Below the pieces are notes generated by a model that saw only the letters and a program-made list of their open reading frames with translations, was not told the DNA's origin and made no database searches. A DNA stretch of 64,000 bases. It comes from Planctomycetota bacterium. GTDB lineage: Bacteria; Planctomycetota; Planctomycetia; Pirellulales; Thermoguttaceae. Numbering within the stretch: the first letter of the stretch is position 1; each line of letters opens with the position of its first letter. Positions 1 through 64,000 of this stretch are shown here, piece after piece. A program made the translations under genes and the position numbers. The stretch is from positions 1-64,000 of the forward strand of contig JAKPGL010000135.1 of the NCBI GenBank assembly GCA_029550925.1, written 5' to 3'.

Positions 1-152
1 CCGGCTAACAGCCGACGTTACGTAGCTTAGGCTGTCCAGCCTGAGCTAGTCGCCCTCTAAACAGAGGGCGGCACATCGTCGCCGGCTAACAGCCGACGTT
101 ACATCGCCGGCTAACAGCCGACGTTACGTCGCCGGCTAACAGCCGACGTTAC
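1..152. repeat. Array of dispersed hairpin repeats (units A, B, C)
   Basis: The window opens inside an array of short palindromic units. Unit A (GCCGGCT-AAC-AGCCGAC followed by GTTACGT) is partial at 1-21 and complete near 81-102, 107-126 and 131-152. Unit B (GCTTAGGCT-GTCC-AGCCTGAGC) is at 25-46. Unit C (CGCCCTCT-AAAC-AGAGGGCG) is at 51-70 and forms a perfect 8-bp stem. The same units recur at 19579-19756, 23007-23136, 24271-24409 and 57360-57383. The last unit ends about 15 bases before the kdsD ribosome binding site. The array may continue left of the window. Confidence 0.9.
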
Positions 153-177
153 GGAGGATTTTTCCAAGGAAAGTCGC

Positions 178-1314
178 ATGGAAGCACTCAGCCTGGCCGG
201 ATTAACCCCGTTTGAGCAATTACGATACGGGCGGGAAATTCTGGAGCAGGAAAGCCGGGCGTTGGCCGAGGTCGCCCGTCGGTTGGGACCGGAGTTCTCC
301 GAGGCGGTGCAGTTGCTCCTGGCTTGCCGGGGCTGTGTGATTGTAACCGGCATTGGCAAAGCCGGGCTGGTGGGCCAGAAGATCATGGCCACCCTGGCTT
401 CTACCGGTACGCCGGCCCATTTTCTTCATCCGGCCGAGGCCGTCCATGGTGATCTGGGTCGGGTGCAGCCGGAGGATATTCTGCTAGCCCTTTCCTACAG
501 CGGGGAAACCGACGAGATCGTCCGGCTTTTGCCGAGTTTTCAGCAGTTAGGCATTCCTATTGTGGCCATCACATCGAGTGCGGAGAGCAGTTTGGGACGG
601 GCGGCGCGGGTGGTGCTTTCGATCGGTCCGGTGCGGGAGGCCTGCCCGCTGGGACTAGCGCCCAGCACCAGTACGACGGTGATGCTGGCCCTGGGTGATG
701 CGTTGGCGCTGGTGGTCAGTCGGATGAAACGGTTTGGGCGAGAGGATTTTGCCCGGTTCCATCCGGCCGGCGCCCTGGGCCGAAAACTCAGTCGGGTCGA
801 AGAACAGATGCGTCCCTTGGACCAATGCCGGGTGGCTTCGGAGGGGCTTTCGGTTCGGGAGGTATTTGCAGCCGTCAGCCGACCAGGCCGACGCACCGGG
901 GCAATTATGCTGGTGGACGCCCAGGGGCGATTGAGTGGGATATTCACCGACAGCGATTTGGCCCGACTTTTTGAGCGGAAACAGGACCACCAGTTCGACC
1001 GCCCGATCGCCGAAGTGATGACCTGCCAGCCGCTCACTATTTCCCTACACAGTCGGATGTCGGAGGCGGTCAGCCTCATGGCCCGACGCAAGATCAGCGA
1101 ACTGCCGGTGGTCGATGCGGAGGGCCGACCGGTCGGCCTGATCGACATTACGGACATTGTGGGCATTATGCCGGACGAGTTGGCCGTTCCTTGTGCGGGC
1201 GAACCAGCCGAAGCGTCGGCACAGTTGGACCAGACCGCAAACTCTTCCCAGTCTGTCGGCGTTTTCCCATCGGCCCGCCTGTATTGTGAACCACCGGAAG
1301 AAGAAAAATCGTAA
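178..1314 (+). CDS. kdsD: Arabinose-5-phosphate isomerase (KpsF/GutQ/KdsD family)
   Basis: Predicted to convert ribulose-5-phosphate to arabinose-5-phosphate, the first committed step toward Kdo for LPS, in the cytoplasm. The 378-aa protein has an N-terminal SIS sugar-isomerase domain (about residues 40-180, with VIVTGIGKAGLVGQKI, HGDLGR, and SYSGETDEI), then two CBS domains (about 210-335), as in the family. It is about 50 residues longer than E. coli KdsD because of a C-terminal tail without clear motifs. AAGGAAA at 166-172 gives a good ribosome binding site 5-6 bases before the ATG. The downstream gene is LptC/OstA-like, as in the proteobacterial kdsD-lptC-lptA order, which supports an LPS role. 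kpsF or gutQ would be alternative names. Confident in the family. Confidence 0.93.
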   Translation: MEALSLAGLTPFEQLRYGREILEQESRALAEVARRLGPEFSEAVQLLLACRGCVIVTGIGKAGLVGQKIMATLASTGTPAHFLHPAEAVHGDLGRVQPEDILLALSYSGETDEIVRLLPSFQQLGIPIVAITSSAESSLGRAARVVLSIGPVREACPLGLAPSTSTTVMLALGDALALVVSRMKRFGREDFARFHPAGALGRKLSRVEEQMRPLDQCRVASEGLSVREVFAAVSRPGRRTGAIMLVDAQGRLSGIFTDSDLARLFERKQDHQFDRPIAEVMTCQPLTISLHSRMSEAVSLMARRKISELPVVDAEGRPVGLIDITDIVGIMPDELAVPCAGEPAEASAQLDQTANSSQSVGVFPSARLYCEPPEEEKS

Positions 1315-1565
1315 CGGGAAGGAGAGACGCCCAACTCCTTCCGACCCAGTGCTGTTTGGAACCTCGCTGGAAGAAGCGATGGCTTTATAAACGGCCGGGT
1401 GGCACTGCTGGCTTATCCAGCAGTGGATGGCCCGGAAAAAAAATAGGGGTTGGTTGCCCATGGGAGGATGGAGATTCTTCTATCGGGCAAAATGTTTTTT
1501 CAGACAGCCTCTTAAAATTTTCCCAAAATTCCCGTTGTTTTGCTCTCGGATTATTTTCTGTAAGC

Positions 1566-4500
1566 GTGTTGTGGCCGCGTTGGAAGCCTGTGATTGCCAG
1601 TTTTACCGTCGTTCTGACGGCGTACTGGCTCTATGCGCTGGTGGTGGTCCCTTGGATTGAACCGGAAGTAGAAATCCAGGCTGCTGGCCCCCAGGTGGAC
1701 CTTTTCCCGGAACCTGCGGACGAGCGGCAAGCCCTGGAAACCTTGTTTGGTTCTGGGGCGTGGGAACTCGATCAACCAAAGGTGATCGAAAACGGCCAAT
1801 CGAAACTCCTTTTCAAAGACTATACCAGACAAAGCCCGAATACGGTCGAACTCCGTCCGTGTACGCTGATCTTTCTCCCGGAAGACGACTTGCCGATCCT
1901 GGATCGCTATCAGCGGGCCATGGTCATGGAAGTACCGGAAGGGGCGGTATTGGAGTTCGATCAGCCCCTGGACCTGACCCAGGGAAAAATGGGCCGTTTG
2001 GTCCGGGGCCAGTTACGGGGACCAGTGCGGATACGCTCCCAAGGTCGATCGCCCGGCCCAGAAGACGATCTGCGTATTAGCACCCGAGAGGTGAGCCTGA
2101 CCCAGCAAGAGATTACTACCCCCGAAAAAGTGGAATTTTCATGGGGCCCGCATTTCGGCCGGGGCCAAGACCTTCGTATCCAACTTGCTCCGGGCGGGAA
2201 AGCAGCTTCTGGCCTGAGCCTGGGCGGTCTTCAATCGTTGGAAGTCCGGCGGGTGGAAGTGGTCCACCTGCAAGTCCCGGCCGATTCGACCCATTCCTTG
2301 GCGGGAAGGGCCTTGGTTTCTCAGACCTCGAAGGCGCCGTCGGATGCGACCGGCGTCAAACCCCCTGCCTCCCAGGCAGAATCCACCGGGGCGGCTGAGA
2401 TCACCTGCCGAGGGCCGCTGCGATTCGACGCCAAAAAACTGGAAACCTCGTTTACCGATCAGGTGCAAGTCCGGCATACGCCGCCGGAGGGACCGACCGA
2501 TTTATTACGATGCGATCAGTTGGTGGTGGCTTTCCGGGCGCAACCTACCCCGGGCAAATCGCATTCCACTTCAGACAAAAAAAGCCCGACCCAGCCGAAC
2601 CCAAAGGCCAAGGACGCCGACCCGCCAAAACCTCCTCCCACCGAGCAGGCCAAAAAGGCGTCCGCCTCGCCAAGCCGATTGGAACCACAACGGCTGGAAG
2701 CGATCGGTCGGCCTGCCGTTCTGGATGCTCCCAGTCGGCAAAGTCGGGCTGTAGCGGAACGATTGGAATATCATCTGACCACCGGCCGAACTCTCCTGGA
2801 AGGCGGCCAGGAGGTATGGATTTGTCACGGACCGCATGAAATCCATGCTCAAAAGTTGGAGTACACGCCTGGCCCGGCTGGCAAGCTCGGCCAAGGGGTA
2901 GCCGAAGGGGCCGGCTGGTTGCGCGCCGAGACGGACCCTCGCACGGGCCAGACCGTCCAGGCCCGATGGACCCAGGCCCTCCAACTTCGGCCCCATCAAG
3001 GCCAACAAGTTCTTTCGTTGCTCGGGCAGGCGGAAGTGATCTACAGCGGCCTTGGTCGATTGGCTGCGGAGCAAATCCATTTGTGGATTCAACAGCGCTC
3101 GCTGCCAGACCAACCGCTGGGCCGCGAGGCGCTTGCCCCGGATCGTCTCTTAGCGGAAGGACAGGTGCAACTTCAGCATCCCCAGGTTACGGCATTGTCG
3201 GATCGGTTGGAGGTGTGGTTTGATGCGACGACGGCGGCGGGTAAGACGCCGGTTTTCCAACCGATCGGCGCTTCCGATCGAAAAGAAATGGAGCGATTCG
3301 GAGCAATCCTCATCGCCCGAACGAGCCAGGCAATCGCCCTATCCGAGCAGCCTTGGTGGCAGGCGTTGACCGAAGCCTCGCCGGACTCCTCGGCCAGCAG
3401 CCCTGCGCCGTCTCGAAGCGGCCGGCCGACGAGTTGGTCGGAAGACCTGGCATCGCCTGGCTGGTCAAATCCAGCGAGAAGCCCGGCGAGTGGGGCGCCG
3501 GAAATGCCGTCGGTCGATCCTCGGCAGCCGGTAGAGGCGGTTCAGCCTTCGACGCCGCAGCATTTTGAAGTTCGTGCGAAATTGCTCCGGGCGCAGATTC
3601 TTCTGAGCGGACGACAGTCGGAACTCGCCGAACTGATCCTGGAAGGCGACGTATTTTTGACCGAAACGCAGACCAACCAGCCGGGCCAAAAACCGCTGGT
3701 CGTTACCGGCGATCAGATTCATGTGGTCGATGCTAGTCGGCCCTATTTGGCCCTAAGCGTGCAGGGACAACCCGCTCATGTCGAAGCCCGTGGGCTTGGC
3801 CTGAACGGGGCGAAGATCAACCTGCATCGAGGGACCAATCGGCTCTGGATCGACGGCCCCGGTTGGATGAGTATGCCGGCGGACCGCCATTTGGACGGTC
3901 GCCCTTCAGGCCAAAACGACCAGGTGGATGTCCATTGGCAACAACGTATGCAATTTGACGGCCGAAGCATTCGATTCGAGGATTCGGTCTTGGCTAGTTC
4001 CCGTTGCTGGCAACTTAGGACCGACAGTTTGGAAGTCCAATTGCGAGAGCCGGTGGTGTTTACTGCACCCCGAGCGCCGGCCAATACCCAACTGCATCGG
4101 CTGATTTGCCGCAGCGAGGTGCTTCTGGAAAACCGCTCCTGGGACGCCCAAGGAGAGCTGAGCCGGGATCGGGTCGAAACGGCCGACCTGACCGTCGATC
4201 TTATCACCGGAGACCTCACGGCCACAGGACCAGGGAATTTCCGCTCGATGCGGCGTACGGAAAAGAAGAATCCGGTTGCCCAAGGCGTTCTGGGGCAATC
4301 CTCGACGGGCAAACAACCGGCGGATATTCCTCGGCCCGGCGATTCGCCCACGGGATTGACGTTTTTGAGCGTGGAGTTTCAACGGAGTTTGGTGGGAAAC
4401 TTACACCGTCGGGAGATGACTTTTGCGGATCGAGTGCGGACGATCTATGGGCCGGTGCAGACCTGGGAAGAAAATATCCCCTGGCGTGCGCAGGGTGCTT

Positions 4501-4847
4501 TGCCGCCCCAGGTGGTCTTTTTAAGCTGCGATCAGCTTTCGGCGGCGGAGATGGCCATCCCGCCTGCCGGGGAACGCTTTCTGGAACTTTTGGCCGTCGG
4601 CAATACGGTGATCGAGTCGGCCGGCTACACGGCCCGGGCGCATCGCCTCAGTTACACAGAAAACAAGGGATTGGTGGTTCTAGAAGGGGACGGTCGGACC
4701 GACGCCGAACTTTTCAGCCAGGACCGGCTCGGCGCTCCGCGGCAGCGGGTGGCCGCCCGAAAAATCTACTACTGGCCCGCCACCAATCACCTCAGCCTCG
4801 ATAGCGCCAGCCTCCTGGAAGTCCAACAACCCGAAAGAAAACGATAA
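1566..4847 (+). CDS. Giant LptC/OstA-like LPS-transport protein
   Basis: About 1,090 residues. A hydrophobic segment near the start (VIASFTVVLTAYWLYALVVV) is a likely single membrane anchor, as in LptC. The rest is a long periplasmic region with repeated OstA/LptA-like strands: LRCDQLVVAF, AVAERLEYHLTTGRTLLEGG, ALSDRLEVWFD, LVVTGDQIHVVD, and a C-terminal RAHRLSYTENKGLVVLEGDG. A proline/serine/lysine-rich stretch interrupts it near 2560-2700. LptC and LptA are normally near 190 residues each, so this may be a fused, multi-jellyroll LPS bridge. It follows kdsD, whose homologues sit next to lptC/lptA. The start is uncertain: the frame is open to a TTG at 1356, but those 70 residues are unconvincing; GTG 1566 lies just before the anchor, without a clear ribosome binding site. 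Confidence 0.7.
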   Translation: MLWPRWKPVIASFTVVLTAYWLYALVVVPWIEPEVEIQAAGPQVDLFPEPADERQALETLFGSGAWELDQPKVIENGQSKLLFKDYTRQSPNTVELRPCTLIFLPEDDLPILDRYQRAMVMEVPEGAVLEFDQPLDLTQGKMGRLVRGQLRGPVRIRSQGRSPGPEDDLRISTREVSLTQQEITTPEKVEFSWGPHFGRGQDLRIQLAPGGKAASGLSLGGLQSLEVRRVEVVHLQVPADSTHSLAGRALVSQTSKAPSDATGVKPPASQAESTGAAEITCRGPLRFDAKKLETSFTDQVQVRHTPPEGPTDLLRCDQLVVAFRAQPTPGKSHSTSDKKSPTQPNPKAKDADPPKPPPTEQAKKASASPSRLEPQRLEAIGRPAVLDAPSRQSRAVAERLEYHLTTGRTLLEGGQEVWICHGPHEIHAQKLEYTPGPAGKLGQGVAEGAGWLRAETDPRTGQTVQARWTQALQLRPHQGQQVLSLLGQAEVIYSGLGRLAAEQIHLWIQQRSLPDQPLGREALAPDRLLAEGQVQLQHPQVTALSDRLEVWFDATTAAGKTPVFQPIGASDRKEMERFGAILIARTSQAIALSEQPWWQALTEASPDSSASSPAPSRSGRPTSWSEDLASPGWSNPARSPASGAPEMPSVDPRQPVEAVQPSTPQHFEVRAKLLRAQILLSGRQSELAELILEGDVFLTETQTNQPGQKPLVVTGDQIHVVDASRPYLALSVQGQPAHVEARGLGLNGAKINLHRGTNRLWIDGPGWMSMPADRHLDGRPSGQNDQVDVHWQQRMQFDGRSIRFEDSVLASSRCWQLRTDSLEVQLREPVVFTAPRAPANTQLHRLICRSEVLLENRSWDAQGELSRDRVETADLTVDLITGDLTATGPGNFRSMRRTEKKNPVAQGVLGQSSTGKQPADIPRPGDSPTGLTFLSVEFQRSLVGNLHRREMTFADRVRTIYGPVQTWEENIPWRAQGALPPQVVFLSCDQLSAAEMAIPPAGERFLELLAVGNTVIESAGYTARAHRLSYTENKGLVVLEGDGRTDAELFSQDRLGAPRQRVAARKIYYWPATNHLSLDSASLLEVQQPERKR

Positions 4848-4946
4848 CGTAACATTTATGGACCGCCGCTTGCAAGACAACGGCGATTTAGGGTATCTGC
4901 CAAAAAACAAGCGTCTATTCCACCCGGCGGAAGTATTACGTTACAA
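4843..4946. repeat. Possible decayed hairpin-repeat element between convergent genes
   Basis: The gap between the convergent OstA-like and UroD-like genes is framed by AACGTAAC (about 4845-4852) and TTACGTTAC (about 4936-4944). It holds a small imperfect hairpin, GCCGCTTG-CAAGA-CAACGGC (about 4863-4881). The GTTAC/GTAAC edges match the linker between units of the window's repeat family, so this may be a worn copy. It could also serve as a bidirectional terminator, though no T-run follows. Confidence 0.35.
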
Positions 4947-6152
4947 GTATTCATAACGCCCGGCTTCTTGGGCCGTCTCGAACAGGGCCAGGACGTTTTC
5001 CGGCGGGACGCCGGCCTGGACATTGTGGACGCTGGCCAGCACGTAGCCGCCGCCGGGCGCAAAAATGCGGATATTTTCCCGCACCTCCTCGGCCACTTCC
5101 TCCGGAGTACCAAACGGCAGCGTCTTTTGGCTGTCGCAGGCGGCGCCCCAGAAAACCAGCCGATCGCCGAATTCCCGTTTAAGTTTCACCGGGTCCATGC
5201 CCTTGGCCGAGGTTTGCACCGGGTTGATAATATCCACGCCCATTTCAATCAGGCTGGGCAAGAAAGGATAGATGGCGCCGTCGCTGTGCATGAAGACTTT
5301 CCAAGGGGTATTCTGATGAATCCAGTCCAACCCCCGCTTGTAGTAGGGCATAATCAATTCCCGGAACATGCCGACCGAAAGAAACGGGGCGTTTTGCGTG
5401 CCCAGGTCGTCGTTGAACTGGACGATCTGCACACGGTCGCCCACGGCGTCGGCCAGCCGACGCAGGTTTTCTAACCACGCCTCGACGATCCGCTCGTAAA
5501 GCTGTCGCACATAGTCCGGTTCGGTGGCCAGGGTGATCATCCAGGCCGAAAAATCGCCGATGCCCATGCCGAAAAACAGCTCATACGGCGGCCCCAAAGC
5601 GACCATCAGAGCATAGTCGGAGTTTTGCCGCCAGCTTTCCGCCTGGGCGTGCAGATGGTCGCATTCCTCTTGGCTGAGCAGGGGGAGTTCGATCTGATTG
5701 GGCTCGACATGGGCGGCCCCGGGGAATTTGTCCAGCCGGTCGAAATAGAATCCGCCCCGCGGCATCATGGCCATCGGACGGCCGTCCGGGTGCAAGAGGA
5801 GCAGGTCGCCGTTGGCCCGGACCAAGGGGTTAAAATCTCCGGGCACTTCCACAGGCGTGCCGTCAAACAGTTTCCACGGTTTCCAACGTTCGTTTCGGAT
5901 GCCAAAGGCAACGGCCGGGCGTTGCAGCCCGACCACATCGCCGCCAAGCCGCTCCAAAACCGGCCGCTCAATCTCGGCCAACATCTGATATACGTCAAAA
6001 ATGCGTGTCGGAGTGGAAAAGCCCAGAAGTTGTTTGAGCTTATGATAGGTCGAAGCGGCAATGCCGGTTTGTCGGGTGCCGCCTACGTCGATGGGTACCC
6101 GGTCCGGTTCCCGATGTTCCAAGGCGCATAGGACCCGCTCGCGGGAATTCAT
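4941..6152 (-). CDS. Uroporphyrinogen decarboxylase-like (URO-D family) methyltransferase
   Basis: A 403-aa URO-D fold protein opening with MNSRERVLCALEHREPDRVP, the typical start of non-heme URO-D paralogues such as MtaA/CmuA-type corrinoid methyltransferases. It has HSDGAIYPFLPSLIEMGVDI and the NPVQTSAKGMDP region seen in this group (HSCG/NPVQ), then GGGYVLASVHNVQAGVPPEN at the end. True HemE is nearer 350 residues and begins differently, so heme synthesis is unlikely. The neighbour upstream on the same strand is a zinc-type homocysteine methyltransferase family gene; together they suggest methyl transfer via a corrinoid, by inference. AAGGAG lies 8 bases before the ATG. Substrate unknown. 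Confidence 0.82.
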   Translation of the reverse strand: MNSRERVLCALEHREPDRVPIDVGGTRQTGIAASTYHKLKQLLGFSTPTRIFDVYQMLAEIERPVLERLGGDVVGLQRPAVAFGIRNERWKPWKLFDGTPVEVPGDFNPLVRANGDLLLLHPDGRPMAMMPRGGFYFDRLDKFPGAAHVEPNQIELPLLSQEECDHLHAQAESWRQNSDYALMVALGPPYELFFGMGIGDFSAWMITLATEPDYVRQLYERIVEAWLENLRRLADAVGDRVQIVQFNDDLGTQNAPFLSVGMFRELIMPYYKRGLDWIHQNTPWKVFMHSDGAIYPFLPSLIEMGVDIINPVQTSAKGMDPVKLKREFGDRLVFWGAACDSQKTLPFGTPEEVAEEVRENIRIFAPGGGYVLASVHNVQAGVPPENVLALFETAQEAGRYEYL

Positions 6153-6226
6153 ACCGAGGGCTCCTTATGGCAGTTCCGCTGAGGCAAAAATCTCACAGGA
6201 TGGCCCTTGTAGGCTTTCTGCATAAC

Positions 6227-6275
6227 GACTGCCGTCTGGTTAAACGACAGTCAACCCAGCCCGCCAGACTGGGTT
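6227..6275. other. Two adjacent intergenic hairpins
   Basis: Between the two methyltransferase genes, GACTG (6227-6231) pairs with CAGTC (6248-6252), and AACCCAG (6253-6259) pairs with CTGGGTT (6269-6275). Neither has a T-run on the transcribed strand, so neither looks like an intrinsic terminator. They may protect or process the two-gene message. Confidence 0.4.
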
Positions 6276-6286
6276 ACAACATTTAT

Positions 6287-7168
6287 TTATTGGCCGATTT
6301 GCGCCAGTTGGGACCAGACGGCCCGGATGAAGTCGGGCGTCGTGCCGCAGCAACCGCCCAGGAACGCCGCCCCTGCTTCCACCAAAGCGGGCGTATAGGA
6401 GGCAAATTGCTCCGGCGTCTGGCGGTATTGCGGTTGGCCGTCCACCAGTTCCGGCAGGCCGGCGTTCGGCTTGATCCAGACGGGCCGATCGGTCGCCGCA
6501 CGAAGTCGTCGGCAGATCGGGACAAATCCTTCGATTCCTTGGCCGCAATTGGCGCCGACCACATCCGCGCCGGCCGCAGCAAGGGATTCGGCGACCTGTT
6601 CCGGTGTATTGCCCATGAGGGTGCGATCTTTATCTCGACCAGAAGCAAACACCATACAGGCGACGACCGGTAGTCCGGTGGCTTTGGCGGCCCGGACTGC
6701 AATCATCGCTTCGTCCAGGTCAGACATGGTTTCGATGACAATGCCGTCCGCACCGGCGTCGGCCAGCAGTTGGCATTGTTCTTCAAAGACCGATTGGAGT
6801 TCTTCCGGGGTGGTATCGCCGGTAAGCAGCATTTTGCCGCTCGGTCCGACCGAGGCAAAGACCAACGCCTGCTCCCCGGCGGCGCGAAGCGAAATTTCCA
6901 CCCCAGCCTGGTTCACCTGGCGGATTTGGTCGGCCAGGCCGTGCCGGGCCAGACTGAGCCGATTGCCGCCGAACGTGTTCGTCAGAATAACCAAACTGCC
7001 GGCTTCAACATAAGCACGGGCCACCTGCTGGACCCGATCCGGATGCTCTAAGTTCCACCGCTCGGGACATTGGCCGACTGGAAGGCCAAGCTGGTGTAAT
7101 TGAGTGGCCCAGGCGCCGTCGGTAACCACTACGCCGGCCGATGTGAGTTGCTCGATCAAAACATCCAT
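6287..7168 (-). CDS. Homocysteine S-methyltransferase family protein
   Basis: A 293-aa protein matching the N-terminal homocysteine-binding module of cobalamin-dependent methionine synthase and related enzymes. It has the start VVVTDGAWATQLHQLGL, the segment ILTNTFGGNRLSL, and the zinc ligands: Cys208 in GANCG and Cys273-Cys274 in GGCCGT. It would transfer a methyl group to homocysteine (or a similar thiol) in the cytoplasm. Only this module is present, so a separate methyl donor protein is needed; the URO-D-like gene 134 bp downstream on the same strand is a candidate partner. The ATG at 7168 follows AAAGG by 6 bases and is preferred over the TTG at 7174. Confidence 0.85.
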   Translation of the reverse strand: MDVLIEQLTSAGVVVTDGAWATQLHQLGLPVGQCPERWNLEHPDRVQQVARAYVEAGSLVILTNTFGGNRLSLARHGLADQIRQVNQAGVEISLRAAGEQALVFASVGPSGKMLLTGDTTPEELQSVFEEQCQLLADAGADGIVIETMSDLDEAMIAVRAAKATGLPVVACMVFASGRDKDRTLMGNTPEQVAESLAAAGADVVGANCGQGIEGFVPICRRLRAATDRPVWIKPNAGLPELVDGQPQYRQTPEQFASYTPALVEAGAAFLGGCCGTTPDFIRAVWSQLAQIGQ

Positions 7169-7645
7169 AGACAACCTTTTGCAAAATGAAGAGGGATAGC
7201 CAAACCGATCGGTCCCTCCGAATCCTTTAAGCTCCTACCAGAGGTTTTTCGGCCCCCGAGGAGACTAGCTGGTTGAAAAAAAGACGGCCTTTATTGTAGT
7301 GTCAGGGGCGTTGTTCTGGAAGATACCCATAATATCCCGAGGTGTTGTTCGGGAAGACGCCTGGCAGAATTGCACGATCGGCAAGTTTTACGGGTTGGAC
7401 TGGCAGATTTTGCCTGGCCTCCAAACGGAGGATAAAAAAACTGCTGGTAACCGGTCGGTGGAAGCACGGGGAAACCGAAACTCTAACCTCTTATTACAAA
7501 AGGAGATAGGAAACAATTTTTTCTTAACGGCATTTCCCAGGTCCTTTTGGCATGAGGGTTGCTCTCGGCAAAGCCTGCTCTGAAAGAGGCTTCTCTGTCG
7601 GACCTTGTCTTTGGAGAACGCGGTCCCTTAAGGAGTTCGCGTCGA
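7169..7645. other. Divergent intergenic region
   Basis: This 477-bp region separates the methyltransferase genes (leftward) from the flagellar block (rightward) and must hold both promoters. I could not identify a convincing promoter for either direction. A TGGCA...TTGC pair near 7400 has the wrong spacing for sigma54. Only an AAGGAG ribosome binding site at 7630-7635 is clear. Confidence 0.6.
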
Positions 7646-8398
7646 ATGCCGTATGGATTGTACATCGCGGCCGAAGGCGCCCACGCCCAAGCCAAACGCC
7701 TGGAAGTAATCGCCAACAATTTGGCCAACGTGGATACCGCCGGCTTCAAACGCCAATTGGCCATTTTCCAGGCCCGTTATGCCGAGGCCATCGACCAGGG
7801 AGACGATTTCCCCGGCAGCGGCTCCGTGAACCAGATCGGCGGCGGGGTGCTGGTGCGGGACACCCCCACCGACTTCGCCCCCGGCCCCTTGGAACGCACC
7901 GAAATGCCCACCGACGCCGCCCTGGAAACCGAAGGGTTCTTTTTGGTGGAAAAAGACAACGAACGGTATTTGACGCGGGCGGGCAATTTCCGCCTCACTA
8001 GCCGCGGCGAACTGGTTACCCAGCAAGGCTACCCCGTGTTGGGCGAAGACGGCGTTCCGATCGTACTACCCCAACCGGCTCGTCCGTTTGACATCAATTC
8101 CGCCGGCGAGATTATTCAAGGCGGATTCCGGCGAACCCTGGCGGTGGTCAAACCGGCCCAGGACGATGTTCCCGAACGAGTGGGCGAAAACCTCTTCCGA
8201 ACCCAAACGACGCCGGAGTCTGTGCCGCTCGCCGAACGCCGGGTCCTGCAAGGCTTTCTGGAACGCTCCGGCGTCCGTCCGGCTTTGGAGATGCTCGAAC
8301 TGATCGAGGCTTCCCGATTGGTGGAGGCCAATCTGAATCTGGTTAAAGCTCAGGACCAAATGCTCAGCGGTTTGGTCCAACGGTTGTTGAGGGTCTAA
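7646..8398 (+). CDS. flgF: Flagellar basal-body rod protein FlgF
   Basis: A 250-aa proximal-rod-type protein of the FlgF/FlgG family. The N-terminal rod motif is clear (LEVIANNLANVDTAGFKR), as is the central segment EGFFLVEKDNERYLTRAGNF and the C-terminal coiled region ending EANLNLVKAQDQMLSGLVQR. It is called FlgF because FlgG follows directly and is the better FlgG match. The frame is open to 7559, but AAGGAG at 7630-7635 with 10-base spacing selects the ATG at 7646, and the rod motif begins soon after. First gene of the plus-strand flagellar operon; it assembles in the periplasmic rod. Confidence 0.9.
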   Translation: MPYGLYIAAEGAHAQAKRLEVIANNLANVDTAGFKRQLAIFQARYAEAIDQGDDFPGSGSVNQIGGGVLVRDTPTDFAPGPLERTEMPTDAALETEGFFLVEKDNERYLTRAGNFRLTSRGELVTQQGYPVLGEDGVPIVLPQPARPFDINSAGEIIQGGFRRTLAVVKPAQDDVPERVGENLFRTQTTPESVPLAERRVLQGFLERSGVRPALEMLELIEASRLVEANLNLVKAQDQMLSGLVQRLLRV

Positions 8399-8423
8399 AC
8401 ACGTTCGTAGGAGAAGGATTGTC

Positions 8424-9227
8424 ATGGGCATTCAGGCGTTACATGCGGCGGCCACCGGAATGTCCGCCATGGAAACAAAACTTAACGTGGTGGCCAACAA
8501 CCTGGCCAACGTATCGACCACAGGGTACAAGCGGGATCGGGCCAATTTCGAAGACCTCTACTATCAACACGATCGCCTTCCCGGCGCCCAGGATCGGGCC
8601 TCGGAACCTACGCCGACGGGAATCTCGATCGGGTTGGGAGTTCGGCTCACCAGCACACAAACCGACTTTGTCCAAGGCAGCTTCCATCAAACCGATCGGG
8701 AATTGGACGTGGCCATCGAAGGCCCAGGCTTTTTCCAAGTGTCGGACCCCTCCGGCCAGGTCTATTACACCCGGGCGGGCAATTTCAATATCAACGCCAA
8801 CGGCTACTTGGTCATCGGCTCCTCCTATACTGGGCGACTCCTGGAACCGCCCATCTCGATCCCTCAAGACGCCATCGGCATTTCAATCAGTCCGGAGGGC
8901 ATTGTCGCGGTTAAGCAGCCGAACAACACCCAGATGACCCAAGTGGGCCAGATCGAACTGGCCACCTTCATCAACCCCGACGGTCTGCTCAAACTTGGCG
9001 AAAACCTCTATCAGGAAACAGACGCCTCCGGTTCGCCCATCTTGAACAACCCAGGCCAAGAGGGACTTGGACTGCTCCGCCAGGGCGCCCTGGAAGGCTC
9101 CAACGTCGAACCAGTTCACGAACTTATTGAACTGATCTCCACGCAACGGGCCTTCGAAATGAGTTCCCAAGTCATCAAAGCCGGCGATGAAATGATGCAA
9201 CTGGTATCCAACCTGCGTCGGTACTAA
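8424..9227 (+). CDS. flgG: Flagellar distal rod protein FlgG
   Basis: A 267-aa protein with the FlgG hallmarks: start MGIQALHAAATGMSAMETKL, rod motif NVVANNLANVSTTGYKRDR, central GPGFFQVSDPSGQVYYTRAG, and C-terminal LEGSNVEPVHELIELISTQR followed by AFEMSSQVIKAGDEMMQ. Length is close to the usual 260. It forms the distal rod that passes through the P- and L-rings. GGAG precedes the ATG by about 9 bases. It lies 25 bp after flgF and 60 bp before flgA, consistent with one transcript. Confidence 0.97.
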   Translation: MGIQALHAAATGMSAMETKLNVVANNLANVSTTGYKRDRANFEDLYYQHDRLPGAQDRASEPTPTGISIGLGVRLTSTQTDFVQGSFHQTDRELDVAIEGPGFFQVSDPSGQVYYTRAGNFNINANGYLVIGSSYTGRLLEPPISIPQDAIGISISPEGIVAVKQPNNTQMTQVGQIELATFINPDGLLKLGENLYQETDASGSPILNNPGQEGLGLLRQGALEGSNVEPVHELIELISTQRAFEMSSQVIKAGDEMMQLVSNLRRY

Positions 9228-9287
9228 ATGACGAACTAAACGGCAATCGGACCAAGAATAGACGAAGTATTATACGAGACTCCTTCG

Positions 9288-10481
9288 ATGAAAAAAAATT
9301 GGCCTTTTCCAAGACAGATCTCTTTCTGGGTCCAGCTCTTTGCCGGCGGCATGATCGCCCTGGGCGCATGGAACGGCCTCCTGGATTCCGCAATTTGCCA
9401 GGAGAATGCGATTCACGCCGGCAAAACACCAGAGGCGGAACCGGCGGACAACGCCGCTGTAGAAATCCGTTTGCGTCCTGAGGCCGACCTGGCCGAGCCG
9501 ATCGTCCGACTGGGCGATCTGGCCCAGTTTTTCCCCTCCCAATCGCCTCTGGCCGAACAATTGGCCCAGCTCGAGCTATTCCCATCCCCGGCCCCGGGAC
9601 AACGAAGATATCTTTCGGCGATGGAGCTTGAAGAAATTCTTTTGCGGCGCGGGGCGCCGGTGCGTAGTGTGCGGTTGACTGGGGCCAATCAGGTGGAAAT
9701 CCGCCGTGGATATGTTTCCTCGGCTTCCCAGCCGATTCGTCTGCCCCGAACGGCCTCAAGCAGCCGACGCGGCGTGGAAACGATCCTCCAAGACGCCATT
9801 GTCGCCTATCTTCGGCAGAAAGTTTCTTCGCAGGCGGCCTGGCGGGTGAAAGCGGCGGCGGAGGATGGGCTGAAAGATGTTTTCACCGACAGGTCCCAAC
9901 TGTTGGAGGTTCGAGGCGGCGCCCCCCCCTGGACGGGAACTCAGTGGTTTGAGGTCATCGTCAATACTCCCCAGGGGCCACGGAGCCTGGTAGTGCAGAC
10001 GGAGGTTTCCTTGCCGCCTTCGGTGGTTACCGCCGCTCGCCCTATTCCGAAAGGGACCGTCTTGCAAGCCCAGGATTTAGTTCTCCAACCCATATCGGGC
10101 GGTGAAGAAACAGACGGATATTTCCAACAGATCGAGGACCTTATCGGCAAGGAAGCGCTTCGGGGACTTCCGGCCGGCAAACCGATCCCGCAGGATGCAG
10201 TCCATGCGCCGACGTTAGTTCAGCGCGGCCAGGTGGTTACCGTCTATGCGCGGGCGCCGGGGATTCGGGTCCGCAGCCAGGCCCGCGCTCGGGACGATGG
10301 CAGCATGGGCGAGCTGATCGCCGTGGAATCGCTGGCCGACCGTAGATTGTATTTCGCCCGGGTGTGTGGGGTCCAAGAGGTGGAAGTATTTGCCCGCGGC
10401 GTGCATACCACTCCCCCTCCCGCAGCCGTTTCAGAACTTCCCTCTTCGCCGACAGCCCCCGTACCTTCCAGAAATCCTTAA
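9288..10481 (+). CDS. flgA: P-ring formation chaperone FlgA
   Basis: A 397-aa secreted protein. After an N-terminal signal-like segment (hydrophobic stretch about residues 12-32, ending near AICQE), a long N-terminal region precedes the SAF/FlgA domain. That domain includes TAARPIPKGTVLQAQDLVLQ, GKEALRGLPAGKPIPQDAV and the closing VQRGQVVTVYARAPGIRV segment. FlgA assists P-ring (FlgI) assembly in the periplasm, and flgI lies two genes downstream. It is longer than E. coli FlgA (about 220 aa) because of the extra N-terminal part. No strong Shine-Dalgarno precedes the ATG. Confidence 0.9.
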   Translation: MKKNWPFPRQISFWVQLFAGGMIALGAWNGLLDSAICQENAIHAGKTPEAEPADNAAVEIRLRPEADLAEPIVRLGDLAQFFPSQSPLAEQLAQLELFPSPAPGQRRYLSAMELEEILLRRGAPVRSVRLTGANQVEIRRGYVSSASQPIRLPRTASSSRRGVETILQDAIVAYLRQKVSSQAAWRVKAAAEDGLKDVFTDRSQLLEVRGGAPPWTGTQWFEVIVNTPQGPRSLVVQTEVSLPPSVVTAARPIPKGTVLQAQDLVLQPISGGEETDGYFQQIEDLIGKEALRGLPAGKPIPQDAVHAPTLVQRGQVVTVYARAPGIRVRSQARARDDGSMGELIAVESLADRRLYFARVCGVQEVEVFARGVHTTPPPAAVSELPSSPTAPVPSRNP

Positions 10482-10495
10482 GAAGGACTTTTTCC

Positions 10496-11311
10496 ATGGG
10501 ACGGTTCTCCCACCCGTTTGACGTTCGGACAAATCCACCGAGAAAGAACCCGGGTGCTTTATTCCTGGAATGGTTAGGCGTTCTAGGAGCCGTTGCGCTA
10601 ATGGGCATCCTGGAAGGCGGAGTTTTGACTTCCAAGGCGTTGGGGCAGGGCGGAGGTCTTTCTGCGCCGCCTGCGCCTCAGCAGGTCCCTCGATCGCCTT
10701 TTGAAGGCCCTAGCGGCAGCCTCTTCGGCCCGCCAGGATATCGGACGCCGCTGATGCGGGACGCGGTCGATTTTGGGCACGTCCCAACGCCCCAACCCCG
10801 CACCCTCAAACTCAACGATATTGTCATTGTCAATGTCGATGAAAAGTCCCACGTTCTGAGCGAAGGAGAAATGGACCGGCGGAAAAACGCCTCTCTGAAG
10901 GCGGAACTTAAGGATTGGATCATCTTCAGCCCCCGGTCGTTCGGCATTCGCCCCGATCCCCAGTCGGCCGGCGAGCCGAAAATCGACAGCCAGTGGGACA
11001 ACAAGTACCGGGCGCAGGCCGACTTCGAGGCCCGCGACGCCATGAAGTTCACCATTGCCGCCCGCGTCGTCGATATCCGTCCCAACGGAAGTTTAGTGAT
11101 CGAAGGCCGACGCATCATCCAACACAACGAGGATAGTTGGGAGTATTTCCTGCTAGGGGTCATCCGGCCCGAAGATATTAAACCCAATAACACCGTCGAA
11201 AGCGAAAAGATCGCCGAATTGCGTCTCTGGAAACGGGAGTCCGGCCATGTGCGGGACGGGTACCGCCGTGGTTGGCTGATGGAATGGTTGGATCGGTTCC
11301 AACCGTTCTGA
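10496..11311 (+). CDS. flgH: Flagellar L-ring protein FlgH
   Basis: A 271-aa protein with an N-terminal hydrophobic segment (LGVLGAVALMGILEGG) and a FlgH core: LKLNDIVIVNVDEKSHVLSE, then KFTIAARVVDIRPNGSLVIE and GVIRPEDIKPNNTVESEKIA. It forms the outer-membrane L-ring. E. coli FlgH is a lipoprotein; no lipobox cysteine is visible here, so outer-membrane anchoring may differ. The ATG at 10496 is preferred over upstream starts because AAGAAGGA lies just before it (10480-10487). The gene starts 14 bases after the flgA stop, which indicates co-transcription. Confidence 0.92.
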   Translation: MGRFSHPFDVRTNPPRKNPGALFLEWLGVLGAVALMGILEGGVLTSKALGQGGGLSAPPAPQQVPRSPFEGPSGSLFGPPGYRTPLMRDAVDFGHVPTPQPRTLKLNDIVIVNVDEKSHVLSEGEMDRRKNASLKAELKDWIIFSPRSFGIRPDPQSAGEPKIDSQWDNKYRAQADFEARDAMKFTIAARVVDIRPNGSLVIEGRRIIQHNEDSWEYFLLGVIRPEDIKPNNTVESEKIAELRLWKRESGHVRDGYRRGWLMEWLDRFQPF

Positions 11312-11417
11312 GTTCGCTGACTTTGGCCGGCGCCGTGAGCATCTATCGGCTTGAAATAGCACGAAAAGAAACGAGCTGCAAGCGACCTTCACCTAGCGGG
11401 AAAGGAGTCTCTCCAAA

Positions 11418-12521
11418 ATGAAATATCTCGGCAAACGACGGGAATCCCTTTTTACTGGATGGAACCAAAAGCTTTGGGTAGGTCTCTGGTTGCTGGCGGT
11501 TTTGGGGATTGCCTGGCCTGCGGAGGCCAAAACCACCATCAAAAGTATTTGCCGACTCAAAGGCCAAGAAGAAAATACGTTGCACGGCATGGGCCTGGTG
11601 GTGGGCCTGAAAGGCACCGGCGACGGCGGCAGTTTTCTGCCCACCATGCGAAGCCTGGCCATGACCATGCAACTGATGGGCAAACCCGTGCAAGCCCCCG
11701 CCGAACTAAAAGACGCCAAGAATGTGGCCCTGGTGCTGGTTACGGCCATCGTGCCGCCCGGCGGCGCCCGGCAAGGGGATCGGCTGGATTGTGTAGTCAG
11801 TTCGGTGGGGGCGGCCAAAAGCCTGAAAGGCGGGCGTCTGTTCTTTACCCCACTGGTCGGCCCGGAAAATCCCCAGCATCCCCGCGTCTATGCCTTTGCC
11901 GAAGGACTGCTTACCATCGAAGACGAAGCCACGCCGACCGTCGGCAAGATCGCCGGCGGTTGCCGAATGGAGGAAGATTTCTTCACTCCCTTCGTCAAAG
12001 ACGACCGGATCACCCTGGTGCTGGACCCCAATCACGCCGATTTCCAAACCGCCTCCGACGTGGCCGAGTGGATCAACAGCCAAATGAGCATCCAAATCGA
12101 AGGCCAACCGTTAGCCCGGGCCATCAATCAGCAAAACATCGAGGTCCGCGTCCCGCCCCAATACCGCGACGATCCGGTGTTGTTTGTGTCGCAGGTATTG
12201 GCCACTCCGATCCTCTCGCCGCCGGTCCAGCCACGAGTGGTCGTCAACGAACGGACCGGCAGCATCGTCATTAGCGGCGATGTGGAGATCGGGCCGGTGG
12301 TGGTTACGCATAAGAACGTGGTGGTGGAGACCGGCCCGGGCGCCGCGGCGCCTGCCGGAGGCCGATTCGCCCCGCTGGACCCGGAACAGGCCCAAACCGC
12401 CAAATTGAAGGCCCTGGTCGAGGCCCTGAATGCCGTCCATGTGCCGCCCCAGGACATCATCGACATCCTCAAAGGGATCGACCGAAACGGCAAACTCCAG
12501 GGCAAACTGATCCTCCAGTAG
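11418..12521 (+). CDS. flgI: Flagellar P-ring protein FlgI
   Basis: A 367-aa FlgI of normal length. It has a signal peptide (LWVGLWLLAVLGIAWPAEAK), then the conserved start KSICRLKGQEENTLHGMGLV and GLKGTGDG, VLVTAIVPPGGARQGDRLD, and RVVVNERTGSIVISGDVEIG near the C terminus. It forms the periplasmic P-ring around the rod with help from FlgA. AAAGGAG precedes the ATG by about 10 bases. It follows flgH by 106 bp. Confidence 0.96.
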   Translation: MKYLGKRRESLFTGWNQKLWVGLWLLAVLGIAWPAEAKTTIKSICRLKGQEENTLHGMGLVVGLKGTGDGGSFLPTMRSLAMTMQLMGKPVQAPAELKDAKNVALVLVTAIVPPGGARQGDRLDCVVSSVGAAKSLKGGRLFFTPLVGPENPQHPRVYAFAEGLLTIEDEATPTVGKIAGGCRMEEDFFTPFVKDDRITLVLDPNHADFQTASDVAEWINSQMSIQIEGQPLARAINQQNIEVRVPPQYRDDPVLFVSQVLATPILSPPVQPRVVVNERTGSIVISGDVEIGPVVVTHKNVVVETGPGAAAPAGGRFAPLDPEQAQTAKLKALVEALNAVHVPPQDIIDILKGIDRNGKLQGKLILQ

Positions 12522-12543
12522 AACCGCACGGAAAGGCTTGCCT

Positions 12544-12885
12544 ATGAGCACAGAAGTTTTCGGCGTCGGACGTATGGCTACGATTCAGACCGTCCAGCAG
12601 GCCCCCCTTTTGCCCCAGGCCCTTCAAACCGGCGATTCGACCAAGGGGACTTCAAAAGACCAATTGCGAAAAACGTTCGATACGTTTCTGGGGGAAGTCT
12701 ATTTCGGACAAATGCTCAAGGCGATGCGAAAGACGGTAGGCAAACCGGCGTATGTCTATGGCGGCCAAGCGGAAGAAATCTTCACGCAACAGTTGGATCA
12801 GGTGTTGGCCGAGTCGCTCACCAAAACCTTGGCTCCGGAATTCAGCGGGCCGATGTTCGAACTTTTTACTCTATCCCGCCGATAA
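12544..12885 (+). CDS. flgJ: Rod-binding protein, FlgJ N-terminal domain only
   Basis: A 113-aa protein matching the N-terminal rod-binding domain of FlgJ (Rod-binding family): LRKTFDTFLGEVYFGQMLKA followed by MRKTVGKP and YGGQAEEIFTQQLDQVLAES. The C-terminal muramidase domain of enterobacterial FlgJ is absent, as in many non-enteric bacteria, so peptidoglycan opening would need a separate enzyme. GGAAAGG at 12530-12536 selects the ATG at 12544 over the TTG at 12538. It sits directly after flgI. Confidence 0.87.
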   Translation: MSTEVFGVGRMATIQTVQQAPLLPQALQTGDSTKGTSKDQLRKTFDTFLGEVYFGQMLKAMRKTVGKPAYVYGGQAEEIFTQQLDQVLAESLTKTLAPEFSGPMFELFTLSRR

Positions 12886-12966
12886 TCCACTTGCTTGAAA
12901 AGGTTGGGGAGGCGTTCACCCCAGAGTACACTTCGAGAACTTCCCACGCTTGAAAGAGAGCTTTGC

Positions 12967-13452
12967 ATGGAAACGGCATTGGAAACAGAACTGGCTGGGT
13001 TGCTTCAGGAGCTTTTGGACCTGCAAAAGGAAACCCTCCAGATGTTGGAGCAAAAACAGCAGTTGCTCCGACAAGGCGAGGTGGAAGCATTGGGCGCTAC
13101 GAGCGAACAGGAGGAAGAGTTGCTCCGGCGTTGGGAGGGGTGTTTGCGGCGGCGGGAGGAGCTATTGGCGCAAGGGTCGGCCCAACGGTTGCCCGCCCAG
13201 AACTTGGAGCGATTGGCGGCCGCATTGCCTCGGCCTCAACGGGAGAAATTAGGAAAACAGGTGAAACTGGCGAAATCCCAAGCGCGTCTCCTCCAGCATC
13301 AGGCCCTGACCAATTGGGTGGTCGTTCACCGCTGCCTGCTTCATCTTTCCCAATTGTTAGAGATTCTCGCAACGGGCGGCCAGCCTGAGCCGACATATGG
13401 TAAAGACCACTCTTCTTTGAATTGTGGGGCGCTGGTGGACCAGGAAGTTTAG
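12967..13452 (+). CDS. flgN: FlgN-like flagellar export chaperone
   Basis: A 161-aa, strongly helical, coiled-coil protein (ELAGLLQELLDLQKETLQML and following, with many Gln/Glu/Leu heptads). This is the FlgN profile, a cytoplasmic chaperone of the hook-junction proteins FlgK and FlgL, and those two genes follow immediately. Sequence motifs alone are weak in this family, so the call rests on size, helicity and position. The frame is open to 12895, but the ATG at 12967 has an AGAGAG-type site and starts the helical region. Confidence 0.75.
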   Translation: METALETELAGLLQELLDLQKETLQMLEQKQQLLRQGEVEALGATSEQEEELLRRWEGCLRRREELLAQGSAQRLPAQNLERLAAALPRPQREKLGKQVKLAKSQARLLQHQALTNWVVVHRCLLHLSQLLEILATGGQPEPTYGKDHSSLNCGALVDQEV

Positions 13453-13500
13453 GTAAAACAAAAAAGACGGGCTCTGTTGGCAAAAAGCGTAGGATAGGCC

Positions 13501-15198
13501 ATGACCCTCTATAGCTCCATCCGAATGGCCGCCAATACCCTGCAGGCCGACCAAATCGCCTTGCAGGTCATTGGGCAAAATATCGCCAACGCCAATACCC
13601 CCGGCTACATCCGCGAAGAGACGATCCTCACGCCTGCCCCCAGCCACCGGTACGGCGGATTGATTCTGGGGTTGGGGGTGCGGGTCGAAGCGGTCATCCA
13701 AAAGATCGACAACTTTCTCGAAGAACGCTTGCGCGGAGCGGTCAGCGACAAAACCAGCGCCGAAGCCCAAGAAGAAACCTATCTAGAACTAGAACAACTC
13801 CTGGCCGAACTGGGCGATACGGATCTAAGCACGCGGTTGAATGCCTTTTTCAGTAGTATTTCTGAAGTGCTGAATCAGCCGGAAAGCCGATCGGTCCGCA
13901 ATCTGGTCGTCCTGCAAGGCCAGACCTTGGCCTCCGAAATCAACCGCTTGGCCGCTCGCACGAATGAAATCCGTGCGGCGGTCAACGGCCGGGTGACCCA
14001 AATGGCCGACGACATCAACCGCCTGTTGGAAGAAATCCGCACGTTGAATATCCGAATTACAGAAACCGAAGGCGGTTCGGTTTCTAAAAGTCATGCGGTG
14101 GGCTTGCGGGATCAACGCCTGGCCGCCCTGGAAGACCTCGCCGAACTGATTTCTATCCGCGTCGAAGAGCAAGACAACGGTTCGGTAACCGTCTATTGTG
14201 GGGCGGATTATCTGGTGAGCGAAGGTCTGGCTCGGCAGGTGGAAGTGGCTGAGAACACCGATCGGGGCATGTCCCTTTCGTATATTCAATTGACGGATAC
14301 TAAATCGACCTTGGACACCACGGCTGGAAAATATCATGGGTTGGTCTATGCGAGGGACCAGATTCTCGGGGGTTTTTTCGATCAATTGGATGACTTCGCC
14401 CAGACGTTGATCTTCGAGTTCAACAAGATTTACGCCAGCGGCCAAGGGCTGGTTGGTTTCCAGCAAGTCACCAGCCAGGAGGAGGTCGATGCGGTCGATC
14501 AGCCCCTGAACCAGGTGGGTCTGTCGTTTACGCCGGTCAACGGATCGTTCCAAGTGTTGGTGTATAACCGGAAGACCGGGTTAACGAAGACGACGGACAT
14601 CCAGGTCGATCTGAACGGAATGGGCGAAGAGACGACTCTGGAAGACATTGCAGCGGCCCTGAATACGATCGACGGGATTTCGGCCGAGATCACCCCCTAC
14701 CGCGGTTTGAGCATTCAGAGCACATCTTCCGACCTGGAGTTTGGGTTTGCCGACGATACGAGCGGGCTGCTGGCGGCGTTAGGGATCAATACGTTTTTTA
14801 CCGGCGATTCGGCGCTAAGTATTGGGGTCAATTCCCAGGTGGCGGAGGAGCCTGCCCTATTGGCCGCCAGCCGAGGCGGCATCGGCGCCGATACGGAGAA
14901 CGCCGTGGATTTGGCCCGGTTTTTAGATATTCCTTTGGAAGCCCAAAACGGCGACACGTTGGCGGTGCTATATGACCGGTTGGTAAGCGGCGTTACCCAA
15001 GGGTCGGCCATTACGCAGGCGGTGGCCGAGGGCGCACGCACCTTTGAAGCCACCTTGCGAGGCCAAAAGCTGGCCATTAGCGGAGTGAGCATCGACGAAG
15101 AAGCAGTAAAAATGATTACCTTCCAGCGCCAGTTTGAAGCCGCCGCCCGGTACATCGCCAAGTTGAGCGAACTGTTTGAACTGTTGACGAGTATTTAA
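13501..15198 (+). CDS. flgK: Flagellar hook-associated protein 1 (FlgK)
   Basis: A 565-aa FlgK of normal length. The N terminus has the rod/hook-type motif (QVIGQNIANANTPGYIREET), and the C terminus has the matching helical closure (ITFQRQFEAAARYIAKLSEL). A middle segment (about residues 340-450, TTLEDIAAALNTIDGISAEI) resembles the flagellin_IN-type insert found in FlgK/FliD/flagellins. It joins hook to filament. AGGATAGG just before the ATG is the ribosome binding site. It follows the flgN-like chaperone gene by 48 bp. Confidence 0.95.
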   Translation: MTLYSSIRMAANTLQADQIALQVIGQNIANANTPGYIREETILTPAPSHRYGGLILGLGVRVEAVIQKIDNFLEERLRGAVSDKTSAEAQEETYLELEQLLAELGDTDLSTRLNAFFSSISEVLNQPESRSVRNLVVLQGQTLASEINRLAARTNEIRAAVNGRVTQMADDINRLLEEIRTLNIRITETEGGSVSKSHAVGLRDQRLAALEDLAELISIRVEEQDNGSVTVYCGADYLVSEGLARQVEVAENTDRGMSLSYIQLTDTKSTLDTTAGKYHGLVYARDQILGGFFDQLDDFAQTLIFEFNKIYASGQGLVGFQQVTSQEEVDAVDQPLNQVGLSFTPVNGSFQVLVYNRKTGLTKTTDIQVDLNGMGEETTLEDIAAALNTIDGISAEITPYRGLSIQSTSSDLEFGFADDTSGLLAALGINTFFTGDSALSIGVNSQVAEEPALLAASRGGIGADTENAVDLARFLDIPLEAQNGDTLAVLYDRLVSGVTQGSAITQAVAEGARTFEATLRGQKLAISGVSIDEEAVKMITFQRQFEAAARYIAKLSELFELLTSI

Positions 15199-15209
15199 TT
15201 TCCCGCATC

Positions 15210-15301
15210 GGGAACACTTCCGCCGAATGAACCAACTCGCCCCTGCCCGCCGCGGAAGAGGGGATAAAGAGAGGCCCACGTCATTCGGCTGAAATGTTCC
15301 C
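15210..15301. repeat. Inverted repeat between flgK and flgL (GGAACATTTC family)
   Basis: The 136-bp flgK-flgL gap contains GGGAACACTTC-CGCCGAATGA (15210-15230), and its near-perfect reverse complement at 15281-15301 (18 of 21 positions). Short direct copies of TTCCCGCATCG flank both arms. Related arms are seen at 57389-57400, 59507-59558 and 62771-62789, so this is a dispersed repeat type. It could fold in the mRNA and separate flgK from flgL expression. Confidence 0.75.
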
Positions 15302-15334
15302 TATTCCCGCATCGAATAGCGACGGTCAGAAGCC

Positions 15335-18300
15335 ATGGCCAATGTCATTGGAATACCCAGCACCCGGGTGAGCGATCTGTTTGTACGGGAGCGTCTGCTC
15401 ACGCAGGTGGCCAAGGACCAATTGGCCCTGTTTAAGACCCAGACGCAGATGAGCACCGGCCGCCGCATCATCACGCCCAGCGAAGAGCCGGTTACCTCCA
15501 TGCGGGTGCTCAGTCTTCAGCGATTGCTGGAGCGTAAAACCCAGGTCAAGACGAACCTGGGCACCAACCAATCGTTCATGAGCGCTACGGACACGGCCTT
15601 GTCGAGCATTTCCTCGATGATGGCCGAGGTCCGGGCCAATGCTTTGGGCGTGATCGGCACCACGGCCAGCGACGAGCAGCGTCAAGCCGCCGCCATGCTC
15701 GTGCGCCAAGCCCTCCAGCAGTTGGTGGACGCCGGCAATCAAAACTTTCGCGGCCGATACCTGTTCGCCGGTTCCCTGACCGGTACGCGGCCGTTTGAAC
15801 TCCGCTCGGATAATATCGTCCGTTACCTGGGCAACGAACAGTTGCTGCAAAGCTACGGCGACGTGGATTTACTGTTTGCCACCAATTTGACCGGCCACGA
15901 GGTGTTCGGCGGTTTTTCCGAAGTGGTTCGCGGCACAGTGGACTTGAACCCGGTGCTTACGTTCAATACGCGTCTGGCCGACCTGAACGGCGGACAGGGC
16001 GTAAAACCTGGCAGTATTGAAGTCTCCAACGGGAGCGATTCGCAGATTGTCGATATTACCGGCTGCGAGACGATCGGCGATGTGGCCTTGCGGATGTTGG
16101 CCAATCAGCCGGCGGGCACTCAAATGTACATCGAAATCACGCCCACCGGACTGGAAATCTCCCTGAGCGCCGGCACCTTGTCCATCCGGGAGGTCGGCGG
16201 CGGAAGCACCGCCAGCGAACTGGGCATCCTGGCCAAAAACATAGGGACCGGCCCGTTGGTCGGCAAGGACCTGAATCCCGTTGTCCGCACCACCACCCCG
16301 TTGGACGACATTTTAGGTGTTCGCGCCCGTGCCGTGGTCCGATCGGTCGGCTCGGATAACGACATCATCGTTACCGCCCAATATCGCGGCGACGAATACA
16401 ACGGCGTTACCGTCTGCTACTACGACGACGGTACCGTCCTAGACCCCGGCATGGAATACGCCTGGTACGAAGACGCCACCCGCACGCTTTGGGTGAACAT
16501 GAAAACCGGTTACTCGACCGCCCAAAACATCGTGGCCGCCATCAACGCCGCTTATGACCCCGAGACCTGTCCTTTCCGCGCCGAACTGGACCCCTTGGAT
16601 GCCCAACGGGGCGGCCGGGCGGTGGTTACTGTCGGAGCATCGGCCCAGTTGCGATTCGGCGCCGGCGCCGAAATGGACCAAGATTCCGGCGTCCAAATCC
16701 TCAACGGCGGCCAAACCTACACCCTTACCTTTTCCGAAGAAGACGGCGTCCGAACCATCGAAGACCTGCTGAATGTCTTCAACGGCTCTGAGGCGGATGT
16801 CATTGCGGCCATCAACGCCGACGGCACAGGCATTGACGTTCGTTCCCGGCTGAGCGGCTGTGATTTTGCCATCGGCGAAAACGGCGGCATCACCGCCCAG
16901 CAACTCGGCATCCGCACGTTCGCCCAAGACACCCTTTTGGAAGACCTGAATTTCGGCCTGGGGGTTTCCGACTATACCGGCGTGGGCGAAAAAGCCTGGT
17001 GCGTCTGGGACTCTTCCACTACCAATAGCGACCTGGTGATCCGGGCCCGGCGCACCGGCGCCGAGTGGAACGATTTTACCGTGGAGTTTGTCGAAAAAGT
17101 GCCGCCCGGCGCGGATTCCGTCTCCTTCGACCTGGCTACAAAAACCATCCGGTTTGAAATCACGCCGGGCCAAACCACCGCTCAGGATATTCTCCGCCTG
17201 GTCAACGAAACGCCAGGCATTCGGGATTATTTTGAAGCCGATCTGGATAAACGAAACGAGCCGTATAACGACGGTACCGGCCTGGTCGATTGCAGCACGT
17301 CGGCCACGCTGAAACTTCAGTGGGGCGGCGATGATAACGACCTAATTCTCAAAGCCCGCAATCCGGGCGAGCAATGGAACGATGTCTTGGTCCAGGTTGT
17401 CGAAGGGGCGCCGGGGTTTACGTACTCCCGGGCCGCAAAAACGATGACCTTCTCCATTCAATCCGGGGTTACCACCGCCCAGGACATGATCACCTGGCTC
17501 CAGGCCGATCCAGACGCGAATGAAGATTTCGCCATTTATCTCGACCCGGACGACCACCCCGCCACCGGCAGCGGTACGGTTTGGGCGAAACCGAACCAAT
17601 GGACCGCCGGCGGCAAACTGGTTCAGGCCGTCCAGACCGCGGGCGGCTTTGTCGATAACGCCGATTTTATCATCACCCGCACCGACGGCGTCCGATTTGA
17701 GGTCAATCTTCAGGGGGCGCTGACGATCGGCGATGTCCTGGACCGGATCAACAACCACCCGGATAATTTGGCCACCGGTACGCCGCTGGTGGCCCGACTG
17801 GCCCGGTACGGTAACGGCATCGAACTGGTCGATAATTGCGGCGGCCCCGGCCAGCTCCGCATCCAGCGGACCTCCATGAGTCGGGCGGCCATTGAACTGG
17901 GACTGATTCCCGAAGGCCAGGAGTCCGCTACCGTATCCACGTTGGGTGTTCAGGCTTCGGTAAGTCTGGATTTCGGGACGGCTAATAGTGCCTTGATCGT
18001 GCGCACGCGCGGCCGGACCGATACCCTAGACGGAGTAACCGTCGAGTTTGTTAATGGCGGCCCAGGGGCCAATTCCTACTCCTACGACCCAATTGGCCGG
18101 GTGCTCACTTTTTCCATCGACCCGGGGGTAACGACGGCCAATGACGTAATCCAGCGGTTTAATCAGCAGCCGCCGCTGGACCCGACCGCCTATGCCCTTT
18201 TTGATGTGGTGTTGGATACCACGAGCGGACCGAACGACGGCACCGGAGCGGTAGGCGTGGCCAGTGGTGAGCTCGACGGCGGCGAGCCGGACCTGCTGAC

Positions 18301-18658
18301 TGGTCAGGATGTCAATCTGCAGGAGACCGACGGGTTATTTACGGCCTTGTTGCGATTGCACGAGGGGCTGATCCTCAACGACAACGCCCTGATTGAGCGG
18401 GCCATTGCCATGTTGGACGATCGGGTGGTGGATTTGAACTTTAGCCGAGCCAGCCTGGGGGCCAGACAACAGGGGTTAGATATTCTCAATCAGCGGTTAG
18501 AGGAAGAGGACTTGCACCTTCAGATGACGCTTTCGAACGATTTGGATGCGGACATGGTGGAAGTCATTTCTGAGTTTGTGGCTCGGCAGGCGACGTATGA
18601 GGCGGCGTTGCGAGCGACAGCCCAGATTTTCCAGCTTTCGCTGCTTAACTATTTATAA
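15335..18658 (+). CDS. flgL: Oversized hook-associated protein 3 (FlgL) with repeat insert
   Basis: A 1,107-aa protein with FlgL-type ends: N-terminal TQMSTGRRIITPSEEPVTSM and ENQNFRGRYLFAGS-like region (NQNFRGRYLFAGSLTG), C-terminal LGARQQGLDILNQRLEEEDL and ATAQIFQLSLLNYL. FlgL is usually 300-500 residues; the extra length is an insert containing four copies of a module of roughly 80-90 residues, starting near residues 340, 564, 667 and 884 (for example SDLVIRARRTGAEWNDFTVE and NDLILKARNPGEQWNDVLVQ). Two stretches resemble flagellin_IN domains (near 220-310 and 775-870). The same module occurs four times in the flagellin encoded downstream. It connects FlgK to the filament at the cell exterior. 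Confidence 0.93.
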   Translation: MANVIGIPSTRVSDLFVRERLLTQVAKDQLALFKTQTQMSTGRRIITPSEEPVTSMRVLSLQRLLERKTQVKTNLGTNQSFMSATDTALSSISSMMAEVRANALGVIGTTASDEQRQAAAMLVRQALQQLVDAGNQNFRGRYLFAGSLTGTRPFELRSDNIVRYLGNEQLLQSYGDVDLLFATNLTGHEVFGGFSEVVRGTVDLNPVLTFNTRLADLNGGQGVKPGSIEVSNGSDSQIVDITGCETIGDVALRMLANQPAGTQMYIEITPTGLEISLSAGTLSIREVGGGSTASELGILAKNIGTGPLVGKDLNPVVRTTTPLDDILGVRARAVVRSVGSDNDIIVTAQYRGDEYNGVTVCYYDDGTVLDPGMEYAWYEDATRTLWVNMKTGYSTAQNIVAAINAAYDPETCPFRAELDPLDAQRGGRAVVTVGASAQLRFGAGAEMDQDSGVQILNGGQTYTLTFSEEDGVRTIEDLLNVFNGSEADVIAAINADGTGIDVRSRLSGCDFAIGENGGITAQQLGIRTFAQDTLLEDLNFGLGVSDYTGVGEKAWCVWDSSTTNSDLVIRARRTGAEWNDFTVEFVEKVPPGADSVSFDLATKTIRFEITPGQTTAQDILRLVNETPGIRDYFEADLDKRNEPYNDGTGLVDCSTSATLKLQWGGDDNDLILKARNPGEQWNDVLVQVVEGAPGFTYSRAAKTMTFSIQSGVTTAQDMITWLQADPDANEDFAIYLDPDDHPATGSGTVWAKPNQWTAGGKLVQAVQTAGGFVDNADFIITRTDGVRFEVNLQGALTIGDVLDRINNHPDNLATGTPLVARLARYGNGIELVDNCGGPGQLRIQRTSMSRAAIELGLIPEGQESATVSTLGVQASVSLDFGTANSALIVRTRGRTDTLDGVTVEFVNGGPGANSYSYDPIGRVLTFSIDPGVTTANDVIQRFNQQPPLDPTAYALFDVVLDTTSGPNDGTGAVGVASGELDGGEPDLLTGQDVNLQETDGLFTALLRLHEGLILNDNALIERAIAMLDDRVVDLNFSRASLGARQQGLDILNQRLEEEDLHLQMTLSNDLDADMVEVISEFVARQATYEAALRATAQIFQLSLLNYL

Positions 18659-18784
18659 CATTTTCCCTATCCGTAACTATTTTTCCTAATTGTATCTATT
18701 TTTTCTGTTCTCTCCGATTTGCCGCTACCGATACAAATTGTGTGTGTTATCGTTCGATAGATATTTCGGGTAGAGGCCCTCGCC

Positions 18785-19225
18785 ATGTGGATCGCTACCA
18801 CACGATTCGGTCCCATCCAGTTCGAGCCGGAGGATGTGATCCGGTTTCCCGAAGGGATTTTAGGACTGCCTGACTGTCGGGATTGGCTCCTGTTGGCCGA
18901 CGGGCGGAACCAAAACTTGGCTTGGCTGCAAAGCCTGGATCGGCCGGAAGCGGCCCTTTGTGTGGTTAGTCCGCGCCGATTCGCGCCGAATTATCAGGTT
19001 CGCCTGCCCCGCCGAGAGTTGCAACCCTTGGAGCTGGAGGACATTCAATCCGCCGAGGTCTTGGTCGTCGTCAGCCGATCGGCCGGTTATATCACCTTGA
19101 ATCTGAAGGCCCCGTTGGTTCTGAACTTGCAACGTGGACTCGGTCGGCAGGTAGTTTGTTATGGGGACCAACCCATCCAGTACGTGGTAGCCAGCCTCAC
19201 ACCCGCTTTAAGAAAAAGCGCGTAA
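18785..19225 (+). CDS. fliW: Flagellar assembly factor FliW
   Basis: A 146-aa FliW: TRFGPIQFEPEDVIRFPEGI at the start, LGLPDCRDWLLL, then LNLKAPLVLNLQRGLGRQVV near the end. FliW binds flagellin and allosterically blocks CsrA, coupling flagellin level to flagellin translation in Bacillus and others. csrA follows 27 bp downstream and the flagellin gene is next, so the regulatory triad is complete here. GTAGAGG precedes the ATG. A preceding AT-rich gap of 126 bp may hold its own promoter, which I could not identify. Confidence 0.95.
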   Translation: MWIATTRFGPIQFEPEDVIRFPEGILGLPDCRDWLLLADGRNQNLAWLQSLDRPEAALCVVSPRRFAPNYQVRLPRRELQPLELEDIQSAEVLVVVSRSAGYITLNLKAPLVLNLQRGLGRQVVCYGDQPIQYVVASLTPALRKSA

Positions 19226-19252
19226 AGGGATCGACAACTGGGGGAATTGGTC

Positions 19253-19510
19253 ATGCTCGTACTATCCCGACAACGCAACGAAAGCATTATGATCGGCGAC
19301 AACATCATCATTACAGTCGTCGATATCCGGGGGGACAAAGTGCGGTTGGGGATTGAGGCCCCCAGTGAAGTGCCGGTCCATCGCAAAGAGGTCTATGAGG
19401 CCATCAAGCGAGAAAACCTTCGGGCCGCCCAATTGGATCCGGCGGATGCCCAGCATCTGGTCGAAGGGGGTAAAACATCCCCCCCAGGGGCGGCAAATGC
19501 CTCTCTCTAA
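19253..19510 (+). CDS. csrA: Carbon storage regulator CsrA
   Basis: An 85-aa Csr[41 protein letters not shown], then [14 protein letters not shown]. The RNA-binding residues of the family (Arg in LSRQ, and VHRKEVY near position 44) are kept. The C-terminal tail of about 25 residues (after about residue 60) is longer than E. coli CsrA (61 aa), as in FliW-responsive CsrA types. GGGGAA lies just before the ATG at 19253, chosen over the TTG at 19247. It likely represses flagellin translation and is antagonised by the adjacent FliW. Confidence 0.96.
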
Positions 19511-19578
19511 CAGGGCTTTTTGCCTCACGCCGTGTAAACCCCTTTCTCCGGTCTTCTCGGACCATTTCCCCTTCGTTA

Positions 19579-19756
19579 CCGGCTAACAGCGGGCGTTACG
19601 TAACTTAGGCTGTCCAGCCTGAGCCAATCGCCCGCTAACAGCGGGCGTTACGTAGCTTAGGCTGTCCAGCCTGAGCCAATCGCCCGCTAACAGCGGGCGT
19701 TACGTAACTTAGGCTGTCTAGCCTGAGCCAATCGCCGGCTAACAGCCGACGTTACG
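19579..19756. repeat. Hairpin-repeat array upstream of fliC
   Basis: Alternating A' and B units in forward orientation with an exact 52-bp period (A' units begin at 19629 and 19681). A' is CGCCCGCT-AAC-AGCGGGCG, an 8-bp perfect stem; B is the CTTAGGCTG...CAGCCTGAG unit. The first unit (19579) has mixed arms and the last (about 19733-19756) is type A (GCCGGCT/AGCCGAC). Junctions read GTTACGTAAC, itself a palindrome. The array lies between csrA and the fliC promoter. Confidence 0.93.
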
Positions 19757-19930
19757 GGATGGTACGAAGTCCAAAACGCCCCAAAGTGTTCGGGTTATTC
19801 CGTTTATAACGGCCGATCGTGGGAAGAAATCGTCCAGAAGGCAAAATTTTTCCGCCCCGAAGAAATTCCGATGCCGAAAAAAACCTAAAGAGGAATAGGG
19901 GGACAGATTAACCCAGAACCCCAGATTGCC

Positions 19931-19958
19931 TAAAGCACCCATTTTAACAAGTCGATAA
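19931..19958 (+). promoter_or_regulatory. Candidate sigma28 (FliA) promoter of fliC
   Basis: TAAA at 19931-19934 and GTCGATAA at 19951-19958 match the sigma28 pattern TAAA-N15-GCCGATAA with one base change in the -10 and a spacer of 16. It would start transcription near 19965, giving a leader of about 200 nt before the fliC ATG at 20169. A sigma28 gene (fliA) is present in the window. Confidence 0.6.
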
Positions 19959-19979
19959 CTCCTAAAGGCAGGAAGCGCC

Positions 19980-20022
19980 CTCAGGAATGGGTTGCCGATG
20001 CGGTGTCGGCAACATTCCTGAG
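19980..20022 (+). promoter_or_regulatory. Large stem-loop in the flagellin leader
   Basis: CTCAGGAAT (19980-19988) pairs with ATTCCTGAG (20014-20022), and GTTGCCGA (19991-19998) pairs with TCGGCAAC (20006-20013). The result is a 17-bp stem with a 2-nt bulge and a 7-nt loop. There is no T-run after it, so it is not a typical terminator. It lies in the predicted 5' leader of fliC, with a GGA inside the stem (19984-19986) and further GGA triplets between 20033 and 20140. With csrA and fliW next door, it may be a translational control or stability element. Confidence 0.65.
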
Positions 20023-20168
20023 CGGATGACATAGATAGACAGATCAAGTGTGATCCTTCTGGAGCGCCGCCGCCAACCGCCCGCGGCATCCAGACAAGCT
20101 GGCCCGGATCGTAGGAACCCGCACTCCGGTCAGGCTTGGACACGTCCCTTTTTGAAAAGGTTTCAGGC

Positions 20169-22880
20169 ATGACCCGTATTAACACAAACGTCAGTTCGCT
20201 CAACGCCCAAAAGACGTTGTCGCGCAACACGCAAGCGTTGCAAACCGCTCTGACCCGTCTAAGCACCGGCTTGCGGATCAACACTGGGAAAGACGATCCA
20301 GCCGGTATGATCGCCGCGGAAATCATGCACAACAACATCGTTGCCGTGCAGAAAGCCATCAGCAACACCCAACGCGGCATGCAAATGATCGCCACGGTCG
20401 ACAGCGCCCTCGGCTCGATCACCAGCCTACTGCACGACATTCGGTCTCTAGTAACCGAGGCGGCCAACACGGCGGTGATGAGCGAAGAGCAGATCGCCGC
20501 TAACCAGATGCAGGTCGATAGCGCTCTGGAAGCCATCAACCGAATCGCCCAGGTTACCAAGTTCCAAGGCCGACGGGTGCTGGACGGCTCGTTGGACTTC
20601 ATCACCGACGCCAACACGATCCCGCAGATTCAGCACCTGAAGATCGACCAGGCCAACCTGGGCGCTACAGGCCAGATGGAAGTATCGGTGGAAATCGCCG
20701 CGCCGGCCACACGGGCCGAGATCACCACTTCCTCCGGCGCCGATTACGCTACCACGAACCTCTACTTCTCCAGCCGGGTGACGACCACCGGAAACGCCGA
20801 CGGGGCGGCCGTCAATCTATTTATCGCCGCCAAGTCGAACTCCCAGGAATTCGACGGCGTGCAGGTGATTTTCGACGGCAGCCAATCGGACGTATCCGCC
20901 ACCTACGACGCCACCTCGAAGATACTCTCCATTGGATTTGACGACGAGACATCTACTGTCCAGGATATTTTGGATGCAATCGAAGATACCGGACTGTTCG
21001 AGGCCTATTCGAACTCGGCAGACCCAGCCAATGAGGCGGCCAATGATTTTGTCAACGCCAACATGGCGACGGACTATATTACGATCACGGCCGACCAGGC
21101 AGGGACCGACTATAATAACGTCCGCGTCCTGTTGGAAGTGGATAATGACTTGGCGGCGAACGCACCGATCGCCAGCTACGATACGGTTACGAAGACCATC
21201 ACGGTCAAAGTTACCGGCGAAGACGACGAGGCCAACTACACGACGTTGCAGGCCATTACCAGTGCGATCAATACCTACGTCGGCGATTACTTTACCGCTA
21301 CGACAAAAAGCGGCGCCAATGCGACGCGGGTGTATGGGGCTTTGGCCTCCGATTTGGCCACCAAGGCCAGTACGGGCGTCAGCGGCTATCTGGAATCGGC
21401 CTTTAGTGCTGGCACCCGTGCTCAGGCTACGCTGACCTTTGCCGCCGCCGCGACGAAGGTCTTTACGACCAGCGCCGGCACGGCCACGATCGACATCAAG
21501 GCGAATGCCTTGGGCGCTCAGGCCGCCAACGTGAAGATCGACTTCCTCGATGACGTAAATGCCGGCGAAGAATACGCCGAGTATGATGAGAACGCCAAAT
21601 CGATGATCGTCCACTACTCGGGCGGCAACACGACGGTCGATCAGATCGCCGAGGCGATCGAAGCCACCGGCGACTGGACCGTGGTAGTCCGGGACGGCGG
21701 CACTGAGACGATCAACGCCGGCGGCCAAACTTCGGTCGAGACGGGCGAGGATTCGCTGATCGTCGAATCCATTCTGCCCGGATCGAACTTCAACAATATG
21801 CAGGTGGTCATTCAGACCGAGACCAACCTTGCCGCCCCGGTGGCCATGTACGACCAGGCCAATAATGTCTTCACTATCAAGGTCAAATACAGCGATACGA
21901 CGGCCACTACGCTCACCGACATTGCCGACGCCATCAACGCCGTGGACGGCTTTGCCGCCTACTACCGCGATAACGGCATCGGCCGGATTTACGGCAATAG
22001 CGTGGATAACACGGTCGTAGGCAACACCGGCTCCAGCGGCGGCAACGCCCTGCTGGATGACCTGGTGCTGGAAGTGGCCGGGCCGGACGGTATGGAGGTC
22101 TTCACCTTCTACCAAGGCACCACCGCCAACCAGGTGGCCGCCGCCTTCAACGCCGTCTCCGACGCCCTGGGCATCCTGGCCACCCAGGACAACGAACTGG
22201 TCTCCTTGAAGTCGTTGGAATACGGCTCCAAGCAGTCCGTGGCCGTCGATGTGATCAGCGAAGGGTCTCAGGGGGCGTTTACCCGCAGCGTGAGCGCCTT
22301 CCGCGACACCGGGACCGACATCCAGGCGAAGATCAATGGTGTTACGGCCACTGCGGACGGCAACAAGATGTGGATCAACACCTCGATGTTGGATCTCACG
22401 ATCGACGTGGCGCCCGAGACGGATGACAACTTCAAGTTCAATATCCTCGGCGGCGGCGCCCAGTTCCAGTTGGGACCCGACGTGGTTACCAACCAGCAGA
22501 TCCGCATGGGCATCAAGAGCTTGAACACCGCCCGGCTCGGCGGCGTCAGCGGCAAGATGTACCAATTGCAAACCGGCGGCGATGCCGACCTCTATACCAA
22601 TCCGAACCTGGCCGCCAAGATCGTCACCGAGGCCATCCAGGTGGTTACCGAGCTCCGAGGTCGCCTGGGCGCCTTGGAAGGTCTGACCATGCAGACCAAC
22701 GTCAAGACCATGGAAGACACCCTGGAAAACATGATAACCGCCGAAAGCCAGATCCGAGACGCCGACTTTGCGACCGAGACAGCCAACCTGACCCGGGCCC
22801 AAGTCCTGGTGCAATCCGGTATGGCCGTCTTGACCATCGCCAACCAGAACCCGCAAAACGTTCTGGCCCTGTTGCGGTAG
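20169..22880 (+). CDS. fliC: Oversized flagellin (FliC) with repeat modules
   Basis: A 903-aa flagellin. The conserved D0/D1 ends are intact: N-terminal MTRINTNVSSLNAQKTLSRN and LSTGLRINTGKDDPAGMIAA; C-terminal ETANLTRAQVLVQSGMAVLT and QNPQNVLALLR. The central part (about residues 215-615) carries four copies of a module of about 80-95 residues starting near residues 216, 302, 440 and 528; related modules occur in FlgL upstream. Typical flagellins are 270-550 residues. Six N-X-S/T sequons are present (Asn 7, 356, 384, 487, 737, 873), relevant to the GT41 gene downstream. GAAAAGG at 20154-20160 selects the ATG at 20169 over an upstream start at 20136. A terminator follows at 22968. Confidence 0.96.
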   Translation: MTRINTNVSSLNAQKTLSRNTQALQTALTRLSTGLRINTGKDDPAGMIAAEIMHNNIVAVQKAISNTQRGMQMIATVDSALGSITSLLHDIRSLVTEAANTAVMSEEQIAANQMQVDSALEAINRIAQVTKFQGRRVLDGSLDFITDANTIPQIQHLKIDQANLGATGQMEVSVEIAAPATRAEITTSSGADYATTNLYFSSRVTTTGNADGAAVNLFIAAKSNSQEFDGVQVIFDGSQSDVSATYDATSKILSIGFDDETSTVQDILDAIEDTGLFEAYSNSADPANEAANDFVNANMATDYITITADQAGTDYNNVRVLLEVDNDLAANAPIASYDTVTKTITVKVTGEDDEANYTTLQAITSAINTYVGDYFTATTKSGANATRVYGALASDLATKASTGVSGYLESAFSAGTRAQATLTFAAAATKVFTTSAGTATIDIKANALGAQAANVKIDFLDDVNAGEEYAEYDENAKSMIVHYSGGNTTVDQIAEAIEATGDWTVVVRDGGTETINAGGQTSVETGEDSLIVESILPGSNFNNMQVVIQTETNLAAPVAMYDQANNVFTIKVKYSDTTATTLTDIADAINAVDGFAAYYRDNGIGRIYGNSVDNTVVGNTGSSGGNALLDDLVLEVAGPDGMEVFTFYQGTTANQVAAAFNAVSDALGILATQDNELVSLKSLEYGSKQSVAVDVISEGSQGAFTRSVSAFRDTGTDIQAKINGVTATADGNKMWINTSMLDLTIDVAPETDDNFKFNILGGGAQFQLGPDVVTNQQIRMGIKSLNTARLGGVSGKMYQLQTGGDADLYTNPNLAAKIVTEAIQVVTELRGRLGALEGLTMQTNVKTMEDTLENMITAESQIRDADFATETANLTRAQVLVQSGMAVLTIANQNPQNVLALLR

Positions 22881-22967
22881 TCGGCCGAACGGGTTGGCCC
22901 CTAGGAGATTAGGTAAAAAGCCTTCCGTCTCCAAGACCAACCCGCCAATAAAAAAGAAGCGACCCCA

Positions 22968-23002
22968 GCGGCGTGTTTCTCAGCGAAACACGCCGCTTTT
23001 TT
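22968..23002 (+). terminator. Intrinsic terminator after fliC
   Basis: GCGGCGTGTTTC (22968-22979) pairs perfectly with GAAACACGCCGC (22985-22996) around a 5-nt loop and is followed by six T residues (22997-23002). It ends the flagellin transcript 88 bp after the stop codon. Confidence 0.95.
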
Positions 23003-23006
23003 ATTG

Positions 23007-23136
23007 ACGTAACTTAGGCTGTCCAGCCTGAGCCAATCCGCCCGCTAACAGCGGGCGTTACGTAACTTAGGCTGTCCAGCCTGAGACGCCGACTCACAGC
23101 CGACGGTACAGCCACACGGCGGTACGCTGCCGTGTC
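23007..23136. repeat. Hairpin-repeat array between fliC and the radical SAM gene
   Basis: Forward-oriented units: B (about 23007-23029), A' (about 23038-23060), B (about 23063-23085), a worn A (about 23086-23106), and a distinct hairpin ACACGGC-GGTACGCT-GCCGTGT (about 23114-23135). It starts within about 10 bases of the fliC terminator's T-run. Confidence 0.88.
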
Positions 23137-23316
23137 GAGCCGGTTGCACCGACTTTGCCGATTGTATGTTCAGAATCGGTTGTAGCAGACGAACCAGTTC
23201 TATCGGCCAAGAAGTATTCCTTGGACGCTTTATACTTGCTGCGCCGATGGAATCAGAAAGATCGAAAATACCAGACGTATCGACGAAACAGAGCCTCCTC
23301 CGGCAGGAACAGAGCG

Positions 23317-24255
23317 GTGAGCATTGCGACCCAGACCGCCAAAGTGGCCTTCGGACAGACGCCGTATCGGACCTATTGCCAGATGCTCCAGGGCCAATAT
23401 CTGGATAGCCCGATGCACGTCCATATTGAGACCCTGGGGATGTGTAACGCCCGGTGTCGATGCTGCCCGAACGCTATTTCGCCCCGCCGACATCAGAAAA
23501 TGTCCGACCAGTTGTTTGCTAAGATCGTGGAAGACTTAAAGCAATTGCCGCAGGATCGACCGTTGGCCATTTCGCCGTTCAAGCTGAACGAACCGCTCCT
23601 GGACCCGAAAATCTTCGACCGGATGAAGACCTTGGCCCGTGCGCTGCCGCAAGTCAGACTGTGGCTGACGAGCAACTGGGCCTTGGCCGACGCGGAGCGA
23701 CTCCATCAGTTGGCCGAGGTCCCCAAACTGGGCTACATCTGGATTTCGCTCAACAGCTTGGACCCGGAGGAATACCGGCAGTGGATGGGATTGGATCTCC
23801 ACAAGACGGTGGAGAATGTCCGTCGGCTCTTAACGCTGAATCGGCGGCGGCAGTTTGTGCCCCGGGTGATCCTTGGCCGGGTGGCCGACGGCACAGACCG
23901 AGACCGCCGATTCGCCAAGGATGCCCGGCGCCTCTTTGCCGAGTTTCAGGAGGGGAAGGACTATGAGGTCGGCCTATTGCCTCGGGGCGATTGGATGGAC
24001 GATTGTCCGGAAGAACACAACCTGGCCGCCTCCAGACTAGCAGAACAGCCTTGCTCCCGATGGTTTGAACTTTCGATCACCTGTACCGGCCAGGTGGCCT
24101 TTTGCTGCATGGATGGCTTGTGCCATCATCCATTGGGCGATGTGAACCAACAGAGCATTTTGGAGATCTACCAGCAGGCGGCCTACCGGGAGCTTCGGCA
24201 ACGGCTTCCGCCCCGCCGGCTGGTAGGCCCCTGTGTAGGATGTACGTTTCCCTAA
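23317..24255 (+). CDS. Radical SAM protein with C-terminal SPASM-like cysteines
   Basis: A 312-aa radical SAM enzyme (366 aa if it starts at the TTG at 23155). The iron-sulfur motif is CNARCRCC (CX3CX2C), in HVHIETLGMCNARCRCCPNA. Further cysteines toward the C terminus (CSRWFELSITCTGQVAFCCM, then GPCVGCTFP) suggest an auxiliary cluster as in SPASM proteins. The substrate is unknown. It lies between fliC and a GT41 gene, bracketed by repeat arrays, so flagellin or glycan modification is possible but unproven. GTG 23317 has AGGA 8 bases upstream; the preceding 54 codons look partly protein-like (YSLDALYLLRRWNQ), so the true start is uncertain. Confidence 0.82.
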   Translation: MSIATQTAKVAFGQTPYRTYCQMLQGQYLDSPMHVHIETLGMCNARCRCCPNAISPRRHQKMSDQLFAKIVEDLKQLPQDRPLAISPFKLNEPLLDPKIFDRMKTLARALPQVRLWLTSNWALADAERLHQLAEVPKLGYIWISLNSLDPEEYRQWMGLDLHKTVENVRRLLTLNRRRQFVPRVILGRVADGTDRDRRFAKDARRLFAEFQEGKDYEVGLLPRGDWMDDCPEEHNLAASRLAEQPCSRWFELSITCTGQVAFCCMDGLCHHPLGDVNQQSILEIYQQAAYRELRQRLPPRRLVGPCVGCTFP

Positions 24256-24270
24256 GTTTCCCTGTGCCGC

Positions 24271-24409
24271 CGTAACGTCGGCTGTTAGACGGCGCTGGCT
24301 CAGGCTAGACAGCCTAAGTTACGTAACGCCCGCTGTCTAGCGGGCGGATTGGCTCAGCCTGGACAGGCTAAGCTACGGATTGCCTCAGCCTGGACAGCCT
24401 AAGTTACGT
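24271..24409. repeat. Hairpin-repeat array in reverse orientation
   Basis: The same family on the opposite strand: A (about 24271-24294), B (about 24297-24322), A' (about 24323-24347), B variant (about 24351-24376) and B variant (about 24382-24408). In the 24351 copy the inner arms read AGCCT...AGGCT, against AGGCT...AGCCT elsewhere: a swapped pair that keeps the stem. The 24382 copy reads AGCCT...AGCCT and cannot pair there, like a half-changed intermediate. Confidence 0.9.
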
Positions 24410-24422
24410 ACCGAGGGTTTCT

Positions 24423-26624
24423 ATGGGCCGCCGGAAAAAACACCAACATCCTCTCTCTTCCCCGTCGAAGCGATCCTCAAGCTGCCGACAGGGCATGGCT
24501 CGGGCCGCCCCGTCTGCTGTTTCTCCGGCGCTGAAGAGTTTCCTCTTGCCGGAAACCGCAGAATGGGTCAAAATGAACGCCCAAAGGACTGGGGGACAAC
24601 CTGGAGGGGTTTCGCCTCCCCCTAGGAAGCCGTCTTCCTCCACGGACGGCCCCGCCCCTTTGTCCCCTCCCGGTCCCACGCCCAAGGTCTTCCCGGGGGA
24701 AGATCGGTCTGGACCCATAGGGGCCTTAGCAACCATGGGGAAAAAACAGAACATTTCGGAGAACTCTGGCCTAGGATCATCCGGGGCACGAGTTGCCCAA
24801 GCCCAGTCGGAGAATCCCCCCAGATCGCAATCGGCCGAGGGGCAACCGCCGGAGTCCAAGGAGCCGGTCCCTCCGCGGTTCGACCCGGCCGAGGTCCTGC
24901 GGGCTTATTTGGCCGGCAACCATCGCCAGGCATTAGACGCCTGTTTGGAAGTGCTTCGATTCTACCACGACCATTCGATCGAACGAGTAACGCCAGAGAT
25001 AAAAAATTACATCAATCCGTTCGTCGAGACATGCCTCTATCTTCTGACCAAATCGGATCTGCGAATCGAGCGGGACCAGGCCATACAACTGATGGGCGCC
25101 CAACATATATTGATCCACTTGACGGCCATTTCGGATTTCAAGACCACGGACGCCCAGTTGGCCATGGTGCGGGACCAGCCGCGAAACCTGCTTCGTCTGG
25201 TGCTGCTGTACTCGGTGCGGAACCGGGCGGTGCTGCCGGCCAAGGCGCTGTTTGACGCCGATCCATTTTTGGCTTCGTTGTGGTATGCATCGTATCCGAT
25301 GGGCACGGTAGGGGCGGTAACCGAAGTGCTTTGGGAAAATCTGTTGCGGCACTTATCCTATGTCGATCCCCGGCTTCAGGCCCCCGACCCTCGGATTTTA
25401 GGTTTCTATTTTAAATCCACGCAGATCGCCCCGGGACAAGAGCGCCCGTTGAAAGACCGTTGGAACGCCGACATTCGTCGGCAATTGGCCGAGATTCGGC
25501 TCCAGAACCGGCCGGATCCCAAAAGTGTGGCCATCCTCACGGGAAAATGGTTTCATGGCAGTGCGGTGCACCGGAGTCTGTCGCCGCTGGTGCATTCGCT
25601 GAAGGACAAGTATAAATTAACTTTAGTTCATCTTGGGCCGTGGCATAAAGATTTAGATACAGCGCCGTTTGCCGAGGTGCGGCGTGTGGAGATGACGGGG
25701 GCCGAGTTGGATTGCACCCAGATCGAACACAACGACTTTCAGGTAGCGTTTTTCCCTGATATCGGGATGACCCCGGAATCGTTGTGGCTGTCGAACATGC
25801 GCATTGCGCCGATCCAGGCCACCGGCTACGGCCACCCGGCCAGCACCGGCGTTTCAGAGATCGACTATTTCATCGGCGGGGCGGAAACGGAATTGATCAG
25901 CCGGGCCGTCGATTACTATGCAGAACGTCTGGTGCTCTTACCGGGCTTAGGCGCTGTGCCCACCTATCCCGGCTTCTATCAACCGAGGTTCCCAGAGCGA
26001 AAAGACGACGCCGTGGTGATCAATCTGCCCTGGGGAGCAACGAAGACGAACTACCCGTTGCTTTGTCGGCTCAAAACGATTCAGCAGTGCGCCAGCCGAC
26101 CGGTGCGACTGCATTTTTTCCCGGCCTGGGGGTTGAACCGCTACTGTGCGCCGCCGCTTTTTGTCGAGGGAATCAGCGATCTGTTCGGGAATACCGCAAC
26201 GGTGTATGGGAATCGGTCTATCCCAGAATATCTGGCCCTGATGGAACAAGGCGATCTGTGCCTGGACAGCTATCCGTTCGGCGGCTTCAACACGATTATC
26301 GACGGTCTGTATCTGGCCAAGCCGGTGGTGGTGCAGGAAGGGGAATTTTTCTGCAACCGAGCCGGGGCGGCGCTGCTGCGCAGGGTCGGTCTGGACGAAC
26401 TGGTCGCCCACAGCGAAGAGGAGTATATCGGCAAAGCTCTTCGGCTTGTGGAAGACGAGAGCTATCGGCGGTCCATAACAGAGCGACTCCGGAATCTGGA
26501 TTTGCAAAAACTGATCTTCCAGCGGGACGATCCGACGGCCTTCTGCCGGGCCATCGACTACCTGATAGAAAATCACGCCAGAATCCGACAAGAGAAAACC
26601 AACGAACCGATCGTCATTCGCTGA
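24423..26624 (+). CDS. GT41-family glycosyltransferase (HMW1C-like)
   Basis: A 733-aa protein. The first 140 residues are Pro/Ser-rich and probably disordered. Residues about 150-345 are helical, without clear TPR repeats. The C-terminal half is a GT41 (OGT/HMW1C) catalytic region: AFFPDIGMTPESLWLSNMRI, APIQATGYGHPASTG, then EIDYFIGG, and YPFGGFNTIIDGLYLAKPVV. The IGM..., APIQA...GHP and PFG motifs resemble HMW1C, which transfers hexoses to Asn in N-X-S/T sites in the cytoplasm. Its position after the flagellin and radical SAM genes makes flagellin a candidate substrate. The ATG at 24423 has GAGGG 5 bases upstream; an internal ATG at 24735 is possible. O-GlcNAc-type activity is the alternative. 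Confidence 0.8.
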   Translation: MGRRKKHQHPLSSPSKRSSSCRQGMARAAPSAVSPALKSFLLPETAEWVKMNAQRTGGQPGGVSPPPRKPSSSTDGPAPLSPPGPTPKVFPGEDRSGPIGALATMGKKQNISENSGLGSSGARVAQAQSENPPRSQSAEGQPPESKEPVPPRFDPAEVLRAYLAGNHRQALDACLEVLRFYHDHSIERVTPEIKNYINPFVETCLYLLTKSDLRIERDQAIQLMGAQHILIHLTAISDFKTTDAQLAMVRDQPRNLLRLVLLYSVRNRAVLPAKALFDADPFLASLWYASYPMGTVGAVTEVLWENLLRHLSYVDPRLQAPDPRILGFYFKSTQIAPGQERPLKDRWNADIRRQLAEIRLQNRPDPKSVAILTGKWFHGSAVHRSLSPLVHSLKDKYKLTLVHLGPWHKDLDTAPFAEVRRVEMTGAELDCTQIEHNDFQVAFFPDIGMTPESLWLSNMRIAPIQATGYGHPASTGVSEIDYFIGGAETELISRAVDYYAERLVLLPGLGAVPTYPGFYQPRFPERKDDAVVINLPWGATKTNYPLLCRLKTIQQCASRPVRLHFFPAWGLNRYCAPPLFVEGISDLFGNTATVYGNRSIPEYLALMEQGDLCLDSYPFGGFNTIIDGLYLAKPVVVQEGEFFCNRAGAALLRRVGLDELVAHSEEEYIGKALRLVEDESYRRSITERLRNLDLQKLIFQRDDPTAFCRAIDYLIENHARIRQEKTNEPIVIR

Positions 26625-26770
26625 AAACCAGGCCTGCCGAATAGCCCAACGCCTTCTGGCCTCTGCCTCGGGGAAGGGAACGCCGCTTGCCCTACCTGAA
26701 CAACCCATTCGGCCCATTCTACACCAAATAGTCATCTCCAACCAATTCCGCAGCCCAACGCATCTTCTCG

Positions 26771-26871
26771 GAGCCGGTTGCGTTGTGGGACTTTAACCAC
26801 TATAGTTTGAAGCTAGCCTCACGATGCGATCGCAAACGGTTGGAGGTCGGAGGCGACACTGCAACCGGCTC
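26771..26871. repeat. MITE-like element, copy 1 (inverted ends)
   Basis: A 101-bp element with perfect 11-bp inverted ends, GAGCCGGTTGC and GCAACCGGCTC. It shares a core (GATGCGATCGCAA, GGTCGGAGGCGACA) with 44142-44230, which lies in the opposite orientation. It sits alone in the 384-bp gap before the amidohydrolase gene. No open frame fits inside, so it is probably non-coding and non-autonomous. Confidence 0.8.
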
Positions 26872-27008
26872 ATCTTTCCCCGGCTGGAAAAACGCCATCT
26901 CTTGGGGCAAAATAGAGATAGAACAAGTGGGTGGGTTGCTCTATGGCCCACTGGTCGTCAGGGTAAAAGAACTACGATCGGGTATGCTTTTTATTCAGGA
27001 GATGTCCT

Positions 27009-28892
27009 ATGTCCAGCGGGAATCGCCCTTTGAGATGGAAAAACGTCCTTTTCGGATTTCTGGGAACAATACTTGGATTAGGAGTCTGGGCGGTGTGCGG
27101 GTCGGTTTTTTGGGCGGTCGGCGCCGAGGCCCAAACCAAATCGACCGCCCTTGCCCAACCGGAAAAACCCGTAGAAAAACTCGCCCCGGCTGATCCCGAC
27201 CCCGTTGCCCCACCCGATAAGCCGGAAACCCTTGTGTTCCACAACGCAAAGATCATCACCGTCGATCCCCAGTTTCGGGTCGTCCAGGCCATGGCCGTTC
27301 GGGGCGATCGGATCTTGGCCGTGGGCGATCTGGAAGAAGTGCTCCGCCAGGCGGGGCCGAAGGTGCGCAAAATCGACCTTGGTGGCCGGACTGTCCTGCC
27401 CGGGCTCATCGACTCCCACAGCCATCCGCCCGACGCCGCCGTGTATGAGTTCGACCATGAAATCCCCACGATGGACTCGATCGCCGATGTGCTGGACTAT
27501 GTGCGCAAACGAGCCGCTGTTATTCCGCCGGGCCAGTGGATTTGTATAAATCAGGTCTTCATCACCCGGCTTCGGGAGCGGCGGTATCCCACCCGGCAGG
27601 AGTTGGACCAGGCGGCGCCGAACCATCCGGTGGCTTTCCGAACTGGACCGGACGCGTCGCTCAACAGCCTGGCCTTGAAACGGTGCGGCATCGACCGCAA
27701 TTTCCAGATCACCGACGGCAAACCGGGTTTTATTGAGCGGGACCCGCAGACGGGCGAACCGACCGGCATTTTGCGCAGTTGCGGCCGGTTCATCAAAGCG
27801 AGCTCTTCGGCCCGCCAACCAACTGAGCAGGAGCGATACCAACAGCTCAAACGTCTTTTGGCCGCTTATAACGAGGTGGGTATTACTAGTGTGGTTGACC
27901 GGGGCGTGGGCGAGGGTTCCATTCAACTCTATCAGCGTTTGCTGGACCGAGGGGAATTGACCTGTCGGGTCTTCTTGACCTATTATGTGGACGCTCAAGC
28001 CCCGATCGAAAAAATTGCCGAGACGGTCCGTCGGGTCGCCTCGCACCCGCTGCACCAATACAACCCCTGGCTCTGGCTCCGGGGACTAAAGTTCTATCTG
28101 GACGGCGGGATGCTCACCGGAAGCGCCTACATGCGTCAACCCTGGGGCGTAAGCCAGATTTATTCCATTACCGACCCCACGTACCGGGGCATGATCTTCC
28201 TGGAGCCGGAGAAACTCTACCAGATCGTCAAGTTGGCGATGGCCAACCAGTTGCAGCCGACGGCCCATTCGGTCGGCGACGGGGCGGTCCACGCCCTGGT
28301 GGAAGCCTACGAACGGGTCAATCGGCAGGATTTCCCGGTCCGCGAACATCGGCCCTGTATTTGCCACGCCAATTTCATGGCCGCTGATACGATTGACCTG
28401 ATGGCCCGCATCGGCGTCGTGGCGGACCTGCAACCGATCTGGCTCTATATGGACGGAAGTACTCTGCTGGCGCATTTTGGGCAGGATCGGCTTCGCTATT
28501 TCCAGCCGTACAAAACCCTGTTTGAAAAGGGAGTGATCGTGGGCGGTGGCTCCGACCACATGCAAAAGATCGGACGCCGACGGTCCATCAATTCCTATGA
28601 TCCGTTCCTGGGCATGTGGACGGTGCTGCGGCGGCTGCCAAGATGGACCGATGAAACCTTACATCCTGAAGAGCAGATCGACCGGCAGCAGGCCATCCGC
28701 CTCTACACCATTCAGAACGCCTACCTTACCTTTGAAGAAAAACAAAAAGGCTCCCTGGAACCGGGTAAACTGGCTGATTTCATCGTCCTGGATCGTGACA
28801 TTTTGACCTGCCCCGTGGACGAAGTGGCCGACATCCAGGTCCTCCAGACCTGGCTCGGCGGCCGACAGGTCTATACCAGATCCAGTCCTTAG
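27009..28892 (+). CDS. YtcJ-like amidohydrolase, secreted
   Basis: A 627-aa amidohydrolase (amidohydrolase_3/YtcJ group). An N-terminal hydrophobic segment (FGFLGTILGLGVWAVCGSVF) suggests export or anchoring. The fold starts at LVFHNAKIITVDPQFRVVQA; the metal-binding HSHP sits in VLPGLIDSHSHPPDA. The barrel continues through LRGLKFYLDGGMLTGSAYMR and HSVGDGAV, with the closing GSLEPGKLADFIVLDRDIL typical of the family. It hydrolyses an amide or related bond in an unknown small substrate. AGGAG lies about 8 bases before the ATG. It stands alone; the next gene is convergent. Confidence 0.9.
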   Translation: MSSGNRPLRWKNVLFGFLGTILGLGVWAVCGSVFWAVGAEAQTKSTALAQPEKPVEKLAPADPDPVAPPDKPETLVFHNAKIITVDPQFRVVQAMAVRGDRILAVGDLEEVLRQAGPKVRKIDLGGRTVLPGLIDSHSHPPDAAVYEFDHEIPTMDSIADVLDYVRKRAAVIPPGQWICINQVFITRLRERRYPTRQELDQAAPNHPVAFRTGPDASLNSLALKRCGIDRNFQITDGKPGFIERDPQTGEPTGILRSCGRFIKASSSARQPTEQERYQQLKRLLAAYNEVGITSVVDRGVGEGSIQLYQRLLDRGELTCRVFLTYYVDAQAPIEKIAETVRRVASHPLHQYNPWLWLRGLKFYLDGGMLTGSAYMRQPWGVSQIYSITDPTYRGMIFLEPEKLYQIVKLAMANQLQPTAHSVGDGAVHALVEAYERVNRQDFPVREHRPCICHANFMAADTIDLMARIGVVADLQPIWLYMDGSTLLAHFGQDRLRYFQPYKTLFEKGVIVGGGSDHMQKIGRRRSINSYDPFLGMWTVLRRLPRWTDETLHPEEQIDRQQAIRLYTIQNAYLTFEEKQKGSLEPGKLADFIVLDRDILTCPVDEVADIQVLQTWLGGRQVYTRSSP

Positions 28893-29006
28893 ACGCTCTT
28901 CGCCCCGGCCAAAGTCCGAATCCACGCCGGAGGTCGAACGCTTGAACCAGGTCCCCTCTGTCCTAGCCGGGGAGAAGCCCAATAAGTCAGGGGAGGCGTT
29001 TTCGTC

Positions 29007-30563
29007 TCAGCCTTTTTTCGCCGATCTGGCTTGTTCCAATAGCTTGATCCAAGCGCCGATGTAATGGCCGTGGTCGTGGTAAGTGCGGCCGCTTACCAGA
29101 TTGCCGTCGATCACGCAGGGGGCGTCCACGAAAATCCCGCCGCAGACCTCCAGGTCGAACCGGCATTTGGGCACGGTGGCCATTCGTCGGCCTCGTACGC
29201 AGCCGGCATAGGCGGGAATCTCCACGCCGTGGCACACACAGCCGATCGGCTTATTCGTCTCGAAAAAGTGCTTCGTAATCCGAACTAAATCCGGATCATA
29301 CCGAATGTATTCCGGCGCCCGACCGCCGGAAAAGAAAATACCCAGATATTCTTCTGGCCGCACATCCCGGAAGGCAATGTCCGCCTCGATCGTATAGCCT
29401 TCCCATTCTTTGGTGATGGTCCAGCCGGGTTTCACCTCGTGGAGCACCATTTGGTACCGGCGTTTCTCCGGGGCGGCCACCACCGGCTGAAACCCCGCCT
29501 CGATCAACCGATAGTACGGATAGAGCGTATCCACGGTCTCCGTCGCATCGCCCACAATGATCAGAACCTTTTCCATAGAACCTTCCTTCCCTAAAGGGCC
29601 ACTCAGATTAGCTAGACATGTTTCCAAATACTGACGTGCCTGGTTGATTTCCGCGGTGACGGCTGCGGTACTCGGTCGGATGGCCCGCCCCCGTGGAAAC
29701 GGGTGCATGAAGATCGACGTATAACCCCGATAATTCACGTCCCGCAAAGCCGCCAGCAGAGGTCGAAAATCCAACGGTCCTCGGCCCGGCAACTGAAGGA
29801 GTTCCTCTTCCGGCGGCATCGGTTTGGTCGAGCCTTTGCCGTGTTGCCAGGCATAGAAGACGGCCATTCGTCGGCCCACCGCCCGAATCAATTCCGCCAA
29901 CAGTTTCGGATCCTGCGGCAGATGATAAGGCGCCAAGGCAATCGCCAAATGCTCATCCGGGCACAACTCCACAAGCCATCGGAGCGAATCCGGCGACTCG
30001 ATCAAGCTGTTCTGGTGATTTTCGATGGCGATGGTTACGCCGCACTTGGCAGCCTCGGCCAAGTGGGGCTTGAGCTTCTCGATAAATTCTTGGATCGCTT
30101 GGCGGAGCGGCTCGCCCGTAAGACCTTTCGGTCCCGAAGCCCCGGTAACAATCAGTCGGCATCCCAGCCGCTTGGCCAAACGCATCTCGTCTTTCAGGCC
30201 AAATGGGCCCAGATCGTACCGCGTGAGACACCCTAACGCCGCCTGGTGTGCCTGCAACATGGCCCGGAACCGCTCTTCGCCCAAAGCATCCAGTTGTTCC
30301 CGCTGATTGCCGTGGACCTTCGGCCAAAGATCGATCGCCTCTGCCCCGGTCTTACGGACCTCCGGCAGGATTTCCTTCAACTCGGTATAGCCGTAAAGAC
30401 AGGAAGCCAAAAGGTACCGAAGACGAAAGGCTGCCGGAGGCGGAGAGTTTGGTTTTTCTGCTGGCTCGGCCAAATGTACATTTGTTACGCAGACGATCCC
30501 CGCCCCCAACCCGGCAACTGTTTGAAGAAAATCCCGTCGCGGTATCCCTGAGGGGTTGACCAT
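29007..30563 (-). CDS. Fusion: sugar-isomerase-like TIM barrel plus DJ-1/PfpI domain
   Basis: A 518-aa protein. It begins with a Tat-type signal (GIPRRDFLQTVAGLGAGIVC). Residues about 50-320 are an AP-endonuclease-2/xylose-isomerase-like TIM barrel (LIVTGASGPKGL, VTIAIENHQNSLI, LAIALAPYHLP). Residues about 330-518 are a DJ-1/PfpI domain (KVLIIVGDATETVDTLYPYY, IFFSGGRAPEYIRYDP) with the expected nucleophile cysteine in PIGCVCHGVEI. The second domain starts at an internal Met (ATG at 29576) with GGAAGG just before it, so it may also be made alone. The next gene upstream on this strand, 42 bp away, is an oxidoreductase, suggesting an operon for sugar-like compounds. Substrate unknown. Confidence 0.87.
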   Translation of the reverse strand: MVNPSGIPRRDFLQTVAGLGAGIVCVTNVHLAEPAEKPNSPPPAAFRLRYLLASCLYGYTELKEILPEVRKTGAEAIDLWPKVHGNQREQLDALGEERFRAMLQAHQAALGCLTRYDLGPFGLKDEMRLAKRLGCRLIVTGASGPKGLTGEPLRQAIQEFIEKLKPHLAEAAKCGVTIAIENHQNSLIESPDSLRWLVELCPDEHLAIALAPYHLPQDPKLLAELIRAVGRRMAVFYAWQHGKGSTKPMPPEEELLQLPGRGPLDFRPLLAALRDVNYRGYTSIFMHPFPRGRAIRPSTAAVTAEINQARQYLETCLANLSGPLGKEGSMEKVLIIVGDATETVDTLYPYYRLIEAGFQPVVAAPEKRRYQMVLHEVKPGWTITKEWEGYTIEADIAFRDVRPEEYLGIFFSGGRAPEYIRYDPDLVRITKHFFETNKPIGCVCHGVEIPAYAGCVRGRRMATVPKCRFDLEVCGGIFVDAPCVIDGNLVSGRTYHDHGHYIGAWIKLLEQARSAKKG

Positions 30564-30605
30564 CTGGTATTTTCCTTCCGAAAAAGCATCTTCGCAGGAG
30601 AACCC

Positions 30606-31907
30606 TCAGGCCACTTCAAAGCCTTTGCGCTGGGGCCGGCGGAGATATTGGTTGGCCTCGGCGTCGCCGATAAATTCTTCTTTTTGTGGGTCCCAGCGGA
30701 GCGGACGGCCAAGCCGAATCGACAAATTCACCAAATGACAGGTCGTCGCGCTTCGGTGCTGACTTTCGCAATCCGAAATGGGCGTCCGGCGCGTGCGAAT
30801 GCACTGGAAGAAGTTTTCCATATGGCTGACGATCGCATCGAGTTTGCCGACCCGGTCGGGCCGATTCGGATCGTCGAAATCGTAGAGCTTATATTTTTCT
30901 CTTGTGAACGGGTCGTCTTTCAACTGATCGACCACATTGCCGGCAATAGTACCTCGATTAACAAAAATCCGTCCTTTTTCTCCTTCAAACAGCAGGCCGG
31001 CCCTGCCTTCGTCCCGGATCACCAGTTCTACACCGTTTGGATACCGGACTACGGCGTTGATGTCCAGCGGGACATTATATCCATTGGGGATATTCGGCAG
31101 TCGGCCTTTGGCATCGACCTCGATAGGGAACTGGCCGATGGCCCATTGGGCGATGTCGATGTCATGGGCGCCCCAGTCGGTTACTTTGCCGCCCGCATAT
31201 TCAAACCACCATCGGAACGTGTAATGGCACCGCTCTTCGATGTAGGGAACTTCCGGCGCCTGACCGAGCCAAAGGTTCCAATTCAAACTGGCCGGGACGG
31301 GTCGAACCGGAAACGGCCCGCCGGTCGGGTTGGAATTGGCGGTCCAGGTAACGCGGTGCAGTCGGCCCAATCGGCCTGCCCGGACCAATTCGGCGGCCAG
31401 ACGGAACCGGGCGTCGCTCCGTTGCCAGGAACCGACCTGCACCACCCGGCCTGTTTGCGCCAGTACTTGCCGAACCACCTTGCCTTCGTCGATCGTGAGC
31501 GTGAGCGGCTTTTCTACATAAACATCTTTACCTGCCCGGCACGCGTCAATGAGCATCTTCGTATGCCAGTGGTCCGGAGCGCCGATCAAAACTACGTCGA
31601 TGTCTTTTCGGTCCAGAAATCGCCGATAATCTTCGTCAATGGCCGGGGTGCTGCCGAAACTGGCCCGGGCCTGCTCCCGGACGTTCCGATCCACATCGGC
31701 AATGGCGACAATATCGCCGTGCGCTTGGGCCTTCAGGGCAATGACAGTGCCTTGATAGCGCATCCCGATGGCGACGATGCCGGGCCGATCGTTGGGCGAT
31801 CGGGGCCCTTGGGCCGCTGAAATCTTGCGCAGATAAAGATGCGGCAATGCCAGCGCCGCTGCTGAACCGCCAAGGGCCGCCAAAAACTCCCGCCGCTCCA
31901 GAGCCAT
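30606..31907 (-). CDS. Gfo/Idh/MocA family oxidoreductase, Tat-secreted
   Basis: A 433-aa protein with a twin-arginine signal (ERREFLAALGGSAAALALPH). The Rossmann part follows (VAIGMRYQGTVIALKAQAHG, IVAIADVD), with VLIGAPDHWHTKMLIDACRA and DVYVEKPLTLTIDEGK, which includes the EKP motif. The C-terminal part has WWFEYAGGKVTDWGAHDIDI. Such proteins are abundant in planctomycetes and act on sugars or cyclitols with bound NAD(P). GGAGGT is 7 bases before the ATG at 31907, chosen over an earlier ATG at 31940. Upstream partner of the TIM-barrel/DJ-1 fusion on the same strand. Confidence 0.92.
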   Translation of the reverse strand: MALERREFLAALGGSAAALALPHLYLRKISAAQGPRSPNDRPGIVAIGMRYQGTVIALKAQAHGDIVAIADVDRNVREQARASFGSTPAIDEDYRRFLDRKDIDVVLIGAPDHWHTKMLIDACRAGKDVYVEKPLTLTIDEGKVVRQVLAQTGRVVQVGSWQRSDARFRLAAELVRAGRLGRLHRVTWTANSNPTGGPFPVRPVPASLNWNLWLGQAPEVPYIEERCHYTFRWWFEYAGGKVTDWGAHDIDIAQWAIGQFPIEVDAKGRLPNIPNGYNVPLDINAVVRYPNGVELVIRDEGRAGLLFEGEKGRIFVNRGTIAGNVVDQLKDDPFTREKYKLYDFDDPNRPDRVGKLDAIVSHMENFFQCIRTRRTPISDCESQHRSATTCHLVNLSIRLGRPLRWDPQKEEFIGDAEANQYLRRPQRKGFEVA

Positions 31908-32039
31908 GCCAGAGACCTCCTTAATGAAGAAGCCATGCATGGCTCATTATAATCGTTCTGTCCGAGGGCGGTAAACACTCAATAATCGGAAAAGTAGAAT
32001 CCTCGGTGGATTTTCTCCGCCGACGCTGGCCGCAGCGCA

Positions 32040-32280
32040 TTAGATGCGCCGAAACCGAAATTCGGTTCCCAGTCGATACGCCAGCAGCCCGACAAGCCCC
32101 CGACTCCACAGGACCACCGACGCCGGCTCCGGCACATACGCCTGGTAGGCCCAGAAGTTATTGCCGCCCTGGACAAAGAGCCTGTTGATCCCGCTCATGG
32201 CCTGGCATGTAGAATTGGCCATCCACATAGAAGACCATCGTGTTGTTGTCGCCGTGGGTGTAGCAGTCAACCGGAGCAAC
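32040..32280 (-). pseudogene. Remnant of a PEP-CTERM-anchored protein
   Basis: On the minus strand the last 35 codons read QAYVPEPASVVLW followed by GLVGLLAYRLG and an Arg-rich end, a clear PEP-CTERM sorting tail (PEP motif, hydrophobic segment, basic end). Upstream, the protein-like stretch VDCYTHGDNNTMVFYVDGQF is in a different frame, joined near 32205, so the gene is frameshifted. No start codon or upstream body is present. It lies between the oxidoreductase and ppk1 genes. Confidence 0.65.
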
Positions 32281-32315
32281 CGGGGAATGGGAGAGTGGAA
32301 CTGGGTAGGGAGAGG

Positions 32316-34454
32316 TTAGTCTTGCTGGGGCCGGGCTAGGGGGCGGAATTGGCTTTGGGTTTGCTCGGCTTCTCGGACAGCGGCGACGGCCTGTTTATAG
32401 AAGAGTTCCTGCGCCCGGATCGGTTCTCCCTGACAAGGAATGCGCTCATAGACGCCGTCGGGCCGAAGACGCCAGGCCTTCACATTGTCGGCGAAGAAGG
32501 TCTTCAATATGTCGATGAGGCGGCGCCGAAGATTCGGCTGTTGGATGGGGAAGAGCAGTTCGACTCGGCGATTGAGATTTCGAGTCATCCAGTCGGCGCT
32601 GCCCAGATAGACTTCTTCCCGGCCGCCGTTGTGGAAGTAGAAAATGCGGGCGTGTTCCAAAAACCGATCGACAATCGAAACGACCTCGATATTTTCGGAG
32701 ACGCCCGGCACACCGGGCCGAAGCACACAAACGCCCCGTACATTCAGGAGGATTTTGACGCCCTTTTGGCTGGCTTGATACAATGCTCGGCAGATTTCCG
32801 GGTCTTGTAGGGAATTGACTTTCGCCATGATAAGCCCTGGTTGCTCAGGGCTGGAGAGTTCGGCTTCTCGATGGATGAGGTCCAAAAAATGTTGCCGCAA
32901 TCCGGCGGGGGCGATGACCAGGCGGTTCCAGCCGACTGGTTCGGATTGGCCGGTGAGCAGGTTGAACAGGGCGGCCACATCGGCGCCTAAATCCTGATCG
33001 CAGCTTAACAGACCGAGATCGGAATACTGCCGGGCGGTGCGTTCGTTATAGTTTCCTGTGGACAAATGAATATATCGCCGAATTCGATCCGCCTCCCGCC
33101 GAATGATCAGAAGGGCTTTGGCGTGTGTCTTCAGACCTGCCACGCCATACAGCACATAACAACCGGCGTCTTCCAATCGGCGAGCCCATTGGATGTTTCG
33201 GGCCTCGTCGAACCGGGCCTTTAGTTCCAACAGGGCCACCACTTCTTTGCCGTTATAGGCGGCTTGTTCCAGCGCTCGAACGATCGGCGAATCGCCGCTG
33301 GTGCGGTAGAGGATGATTTTGATCGCCAACACTTCCGGGTCTTTCGCCGCCTCCTGAACCAATTGGACTACCGGATCGAAACTCTCATAGGGATGAAATA
33401 GCAGAACATCATGGTCCTGGACGGCTTCCCAAAGGTTGTCGCAGCCCAACAGGTCTCGAGGCGTTTGCGGCGGCCAATCCGGCACTCGCAGGTGGTCCAA
33501 TCCTTTCTGTCCGATCACTTCCCACAGGCACGTTGCATCCAGCAGACCGTCGATTCGATACACCAAATTGGAGTCTATCTGGAGACGTTCTCGAATCGCC
33601 TTGACCAGTTCGGACGGCGCCTGGGCGGAAATCTCCAGCCGTACGATCCGCCGACGCCGACGGTCCAAAACCGCCCTTTCCACCGTAGAAAGAAGATCGC
33701 TCGCATCGTCGTCTTGAATGGAGACGTCGGCGTCCCGGGTGATTCGGAAACTGGCCCAAGCTTTCACCTGTCGATCCGGATAAAGCAGGTCCAAGTTCTC
33801 GGCGATCAGGTCTTCCACGCAGACCAACTGAAGACCTTCCCGGCTCGGCAGTTGGACGAAGCGCTTACATGCTGTAGGGACCGGAACATCGATCAGGGTT
33901 GCGGATTGCTCGGCAGCGTCGCCGCGCTGTTGGGGAAGTAGGAGGGCGGCGATATGAAGTTTTAGCCCCGGTAGGATCGGCAACGGACTGCGATCCGAAA
34001 GGGCCAACGGACTCAGTTGATCGAATATCTCTCGCTGAAAGTACCGCCGTAGCCATTGTCGTTGTCCGTCGGTCCAATCCGCGGGTCGCACCATGGGAAC
34101 GCCCTGTTGGGCCAGTTCATTCAGCGCGGTCTGGACGCCCGCGGAATGTTCTTGGACCATCCGTTGGACTCTCCGGCGGATCGCTCGGAGTTGTTGGGCG
34201 GGGGTCAGCCCGGCGGGGTCTCGCTTCTGAACTCCCGCCGATTGCATTTGCATCAGGCTGGCTACCCGGATCATGAAAAACTCGTCCAGGTTGGAACTGA
34301 CGATCGCCAAAAACTTCAGTCGCTCCAACAGCGGCGACTCGGGACAGAGTCCTTCTCGAAGCACGCGATCGTTGAACTCCAACCAACTGAGTTCCCGACT
34401 GAGGTAGCAGCGGGGCGAACGAAGCCGCGGCTGCGAAGAATCCTTTTTCGCCAT
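32316..34454 (-). CDS. ppk1: Polyphosphate kinase 1
   Basis: A 712-aa PPK1, which makes polyphosphate from ATP reversibly. The N terminus is typical (CYLSRELSWLEFNDRVLREG). The phospholipase-D-like catalytic part has LYRTSGDSPIVRALEQAAYN, then GLKTHAKALLIIRRE with the autophosphorylated His, and a second conserved His in VDRFLEHARIFYFHNGG, followed by YLGSADWMTRNLNRR. Length is normal. It is the third gene of a minus-strand operon after the CHAD and Ppx/GppA genes, with 6 bp between ppx and ppk1. Confidence 0.97.
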   Translation of the reverse strand: MAKKDSSQPRLRSPRCYLSRELSWLEFNDRVLREGLCPESPLLERLKFLAIVSSNLDEFFMIRVASLMQMQSAGVQKRDPAGLTPAQQLRAIRRRVQRMVQEHSAGVQTALNELAQQGVPMVRPADWTDGQRQWLRRYFQREIFDQLSPLALSDRSPLPILPGLKLHIAALLLPQQRGDAAEQSATLIDVPVPTACKRFVQLPSREGLQLVCVEDLIAENLDLLYPDRQVKAWASFRITRDADVSIQDDDASDLLSTVERAVLDRRRRRIVRLEISAQAPSELVKAIRERLQIDSNLVYRIDGLLDATCLWEVIGQKGLDHLRVPDWPPQTPRDLLGCDNLWEAVQDHDVLLFHPYESFDPVVQLVQEAAKDPEVLAIKIILYRTSGDSPIVRALEQAAYNGKEVVALLELKARFDEARNIQWARRLEDAGCYVLYGVAGLKTHAKALLIIRREADRIRRYIHLSTGNYNERTARQYSDLGLLSCDQDLGADVAALFNLLTGQSEPVGWNRLVIAPAGLRQHFLDLIHREAELSSPEQPGLIMAKVNSLQDPEICRALYQASQKGVKILLNVRGVCVLRPGVPGVSENIEVVSIVDRFLEHARIFYFHNGGREEVYLGSADWMTRNLNRRVELLFPIQQPNLRRRLIDILKTFFADNVKAWRLRPDGVYERIPCQGEPIRAQELFYKQAVAAVREAEQTQSQFRPLARPQQD

Positions 34455-34460
34455 CGTCTC

Positions 34461-36029
34461 TCAGCTTTCCTCTACTCGAACCCGTAATCCGTAAATGTCT
34501 TCGAACATGTCGCCCACCATAGCGATGGATCGCCGGATCAATAGCATATCCGCACCCGGCCCCACCAAGACGACCAACTCGTCTCCTTCTCGCCGGATGT
34601 TTTGGAGAGAAATCGGTTGCAGGTGGCTGCCGGCCAAGGCGTCCACCACCCGCAAAATGGCCGCCAATTTATTGACGACCACCCGTTTCTCCCTAGGTAA
34701 ACTCATGTACTCCAAATGGGTCGGTTTCGGACCGCTGCGGCGATGATAACGGGCAATATGGGCTACGACCACAATTTCATCCCGATTCAGTCCAAAAATC
34801 TCCGAATTGAGCACCAGATAGTAGCTGTGCTTGTGGTAGGCCTGCGGGCTGACGAAAATGCCGATTTCGTGCAACAGAGCCGCCGTCCGCAACAACAGCC
34901 GATACCGCGGGCCAAGTCCATGGTCCGGTTTGAGTTCATCAAAGAGCCGACACGCCAATTCCGCCACATGCTGCGCATGTTCCAGATCGACGCGGTACTT
35001 TTGTCCGATGGCCAACGCGGAGTGAATCACTCCCCGATAAACGGCCTCGTCTTCCTGGCCGGTTACTTCCTGGGCTAATTCCAACAGCAACCCGTCTCGC
35101 ATCGACGCGGGCGAGACCCACATCTTCGGGACGTCGGCCGCATGAAGCAAAATCTGATAGATCAATAGGGCCGGACTGAGCATTTCCGCCTGGCTAAAGG
35201 GGATTCCCTCGCGCCGGCTGATCTGTTCGGGAGAAAGCTTTTGGAGACGACGGACCAATTTATCGAAGGCGGCAGCGTCGATCACGGCCCAGCCTTCCGG
35301 CCCGGTTGGCTGGCCCGCCCATTTGGCCGCCAATCGGGCGTCGCCGCCCACGGCGATAAACGTCTCGATTTCCTGAAGATTCAAGGTGCCTTCCATCATA
35401 CTGAGCGTATTGGCCACATGATGTCGCACCAGCTCCGCAGAACGTTCCGGGGACTCTTCGCTAGTGTTCAAAAGCTCCTGAGTCCGAATGGATCCCACGC
35501 GAAGGCTTTCCGAAACGATGATTTCTCCCCCCTCCAGCACCGTCAACAAGGTGCCGCCGCCGCCCACTTCCACAATGAGCGTCTTATTCCGCCGGATATC
35601 CAACTGCTCTCCGACCGTATGTAAAACCGCCGACACCGTCAACCGACTCTCTTCGCTCGGTCCGATAATCTCTACAGTCAGTCCAGTGGCCAAATAAATC
35701 CGATCCAAAAACGTATCTGCGTTCATCGCTTCCCGAACGGCGCTGGTGGCGACGGCGCGGACCCGTTGGACCTGGTATAATTGAAGCGTCTTTTTAAAAT
35801 CCCGGAGGATGGAGACCGCCGTCCGCATCGCCTCGCCGCCCAGCCGTCCTCGGACAAAGGTGTCCTGCCCCAACCGGACGGGCCGATGGAGCCGCTCTAA
35901 AACTTCGATCCGGCCGTCGGGAAATACCTCGGCCACTGCCATGCGAACGGCATGGGCTCCGATGTCGATAGCCGCCACCGGAGAAGCCTTCGACGAACTA
36001 GATGGGCTAGGAGAGGAAAGAGGTTCCAT
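34461..36029 (-). CDS. ppx: Exopolyphosphatase / Ppx-GppA phosphatase
   Basis: A 522-aa Ppx/GppA protein. The ASKHA N-terminal half starts with VAAIDIGAHAVRMAVAEVFP, has VRAVATSAVREAMNADTFLD, EESRL (the catalytic Glu region) and VEVGGGGTLL in place of the usual DxGGGS-type loop, a mild deviation. The C-terminal half is HD-like (ALLHEIGIF, HSYYLVLNSEIFGLNRDEIV). It hydrolyses polyphosphate or pppGpp. It overlaps the end region of the CHAD gene (3 bp gap) and is followed by ppk1, so synthesis and degradation of polyphosphate are co-expressed. The ATG at 36029 is preferred over the TTG at 36035. Confidence 0.93.
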   Translation of the reverse strand: MEPLSSPSPSSSSKASPVAAIDIGAHAVRMAVAEVFPDGRIEVLERLHRPVRLGQDTFVRGRLGGEAMRTAVSILRDFKKTLQLYQVQRVRAVATSAVREAMNADTFLDRIYLATGLTVEIIGPSEESRLTVSAVLHTVGEQLDIRRNKTLIVEVGGGGTLLTVLEGGEIIVSESLRVGSIRTQELLNTSEESPERSAELVRHHVANTLSMMEGTLNLQEIETFIAVGGDARLAAKWAGQPTGPEGWAVIDAAAFDKLVRRLQKLSPEQISRREGIPFSQAEMLSPALLIYQILLHAADVPKMWVSPASMRDGLLLELAQEVTGQEDEAVYRGVIHSALAIGQKYRVDLEHAQHVAELACRLFDELKPDHGLGPRYRLLLRTAALLHEIGIFVSPQAYHKHSYYLVLNSEIFGLNRDEIVVVAHIARYHRRSGPKPTHLEYMSLPREKRVVVNKLAAILRVVDALAGSHLQPISLQNIRREGDELVVLVGPGADMLLIRRSIAMVGDMFEDIYGLRVRVEES

Positions 36030-36031
36030 TA

Positions 36032-37129
36032 TCAATGAGTTTTTGTATATTTGTGGGGAATGTCAAACTTCTGCTCCGCCTCGGTCCGTGGGCCGGCTCG
36101 GTCCGTATCCCCAGCCAAGACCAAGCAAGACCTCCTCGGCAACGGCTTCCTGCCCGACCGCAGAGAGGCCTTCTGTACCAGGCAACTCAACCGATCCGTA
36201 ATCTCCCCTTGCAAACACTGCCGCCAATGGCGGCCCGCCTGCTGGAAAAACTCCGATTGGGCCAGACGACGGTCCTCTTGGAGCCAGGTAATCGCAACCT
36301 GCACCGCTCGAGATACCCCCTGCCATTTCCGACCGGCCTTTTTCTCCCTTTTTCGGACAGCGCCTTTAGGAACTGCGCCTTCTTCTAAACCGGTCAACTC
36401 CTCCACCCACACCTGGCAGTCGTGTACCTGGCCCATCAAGGTCTGAAATATTTGAAGGGCCTGGATGGTGGGTTGGATTTCAGGGCCAAAAATGGGTTCC
36501 AATATCTCCAGCGTATATCGGAGATGTTTGGCGGCAATCCGCATCGCATGATGCTGTTGCTGATCCTCCGGGTCATCCAAACAGGAAGCAAAGCTCTCCA
36601 TCTGTTTCACATAGCGCTCGATTTGCCGGACCGCTTCTTCCCAGAGAGGGCTTTGCCGAAGTTGTTCCTCGGAAAAGTCTTCCTTTTTGAGGATTCGTGC
36701 AGCGGTTTTCCGAATCTCTTGCAACAGGCCGCTTCGCTCCAGCCGATCCACCGCCCGAAGGACCTTCTTCTGCAAGACTTCCCGCTGGGTTTGCCGCCAG
36801 AGGATCAATTGCGCCAACCCCACCCGGACGGATAAGCCTTCGGTATCCGGCCAGCGGTCGCACAAAAAGAGGAGTTGCACATCCATATCGCGAGCGGTAC
36901 CCAAGGATCGGCCAATCCGACGGATATGCTTCCGCCACCGCTTGTGTTGTTTGGGAGAGGGCCAATCGGCAAAAAGCTCCAAAGCTGCCCGAAGCCTTCG
37001 GCTGGCCACCCTTGCCCGATGTACATACTCGATATCCTCGGCCTTTCGGATACCTGGCAGTTGCTTGGCCAACCGGGTCGAATGCTTATGAAACCATCGG
37101 GCTGCTAAATACCGGATATAGCTCTCCAT
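36032..37129 (-). CDS. CHAD domain protein (polyphosphate-binding)
   Basis: A 365-aa all-helical protein with CHAD repeats: VHRARVASRRLRAALELFAD, then RRIGRSLGTARDMDVQL, and in the second half HAMRIAAKHLRYTLEILEPI and MGQVHDCQVWVEELTG. The conserved His/Arg/Lys residues bind polyphosphate chains in CHAD proteins that have been studied. The domain fills most of the protein; the last 70 residues are basic and without known motif. It is the first gene of the CHAD-ppx-ppk1 operon, which fits the binding role. The ATG at 37129 has AAGGGA about 8 bases upstream. Confidence 0.93.
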   Translation of the reverse strand: MESYIRYLAARWFHKHSTRLAKQLPGIRKAEDIEYVHRARVASRRLRAALELFADWPSPKQHKRWRKHIRRIGRSLGTARDMDVQLLFLCDRWPDTEGLSVRVGLAQLILWRQTQREVLQKKVLRAVDRLERSGLLQEIRKTAARILKKEDFSEEQLRQSPLWEEAVRQIERYVKQMESFASCLDDPEDQQQHHAMRIAAKHLRYTLEILEPIFGPEIQPTIQALQIFQTLMGQVHDCQVWVEELTGLEEGAVPKGAVRKREKKAGRKWQGVSRAVQVAITWLQEDRRLAQSEFFQQAGRHWRQCLQGEITDRLSCLVQKASLRSGRKPLPRRSCLVLAGDTDRAGPRTEAEQKFDIPHKYTKTH

Positions 37130-37427
37130 CAAGCCGTTCCCTTGTTAACCCCCCAAAGGGGTGAAAAAATCCCTCAAAAATGCATCTCTAGAGTTATTCA
37201 AACACCCCTCAATTAGGGCAACCCAAAGATTTCCCTCTCTGCCCTCGGGAATCCAAGCTCCTTTTCACGCCCGTAGAGGGATTCTTCTGCTATTGTAACT
37301 TAATGGGGATGAACTCGCCATCTACCCAAAAAGGTGGTTCTAACACCTTAGCCCACTTGGGTAGCTGGGACCTTGGTATCATCGCCCTGGGGGATGGTAA
37401 CATTTTAGCCGAATGCAGTACCTTGCC

Positions 37428-37516
37428 ATTTCCGCGAAAGTGGGAATCTAGCAAGCGAAACAGTCAACAACTGGATTCCCGCTAGAGCGGGAATGACGAT
37501 CCCGAGTTCGCGGGAA
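37428..37516. repeat. Cluster of ATTCCCGC...GCGGGAAT palindromes
   Basis: Three units in the 624-bp gap between the CHAD and fliA genes: 37428-37447 (ATTTCCGC/GTGGGAAT, wobble pairs), 37475-37494 (ATTCCCGC-TAGA-GCGGGAAT, perfect) and 37499-37516 (partial), each followed by the usual ATGAC or similar. A fourth copy is at 62876-62895. The pattern resembles dRS3-like palindromes widespread in bacterial genomes. The rest of the gap shows no gene. Confidence 0.85.
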
Positions 37517-37753
37517 TGACAATCCCGGGCAAATTTCGCCTTAAAATAAGCCTCCTTTGCATTCGGCTCCAATGTTACTAGAGGGGAGAAGAAGATTTTC
37601 CTAGAGAGTTTGCCCTTTTGGTTTTGGAACAACAAGCCGATCCGGCGCCAAAAACAGACGTAACATGTCCCCCGGGTGATGGGACCTGTCTGTGGCTGTG
37701 CCAGCAGCAGGTTCGCTGGCGTTCCTACGCAAACAGGCCGATAGAAAAGGGGC

Positions 37754-38539
37754 CTAAGAGGCGAATTCCACTCGACGGCGTTCGAGCTGGTCTTTCAGGC
37801 GTTGGACGATGGCGCTATGCATTTGGCTGACCCGGCTTTCCGACAGGTCTAACGTAGCGCCGATTTCTTTCATGGTCATTTCTTCGTAGTAGTAGAGGAT
37901 CAGGATAAGCCGCTCGTTCCGATTCAGCCCCTTGGTGACCAGCCGCATGAGATCGGCTTTTTGGAGCCGACGTGTTGGGTCCTCGCCTTTTTTATCTTCG
38001 AGGATGTCGATTTCACGCACGTCTTTATAGCTATCTGTTTCGTACCATTTTTTGTTGAGGCTGATGAGGTTGACTGTGCTGGCCTCCTGAATCATTTTTT
38101 CGAGTTCTGCGATGGAGATTTGGAGTTCCTCGGCCAGTTCTTGTAGAGTGGGTTGTCGGCCCAGGCGGGCTTCCAGCGTCTGCATAGCTTCGTTGAGTTT
38201 GCTGGCTTTACTTCGGACAAGTCGGGGCACCCAATCCATCGTTCGTAATTCATCGAGCATGGCCCCCCGGATACGAGGAACGCAATACGTTTCAAACTTC
38301 ACTCCTCGGGACAAGTCAAAGGCCTCGATCGCGTCGATCAGGCCGAATACCCCGGCCGACACCAAATCTTCCAAATCCACTCCCTCCGGCAGCCGGGCCC
38401 AAATACGCTCGGCGTTGTATCGGACCAAGGGCATATAAAGTTCGATCAGCTTGTTGCGAAGCTCTTGATTGGAGGGGTCTTTTTTATATGCAATCCAGAG
38501 CCGTTCTACATCTTCCGGCGCCAAGGTAGTCGTATTCAT
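37754..38539 (-). CDS. fliA: Flagellar sigma factor FliA (sigma28)
   Basis: A 261-aa sigma28-type factor with regions 2, 3 and 4: LVRYNAERIWARLPEGVDLE, DLVSAGVFGLIDAIEAFDLS, KFETYCVPRIRGAMLDELRT, DWVPRLVRSKASKLNEAM, and region 4 TKGLNRNERLILILYYYEEM with the helix-turn-helix TMKEIGATLDLSESRVSQMH. It directs RNA polymerase to late flagellar genes; the fliC promoter candidate at 19931 fits. Last gene of the flhA-flhF-flhG-orf-fliA operon. GGAGGAG lies about 4 bases before the ATG. No FlgM anti-sigma gene was seen in the window. Confidence 0.97.
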   Translation of the reverse strand: MNTTTLAPEDVERLWIAYKKDPSNQELRNKLIELYMPLVRYNAERIWARLPEGVDLEDLVSAGVFGLIDAIEAFDLSRGVKFETYCVPRIRGAMLDELRTMDWVPRLVRSKASKLNEAMQTLEARLGRQPTLQELAEELQISIAELEKMIQEASTVNLISLNKKWYETDSYKDVREIDILEDKKGEDPTRRLQKADLMRLVTKGLNRNERLILILYYYEEMTMKEIGATLDLSESRVSQMHSAIVQRLKDQLERRRVEFAS

Positions 38540-38791
38540 GAACTCCTCCGTGACCTTATTATTCTGGATGGTTCAGAGACGCTTCCTATCGAGGGGAAAA
38601 TGCTCTCCAAATGTTTGGGCCTTTCTCCACGGTGTTTCAATGGCCCGACTTTTAGGAAACCTAAGGCCCCCAGGGTGTGAGGAACGTTTTGGTTTGTTTT
38701 ACGAAAATCCAGAAGGGGTAAAGACGGTTCCTGTCAAGGGTTGGATTGGAAAGGCGGAGTTTTCGCAGCGCAAGGGGCGTCAAGGCCAGGC

Positions 38792-39049
38792 TTAGGAGGA
38801 AGGCGGTTTCGAGGCATCCGGCTGGGTCGATGAAACTGCGGAAAAAGCGGCCTCGACGTTCTTCCGCACTGACTGTTCTATTGTCCATTCCGCCGTCGCA
38901 CCCAGCCATCCTCCGAAAGCGGAAAACGCCGCCAGAGCCAAGCAAGCAGACTCCAAGCTCGCTTCCACGGCGCCGCCGCTGAACAGGTTGCGGAGAATGA
39001 CCACCAGAAATGCCACGGACCCGAACATACCGGCGAAAATCCGGCCCAT
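38792..39049 (-). CDS. Small membrane protein in flagellar operon, unknown
   Basis: An 85-aa protein with a hydrophobic segment at the start (MFGSVAFLVVILRNLFSGG) and another in the middle (ESACLALAAFSAFGGWLGAT), then a polar C terminus. I do not recognise a family. It lies in the fixed gene order between flhG and fliA, where several bacteria have small accessory genes. AGGAA precedes the ATG at 39049 by about 6 bases; the upstream in-frame start at 39079 is less likely. A structural or regulatory flagellar role is inferred only from position. Confidence 0.6.
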   Translation of the reverse strand: MGRIFAGMFGSVAFLVVILRNLFSGGAVEASLESACLALAAFSAFGGWLGATAEWTIEQSVRKNVEAAFSAVSSTQPDASKPPSS

Positions 39050-39152
39050 GGCGGATTCCTTTCTGCCCGAAAACTCCACCCAATCGTTGCATTTTAACAG
39101 CTCGGGAGATACTCAAACCCATTCAGGAATCGGCGATAAAAAGGATGATTGT

Positions 39153-40208
39153 TTAGTCTTTTTTCCTATTTTCCCCCACCGGACTATCCAAAGATGGAGA
39201 AACAGTAACGGGAAAACCAAGTTTGCCGACCCAATCTGGCTGATGAACGTGCCATTGAGGAGGCGCCGCAGAAGTCTCACTCCAAGGCGCCCCCGCAGAG
39301 GGACGGATCCCTCGAACGACGACTCCCTTTGGCGCCTCGGATTCCCCTGTCTGTGGGGATTCTTTTGGCGGCGGTTGCTCGCCAAGGCGTTTGCCCAGAA
39401 TTTCGGCCACATACTGAGCTAATTGATGGATACTGGACGCCGATTCCGGTGCCGGCGTCCAACTGACCAGCAACCCCTGGTTCCACCCGGCCTTTTCTAC
39501 TCGTGGGTCTGCCGGGACAAAACCCGCCAGACTGACCGGCAGGGCCAAAAACTGCAGACAAGTCCTGGCCAACCGGTCATAGACATCCTTGGCTTCTGGT
39601 TCGGAGGCGGCGCGGTTGACCACCACATGAACAGGGGCCAACCCGGTTTGTGCGGTCAGGGTTTTCAAGACCGCATACGTATCCATTAGCACCGCGGGGT
39701 CGGCAGTCATGACGGCCAGCCGACAATGGGCCGCCCGCCAAAGAGCCCGCGTCCAGGGGGACAATTGCCCTCCCAAGTCGGCCGCCACGACTTCCGCACA
39801 GGACCCTAGACCACGAAGCCCTTCTAAAATCCGTTGGGAGGCGTATCGGGGATCGGCGGACAATGGTTGCCCCGGCCGGACGCCCGGAACCACATAAATA
39901 CCTCCTGGTCCCGGCTGAAGTACCTCAGGAAGGGTTCGTCCGGCGGTGATCACGTCGGCAAGGGTCTCCCGCGTCTGGAGGCGGCATACTCGGGCGGCGT
40001 CCGGGGAGTGGGGGTCGCCGTCGAGTAAAACAGTCCGCATTCCGGCGGCGGTCAAGGCGGCCGCCAGGTTGGCCGATACGGTGGTAACCCCTACGCCCGG
40101 CCGACCACCTAAGACGACCACCAACGCTGGTCCTCGTACGTCGGTCCCGGTTTTGGGACTTCCGTATTGGCGAACCCACTGGCGGAGTCGGCTGGCTTGA
40201 TCCTGCAT
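39153..40208 (-). CDS. flhG: FlhG-like MinD/ParA ATPase with altered P-loop
   Basis: A 351-aa MinD-family protein placed directly after flhF, the normal position of flhG, which sets flagellar number and site. The fold is clear (VVVLGGRPGVGVTTVSANLA, RTVLLDGDPHSPDAARV, AEVVAADLGG). The deviant Walker A motif normally reads KGGxGKT; here residues 34-43 are GGRPGVGVTT, so both the first Lys (Arg) and the catalytic Lys (Val) are replaced. ATP hydrolysis may be lost or changed. The last 80 residues are Pro-rich and unusual. The start Met follows a GGTGGG-type site. Confidence 0.83.
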   Translation of the reverse strand: MQDQASRLRQWVRQYGSPKTGTDVRGPALVVVLGGRPGVGVTTVSANLAAALTAAGMRTVLLDGDPHSPDAARVCRLQTRETLADVITAGRTLPEVLQPGPGGIYVVPGVRPGQPLSADPRYASQRILEGLRGLGSCAEVVAADLGGQLSPWTRALWRAAHCRLAVMTADPAVLMDTYAVLKTLTAQTGLAPVHVVVNRAASEPEAKDVYDRLARTCLQFLALPVSLAGFVPADPRVEKAGWNQGLLVSWTPAPESASSIHQLAQYVAEILGKRLGEQPPPKESPQTGESEAPKGVVVRGIRPSAGAPWSETSAAPPQWHVHQPDWVGKLGFPVTVSPSLDSPVGENRKKD

Positions 40209-40288
40209 CAGATTCCCACCTTCCTGGATGTTTCCAAAGGAAGTACTTTTAAGACCTATTCGTTTCAGACCTCAGGAATAGAGGAGGT

Positions 40289-41494
40289 TTAATGTCCCGG
40301 TAGGGTTTCCACGCCTAGAATCCAGCGAGCGAGTCGTTCGGCTTGGGCCGCCTCGATGTCCTCCGGCACATTCTGGCCGTTGGTCAAATAACTGACCGGT
40401 AAGCGACTGGCCCGAAGCAGCGAAAAAACATGTCCCAAGGCCGACGCCTCGTCCAGTTTCGTCAGGACCAAGGCGGTTATCCCGACGGATTGGAATTGCC
40501 GGGCGGTTTCCACCAAGGCCCGGGCGCTGCTGGTCGTCGAAAGCACCAGATGCACCTCGTCGGCGTGGGCTTCGTTCAAGAAGGCCTTCAGTTCTTGGAG
40601 TTTAATTTCATCTCGGGGGCTTCGGCCCGCGGTGTCCATGAGGACCAGGTCCAGACCTTCCCATTGTCGGCTTGCTTCGCGCATTTCGCGGGGGGTCGAG
40701 ACGACGTACATAGGCAAATCAATGATGTCGGCATAGGTGCGGAGTTGTTCGACGGCGGCGATCCGGTAGGTATCTACGGTAATCAGGCCCACCCGACGAT
40801 GTTCTTTGAGTCGATAATGGGCGGCCAATTTGGCGATGGTAGTGGTTTTGCCCACTCCGGTGGGGCCTACTAAAGCCACCACCCGCCGTTTCCCCGGCTG
40901 AACGGCCAAGGGACCAGCAAGGCGAATCTCCGATTCGACCAAACGCAACGCCCTGGCCCGCATTAACACCGGATCCACCGGCGCCGCCTCCGTGACGCCC
41001 TGTCGCATCTGTTCCACTAATTCTCGGGCTACGTGTTCTTCCCATTCCGCGTCCAACAATTCCGCAAACAGGCGGAACAGGGCGTCGGGCAGCTCCCGAT
41101 GACCGGCTTGTCGAGTTTCCGTCTCCCATTGTTGGACCAGGCTCTGGAGTTGGCGGGTAGATCGTGCCTCCGCCGAAAAGCCCGATTCCCCTGGAGGCCG
41201 ATCCAGCGGAATCCCAGCGTCCAACGGCCGTCGGCTCCGAACCGCACTCCATCCAGACGCCGATCGGGGACCGGTCTGTTCTTTAGCGTCTAATTCCTCC
41301 CGAGGAAGTCGGCTTGGGACCCGCACCTCGGCCGAGGCGGTAACCTCGATCCATCGGGCGCCGGTCAACCATCCCCATAACCGTCCCGCGCGAACTTGCC
41401 GGGTGTGCAACACCGCCGCATCAGGCCCCAACTCCCGCCGCACCATCGCCAGCGCTTCCTGCATCGTGCGGGCGCGATAAGTTCGGATTTCCAT
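40289..41494 (-). CDS. flhF: Flagellar SRP-like GTPase FlhF
   Basis: A 401-aa FlhF. The N terminus (MEIRTYRARTMQEALAMVRR, ELGPDAAVL) is the FlhF B-domain start, followed by a variable linker. The NG domain has the P-loop GPTGVGKTT (residues 210-218), TVDTYRIAAVEQLRTYADII, MDTAGR (Asp287), and LTKLDEASALGHVFSLLRAS. FlhF places the flagellar basal body with FlhG. It lies between flhA and flhG on the minus strand. AGGAC precedes the ATG closely. Confidence 0.96.
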   Translation of the reverse strand: MEIRTYRARTMQEALAMVRRELGPDAAVLHTRQVRAGRLWGWLTGARWIEVTASAEVRVPSRLPREELDAKEQTGPRSASGWSAVRSRRPLDAGIPLDRPPGESGFSAEARSTRQLQSLVQQWETETRQAGHRELPDALFRLFAELLDAEWEEHVARELVEQMRQGVTEAAPVDPVLMRARALRLVESEIRLAGPLAVQPGKRRVVALVGPTGVGKTTTIAKLAAHYRLKEHRRVGLITVDTYRIAAVEQLRTYADIIDLPMYVVSTPREMREASRQWEGLDLVLMDTAGRSPRDEIKLQELKAFLNEAHADEVHLVLSTTSSARALVETARQFQSVGITALVLTKLDEASALGHVFSLLRASRLPVSYLTNGQNVPEDIEAAQAERLARWILGVETLPGH

Positions 41495-41640
41495 GTCCCG
41501 TCCTCTCCAATTCTTTTTACGCCAACCAGACCCTATCCACTCTTTCTCGTCTTCTTTCCGCCCAAACCGCCGCGTCTTTTAAGTCTATCGCCGACCTAAT
41601 GCGGCGCGGTCTGGAGAAAACGACTGGCGTCGAACGTTGC

Positions 41641-43731
41641 CTATCGAGGTTCAGAAACCACTGCAATAGACTGAATCTTCGTATCCCTGGTAATCTCGTT
41701 GTAACTAAGCACCACCAAATGGGGCAAATGCCCGAGCGTCATCCGCTTCAAGGCCGCCCGAATCTGCGGACTCACCAACACCACGGGCGGACGCCCCTCC
41801 GAACTGAGCCGCTGTATCTCCTGGCCGATCGCCCGACAAATCCCCTCGATCGCCTGAGGCGTCAGCCGCACTATCAAACCATGCTCGCTGTGCTCCACAG
41901 CCGCCCGTATCCGCTCCTCCAACGCCGGGTCCAAGGTAACCACGTGCAGCACCCCTTCGGCGTCCCGATACCGGGTCGATAGCGTCCGGGCCAGCCGATG
42001 CCGCACATATTCCGTCAGCAATATCGGGTCTTTCGTCCGCGGAGCGTAATCGCCCAGCGTCTCCAAAATGGAGGCCAGGTTCCGGATCGGCACCTGCTCC
42101 CGCAAAAGCATTTGCAGGACCTGCTGGACCTCAGCCAATTTCATCACGCCGGGAATCAATTCCTCGACCACCGCAGGCGAGGTTTGTTTGAGTTCGTTGA
42201 TCAGATGTTTGGCGGCGTCCCGCGTGAGCAGTTCGTCGGCGTGCCGCCGGACCGTTTCCGTCAGATGGGTGGCCAATACGCTGGCCGGCTCCACCACCGT
42301 GTAGCCTTTCAACTCCGCCATGTCCCGCTGGCTGGGATCGATCCAGAAAGCCGAGGTCCCAAAGGCCGGGTCTTTCGTCGGCATCCCTTCGATCGGCCCA
42401 CGAGCCAACCCAGAATCCAACGCCAAAAGCAGGTGCGGATAGATCATCCCCTCGGCCACCGGCACGTCGGCAATCTTGATCCGATATTGATACTGTTCCA
42501 GCCGAATGTTGTCCCGCACTCGCACTTTCGGCAGGATGACCCCGATGTCGGCGGCTATTTTTTGCCGAACCCGCTGGATACGGTCCAAAAGGTCGCCTCC
42601 GCGCTTGGGGTCCGCCAATCGGATAAGGCCTACTCCCAGTTCGATCTCCATCGGATCGACGGCCAAGTAATCTTCCACACGAGCTTCTTGGGGTTTGGCC
42701 TGTTCGGCTTTCTTTTTCGCTTCTTCGACGGCTTGGACGCGGGCAGCCCGTTGCCGAAGCATCCAGGCAAGCCCTAAACAACTTGCCCCCAAAGCCGTCA
42801 GCGGCAGTTTCGGCAGATTCGTCAGCACCAAAAGGGCCAAAAATCCCCCAGCCACCGCCAACGCCTGCGGACGGGAAAACAATTGGCCGATAAACTCCGT
42901 GGGCAGGTTGCTCGGCTGACTACTGCGGGTAACCAATAGCCCAGCCGCCAACGAAATCAAAAACGCCGGCACCTGACTCACCAACCCATCACCGATCGTC
43001 AAGGTCGTAAAGACCGAAACCGCCTGCTCCAGAGGCATCCCGGCCTGAAGCACCCCGATAATCAGGCCGCCAATAATGTTGATCAAGGTAATGATGATCC
43101 CGGCAATGGCATCCCCTCGAACAAACTTGCTAGCACCATCCATCGCGCCGAAAAAGTCCGCCTGCCGGGTAATCTCTTCACGGCGCCGCTGCGCCTCTTT
43201 CTCGTCGATGATGCCGGCGTTCAGATCGGCGTCGATGGCCATCTGTCGGCCCGGCATCCCGTCCAAGGCAAACCGAGCCGCCACCTCGCTGATCCGGGTC
43301 GCCCCCTTGGTGATCACTACAAATTGAATGACCACAATAATAGCAAAAATGATCAAACCAACGACGATCTGCTCCCCTGCCACAAATCGGCCGAACTCCT
43401 GCACCACCTGGCCCGCCGCCCCAGGTCCGTCCGCCGCCGCCCGCGTCAAAATCAACCGCGTCGTCGCTACGTTCAGCACCAGCCGAAGGAGCGTCGTGGC
43501 CAACAGCAACGACGGAAAAATGCTAAACTCCAACGGCGTTTTCACATAAATAGTCGTCAGCAGGATGATCACCGCCATCGTGATATTGGCCGACAGAAGC
43601 ACATCCATCAGCCCGGCCGGCAGCGGTACAATAATCACTAGCACACTGCAAACCAATCCTACTGGAAGGATCAGGTCTTGCAGTCGGGCCAAACGAACAC
43701 TGTCAGAACGTACCGAGACAGCCTCGGACAT
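41641..43731 (-). CDS. flhA: Flagellar export gate protein FlhA
   Basis: A 696-aa FlhA of normal length. The N-terminal half has about eight membrane segments (LILPVGLVCSVLVIIVPLPA, TMAVIILLTTIYVKTPLEF) and the FHIPEP signature region RISEVAARFALDGMPGRQMA followed by IDADLNAGIIDEKEAQRRRE. The cytoplasmic C-terminal half ends with VLVSPQIRAALKRMTLGHLP and LVVLSYNEI. It forms the export gate of the flagellar type III system. First gene of the second flagellar operon; GGAG lies about 9 bases before the ATG. flhB, fliPQR and fliF are not in the window. Confidence 0.98.
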   Translation of the reverse strand: MSEAVSVRSDSVRLARLQDLILPVGLVCSVLVIIVPLPAGLMDVLLSANITMAVIILLTTIYVKTPLEFSIFPSLLLATTLLRLVLNVATTRLILTRAAADGPGAAGQVVQEFGRFVAGEQIVVGLIIFAIIVVIQFVVITKGATRISEVAARFALDGMPGRQMAIDADLNAGIIDEKEAQRRREEITRQADFFGAMDGASKFVRGDAIAGIIITLINIIGGLIIGVLQAGMPLEQAVSVFTTLTIGDGLVSQVPAFLISLAAGLLVTRSSQPSNLPTEFIGQLFSRPQALAVAGGFLALLVLTNLPKLPLTALGASCLGLAWMLRQRAARVQAVEEAKKKAEQAKPQEARVEDYLAVDPMEIELGVGLIRLADPKRGGDLLDRIQRVRQKIAADIGVILPKVRVRDNIRLEQYQYRIKIADVPVAEGMIYPHLLLALDSGLARGPIEGMPTKDPAFGTSAFWIDPSQRDMAELKGYTVVEPASVLATHLTETVRRHADELLTRDAAKHLINELKQTSPAVVEELIPGVMKLAEVQQVLQMLLREQVPIRNLASILETLGDYAPRTKDPILLTEYVRHRLARTLSTRYRDAEGVLHVVTLDPALEERIRAAVEHSEHGLIVRLTPQAIEGICRAIGQEIQRLSSEGRPPVVLVSPQIRAALKRMTLGHLPHLVVLSYNEITRDTKIQSIAVVSEPR

Positions 43732-44141
43732 CCTGCTTTCTCCGAACCTGGAAACAGGAGAAGTCCGACGACCTTTACAAGCATTGGAAAATGCCTGAGG
43801 CCGCCTTCACAAGGTAGAAGCAGCGGGCAGGAAACTACCGAAAAATAGCTCGGCTGTCCAGGCCGATTTCAAAGAGAGTGCCCCAACCGGACCGATCGCC
43901 ATAGACCAAAAAACCCCTCTGTTTTTAAGTTTCCGGAGTATTCAAGGCGATCAGAGTGCTCCGATCAGGGGGGCAAACGAATGGGTTTGGCGTGATGTCT
44001 AATGCCTGGCACTTTTGTATGCACTTGCGAATATATTGCGCAAAATTTTTATTTTCGCCAGATTGTTTGTTTTGCCCTTTTCTCTCATTTTCCTCACACT
44101 ACCTAGACATCAGGAAAAAGTCGGCTGATGCTGGTTTGCCA

Positions 44142-44230
44142 GAGCCGGTTGTGTTGTCGCCTCCGACCTACAACCACTTGCGATCGCATCCGGATGCTAG
44201 TCAAGGTATAGGGGTTGAAGCAACCGGCTC
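44142..44230. repeat. MITE-like element, copy 2 (reverse orientation)
   Basis: An 89-bp element ending in GAGCCGGTTG and CAACCGGCTC (11-bp perfect ends if flanking A and T are included). The internal blocks TGTCGCCTCCGACC and TTGCGATCGCATC are the reverse complement of blocks in 26771-26871. It lies in the 572-bp gap between flhA and the PMT-family gene, both minus strand; nothing else recognisable is in this gap. Confidence 0.8.
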
Positions 44231-44303
44231 TGTGAGCCAGGCGTGTTAATTCCCTCTCTTACCGCTTTTCTCTTATCTTACGGCTTTCCGGAAAGGGTAA
44301 GCC

Positions 44304-46289
44304 TTATCGAGGTGGGAGAGGTTCTGGGCGGGCAGCGATGGGGGAACAGAGGGAGTCGGATCGGCCCCAGAGAAGGATCTCGCCCCGTCGCAAGAATCTC
44401 GGCTGCCGCGCTACTACCTGGAGTCGGTTGCCAAACCGCTCCCGCATCTCGGCCTCTTGCTTTTGGGTCGAAAGGACAAATGGCCGATTCGACTGTTGCA
44501 AAAAGGTTTCCAACTGTTCTGGCTTTTCAAAATACTGGATCGGTCGGCCTGCATAGAAGACGAAGCTTTCCCGGATAAATTGGTAGCCGGCCAATTGGAA
44601 CTCGTTGCCGGCGGTCTGTTTAAGTTGGGCGATCATGGGCCGGGCCTCCTGGAACCGGTCGATCCGCACGGCGGCCAAGCCGAAGACGCCCGCCAAAAAT
44701 AGGACCGTCATCAGGGCGAAACTTGCCATGGCCAATCTTTCCCGGCCCCGGCGGGCCAACCAGACAAACACCGCCGCACCGGCAGTCAGGACCAATCCTA
44801 GCAGCCCCAACCATTCTTCACCGGGCGTAAACAGCCAGGCCGTTATCGGAAACCCCACCGCCAACCCCATCCCGACTACCGCCAAACTGCCTAACGCCAA
44901 CCGCATCCAGAACCGCGCCACCCTCTCCGGTCGGGCTAGCCACCGCTCGATGAACCAACCGGTCATCAATCCCAAGGCCGGATAGGCCGTCAGCACATAA
45001 TGCGGCAACTTCGTCCGTGGCACAGACCAGGCCGCCACAAACACGCCGATCCAACAGGCCACAAAAATACAAGCGGCCCGCTGCCGGTGGTCGTCTGGGG
45101 TGGTCCGTTTCGACTCGGAAGGAGCAATCCCCCGCACCAGTTCCACCAGCGCCGGCCCCAAAAAGACCGACCACGGGAAAAACCCTACCAAAATCGCCGG
45201 GATGTAGTACCACACCGGCCCGCTATGGCCCTGCATGGGTTTCATGGTGCGCAGGACGTTTTGCTCCCAGAAAAATTTCCAAAGAAACTCGCCGTCGGTC
45301 TCCATGCCCACCAGGACATACCAGGGAACCGCAACCAGGGCGCAGATCGCCAGGGCGGTGATTGGGCGCATTTGCCAAGCGGTCTGGAGCAGACGCCTGG
45401 GCCGAAAGGTGCGGAGCAAAGCCGCTCCTCCCACCAGCCAACTCAGCAGCATGGCAGCCAGTGTTTTGGCCTGCCAGACAGGCCGGAGAAAATCCCCCTC
45501 CGCCGGTCGAGGAAATCGCCGCATGAGCCAGCCTCGCCGATCCGCCCACCACCGATCCCCCGATTCCCATTGACGCCGAACGAGCAAAAACAACCCCAAC
45601 ATTCCGACCGGCAGAACCAGCCCGATCGGCCCCTTGGCCAAAATGGCCATACCGAAGCAGAAATACATCAGGGCAAAGGCCCACCAACTTGCCTTTCCAG
45701 GGGACGGTTCGTTGGTCGGTCGGCTGGCGTCGGCAACATGGTTTTTTCCACTTTTCGTCCCCGCGCAGGGCGAGGCTTCCGAGAGCTTGTCCTCTATCTT
45801 CGGCTGGACCAATCCGCCAGCGACAAATGCATACATACCTAATGTGGTAAAAAAGACAAAAACCGAATCCGTTGTCGCCGCCCGCGCCGAAACGGTAAAA
45901 ATAATGCTTGTGAGAGCGGCCAGGGCTGCCCAGAATCCCACCCCGGCGCTAAATAGCCGCCGTCCCAGAAAATACACCACCCAGCCGGTCCCTACCCCAA
46001 ACACCGCCGACGGTACCCGAACCGCCCACTCATTGACCCCCAACAGCGAGTAACCGAGCATCATCAACCAATACGCCAACGGCGGCTTCTCGGCGAAAAG
46101 CTCGCCGTTGTATCGGGGCGTAATCCAATCGCCCCGCTGGTACATATCTAGGGCGATGGCCGCATAGAGCGGTTCATCTTCATCCCAGAGGGCGGGCACG
46201 CCTAGTTGAATAAAAAAGACCACGCCGGCGGCCAGACCAATGACCGCCAGATGCCACAGAGTGGTTTTCATTCCATCCGAACCGTGCAT
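44304..46289 (-). CDS. PMT/ArnT-family membrane glycosyltransferase
   Basis: A 661-aa multi-pass membrane protein of the dolichyl-phosphate-mannose/ArnT (GT39/GT83-like) superfamily. The signature is at the N terminus: GVPALWDEDEPLYAAIALDM (with the acidic pair of the first periplasmic loop), then YNGELFAEKPPLAYWLMMLG. About 11-13 hydrophobic segments follow, and the last 130 residues are soluble. It transfers a sugar from a polyprenyl-phosphate carrier to lipid A, a glycan or protein on the periplasmic face; the acceptor is unknown. GGAGG lies 8 bases before the ATG. It is preceded on the minus strand by a DUF3467 gene. Confidence 0.9.
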   Translation of the reverse strand: MHGSDGMKTTLWHLAVIGLAAGVVFFIQLGVPALWDEDEPLYAAIALDMYQRGDWITPRYNGELFAEKPPLAYWLMMLGYSLLGVNEWAVRVPSAVFGVGTGWVVYFLGRRLFSAGVGFWAALAALTSIIFTVSARAATTDSVFVFFTTLGMYAFVAGGLVQPKIEDKLSEASPCAGTKSGKNHVADASRPTNEPSPGKASWWAFALMYFCFGMAILAKGPIGLVLPVGMLGLFLLVRRQWESGDRWWADRRGWLMRRFPRPAEGDFLRPVWQAKTLAAMLLSWLVGGAALLRTFRPRRLLQTAWQMRPITALAICALVAVPWYVLVGMETDGEFLWKFFWEQNVLRTMKPMQGHSGPVWYYIPAILVGFFPWSVFLGPALVELVRGIAPSESKRTTPDDHRQRAACIFVACWIGVFVAAWSVPRTKLPHYVLTAYPALGLMTGWFIERWLARPERVARFWMRLALGSLAVVGMGLAVGFPITAWLFTPGEEWLGLLGLVLTAGAAVFVWLARRGRERLAMASFALMTVLFLAGVFGLAAVRIDRFQEARPMIAQLKQTAGNEFQLAGYQFIRESFVFYAGRPIQYFEKPEQLETFLQQSNRPFVLSTQKQEAEMRERFGNRLQVVARQPRFLRRGEILLWGRSDSLCSPIAARPEPLPPR

Positions 46290-46343
46290 GGGATGCCGCC
46301 TCCTTGCTGTACTATGGACAGCGCAGCCAAGGTCTATGTCCGG

Positions 46344-46724
46344 TTAGGTTCCTGCGGGACCGCCGGGACCACCTCGCACTCGTTTCTGTACATCGGTCTC
46401 CAGCACCCCGAAGGTCGCTTCGTGACGCTGGATCGTTAGATGCAACACCTGCAAGAGCCGTTTGGCCGTGTAATAGTTCATCACGATCCGTTGGCCGATC
46501 ATGATGGGGCCAGTGGGCGGGCCGAACGGTTGGGGATTGATCCCGAAGTCGATAAACACCTCTTCCGGCGTGCCAGTGATCCGGCAGAAATTGGCATACG
46601 AGGTAGCGGTGCGGGAATCATCCACCTGGAGAGGGGGTGGAGTTGGCTGTCGGGCAGGCCCATCGCCTCCCCAATCGCCTTCCGACGAACCTTCTTTAGG
46701 GGGGTGGTGAGAAAAAGAACTCAT
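46344..46724 (-). CDS. DUF3467 domain protein
   Basis: A 126-aa protein. The C-terminal two thirds match DUF3467: SYANFCRITGTPEEVFIDFG, IVMNYYTAKRLLQVLHLTIQ and RHEATFGVLETDVQKRV. The first 40 residues are Pro/Gly-rich and likely disordered. The function is not known; the domain is common in planctomycetes. The ATG at 46724 has AGGAG about 7 bases upstream and is preferred over the in-frame 46775 start. It ends 54 bp before the PMT-family gene on the same strand. Confidence 0.88.
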   Translation of the reverse strand: MSSFSHHPPKEGSSEGDWGGDGPARQPTPPPLQVDDSRTATSYANFCRITGTPEEVFIDFGINPQPFGPPTGPIMIGQRIVMNYYTAKRLLQVLHLTIQRHEATFGVLETDVQKRVRGGPGGPAGT

Positions 46725-47098
46725 CCAGAGTCTCCTACGTGTTAAGAGAAATAGAGGGTTACACTTTCGGAACATTGCCTAGAGGTCGTTCAAAAGGGAG
46801 TCCTCTGCATCCTGGTACCCCTCCCTATGCAGGCAAGAGGCTTTTCTGACGCAACCTTAAATAATTCCAAGGGTTAGGGAGATTTCTCTATAGACGTATA
46901 TTCCAAGGCCCTTGGCTTTCTCCCCTGGAAGGCATAAGATAGCATGAAAGAGCCGGGAGGGGAAAGAGCTTTTGACTCGTCCCCCCCACGGGTAGAGAAA
47001 GGATACGAATCGGTTTAGTATCCCCCAAGATATGGGGCATAAACGGACAAGGGATTATCGATTTTGTGTATATTGCCTATTTTTGAAAGCAGCGAGTC
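46725..47098. other. Divergent intergenic region
   Basis: This 374-bp region separates the DUF3467 gene (leftward) from the IscA-like gene (rightward). I see no repeat, RNA or clear promoter in it; a long purine-rich stretch lies near 46940-47000. Confidence 0.5.
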
Positions 47099-47431
47099 AT
47101 GGCAGTTACGTTGACCGAAGCGGCCCGTACCGAGATCGCCCGGATCATCCAGGCTCAGGGATTGGACGAGCAAACCGCCCTGCGGATTAGCATCGAAGGG
47201 GGCGGCTGTAGCGGCCTACAATATCGGCTTACCCTGGATGGCCAGTTCGACCCGGCCGTCGATGTCCGCTACTCGGGGCCAGATGTCGCCGTGGTAACCA
47301 GAAAAAAGTTCGCCTTGCATCTGGACGGGACCACGATCGACTTCCAGGACGGCCCTTTAGGCCGGGGATTCGCCATTGAAAATCCCAATTACCCCCGGTG
47401 GGGTGGTTGTCCAGGCTGCGGCGGACACTAA
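47099..47431 (+). CDS. IscA/ErpA/HesB-type iron-sulfur carrier
   Basis: A 110-aa A-type iron-sulfur carrier: LTEAARTEIARIIQAQGL, IEGGGCSGLQYRLTLD with the first ligand Cys, then LDGTTIDFQDGPLGRGFAIE and NPNYPRWGGCPGCGGH with two more Cys. The three-cysteine arrangement is that of IscA/SufA/ErpA, though the last pair is CPGC where CGC is usual. It delivers Fe-S clusters to apoproteins in the cytoplasm. It stands alone with no isc/suf genes near it. The ribosome binding site is weak (AGCGAG). Confidence 0.92.
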   Translation: MAVTLTEAARTEIARIIQAQGLDEQTALRISIEGGGCSGLQYRLTLDGQFDPAVDVRYSGPDVAVVTRKKFALHLDGTTIDFQDGPLGRGFAIENPNYPRWGGCPGCGGH

Positions 47432-47614
47432 TCAGCCGACGGCCCCACCAACTTAAACTAACCCCCATTTCTCTCCATCCTTTCTTGAGGCAAAGACTTT
47501 CTATTGGCCTGGGGTAACATGAGGGCCAGATCGGGTTCTGGTTCCCTTTTGGGAAGTACGTCCTTTCCTCTGAACTTTCGGTCCCAAACGGTGAGCCGGC
47601 GTCAGGGGGCGATC

Positions 47615-50215
47615 TCATTCCGGTTGTAGGTCCAGCAGGGCCACATCTTCTGGCCCCAAACTGAGCGTGGTTTGGTCGTCCTTCCACACCACCTTGCCGC
47701 CGTGAACTAGTTCCGGCGTTTCCGGTCGGCTCGGCCGGAGCCCTTCCAGCCGGAGGGTTACCGTCTGGGCATGGGAACTATCATTAAACAGGGTTAGATA
47801 TCGCCCGCCGAAACGCTCCACATACACTCGGGGGTTATCCGAGCGGGCAAGGGTTATCGGTTCCCAGCCGGCCTCCGCCGCTCGTTTACACAACGGTGCA
47901 TATTTCTTAAATAGCGCCCGGTCCCGGTTGTAAAGTTCCGGTCTGGTGAAATAATGTCCTCTGGACGCATCGGGGCTGAAAAATCCCGGAAACATCCCGT
48001 AGGCCAGAGAGCGTTTCATGTATTTTTCCACCAGTTCCGGGACGAACTGGTCGAAGTTGGTGTTCATCAGGAAACAGTAGGGCTTTCCTTTACATAAGGC
48101 CCGGCGGTACAGCAGTTCCGGATCGCTCATCGGGTGCCATCGGCCCTGCCTGTGCCAATCCGTCTCGGTACCCATCACCTCCAGCATGGGCGCCAGCCAA
48201 CAGAGGCGACTCGGCGCCCCATTGGCCATCATGAATTTGCCCATGGCATGAACATCTTTTGCAATGGCCCGAACGTATTCAAACACAATCAGCCCTCGGA
48301 ACATGGCGGGCCGGCGGGTATGGAAACAGAAACCGAGCGGCCGCTCGGCAAACCGGAAATGTTCCCGCCGAAAGTTCAGCTCATCGGTTACATAACCTTC
48401 GCTCGAATCGATGTATTCGCCGTCCAGATCGCCTTTTCGGTTCGGTCCGTAGAGAGAGTCTCGAATCTGGGTGTTCCATTTGACGTTGAAGTCGGTGTGT
48501 TGGCCTGGGATGCCGGGGATGGAGTTCATGCTCCAAACGGCCCCGTTGCACCAGGGGGTGTCCAGCAGCCGGGCCGGTAGTTGGCCGTCGGCGTTATGAA
48601 ATCCGCTGGTAAAAAGGGCCTGGGCGTGTGGGTTTCCTTTGTCGGCCAGGCGTTTGGCCTCGGCCAAGGCGGCCTCCATGGTCCGCGGCATTTCGTTCGG
48701 CATGGGCATCCACCAGGTCATCGGCTCCGTATAGCGGAAGGTAATGATCCCGTGGGCATCATCCCAGGCCGTCTCGTTATTGCCCTCTTTGAACTTAAAA
48801 CCGAAATCCTCCCACCCTTGCACCTGGCTGATTTTAGCAAACGGCATCCATAGGCCCTGTTCGGGCGTTCGGCACTGGAAGGCTTCGGGGAAGATTTCAT
48901 AATACTTGGCCAGGGCCGAGCGAAAGCCCCACCCTGCCGAGAAGGTAAACGTGCAGAAGCGGACCTGGGCCGATGGCTTCTCCGGCGTCAGGCCAATATC
49001 ATACGCAAGATACAGTTCTTCAGTACTCCCATGATAGCCGATGCGGAAAAAGGCGGGCTGTTGCATGTCGATGCCGATGGCCCAGCCCTCCGTGCCCCGC
49101 CGAACCGCTCCAACCGGATACCGGGATAAATACCCAGTGGCCCCACAGTTAAAGCGGGTAGCGTTCAAGTATTCCCGGCCTGGCTGGATCGGTTCTTCCC
49201 GGCGTGGATCGATCAGCCAAAGAAGACCGCCCGGCTCGGCTTGGCCGCTCGCAGTCTCGGTAGGTTTCGGCCCAGGGGCCGCTGCGGACGCCCCGCCTTC
49301 GGAGCCTGCTTCCTGCCGGGGAATCCGAATCGCATAAATCAAACTGACGGCCCGGTCTTTGCCGGTGGTGTCTTCCAGATGAACGTCGAAAAACCGTACG
49401 CCCTGCGGACCAGGCGTCTGCTTGTATCGGAGCCGAAGTCCCAACGCCTCCTGCTCGATCCGCACAAAATCTCCCCCCGCCGCCACATCCCGCACCTGAA
49501 AGCCCTCGGTCGGCCTGGCCGCCAACCGCACCGGCGCCCCTTCAAATAAACAAACCTTCTCCTTGGCCGGGACCACAAAAAGCCGAGGTTCTTTGAAATA
49601 CACCTTCCCCCGGCAATTCCGAAACAATAGATACATGCTGAGCGACTGCACTGGTTTTTCCGGAATGACAAGGACCCGGCGCTCTTGCCAATCGTGGCTG
49701 CCGGCGGCAAAGGCGGCCTGTTGGCCGTACAGCGGCGTGCCGTCCTGGTACCGAAGGTCCAAATACACGGCATAATTGCCTTCCATGTTGCCCCGGACGG
49801 CCTCGGCTTTGCTGGAGGCGATGGCGATGATCGGCGCCGGTTCTTTTTGATTGAGAACCACCTGTTGGCTCAAGCCCCGGCGGGCCTTGGCGTCGTCCCC
49901 GTTGTCGCACACCCAAACCTCCCCCTCCTTCTGGAACCCCTGCTCATACGGTTGCCAGCCATCCGGGCGAAGAAGATCTTCCCCGGAAAGCTGTTGCTCT
50001 AACACTGCTTTGACCACCTGGCCGTCCGCCAACCGCTCTGGTGGGGCCGGTTCCGTCGATGCGGTATCGGCCAGCGATAGCCTGCCTACCAAGATCGCCC
50101 CCACCAAGACGAAAAAAGTCCTCAGAAATCGCATCCTCTGCCAACGCCGATGACCAATTCCCACAACCCTGCCTGCCTCCCCCAAAACACCTCGCCCTGC
50201 GGGATTCCGCTTCAT
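47615..50215 (-). CDS. Large secreted protein, probable TIM-barrel glycoside hydrolase-like
   Basis: An 866-aa protein with a signal segment (LRTFFVLVGAILVGRLSLAD) after a long basic n-region. The first 300 residues are beta-rich, like a carbohydrate-binding or jelly-roll region (GNYAVYLDLRYQDGTPLYGQ). The next 400 look like a barrel with Trp/Asp-rich segments (WDDAHGIITFRYTEPMTWWM, KGDLDGEYIDSSEGYVTDEL). I do not recognise a specific family; the DGEYID-type segment suggests a glycosidase-type active site but this is inference. AAGGAGA lies 6 bases before the ATG. A second protein of similar style is encoded at 59597-62542. Confidence 0.75.
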   Translation of the reverse strand: MKRNPAGRGVLGEAGRVVGIGHRRWQRMRFLRTFFVLVGAILVGRLSLADTASTEPAPPERLADGQVVKAVLEQQLSGEDLLRPDGWQPYEQGFQKEGEVWVCDNGDDAKARRGLSQQVVLNQKEPAPIIAIASSKAEAVRGNMEGNYAVYLDLRYQDGTPLYGQQAAFAAGSHDWQERRVLVIPEKPVQSLSMYLLFRNCRGKVYFKEPRLFVVPAKEKVCLFEGAPVRLAARPTEGFQVRDVAAGGDFVRIEQEALGLRLRYKQTPGPQGVRFFDVHLEDTTGKDRAVSLIYAIRIPRQEAGSEGGASAAAPGPKPTETASGQAEPGGLLWLIDPRREEPIQPGREYLNATRFNCGATGYLSRYPVGAVRRGTEGWAIGIDMQQPAFFRIGYHGSTEELYLAYDIGLTPEKPSAQVRFCTFTFSAGWGFRSALAKYYEIFPEAFQCRTPEQGLWMPFAKISQVQGWEDFGFKFKEGNNETAWDDAHGIITFRYTEPMTWWMPMPNEMPRTMEAALAEAKRLADKGNPHAQALFTSGFHNADGQLPARLLDTPWCNGAVWSMNSIPGIPGQHTDFNVKWNTQIRDSLYGPNRKGDLDGEYIDSSEGYVTDELNFRREHFRFAERPLGFCFHTRRPAMFRGLIVFEYVRAIAKDVHAMGKFMMANGAPSRLCWLAPMLEVMGTETDWHRQGRWHPMSDPELLYRRALCKGKPYCFLMNTNFDQFVPELVEKYMKRSLAYGMFPGFFSPDASRGHYFTRPELYNRDRALFKKYAPLCKRAAEAGWEPITLARSDNPRVYVERFGGRYLTLFNDSSHAQTVTLRLEGLRPSRPETPELVHGGKVVWKDDQTTLSLGPEDVALLDLQPE

Positions 50216-50686
50216 AGCCGTCTCCTTCGCAACACAAAGAGAATGGTAGCCGTTTAGCCGAGTGAAGTACCTTCTGGCTACTGCGTAAACAGCAGACTAC
50301 ATTTTCGAGAGTCTTTTCTTTCTGCACTGCGGCCAATACGAACGCTAAACACGTACTGGGCGGCAGTGAGAACCCAGGGCCAATTCCGCCCCAAATGGTT
50401 ACTTCCTTTCTTTTTACAAGCCGGCGAGGTGGATGAACAGGCCGGTTCGGGCCGGAGTTCAGAAATCACTCTTTAGTGGGGGTTGAAAAGATTTCTGCTC
50501 ACACTGTAAATGAAACCGGCTAACACCTGCAACGGGCAGAAAAACGACCGGCTCGACATCGTCGAAACCTAAAGAATTGGTCCGACGGCAAAACCCAACT
50601 AAGTCCTTAATTTGCAGGAGGTTATGGTAAAAGGCGGGCGATTCCATTTACCGTTTGAGATTCTCAAGAATTTTCCGTCTGGCTTC

Positions 50687-50716
50687 TTGACAACGCCTCC
50701 TTGGGGAGACTATACT
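50687..50716 (+). promoter_or_regulatory. Sigma70-type promoter
   Basis: TTGACA (50687-50692), an 18-bp spacer and TATACT (50711-50716) form a near-consensus sigma70 promoter. It would start near 50723, upstream of the PEP-CTERM remnant and of the large fusion gene at 50999. Confidence 0.7.
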
Positions 50717-50738
50717 AACTTGAAGAAAGCTTTGCATT

Positions 50739-50899
50739 ATGTATAATATAGGTGCTTGGGTCCTGATCGCCCCCACCGTGTATATTCCTGTGCCGGCATT
50801 CCGGGAGCGACCACCGCAGTCTTGGCGGGGCTGAGCGCCGCCGGGCTTGCCCTGATAATCCTACGGCACAAACAAACTGGCCCGCCGCAAGCTGCCTGA
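50739..50899 (+). pseudogene. Possible remnant of a small PEP-CTERM protein
   Basis: After the promoter, an ATG at 50739 opens a short frame (MYNIGAWVLIAPTVYIPVPA) that stops at 50834. In another frame the next segment reads IPGATTAVLAGLSAAGLALI followed by ILRHKQ, a hydrophobic stretch and basic end like a PEP-CTERM tail, stopping at 50899. Joining the two frames near 50790 would give a VPxPGATT-type tail, so a small frameshifted gene is plausible. It may be chance. Confidence 0.4.
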
Positions 50900-50998
50900 G
50901 TTGGAACATTTTATCCGGGAGAAACGGATTGTCTTTCCATTCTCTCACGTTAGGGTAGATGCGTTTTTGGCATCCAACGAATTACGGAGATGAAGACC

Positions 50999-53900
50999 AT
51001 GACACAACCGAGGCAGGAAAAAAGGTCTCAGGCAGATTGGTCAAAGAGTGGGTGGCGGTGGGCTGCTAGGCTGATTGCCGTCCTATTAGGGATAGGTTTT
51101 TCGGCTGTGCCGACGTTGGCTTCCGAGCCAGAGGCTCCGCCAGCCGCCAGCTTTACTATTCGGGCCGACTGGTTCGACCGGGGTAATGTCCGGATCAGCC
51201 GAGCGGGCGAGATGTATGCCGACAAGTATCCCTGCATCTGGAACGCCGGGATAGTGCCTAACCAAGCGGAGTACGACCTGGAATTTCCTGTTACTGCCCA
51301 GTATACAGTGGTTGCGTTGTACACGGCGGCCAGTTCGCGTCCGGTGGATATCTACTTGGATGGGCGGAAGATTCATCAGGGCTTTGCCGGGGTAACCGGC
51401 AGTTGGCAGACCAAAGACGCCCGCTGGGAGGTGCAATGCCGAGTGGAAATCCCGGCGGGCAAACACACGATCAAGCTGCTTTGCCCCGGCCCTTGTATGC
51501 CGCACATCTGTGCATTGCGATTCGAGTCTTCCAAGCCGTTCCCCCCGGAATGGCGATTGCAACGGATGGTTACGGTCCTGCGGCGGCGGAGTTTGCAGTC
51601 GCAGCAGGGCGACATTCCAGCGCCGCACATAGTGCCAGAGACGCCTCTGTTGCTTCAGGCTGGGGTGCAGGCCGAGGTGATCTCCGCAAGCCGTCTGATG
51701 GAAACAGAGCCAGGCAAAAACAACGAGTTGACTTTGGACGAACAAGCTCTGGGAGAGGTGAGTTCGCCGTGGGCGGCCCGGCTTTCGAGCGCCGATGGTC
51801 AAAAAGTCCTGGTCAACTTGGAGCCGTCCCAATTGCGCCGGATGCTAGAGCACACCATCCAATGGATCGACGATTTCCGCACCATGCCGGGGGTCTCGCC
51901 GAGCCTATTGGAACCGGAGCGTGCGGAGCTCCTTCGGCTGACAGCCCGCTTGGACCGCCTCCTAGCGGAACCCGACAGCCAGGGCAAGTGGGAGGAGTTC
52001 CTTGCGATGATGCGGTCGGCGGCCCGCCTGGAACGCCAAGTGGCCCTCAGCAATCCTCTTCTGGATTTCGATCGGCTGTTGGTGGTCCGGCGAAGCCTGA
52101 AAAGCCCTCAACTGGGGCTCCCTTACAACTGGCAGGGTAATTGTGCGTTGCCCCGCAACGGTTTCGACGATGCGATTGCCGTCATTGAGCCGATCCGAGG
52201 CGAAAGCAACCGCTTGACGATTCTCTACAAACCCGAGCGGGACGTATTTGTGGGAGACATCGACCTGCATTTCGACGCAGATCGGATGCTCTTTTCTTCT
52301 CTGGATGCGCAGGGTCGGTGGCAGATATTCGAGATCCGGACCGACGGCACGGGGCTGCGTCAGGTAACGCCCGGCGGCCGGGAAGAGGTGGACAATTATG
52401 ACGCCTGCTATCTGCCCGACGACCGGATTGTTTTCGGTTCAACGGCCCCGATCCAGGCGGTTCCTTGCGTCAACGGCTTCCACCGGGTGGCCAATCTGTA
52501 CATCATGAATCCCGACGGCAGCGGCATCCGCCAACTCTGTTTCGATCAGGAGCACACTTGGTGTCCCACCGTGCTGCCGAACGGCCGGCTGCTCTATCTT
52601 CGGTGGGAATACACCGACACACCGCACGCCCATAGCCGACTGCTCTTTCATATGAATCCCGATGGCACCGGCCAGATGGAATACTACGGCAGCAATTCCT
52701 ATTGGCCAAACTCCTTGTTCTATGCCAGGCCGATCCCCGGCTCGTCCACAAAGTTTGTGGGCATTGTCGGCGGGCACCACGGTGTGCCGCGCATGGGCGA
52801 GCTGGTCCTCTTCGATGTGGCCCGAGGACGCCGGGAGGCCGACGGCGTGGTCCAACGTATCCCAGGCCGAGGCCGAAAAGTCGAACCCAAGATCGAAGAC
52901 AATCTGGTCGATAACTCCTGGCCTAAATTTCTCCACCCATTTCCCCTGAACGAAAAATACTACCTGGTGGCTGCCCAGCCCACGCCCAAGTCTCTCTGGG
53001 GCATTTACTTGGTGGATGTGTTCGATAACATGGTGCTGATCCGCGAGGAGCCCGGCTACGCCCTGCTGGAGCCGATCCCGCTGCGCAAGAGCCCTCGGCC
53101 TCCGGTGATCCCGGATCGGGTTCGGCTCGATCGAAAAGATGGCCTGGTCTATCTGGCCGACATCTACGCAGGCGGTGGTCTGAAGGGCATTCCACGAGGC
53201 ACGGTGAAAAAGCTCCGGCTCTTTACCTACTATTATCTCTATCCGGACATGGGGGGACCGCAAGGTGTGGTCGGTATGGAAGGTCCCTGGGACATCAAGC
53301 GGATCCTTGGCACGGTGCCCGTGGAGGAGGATGGTTCGGCGCTGTTTCGCGTGCCCGCCAATACGCCGATTGCCGTCCAACCGCTCGACGCCGAGGGAAA
53401 AGCCATCCAATTGATGCGGAGCTGGTTTACGGCAATGCCGGGCGAGGTGGTTTCCTGTGTCGGCTGCCATGAGAGCCAGAACACGACGCCGCTGGTAAAA
53501 TCCACGCTGGCTGCCCGTCGGCCCCCTTCCGAAATTACGCCCTGGTATGGACCGGCCCGCGGCTTCAGCTTCCGACGTGAAGTCCAGCCGGTGCTTGACA
53601 AATATTGTGTGGGTTGCCATGACGGCCAAGAACACCATGGCGTCCGGGTGTCCGATCTGCGCGGACTAGAAATGATCACCGATTACAACAGCGCCTACCA
53701 TCACGGAGGGCGAGATGCTGGACGTTTTTCTACCTCCTACGTGGAACTCCACCGCTTCGTCCGTCGACCCGGCCTGGAAAGCGACTACCACCTGCTTACC
53801 CCCATGGAATTCCACGCCGATACCACAGAGCTTGTCCAACTTCTCAGCAAAGGACACTACAACGTCCGGCTGGACGCCGAAGCCTGGGATCGGCTGATCA

Positions 53901-55015
53901 CCTGGATCGACTTGAACGCCCCGTTCCATGGTACCTGGACGGAGATCGCTGGCAAGGAAAGAGTCAGCCGGTTTGCCCAACTCCGTCGGGAATACCGCAA
54001 ACGATACGCCAACATGGACGAGGATCCGGAAGCGATTCCGGACGGGCCGACGTCGGCGGTTCAGCCCATCGTGCCCCCGCCGGAACCTCCGCCTTTTGCC
54101 GAACCAGTGGAATGCCCAGGCTGGCCTTTTAACGCCGAAGAGGCCAAACGCCGTCAGGAAGCCGCCGGCCCCATCCATCTGACAGTCGATCTAGGGGAGG
54201 GTGTTACCCTGGAATTGGTGCGCATCCCGGCTGGGGAGTTTATCATGGGCGACCCGAACGGCGGCAACGACGAGCAACCCGCATGCCGAGTCCGCATCGA
54301 GCGGCCCTTCTGGATGGGACGCACCGAGGTGACAAACCGGCAGTTCGCCCTGTTCGATCCCTCGCACGACAGCAAGGTGGAATCGCGATTTGGGATGCAG
54401 TTTGGGGTGCGCGGCTTTTACGTGAACGGCCCAGACCAACCGGTGGTACGGGTTTCCTGGTTCCAGGCCAAGGCGTTTTGCGATTGGCTGAGCCGGAAGA
54501 CCGGACGCAAGTTCGACCTGCCCACCGAAGCGCAGTGGGAATACGCCTGTCGGGCTGGCACGGCCACGCCCTTCTTTTTCGGCGGCCGGGATGCCGATTT
54601 CAGCCGATTCGCCAATCTGGCCGACGCCACCCTCTCGGAGTTCGTCTGCCATCCTTACCTCAAGGAGCGTGTGCCCCTGGCCAATGCCAGCAAGTACGAC
54701 GACTGGATCCCCAAGGACTCTCGGTTCCGGGACGGCGGCTTCCTTTCCGACGGGGTAGCTCACTACCAGCCTAACCCCTGGGGACTGTACGATATGCATG
54801 GCAATGTCTGGGAATGGACCCGTTCGGACTGGCGCCCCTATCCTTACCGGGACGACGACGGACGTAACGCAGGATCGCCCAACGAAAAAAAGGTGGTGCG
54901 CGGCGGGTCCTGGCACGACCGACCTCACCGGGCACGTTCCTCCTTCCGATTGGCCTACCGGCCTTATCAGCCCGTCTTCGACGTGGGATTTCGCGTCATC
55001 TGCGAAGACCCATGA
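50999..55015 (+). CDS. Secreted fusion: propeller, HZS-alpha-like, cytochrome c and FGE-like domain
   Basis: A 1,338-aa protein with a signal peptide (AARLIAVLLGIGFSAVPTLA). About residues 400-560 contain PD40/TolB-like strands (FEIRTDGTGLRQVTPGG, LYIMNPDGSGIRQL). A segment like the middle domain of hydrazine synthase alpha follows (GTVPVEEDGSALFRVPANTP), with two CxxCH heme motifs, CVGCH at residues 820 and 870. The last 270 residues are an SUMF1/FGE-type domain (LELVRIPAGEFIMGDPNG, PTEAQWEYACRAGTATPFFF, WGLYDMHGNVWEWTRSDWRP). The cysteine pair of true formylglycine-generating enzymes is missing in KVVRGGSWHDRPHRARSSFR. Electron transfer plus an unknown activity are inferred. ATG 50999 has GGAGA 8 bases upstream; ATG 50990 is too close to it. 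Confidence 0.88.
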   Translation: MTQPRQEKRSQADWSKSGWRWAARLIAVLLGIGFSAVPTLASEPEAPPAASFTIRADWFDRGNVRISRAGEMYADKYPCIWNAGIVPNQAEYDLEFPVTAQYTVVALYTAASSRPVDIYLDGRKIHQGFAGVTGSWQTKDARWEVQCRVEIPAGKHTIKLLCPGPCMPHICALRFESSKPFPPEWRLQRMVTVLRRRSLQSQQGDIPAPHIVPETPLLLQAGVQAEVISASRLMETEPGKNNELTLDEQALGEVSSPWAARLSSADGQKVLVNLEPSQLRRMLEHTIQWIDDFRTMPGVSPSLLEPERAELLRLTARLDRLLAEPDSQGKWEEFLAMMRSAARLERQVALSNPLLDFDRLLVVRRSLKSPQLGLPYNWQGNCALPRNGFDDAIAVIEPIRGESNRLTILYKPERDVFVGDIDLHFDADRMLFSSLDAQGRWQIFEIRTDGTGLRQVTPGGREEVDNYDACYLPDDRIVFGSTAPIQAVPCVNGFHRVANLYIMNPDGSGIRQLCFDQEHTWCPTVLPNGRLLYLRWEYTDTPHAHSRLLFHMNPDGTGQMEYYGSNSYWPNSLFYARPIPGSSTKFVGIVGGHHGVPRMGELVLFDVARGRREADGVVQRIPGRGRKVEPKIEDNLVDNSWPKFLHPFPLNEKYYLVAAQPTPKSLWGIYLVDVFDNMVLIREEPGYALLEPIPLRKSPRPPVIPDRVRLDRKDGLVYLADIYAGGGLKGIPRGTVKKLRLFTYYYLYPDMGGPQGVVGMEGPWDIKRILGTVPVEEDGSALFRVPANTPIAVQPLDAEGKAIQLMRSWFTAMPGEVVSCVGCHESQNTTPLVKSTLAARRPPSEITPWYGPARGFSFRREVQPVLDKYCVGCHDGQEHHGVRVSDLRGLEMITDYNSAYHHGGRDAGRFSTSYVELHRFVRRPGLESDYHLLTPMEFHADTTELVQLLSKGHYNVRLDAEAWDRLITWIDLNAPFHGTWTEIAGKERVSRFAQLRREYRKRYANMDEDPEAIPDGPTSAVQPIVPPPEPPPFAEPVECPGWPFNAEEAKRRQEAAGPIHLTVDLGEGVTLELVRIPAGEFIMGDPNGGNDEQPACRVRIERPFWMGRTEVTNRQFALFDPSHDSKVESRFGMQFGVRGFYVNGPDQPVVRVSWFQAKAFCDWLSRKTGRKFDLPTEAQWEYACRAGTATPFFFGGRDADFSRFANLADATLSEFVCHPYLKERVPLANASKYDDWIPKDSRFRDGGFLSDGVAHYQPNPWGLYDMHGNVWEWTRSDWRPYPYRDDDGRNAGSPNEKKVVRGGSWHDRPHRARSSFRLAYRPYQPVFDVGFRVICEDP

Positions 55016-55151
55016 CCGCCCTCTCTAGGCATCGCAGGGCCAGGACAAAGGCCGGTCTTTTGTGCCCCCTGCCGCCGAAGGAGAAGGCCCGACGCTTCTC
55101 GCCGCCGATGCAGAATTTTCTCCGGCCACTCCAGAACTCTCTCCGGCAGGG

Positions 55152-55991
55152 TTATCCCAACGGGCGTTTGCCGATGCGGCAGAAGCGTTCGGTTTGCTCC
55201 CGGATGGCCCGTTCGGTAGGTAGGCGTTCCATGGAACTGGCCCCGTAGAATCCATCCACCACGGGGCAATGTTGCAAGACATATTCGGCGTCTTCCGGTT
55301 CGGCAATGGGTCCGCCGTGGCACAAAAGCAGGACATCCTCCCGGACTGCCTTGGCAGCCGCAGCAATCTGGTCGATTAAGAATATACATTCGTCCAGTGT
55401 CTTGGCCGTCTTGGCCCCGATCGACCCGGAGGTCGTTAGCCCCATGTGGGCCACCAGGATGTCGGCCCCCGCCTCGGCCATCGCCTTGGCGTCTTCCGGA
55501 CTAAATACATACGGCGTGGTCAAAAGGTCCAGCTCATGGGCCAGCCGAATCATCTCCACCTCCCGGTAATACCCGAAATTGGTCTCCTCCAGATTGATCC
55601 GAAACAGGCCGTCGATAAGCCCAACCGTTGGAAAATTTTGCACTCCGGCAAAGCCGATTGTCTTAATCTCCTGCAGGAAGTGCTCCATCTGGCGGAACGG
55701 ATCGGTGCCGCACACACCGGCCAAAACCGGCGTATGTTTTACCACCGGCAACACCTCCCGGGCCATTTCCATGACAATGGCATTGGCGTCGCCGAACGGT
55801 AGCAGCCCGGCCAGCGAACCGTGACCTGCCATCCGAAACCGACCGGAATTATAGATCACAATCAGGTCAATGCCGCCGGCCTCTTCAAACTTGGCCGAAA
55901 TACCGGTCCCTGCCCCGCCGCCGATAATCGGTTTTCCCTCGGCGATCTTCTGCCGAAACCGGGCCAGAATTTCCGCTCGCTTCTGCGCCAT
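55152..55991 (-). CDS. Phosphoenolpyruvate hydrolase family protein
   Basis: A 279-aa TIM-barrel protein of the PEP-hydrolase family: [65 protein letters not shown] and [13 protein letters not shown]. Members resemble isocitrate-lyase-superfamily enzymes; the true reaction is unsettled and some act with Tm-1-like proteins. No such partner is adjacent. GGAAGGAG lies about 8 bases before the ATG at 55991, which is preferred over 56009. The gene converges with the large fusion gene. Confidence 0.88.
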
Positions 55992-56047
55992 CGTAAAAAC
56001 TCCTTCCAAAACAGGCCCCTACTGGCGGGGGCTAATCGGGGAAAATC

Positions 56048-56842
56048 TTACGGTTTTTCTTTCGGGCCGGGGATCTCTTGGCCCAGGTGGCGAAGAGCCT
56101 GCACCGCTGCGGTGCGGACCTCTTCATCCGGATCATGTAAAAATTTCTGGAATGCGGGGATAGATTGTCGATCTCCCAGGATAGCCAGCACCCGGATACT
56201 CATGGCCCGCACCTGGCTATCTTTATCCCGCAAGAGGTTTCGCACAAGGGAAATAGACTTTTGATCATGTAATCGTCCTAAAGCCTGCAAAGCGGCAAAC
56301 CGCACCGCCGAGTCTTCATCGCTCAGCGACTTCCGAATCGCGGGAATCGACTCTTGATCCCGAAGCCTCGATAAACTTTCCACGGCGGCAGCCCGCACAT
56401 CCGCGTCCGGGTCTTGAAGAAGACGCCGAACCTGGGGGATCGAATCCCGGTCCTGCCATTCCCCTACCACCCGGACGGCCAGCGCCCGGGTTTCCGGTTC
56501 TGCCGCCTTCAGGGCCTCTCGAAAGGCGGTAAGCGACTCCCGATCCTCCAACTCATACAAGGCGTTCAAAGCAACTGCTCGAACCCGCTTGTCCGGGTCC
56601 TGGAGAAACTTCCGAATGGCCGGGATCGACTCCCGATCCCCTCGGCGCCCCAGGCCGACGATCGCCTGGATGCGTATCTGCACATTCGGACTATTTAAGT
56701 TGGCCCGCATGGCTTGGATAGCCGGGCTTGGTTTGGCCGGCCCCTCAGCCAGAGAAACCTGCCCCCCTCCAGCAACCCCTAACCCCCATCCCATCATCCA
56801 CCCGAATACCCCCAGCTTGAGTAATCCAAGGATTTTTTCCAT
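56048..56842 (-). CDS. Secreted HEAT-repeat protein
   Basis: A 264-aa protein with a signal peptide (LLKLGVFGWMMGWGLGVAGG) and six to seven HEAT repeats of about 31 residues (for example RESIPAIRKFLQDPDKRVRA, QESIPAIRKSLSDEDSAVRF, RQSIPAFQKFLHDPDEEVRT). The regular repeat (SIPxhRxxLxDxDxxVR) suggests a superhelical binding surface in the periplasm. The partner is unknown. ATG 56842 has AAGGACA upstream and starts the signal; the in-frame 56914 start adds residues without features. It lies 57 bp upstream of the PEP-hydrolase gene on the same strand. Confidence 0.85.
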   Translation of the reverse strand: MEKILGLLKLGVFGWMMGWGLGVAGGGQVSLAEGPAKPSPAIQAMRANLNSPNVQIRIQAIVGLGRRGDRESIPAIRKFLQDPDKRVRAVALNALYELEDRESLTAFREALKAAEPETRALAVRVVGEWQDRDSIPQVRRLLQDPDADVRAAAVESLSRLRDQESIPAIRKSLSDEDSAVRFAALQALGRLHDQKSISLVRNLLRDKDSQVRAMSIRVLAILGDRQSIPAFQKFLHDPDEEVRTAAVQALRHLGQEIPGPKEKP

Positions 56843-57359
56843 GACGGCAATGTCCTTGAAAACAAGGGCAGGATACAAAGCAGATGAAAAAGTTTTATAC
56901 ACCGCGATCTTCACAATATATCTTATACCCTGTCTGCCTTATTCCAAAAAACAAGCAACCAGACCGTAGTTGTTTGTAAGGAGTTTATGTTAGTTAATAT
57001 ACACAAAATACAAAAAATGAAAAACTTCAGGATGCTTGGCTTATCGGAGGCATTCGTTTCAAGAATTCTTCCTGTCTTCCCCAGATAGCCTAATTTTTTC
57101 AAAATACGTCCTTCTGCACCGATTGGCTTCTCGCAGAACCAATCCAGGGCCATCATTGGGGGGTTGCCCTAACCCATCGGCCACACGAAGTGGTAGGTTT
57201 CCCGGCAACCGATGACCGTTCGGCCTTGGTCTGTTCTAAAAAATCTGCTAAAAACGTAACCTTTCCTCCGTTTGGAGAACATCGCCTTTGCTTCGGCGGG
57301 AGAGGGAATTCGGGATCGGAGGCTTTCGCAGAGATAACAAGCGGAACGGGTTCTCCATG

Positions 57360-57383
57360 ACGTAGCGTCGGCTGTTAGCCGGC
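57360..57383. repeat. Single reverse copy of hairpin unit A
   Basis: CGTAGCGTCGGCTGTTAGCC followed by GGCG is one reverse-orientation A unit (AGTCGGC-type arm changed to GTCGGCT/AGCCGGC). It sits about 75 bp before the MsbA-like gene, next to a half copy (57389-57400) of the GGAACATTTC repeat type. The rest of the 616-bp gap 56843-57458 shows no gene and is AT-rich near 56985-57020. Confidence 0.85.
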
Positions 57384-57458
57384 GGCGCGGCGGAAATGTT
57401 CCCATCTTCCGAGGCTTGAATCGAACAGGATGATGCCGGCGCTGGCAAGGAAAGCATC

Positions 57459-59462
57459 ATGAGGAATTTCGGACGAGTGGTTCGGCTTTCGCTTCGGTAT
57501 CGGTGGACGTTTTTCTTTTCGTTGGTGTGCGCCTTGGGTGTGGGGGTGTTTTGGGGGGCAAATATCGGGGCGGTATATCCTTTTGTGGAAGTGGTCTTCC
57601 AAGGGGAATCGTTGCAGAAGTGGGTCCAACGGAAGCTGACAACGGCCCAAGAACATGCGGCCCAATACACGAGTGAGGTAGAGAGCCTTCAAAAGGCGTT
57701 GGCCGAGGCCCCGGAAGCAGAGAGACCTCCTCTGGAGGCCCAGCTCGGTTTGGCCCAGTCCCGCTTGGCTGCGGAAGAGCGGACGCAGCGGATGTATCAG
57801 GCCGTGCGACCTTATCTCGGTTTTCTGCCCGATAGCCCGTTTCAGACCCTGATGTTGGTGATCGGGCTATTGATAGTGGGAACCTTGATCAAATGTCTGT
57901 TTCAATTTTGGCACGGCGTTTTGGTGGGCCGACTGGCCGCCCTGGGAGAGTTCGAGCTTCGCAAACTCTTCTACCGCCGTACGCTGCGTCTGGAAACGTC
58001 CGCCTTTACCAACGAAGACACCAGCGACCTGATGAGCCGATTCACTTATGATATGGAAAACCTGACCTTCGGCTTGAATGTGCTTTTCGGCAAGATGGTT
58101 CGAGAGCCGCTCAAAGCGGCGGCCTGTGTGGCCGGGGCGGCGTGGGTCTGTTGGCCTCTGCTGATGTTGACGCTTCTGGTTGCCCCGGTTGCTGTGTGGG
58201 CCATCCACTGGCTCGGCAAAATGCTCAAACGCGCCAATCGCCGCGCCATGGAAGGTATGGCCGAACTGTATAACATCCTCGAAGAGACCTTCCGCGGCGT
58301 CCAGGTGGTCAAAGCATTCACGATGGAGCGGTACGAACGGCTTCGGTTCCACCGCCGCAGTAAGCAGTACTATTGGAAGTCGCTTAAAATCGTGCGCTAT
58401 GACAGCCTGGCTCATCCGATCACTGAAATTCTGGGGATTGCGATGATCAGCCTGGCGTTGGCGGCTGGGGCGTATTTAACGCTGGAAGGAAAAACGCATC
58501 TATTGGGAATTCGGATGAGCGATCGTCCGTTGAGTTTAGGGGCGCTGATGCTTTTTTATGCATTTTTGATCGGCACAGCGGACCCGGCCCGGAAGTTGTC
58601 GGATGTGTTTTCCCGGCTTCAACGGGCCGCCGCGGCGGCCGACCGCATCTACGCCCTGCTGGATCGGGAGCCAAAATTGAAAGAACCGGCCTGCCCTGTG
58701 GTGCTCCAGCGTCATCAACGGGACCTGGTCTTCGATCATGTCTATTTCCATTATCGAGAAGACCGCCCTGTGCTGGAGGATATATGTTTGGAGATTCCCT
58801 TTGGCCAACGGACGGCCATTGTGGGACCGAATGGCTCAGGCAAAACGACGCTTTTGAATCTCGTATTGCGGTTTGCCGATCCAGTGCGAGGGGAGATTCG
58901 CCTGGACGGCGTACCTTTGCCACAGATGCGGCTTCGGGATTTGCGCCGGCAGATCGGCTTGGTTACCCAGGAGCCGTGGCTTTTCGATGATACCGTGTAT
59001 CATAATATCCGTTACGGCGCACCTTGGGCAAGTCGGGAGGATGTGATCCGGGCGGCCCAACAGGCCCACGCCCATCGGTTTATTGTCGAACAGTTGCCCG
59101 ACGGATATGAAACGGTGGTCGGCGTGGGCGGAAGCCGACTTTCCGGCGGCCAACGTCAGCGGATCACCCTGGCCCGAGCCATCTTGCGAGACCCGGCCAT
59201 CTTGCTCCTGGACGAAGCCACCAGCCAGGTCGATATCGAAAGCGAACGGCTCATTCAGAGCGTCTTAGAGGAGTTCATGCGGAATCGGACCACCCTGCTG
59301 GTAACGCATCGGCTCTCGACGCTGGCGCTGGCCGACCGCATTGTGGTCATGGACGCAGGCCGGATCGTAGATGTGGGTCCCCACGAACAGTTGCTCAGCC
59401 GCTGTCCCACCTACCGGCGATTGTATCAACAGGAATTTACCCAATTGCGAGAAAGTGCTTAA
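57459..59462 (+). CDS. MsbA-like ABC exporter with coiled-coil insert
   Basis: A 667-aa half-transporter. Membrane segments appear near residues 14-40 and 125-150 and in AAACVAGAAWVCWPLLMLTL, LLVAPVAVWAIHWLG and ILGIAMISLALAAGAYLTL. The ATPase domain has the Walker A GPNGSGKTT, signature LSGGQRQR, Walker B AILLLDEATSQVD and the H-loop in LLVTHRLSTLA. Between the first two membrane segments an extra stretch of about 70 residues (SEVESLQKALAEAPEAERPP) looks coiled-coil, unlike the short loop of MsbA. It probably exports lipid A-core or another lipid; the LPS genes at the window start support this only loosely. Confidence 0.92.
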   Translation: MRNFGRVVRLSLRYRWTFFFSLVCALGVGVFWGANIGAVYPFVEVVFQGESLQKWVQRKLTTAQEHAAQYTSEVESLQKALAEAPEAERPPLEAQLGLAQSRLAAEERTQRMYQAVRPYLGFLPDSPFQTLMLVIGLLIVGTLIKCLFQFWHGVLVGRLAALGEFELRKLFYRRTLRLETSAFTNEDTSDLMSRFTYDMENLTFGLNVLFGKMVREPLKAAACVAGAAWVCWPLLMLTLLVAPVAVWAIHWLGKMLKRANRRAMEGMAELYNILEETFRGVQVVKAFTMERYERLRFHRRSKQYYWKSLKIVRYDSLAHPITEILGIAMISLALAAGAYLTLEGKTHLLGIRMSDRPLSLGALMLFYAFLIGTADPARKLSDVFSRLQRAAAAADRIYALLDREPKLKEPACPVVLQRHQRDLVFDHVYFHYREDRPVLEDICLEIPFGQRTAIVGPNGSGKTTLLNLVLRFADPVRGEIRLDGVPLPQMRLRDLRRQIGLVTQEPWLFDDTVYHNIRYGAPWASREDVIRAAQQAHAHRFIVEQLPDGYETVVGVGGSRLSGGQRQRITLARAILRDPAILLLDEATSQVDIESERLIQSVLEEFMRNRTTLLVTHRLSTLALADRIVVMDAGRIVDVGPHEQLLSRCPTYRRLYQQEFTQLRESA

Positions 59463-59506
59463 ACCACGCGGGCCGGTAGATGGTTCCACAAAAGCAATAG
59501 ATTCTC

Positions 59507-59558
59507 GGAAACATTCCCGCCGGAACAGAGACAGTCTTCCTCTGGCGGAAATGTTGCC
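59507..59558. repeat. Inverted repeat of the GGAACATTTC type
   Basis: GGAAACATTCCCGCCGGAA (59507-59525) and TTCCTCTGGCG/GAAATGTTGCC (59537-59558) form inverted arms like those at 15210-15301. It sits between convergent genes. Confidence 0.65.
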
Positions 59559-59596
59559 TATTCTTTGTCTCGCAAATCGCCTCGGGGCCTTTGGTT

Positions 59597-62542
59597 CTAC
59601 GGGCCGAACGGCTCGCCGTAGGTAATCACGGTAATCTTGGCCCGCTGCTGCAAGCCGTCGGGGCCTTGGCAGCTAAACCGGAGGCGGTTTTCGCCGTTTC
59701 GGAGCTCCGCCGGTTGGCCTTCCGGCCGCACCTTCGCCACCACCGCCCCCCGCTCGTCAAACACCACGGCCTCCTCCCCGCCGTAAAACTCCAGATACCA
59801 GCCGCTTTGCAGGCTCACAGGAAAGACCAGCCGTTGGCCGTTCACTTCCACCGTCGGGTTAGTCAGTTTGACGCTCACCGTGGGCAGGACCTTGATCGGG
59901 CTTAAAAAACAGGTGGTGCTCCCGTTGGCAGGCGTTTCGTTCACATAAAGGTGCAGGGCGCTTACGTGCGACCGGATCAGCGGCGACCGATAAACGGCAT
60001 AGAAATCGCCGTAGGGCCAGACGTATTTATGGAACTCCTCGGCATCCCGCTCCCGCAGCGGCAATTCGAAGTAGCGCCAGCCGGTAAAATCTAGCTTGAT
60101 ATAATGTTCATCATGCGTTCCCCAGAATTGGGGCAGGTTCGTTAGTTGCAGGTTCAGCAGCGCCCCTTGGCCGTCGCCGTGGACCCAAACGCCCAGGGCA
60201 TCACAAGAGCCGAAGTTAAGCGGCGGCTGGAACTGCCGGCTGAGCCGGGCCCAGGCGCCCCGGGCCAAACCGCCCTGGTTTTTGGCCGTCAATCGGCCGC
60301 TCTGCTGGCCTACTTTCACTTTCTCGTTGGAAAGCGTAAGTTCTGCCGACACACCCGATGCAGCGGCCGGCTGGCCAAACTCCCCTTCGGCGGCAAACGG
60401 CGCCAAGACGATCGCCTTTTGGCTTTCGTACGGCTCCACCGAATAGAGGGCCTGAATGCGTAGCCGAACCGGTTGGGCAGCGTATCGGTTGTTCACTGTC
60501 CAGGCGGATGTTTCCGGAATGGCCGTGGTTACTTTATGCGCCAGATAATCCGCTGGCCGGAACTGCCATGTGCCGTCCGGCTTGATTTCTAGGTGGAAAT
60601 CCTGGCCCTCTTGTTTGAGCCGGTCCCGGATCGTCTGCGGCACTTGACCGGAAAGCCGAAGGCGTTCGTATCGGCCCAGCATGGGGAGGTATTCCTCCTG
60701 GCGGGCGCACCACGGTTTTTGCCCCGGCGAAATGCCCTGGAACGACATCGGCATATCGAAGGCCAGGGCCTTGACGCACAGATATTCAAATTCGTCGGGC
60801 AGTTCGGCGTCGTGGTCCCGGCTTGGTCCCAGGATGGCCCACCAGCCCAATTGCACCGGCAGAAGCGTGCTTTTGCGATGCTCTTCGTTGGAGCGACAAT
60901 GCAGGTCGATAAACGGTTTCAGGCCCCAGTTGGGATGATCCCAAGCCCCAAGTCGGGAATGAAACGCCCAGGAGTGATAGTCCCAGCAACTCGCTTCGAC
61001 CAGCACCGGGCGTTGGATTCGTTTATAGATAGCCTCTCGCATTCGGCTAATGCCGTACCAACCGCCGGGCATTCCCTCGGCGCCGTCCATGTAGATCATG
61101 TCGAAGCCGCAGGTATTGAACACCCGGGCTATTGCCTCGGCCACCTCGTCAACCAGGGTGGAATTTTCATCCGGCAGGAAACAGCCGTAGCGGACAAAAA
61201 GATGTTCGACCGGTTGACCCTTCTGGTGTGCCTCCGGTTTAGTCCCGAAGGCGCCGCGTCGGCAGCCGGTAAACCCGTAGGGCGGCTCCTGGGCAAGCCC
61301 CGTATATTGGATCAGTTCCTGGCCGATCCGTAGCACATTGCCCCGGCTGGCGTAGGCCCACATGGTGTCCAAATTTTCCGGTTTCTCCGTGGTAACGATC
61401 CGGTCCTGTTTTTCATCCAGCGGCTCGGTCAACGTGAACCTCGCATCCACGGCCAGCCGGGGGTCCGGCGTCGGCGTAACCCACGGATCATGCGGCGAAA
61501 TGCAGCCGGTCAGCGTGTGCATGCCGACCTTCAGCCCGGCCGCATGGATTTTGTCGATCACCGTCTTCAGGCCCTGAATACCATTGGGAAAGAGGTCTGG
61601 CCGGGGTTCATAATGCCCCAAGCTCTTTTCCCAACTGATCATATGAATCTCGGCCAGCCCCGCGGTTTTGGCCAACTGGATCCACTCGTCCGCATTGGCT
61701 TCGGAGACGGTGGCAAACACATAAGAGCCACGGGTTTCCGGGGCGTCCAGCGCCCAGGGGCCGCCAAGCCGAGAACGAACCGCATTTTCCTTCTCAAGCA
61801 TCTCCTGGAGCGTTTGGCGGATTTGGGGTGTGGGACAAGCCACAAGGGCCAGCTTGGCCCCGGCCAGGCCGTGATTCTGAGAGGCCGTGGCACTGAGCAC
61901 AGCAATTCGAGCCGGCAGCTTCTCGTCCCAAATGCCGGCCGATCCTTTGGGCTTCGGGCCGGAGACCCCAGCCAACACCGTGCTGGGCTGACTGCCGGTA
62001 TGCCCCATCATCTGAAGATTTAAGGCCCGGACGGCCACGGCAAACTGCTCATCCCTTGCCACTCCAGAAATGCCGCTGGATAGCTCCCCGCAGCGGAGCC
62101 AAAAGTTCAATAGTCGGATTTCCTCTACACCATCGCTGGCCGACTGAATCTCGAAGACCAGATACTTCGGCTGCATCCGAACGGCTAGGACCACCTGGGC
62201 CTGAGCGTCCGCAAACTGGGCGGTCAGTTTCCCGTCTGCCCACTGGCACTGGCTAGGCACATGGTCTCGACCGGCTTTCCGAATACTCAGCAGCCAACTG
62301 GGCCGCTGAAGGATCAACTGCTCTTGGCCGCTTTTTTTGTCCAGAAAACTTTGGTTCCGGCCGGTCGGCTCGACCACATACCGAATGTACTGATTTTCCC
62401 AGACGATTGCCGGAGCAGTTTTTTCGGCCGCCTGAGCCGGAGCGGCTTGCTCTGCTGGTATCGACTCGGCCGCTGCGCCGATAAACCATCCCCCTACAAA
62501 AAACAGACATCCCAACATGCAGACCCACTTGATGGCCGACAT
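59597..62542 (-). CDS. Large secreted glycoside-hydrolase-like protein
   Basis: A 981-aa protein with a signal peptide (VCMLGCLFFVGGWFIGAAAE). The N-terminal 250 residues are beta-rich; the middle is a probable TIM barrel (VIDKIHAAGLKVGMHTLTGC, GFDMIYMDGAEGMPGGWYGI, RPVLVEASCWDYHSWAFHSR); the last 300 residues are beta-rich and look like carbohydrate-binding or jelly-roll modules (WAVNNRY-type AWTVNNRYAAQPVRLRIQAL). The DMIYMDG segment after a beta strand is typical of the catalytic Asp in several GH barrels, but the family is not identified. AAGGAG lies about 8 bases before the ATG at 62542, preferred over the frame start at 62659. Polysaccharide breakdown outside the cell is inferred. Confidence 0.78.
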   Translation of the reverse strand: MSAIKWVCMLGCLFFVGGWFIGAAAESIPAEQAAPAQAAEKTAPAIVWENQYIRYVVEPTGRNQSFLDKKSGQEQLILQRPSWLLSIRKAGRDHVPSQCQWADGKLTAQFADAQAQVVLAVRMQPKYLVFEIQSASDGVEEIRLLNFWLRCGELSSGISGVARDEQFAVAVRALNLQMMGHTGSQPSTVLAGVSGPKPKGSAGIWDEKLPARIAVLSATASQNHGLAGAKLALVACPTPQIRQTLQEMLEKENAVRSRLGGPWALDAPETRGSYVFATVSEANADEWIQLAKTAGLAEIHMISWEKSLGHYEPRPDLFPNGIQGLKTVIDKIHAAGLKVGMHTLTGCISPHDPWVTPTPDPRLAVDARFTLTEPLDEKQDRIVTTEKPENLDTMWAYASRGNVLRIGQELIQYTGLAQEPPYGFTGCRRGAFGTKPEAHQKGQPVEHLFVRYGCFLPDENSTLVDEVAEAIARVFNTCGFDMIYMDGAEGMPGGWYGISRMREAIYKRIQRPVLVEASCWDYHSWAFHSRLGAWDHPNWGLKPFIDLHCRSNEEHRKSTLLPVQLGWWAILGPSRDHDAELPDEFEYLCVKALAFDMPMSFQGISPGQKPWCARQEEYLPMLGRYERLRLSGQVPQTIRDRLKQEGQDFHLEIKPDGTWQFRPADYLAHKVTTAIPETSAWTVNNRYAAQPVRLRIQALYSVEPYESQKAIVLAPFAAEGEFGQPAAASGVSAELTLSNEKVKVGQQSGRLTAKNQGGLARGAWARLSRQFQPPLNFGSCDALGVWVHGDGQGALLNLQLTNLPQFWGTHDEHYIKLDFTGWRYFELPLRERDAEEFHKYVWPYGDFYAVYRSPLIRSHVSALHLYVNETPANGSTTCFLSPIKVLPTVSVKLTNPTVEVNGQRLVFPVSLQSGWYLEFYGGEEAVVFDERGAVVAKVRPEGQPAELRNGENRLRFSCQGPDGLQQRAKITVITYGEPFGP

Positions 62543-62770
62543 TCGCTTCGCTCCTTCAGAAAAAGGTAGAAGATGGGTAGGGTGGGAAACCTTACCGAGC
62601 AGGCAAAGTTTGCTACTTCCCAAATAATGGAAGAAGCTACAAGCAGGCCCGCTCGGCAAAATTCATACTCCGATAGGACCGCACCGGCAAAGGAGCGGCT
62701 TATGGGGAGCCCAATCAACAGATACTCTAACAGATACTCTTTACCTGGCTTATCCCGAACCGGCAGAAAT

Positions 62771-62965
62771 GGAACATTTCAGCCGAATGGAGTTCCCCTC
62801 TCCCCCGGCGGGAGAGGGTGGCCTGCGCAGCAGGCCGGGTGAGGGGGAACAAGTGGGCAGCACAAAGGAGCCTGGATTCCCGCTTCCGCGGGAATGACAA
62901 TAAAAGCCTCCTCGCCCGGCCAAGCTAGGGACTTGGGCGGCCTCTCCCGCTCCAGGGGAGAGGCC
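62771..62965. repeat. Mixed intergenic repeats (REP-like and palindromes)
   Basis: The 470-bp gap before the ThuA gene holds several repeat types: a GGAACATTTC-AGCCGAATG arm (62771-62789), the common CTCTCCC-CCGGC-GGGAGAG and GGCCTGC-GCA-GCAGGCC pair (62798-62836), an ATTCCCGC-TTCC-GCGGGAAT palindrome (62876-62895), and a second CTCTCCC...GGGGAGAG hairpin (about 62942-62962). No gene is seen in the gap. Confidence 0.8.
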
Positions 62966-63012
62966 GCTGCTACTATCCGCTGAAATGCTACGCAGAAATA
63001 TAGTCTCCGGTT

Positions 63013-63870
63013 TTACCGGGTCAATTGGTTGGCTTTGGGGGTTACCTGCTCGATGTTCGGAGTTACATTGGCGTCGGCTTGTTTGGTAACCCAGGCCAGG
63101 GCGCCCAGCACCAGCGGCTGGAAATACTCTTTATTGGTCCAGATGTCTTCTCGATGGCCCAGGCTGGTGTAGAAGACCCGTCCTTTGCCGTGCATACGTG
63201 CCCAGGTGGCCGGGAACGGCGGCCGTTGGTACATATCGCCCTTCATCCCCTCGGTCTCCTGGACCAGGATCACATGGAGGTCCTTGGCGAACTTATAGAG
63301 GGCGTACCATTCCTCGTACAGTTCAAACTCTTTCCCCAATTTGTCGGCCCCGGGGAACTTGGGACAAGCGACCCGCATTTTCGCCTTCTGTTGGGCGCCG
63401 TGGCTGATGAACTCGCCGCCGAGCATTTCGATATAGGGGTCGATCTTGTCTTTGGGGGTTCGGAAGGTGTCGGCCGCTGAGTGAAAACCCATAAAACTGC
63501 CGCCGGCCGCCACCCAGTCCAAGAGGCGCTGTTTCCCTTTGGCCGTCATCGGATTTTCCTTGGCTTGAGTGAGAGTGCCGCAGGAATAGGAAAGAATGGC
63601 GGCGTACTGATCCAGATCGCCGTCGAACACGCCTCCGTCCTGGGTGCAGACCACTTCGTAGCCGTGCTGCTGGCCCAGTTCCATAAGCACCTTTTCCGAA
63701 AAGGCCAGTTCGCCGTTTTTGCGAGTAACCGGCCCATGACGGAAACCGGCGCTTTGGGTGTAGTAGAGCACTTTTACTTTTTTCCCCTCGGCCGCCCGTA
63801 GCCAACCGAAAGGAAACGAAGACACACACACCAGCCCCGCTGATAATTTCAACATCTCACGTCGTTTCAT
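63013..63870 (-). CDS. ThuA-domain protein, Tat-type signal
   Basis: A 285-aa ThuA (trehalose-utilisation type, class I amidotransferase-like fold) protein. It starts with a basic/twin-Arg-like signal (MKRREMLKLSAGLVCVSSFP). The domain follows: KVKVLYYTQSAGFRHGPVTR, LDQYAAILSYSCGTLT, KQRLLDWVAAGGSFMGFHSA and ADTF, and WARMHGKGRVFYTSLGHRED. ThuA proteins in planctomycetes often accompany Gfo/Idh-type oxidoreductases; none is adjacent here. The function is not settled. GGAGG lies 9 bases before the ATG at 63870, which is preferred over the 63972 frame start. Confidence 0.92.
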   Translation of the reverse strand: MKRREMLKLSAGLVCVSSFPFGWLRAAEGKKVKVLYYTQSAGFRHGPVTRKNGELAFSEKVLMELGQQHGYEVVCTQDGGVFDGDLDQYAAILSYSCGTLTQAKENPMTAKGKQRLLDWVAAGGSFMGFHSAADTFRTPKDKIDPYIEMLGGEFISHGAQQKAKMRVACPKFPGADKLGKEFELYEEWYALYKFAKDLHVILVQETEGMKGDMYQRPPFPATWARMHGKGRVFYTSLGHREDIWTNKEYFQPLVLGALAWVTKQADANVTPNIEQVTPKANQLTR

Positions 63871-64000
63871 CGCAGCAACCTCCGAATAAAAAGGGAAACT
63901 TTCAGGAACATCGCAAACTCTACAGGGCCGCAACCGTAAGGAAGCGGCCCTCCCGGAAGGCAAACTTCCCATACGCCAATCCGGGCGGGAACAGGCGTCC

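Follow-up and report, generated by a model that had tools for sequence, protein, structure and literature searches.

A stretch of 64,000 nucleotides from a planctomycete of the family Thermoguttaceae, hereafter the window, encodes a putative HMW1C-like protein glycosyltransferase of family GT41 (24423..26624, forward strand), and a flagellin gene (20169..22880, forward strand) ends 1.5 kb before it, the distance given in an earlier note on this DNA. The arrangement raises the question of whether an enzyme of this kind could modify flagellin and, if so, on which residues; the earlier note had pointed to six N-X-S/T sequons, two of them (Asn 7 and Asn 873) as less likely targets. HMW1C-like enzymes have been described from four proteobacterial families, where their genes lie beside those of adhesins or stand isolated (PMC3983070). 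Flagellin glycosylation occurs in the cytoplasm, and genetic linkage to the flagellin genes is common (PMC12645811). The reviewed systems, Maf and FlmG among them, share with the arrangement proposed here a transferase gene near flagellin and a cytoplasmic modification that precedes export, but they are O-linked and, unlike the window enzyme, not HMW1C-like (PMC12645811). Among the titles and abstracts listed by searches of an open-access library on HMW1C with flagellin and on the glycosylation of planctomycete flagellin, none reports the pairing of an HMW1C-like enzyme with flagellin seen here.

Our answer, held with moderate confidence, is that the gene encodes a soluble cytoplasmic, UDP-sugar-using HMW1C-like GT41 enzyme that has been recruited to the flagellin locus and most likely adds single sugars to flagellin before export. 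A UDP-sugar would be bound in the GT-B cleft and one sugar would be moved to newly made flagellin prior to its export, to an acceptor that could be Asn, Ser or Thr; the family, the predicted fold, the conserved UDP-contact residues and the synteny with flagellin in two genera are observed, whereas the activity, the cytoplasmic location, the substrate and the order of events are what we infer. More tentatively, and with somewhat less than even expectation, the planctomycete HMW1C-like lineage may act on flagellin with changed acceptor recognition, which would amount either to a one-enzyme cytoplasmic N-linkage or to an HMW1C-type enzyme working on Ser/Thr. If true, an HMW1C-type enzyme linked to flagellin in Planctomycetota would constitute a third genomic setting for such enzymes and a new route of filament decoration.

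Family and predicted fold

The open reading frame and the motifs that had drawn attention to it are present as described. It begins with ATG and encodes 733 amino acids, the start codon being supported by the MGRRKK-type N-terminus that the orthologues share, and the gene occurs in a single copy in the 4.9-Mb genome. The Pfam GT41 model (PF13844) matches the window protein with 46 bits, above its cut-off of 25, and also matches all 18 aligned homologues; the window protein carries no TPR match in Pfam. A profile of the 18 homologues recognises AaNGT and ApNGT at 180–183 bits (AaNGT 183) across both the all-alpha and the GT-B domains, whereas OGT reaches about 78 bits against the same profile and in parts of the catalytic domain only. 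Profile-profile comparison with hhalign aligned 522 columns at a probability of 99.9.

In the AlphaFold2 model (pLDDT 77.7), residues 1–145 are predicted to be disordered and are followed by an all-alpha domain (about 150–355) and a GT-B domain (about 360–733). Foldseek returned AaNGT and ApNGT as the solved structures nearest to the model (E about 1e-29), and comparison with AaNGT gave a Z of 38.4 over 559 residues with an rmsd of 2.7 Å, against Z values of 24–32 for OGT and SPINDLY chains. In a maximum likelihood tree of the GT region (LG+G4, 1000 ultrafast bootstraps), rooted by midpoint only, the window protein forms a clade with homologues from families f8 and f53 (support 100), AaNGT and ApNGT join homologues from f63 (support 100) and a TPR/OGT/SPINDLY group is separate (support 98). 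The catalytic (GT) region of the window protein thus falls on the HMW1C side, apart from OGT and SPINDLY, and the earlier assignment to the HMW1C branch of GT41 is borne out by the sequence profile, the predicted fold and the tree. Placement of the window protein in the HMW1C-like structural branch is well supported.

The Pasteurellaceae GT41 N-glucosyltransferases AaNGT, ApNGT and HMW1C resemble the window protein in combining an all-alpha N-terminal domain with GT-B in the absence of TPR, and the match extends over the full length in profile and fold. Identity in the GT region is about 25%, however, the window protein has an extra disordered N-terminus of 145 residues, and its gene adjoins flagellin and not an adhesin. 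OGT, SPINDLY and the planctomycete TPR-GT41 proteins share with the window protein the GT41 GT-B core, a conserved catalytic-domain Lys and the C-terminal half of Pfam GT41, but they differ in carrying TPR repeats, in their separate position in the tree and in a weaker profile and fold match.

The flagellin locus and its distribution

Upstream of the GT41 gene, and on the same strand, the window encodes the flagellar chaperone FlgN (12895..13452, Pfam FlgN), the hook-associated proteins FlgK (13501..15198, NCBIfam TIGR02492) and FlgL (15335..18658, NCBIfam TIGR02550), both scoring above cut-off, the flagellin-binding assembly factor FliW (18785..19225, Pfam FliW) and then the flagellin itself, the probable substrate, a protein of 903 residues matching Pfam Flagellin_N and Flagellin_C. 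Between flagellin and GT41 lies a gene that went unmentioned in the earlier note and that encodes a radical SAM/SPASM protein of 366 residues, with an uncertain start (23155..24255, forward strand; Pfam PF04055 and PF13186); in a search of 99 relatives it was carried only by the window genome (G000) and by G001. A strong terminator-like hairpin on the forward strand 3' of flagellin (22967..22997), with a 13-bp stem and a 5-nt loop followed by TTTTTATT, stands between flagellin and the downstream radical SAM/GT41 pair, and co-transcription is therefore unlikely.

The GT41 gene is present in 4 of the 119 genomes of the family, and three of the four copies adjoin flagellin. G001 shows the order flgL-fliW-flagellin-radical SAM-GT41, and G039, which belongs to a second genus, the order flgK-flgL-flagellin-methyltransferase-GT41, in which a methyltransferase replaces the radical SAM protein. 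The fourth carrier, G029, has a methyltransferase of the same family followed by GT41 and then a TPR-GT41, located away from its flagellin; Pfam detects Methyltransf_23 and a C-methyltransferase C-terminal domain in the G029 methyltransferase. Scanning of genome contigs yielded a 72% identical orthologue in one Thermoguttaceae MAG as the sole relative, and scanning of viral contigs yielded no relative.

The case for a flagellar role rests mainly on adjacency to flagellin, which recurs in two genera, and this synteny backs the link between enzyme and flagellin that had been drawn earlier from the window. Since three of the four family copies adjoin flagellin, one of them in a second genus, a flagellin-modifying cytoplasmic transferase is the best reading of the gene's distribution. 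Against a flagellin role stand the position of the G029 copy, the separation by the hairpin and the case of G002, a member of the same genus with a flagellin 80% identical to that of the window and a genome lacking both the GT41 and the radical SAM genes. The enzyme is thus unnecessary for a flagellin of this type.

A homologue of the methyltransferase, of 62% identity, lies near flagellin and a TPR-sulfotransferase in G012, and in G096 another adjoins a TPR-GT41, downstream of flgL. BLAST labels had suggested that TPR-GT41 proteins are the neighbours of flagellin in other planctomycetes; this was rejected, since Pfam detects no GT41 in these neighbours and identifies them as a TPR-sulfotransferase in G012, as TPR with a weak match to GT9 in G079, or as TPR only. 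In G012, the TPR-sulfotransferase fusion (L132:6141-8069, forward strand) and the C-methyltransferase-type gene (L132:4489-5691, reverse strand) adjoin flagellin and are possibly a further flagellin-modification module.

Donor and acceptor residues

Residue roles were taken from the structures of AaNGT (PMC10507012). The UDP-contact residues R280, G369, H370, K440, Y500, N520 and D524 of AaNGT are all kept in the window protein, as R384, G470, H471, K541, Y603, N623 and D627, respectively. Changed are H276 (to S380), S277 (to A381), T437 (to G538), H494 (to N597), H214 (to L326) and D215 (to G327). R177 aligns to G294 or V296, according to the sequence set, within a loop that is without Arg; three MAFFT modes concur on one sequence set, and this stretch is the least certain region of the alignment. 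In AaNGT, the Arg177/Asp215 pair reads the +2 Thr/Ser of the sequon, and the R177A and D215A mutants are inactive (PMC10507012). The canonical sequon-reading residues therefore appear to be changed in the window protein; D322 and R324, which do not vary among the four family members, are candidates for standing in for the pair. The pair is kept in none of the planctomycete homologues tested, the position of D215 being occupied by H in f8, by C, V or I in f53 and by R in f63, and since it is missing from all of them its absence alone does not rule out N-transfer. On sequence, the window protein is nevertheless not filed as a sequon-specific N-glycosyltransferase, because it lacks the pair and because its score of 109 bits with the NCBIfam N-glucosyltransferase model (NF049992) lies far under the equivalog cut-off of 1000.

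Replacement of all of R177, D215, H214, H276 and S277 on the acceptor side fits an enzyme that modifies flagellin on Ser/Thr through an altered acceptor site, a reading that is also in line with the treatment of bacterial flagellin glycosylation as O-linked (PMC12645811) and with the O-specificity of the remainder of GT41 (PMC3012730, PMC3983070). Asn is, however, the acceptor of the closest characterised relatives, and we regard O-linked modification as a possibility to be entertained, while leaning against it.

Homologues beside giant proteins

Family f8, a sister clade that belongs to the same order, carries full-length homologues of 32–35% identity; 11 f8 carriers were tested for flagellin, and none has one. 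In G217, a giant open reading frame 3' of the GT41 gene contains 120 sequons where 64 are expected (z 8.6), and in G115 another, beyond an FkbM-type methyltransferase gene, contains 138 where 82 are expected (z 7.8). In both giant proteins (L068:10535-17629, forward strand, and L077:2-7678, reverse strand), a strong X-x-[ST] excess is confined to Asn, and beta-strand periodicity is for that reason an unlikely source of the sequons; the L068 protein has no Pfam match. The pattern rests on two f8 loci, the other f8 loci, several of them on short contigs, being without it. Their sequences suggest that the giants are heavily N-glycosylated surface proteins in a planctomycete family without flagellin, and the arrangement in G217 and G115, with the enzyme near a sequon-rich giant, resembles the HMW1C-adhesin layout (PMC3983070). 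With f8 homologues near sequon-rich giants and window-type enzymes near sequon-poor flagellin, acceptor specificity would be testable within one clade.

These two loci, together with the lack of flagellin in f8, the G029 gene located away from flagellin and the literature examples of HMW1C-like genes adjoining adhesins or standing isolated (PMC3983070), are consistent with a main substrate that is some different surface protein, such as a large adhesin, in which case the proximity to flagellin would be incidental or regulatory. Yet no homologue of the f8 giant protein was found in G000, G001, G039 or G029, and about 0.38 Mb sampled from the window genome, window included, contains no strongly sequon-enriched open reading frame (best z 3.1), its sequons totalling 220 observed against 219 expected. 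The flagellin position, moreover, recurs in two genera, and a main substrate other than flagellin is in our estimate rather unlikely.

Sequons of the flagellins

Returning to flagellin as the preferred substrate, the six sequons reported earlier for the window flagellin (N7, N356, N384, N487, N737 and N873) are all exactly placed. Shuffled sequences lead one to expect 11.4 ± 3.0, and 98% of the shuffles reach at least 6. The flagellins beside the orthologous enzymes have 10 against 13.3 expected (G001) and 11 against 17.1 (G039), so that all three enzyme-adjacent flagellins lie at or below chance (z -1.8, -1.1 and -1.7). N7, N356, N737 and N873 are sequons in the enzyme-free G002 flagellin as well, and the positions of N7 and N737 are widely common, with N in 23 of 24 and 24 of 24 flagellins, respectively. 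The N487 sequon occurs in the window flagellin alone, and the N384 sequon is present in the two members of the genus that carry GT41 (G000 and G001) and missing from G002. The shuffles and the enzyme-free relative rule out the sequon count as evidence for N-glycosylation, and as judged from these sequences the counts lend it no support.

The earlier proposal that flagellin is N-glycosylated at the named sequons therefore finds no support, given a count below chance, the sharing of most sites with G002 and an R177/D215 pair that is unconserved in the alignments, its members being swapped for non-equivalent residues. A true N-glycosyltransferase acting on N-X-S/T of flagellin, for which the central and presumably surface-exposed N356, N384 and N487 would be the relevant sites, is consistent with the HMW1C-like fold and donor site and with the distribution of the N384 sequon; in addition, two f8 relatives adjoin proteins with an Asn-specific richness in N-X-S/T, from which the wider clade may well use sequons. 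We consider N-linkage to flagellin unlikely all the same. Improbable, finally, is an enzyme that elongates or otherwise alters a glycan or a small molecule and does not act directly on protein, a reading compatible with the differing acceptor-side residues and with the ability of HMW1C itself to make hexose-hexose bonds (PMC3983070), but opposed by the structurally closest solved enzymes, all of them protein glycosyltransferases, and by the finding of no other recognised glycosyltransferase gene adjoining the window GT41.

Further loci and a palindromic repeat

Several additional gene arrangements were observed. In G029, two more GT41/TPR-type genes lie right 3' of the HMW1C-like gene (L034:12142-14430 and L034:14629-15543, both on the forward strand) and constitute a local GT41 cluster. 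Three f53 genomes carry, immediately 3' of the HMW1C-like gene, a DegT/DnrJ/EryC1/StrS aminotransferase gene (L083:8893-11920, L079:6224-9269 and L081:2143-5299), which hints at an amino-sugar donor. A divergent HMW1C-like gene (L084:8329-10290 and L086:8302-10296), which groups with AaNGT and ApNGT in the tree (support 100), has flgI and further basal-body genes about 2 kb away and adjoins a DegT-type aminotransferase gene and a TPR-GT61 gene.

The intergenic regions around the radical SAM gene of the window carry a palindromic interspersed repeat, TTAGGCTGTCCAGCCTGAG, with a unit spacing of about 52 bp and a second hairpin, GCCCGCTAACAGCGGGC. The interval from flagellin to the radical SAM gene contains two copies (23014..23085, forward strand), and that from the radical SAM gene to GT41 three inverted copies (24299..24402, reverse strand), this second cluster stopping 20 bp 5' of the GT41 start codon, so that the radical SAM gene is bracketed exactly by clusters in inverted orientation. 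When up to one mismatch is allowed, the window genome contains 135 copies, G001 one and G002 none. Further sites in the window lie at 27-45 and 19605-19727, and the clusters elsewhere are located mostly in gaps between open reading frames.
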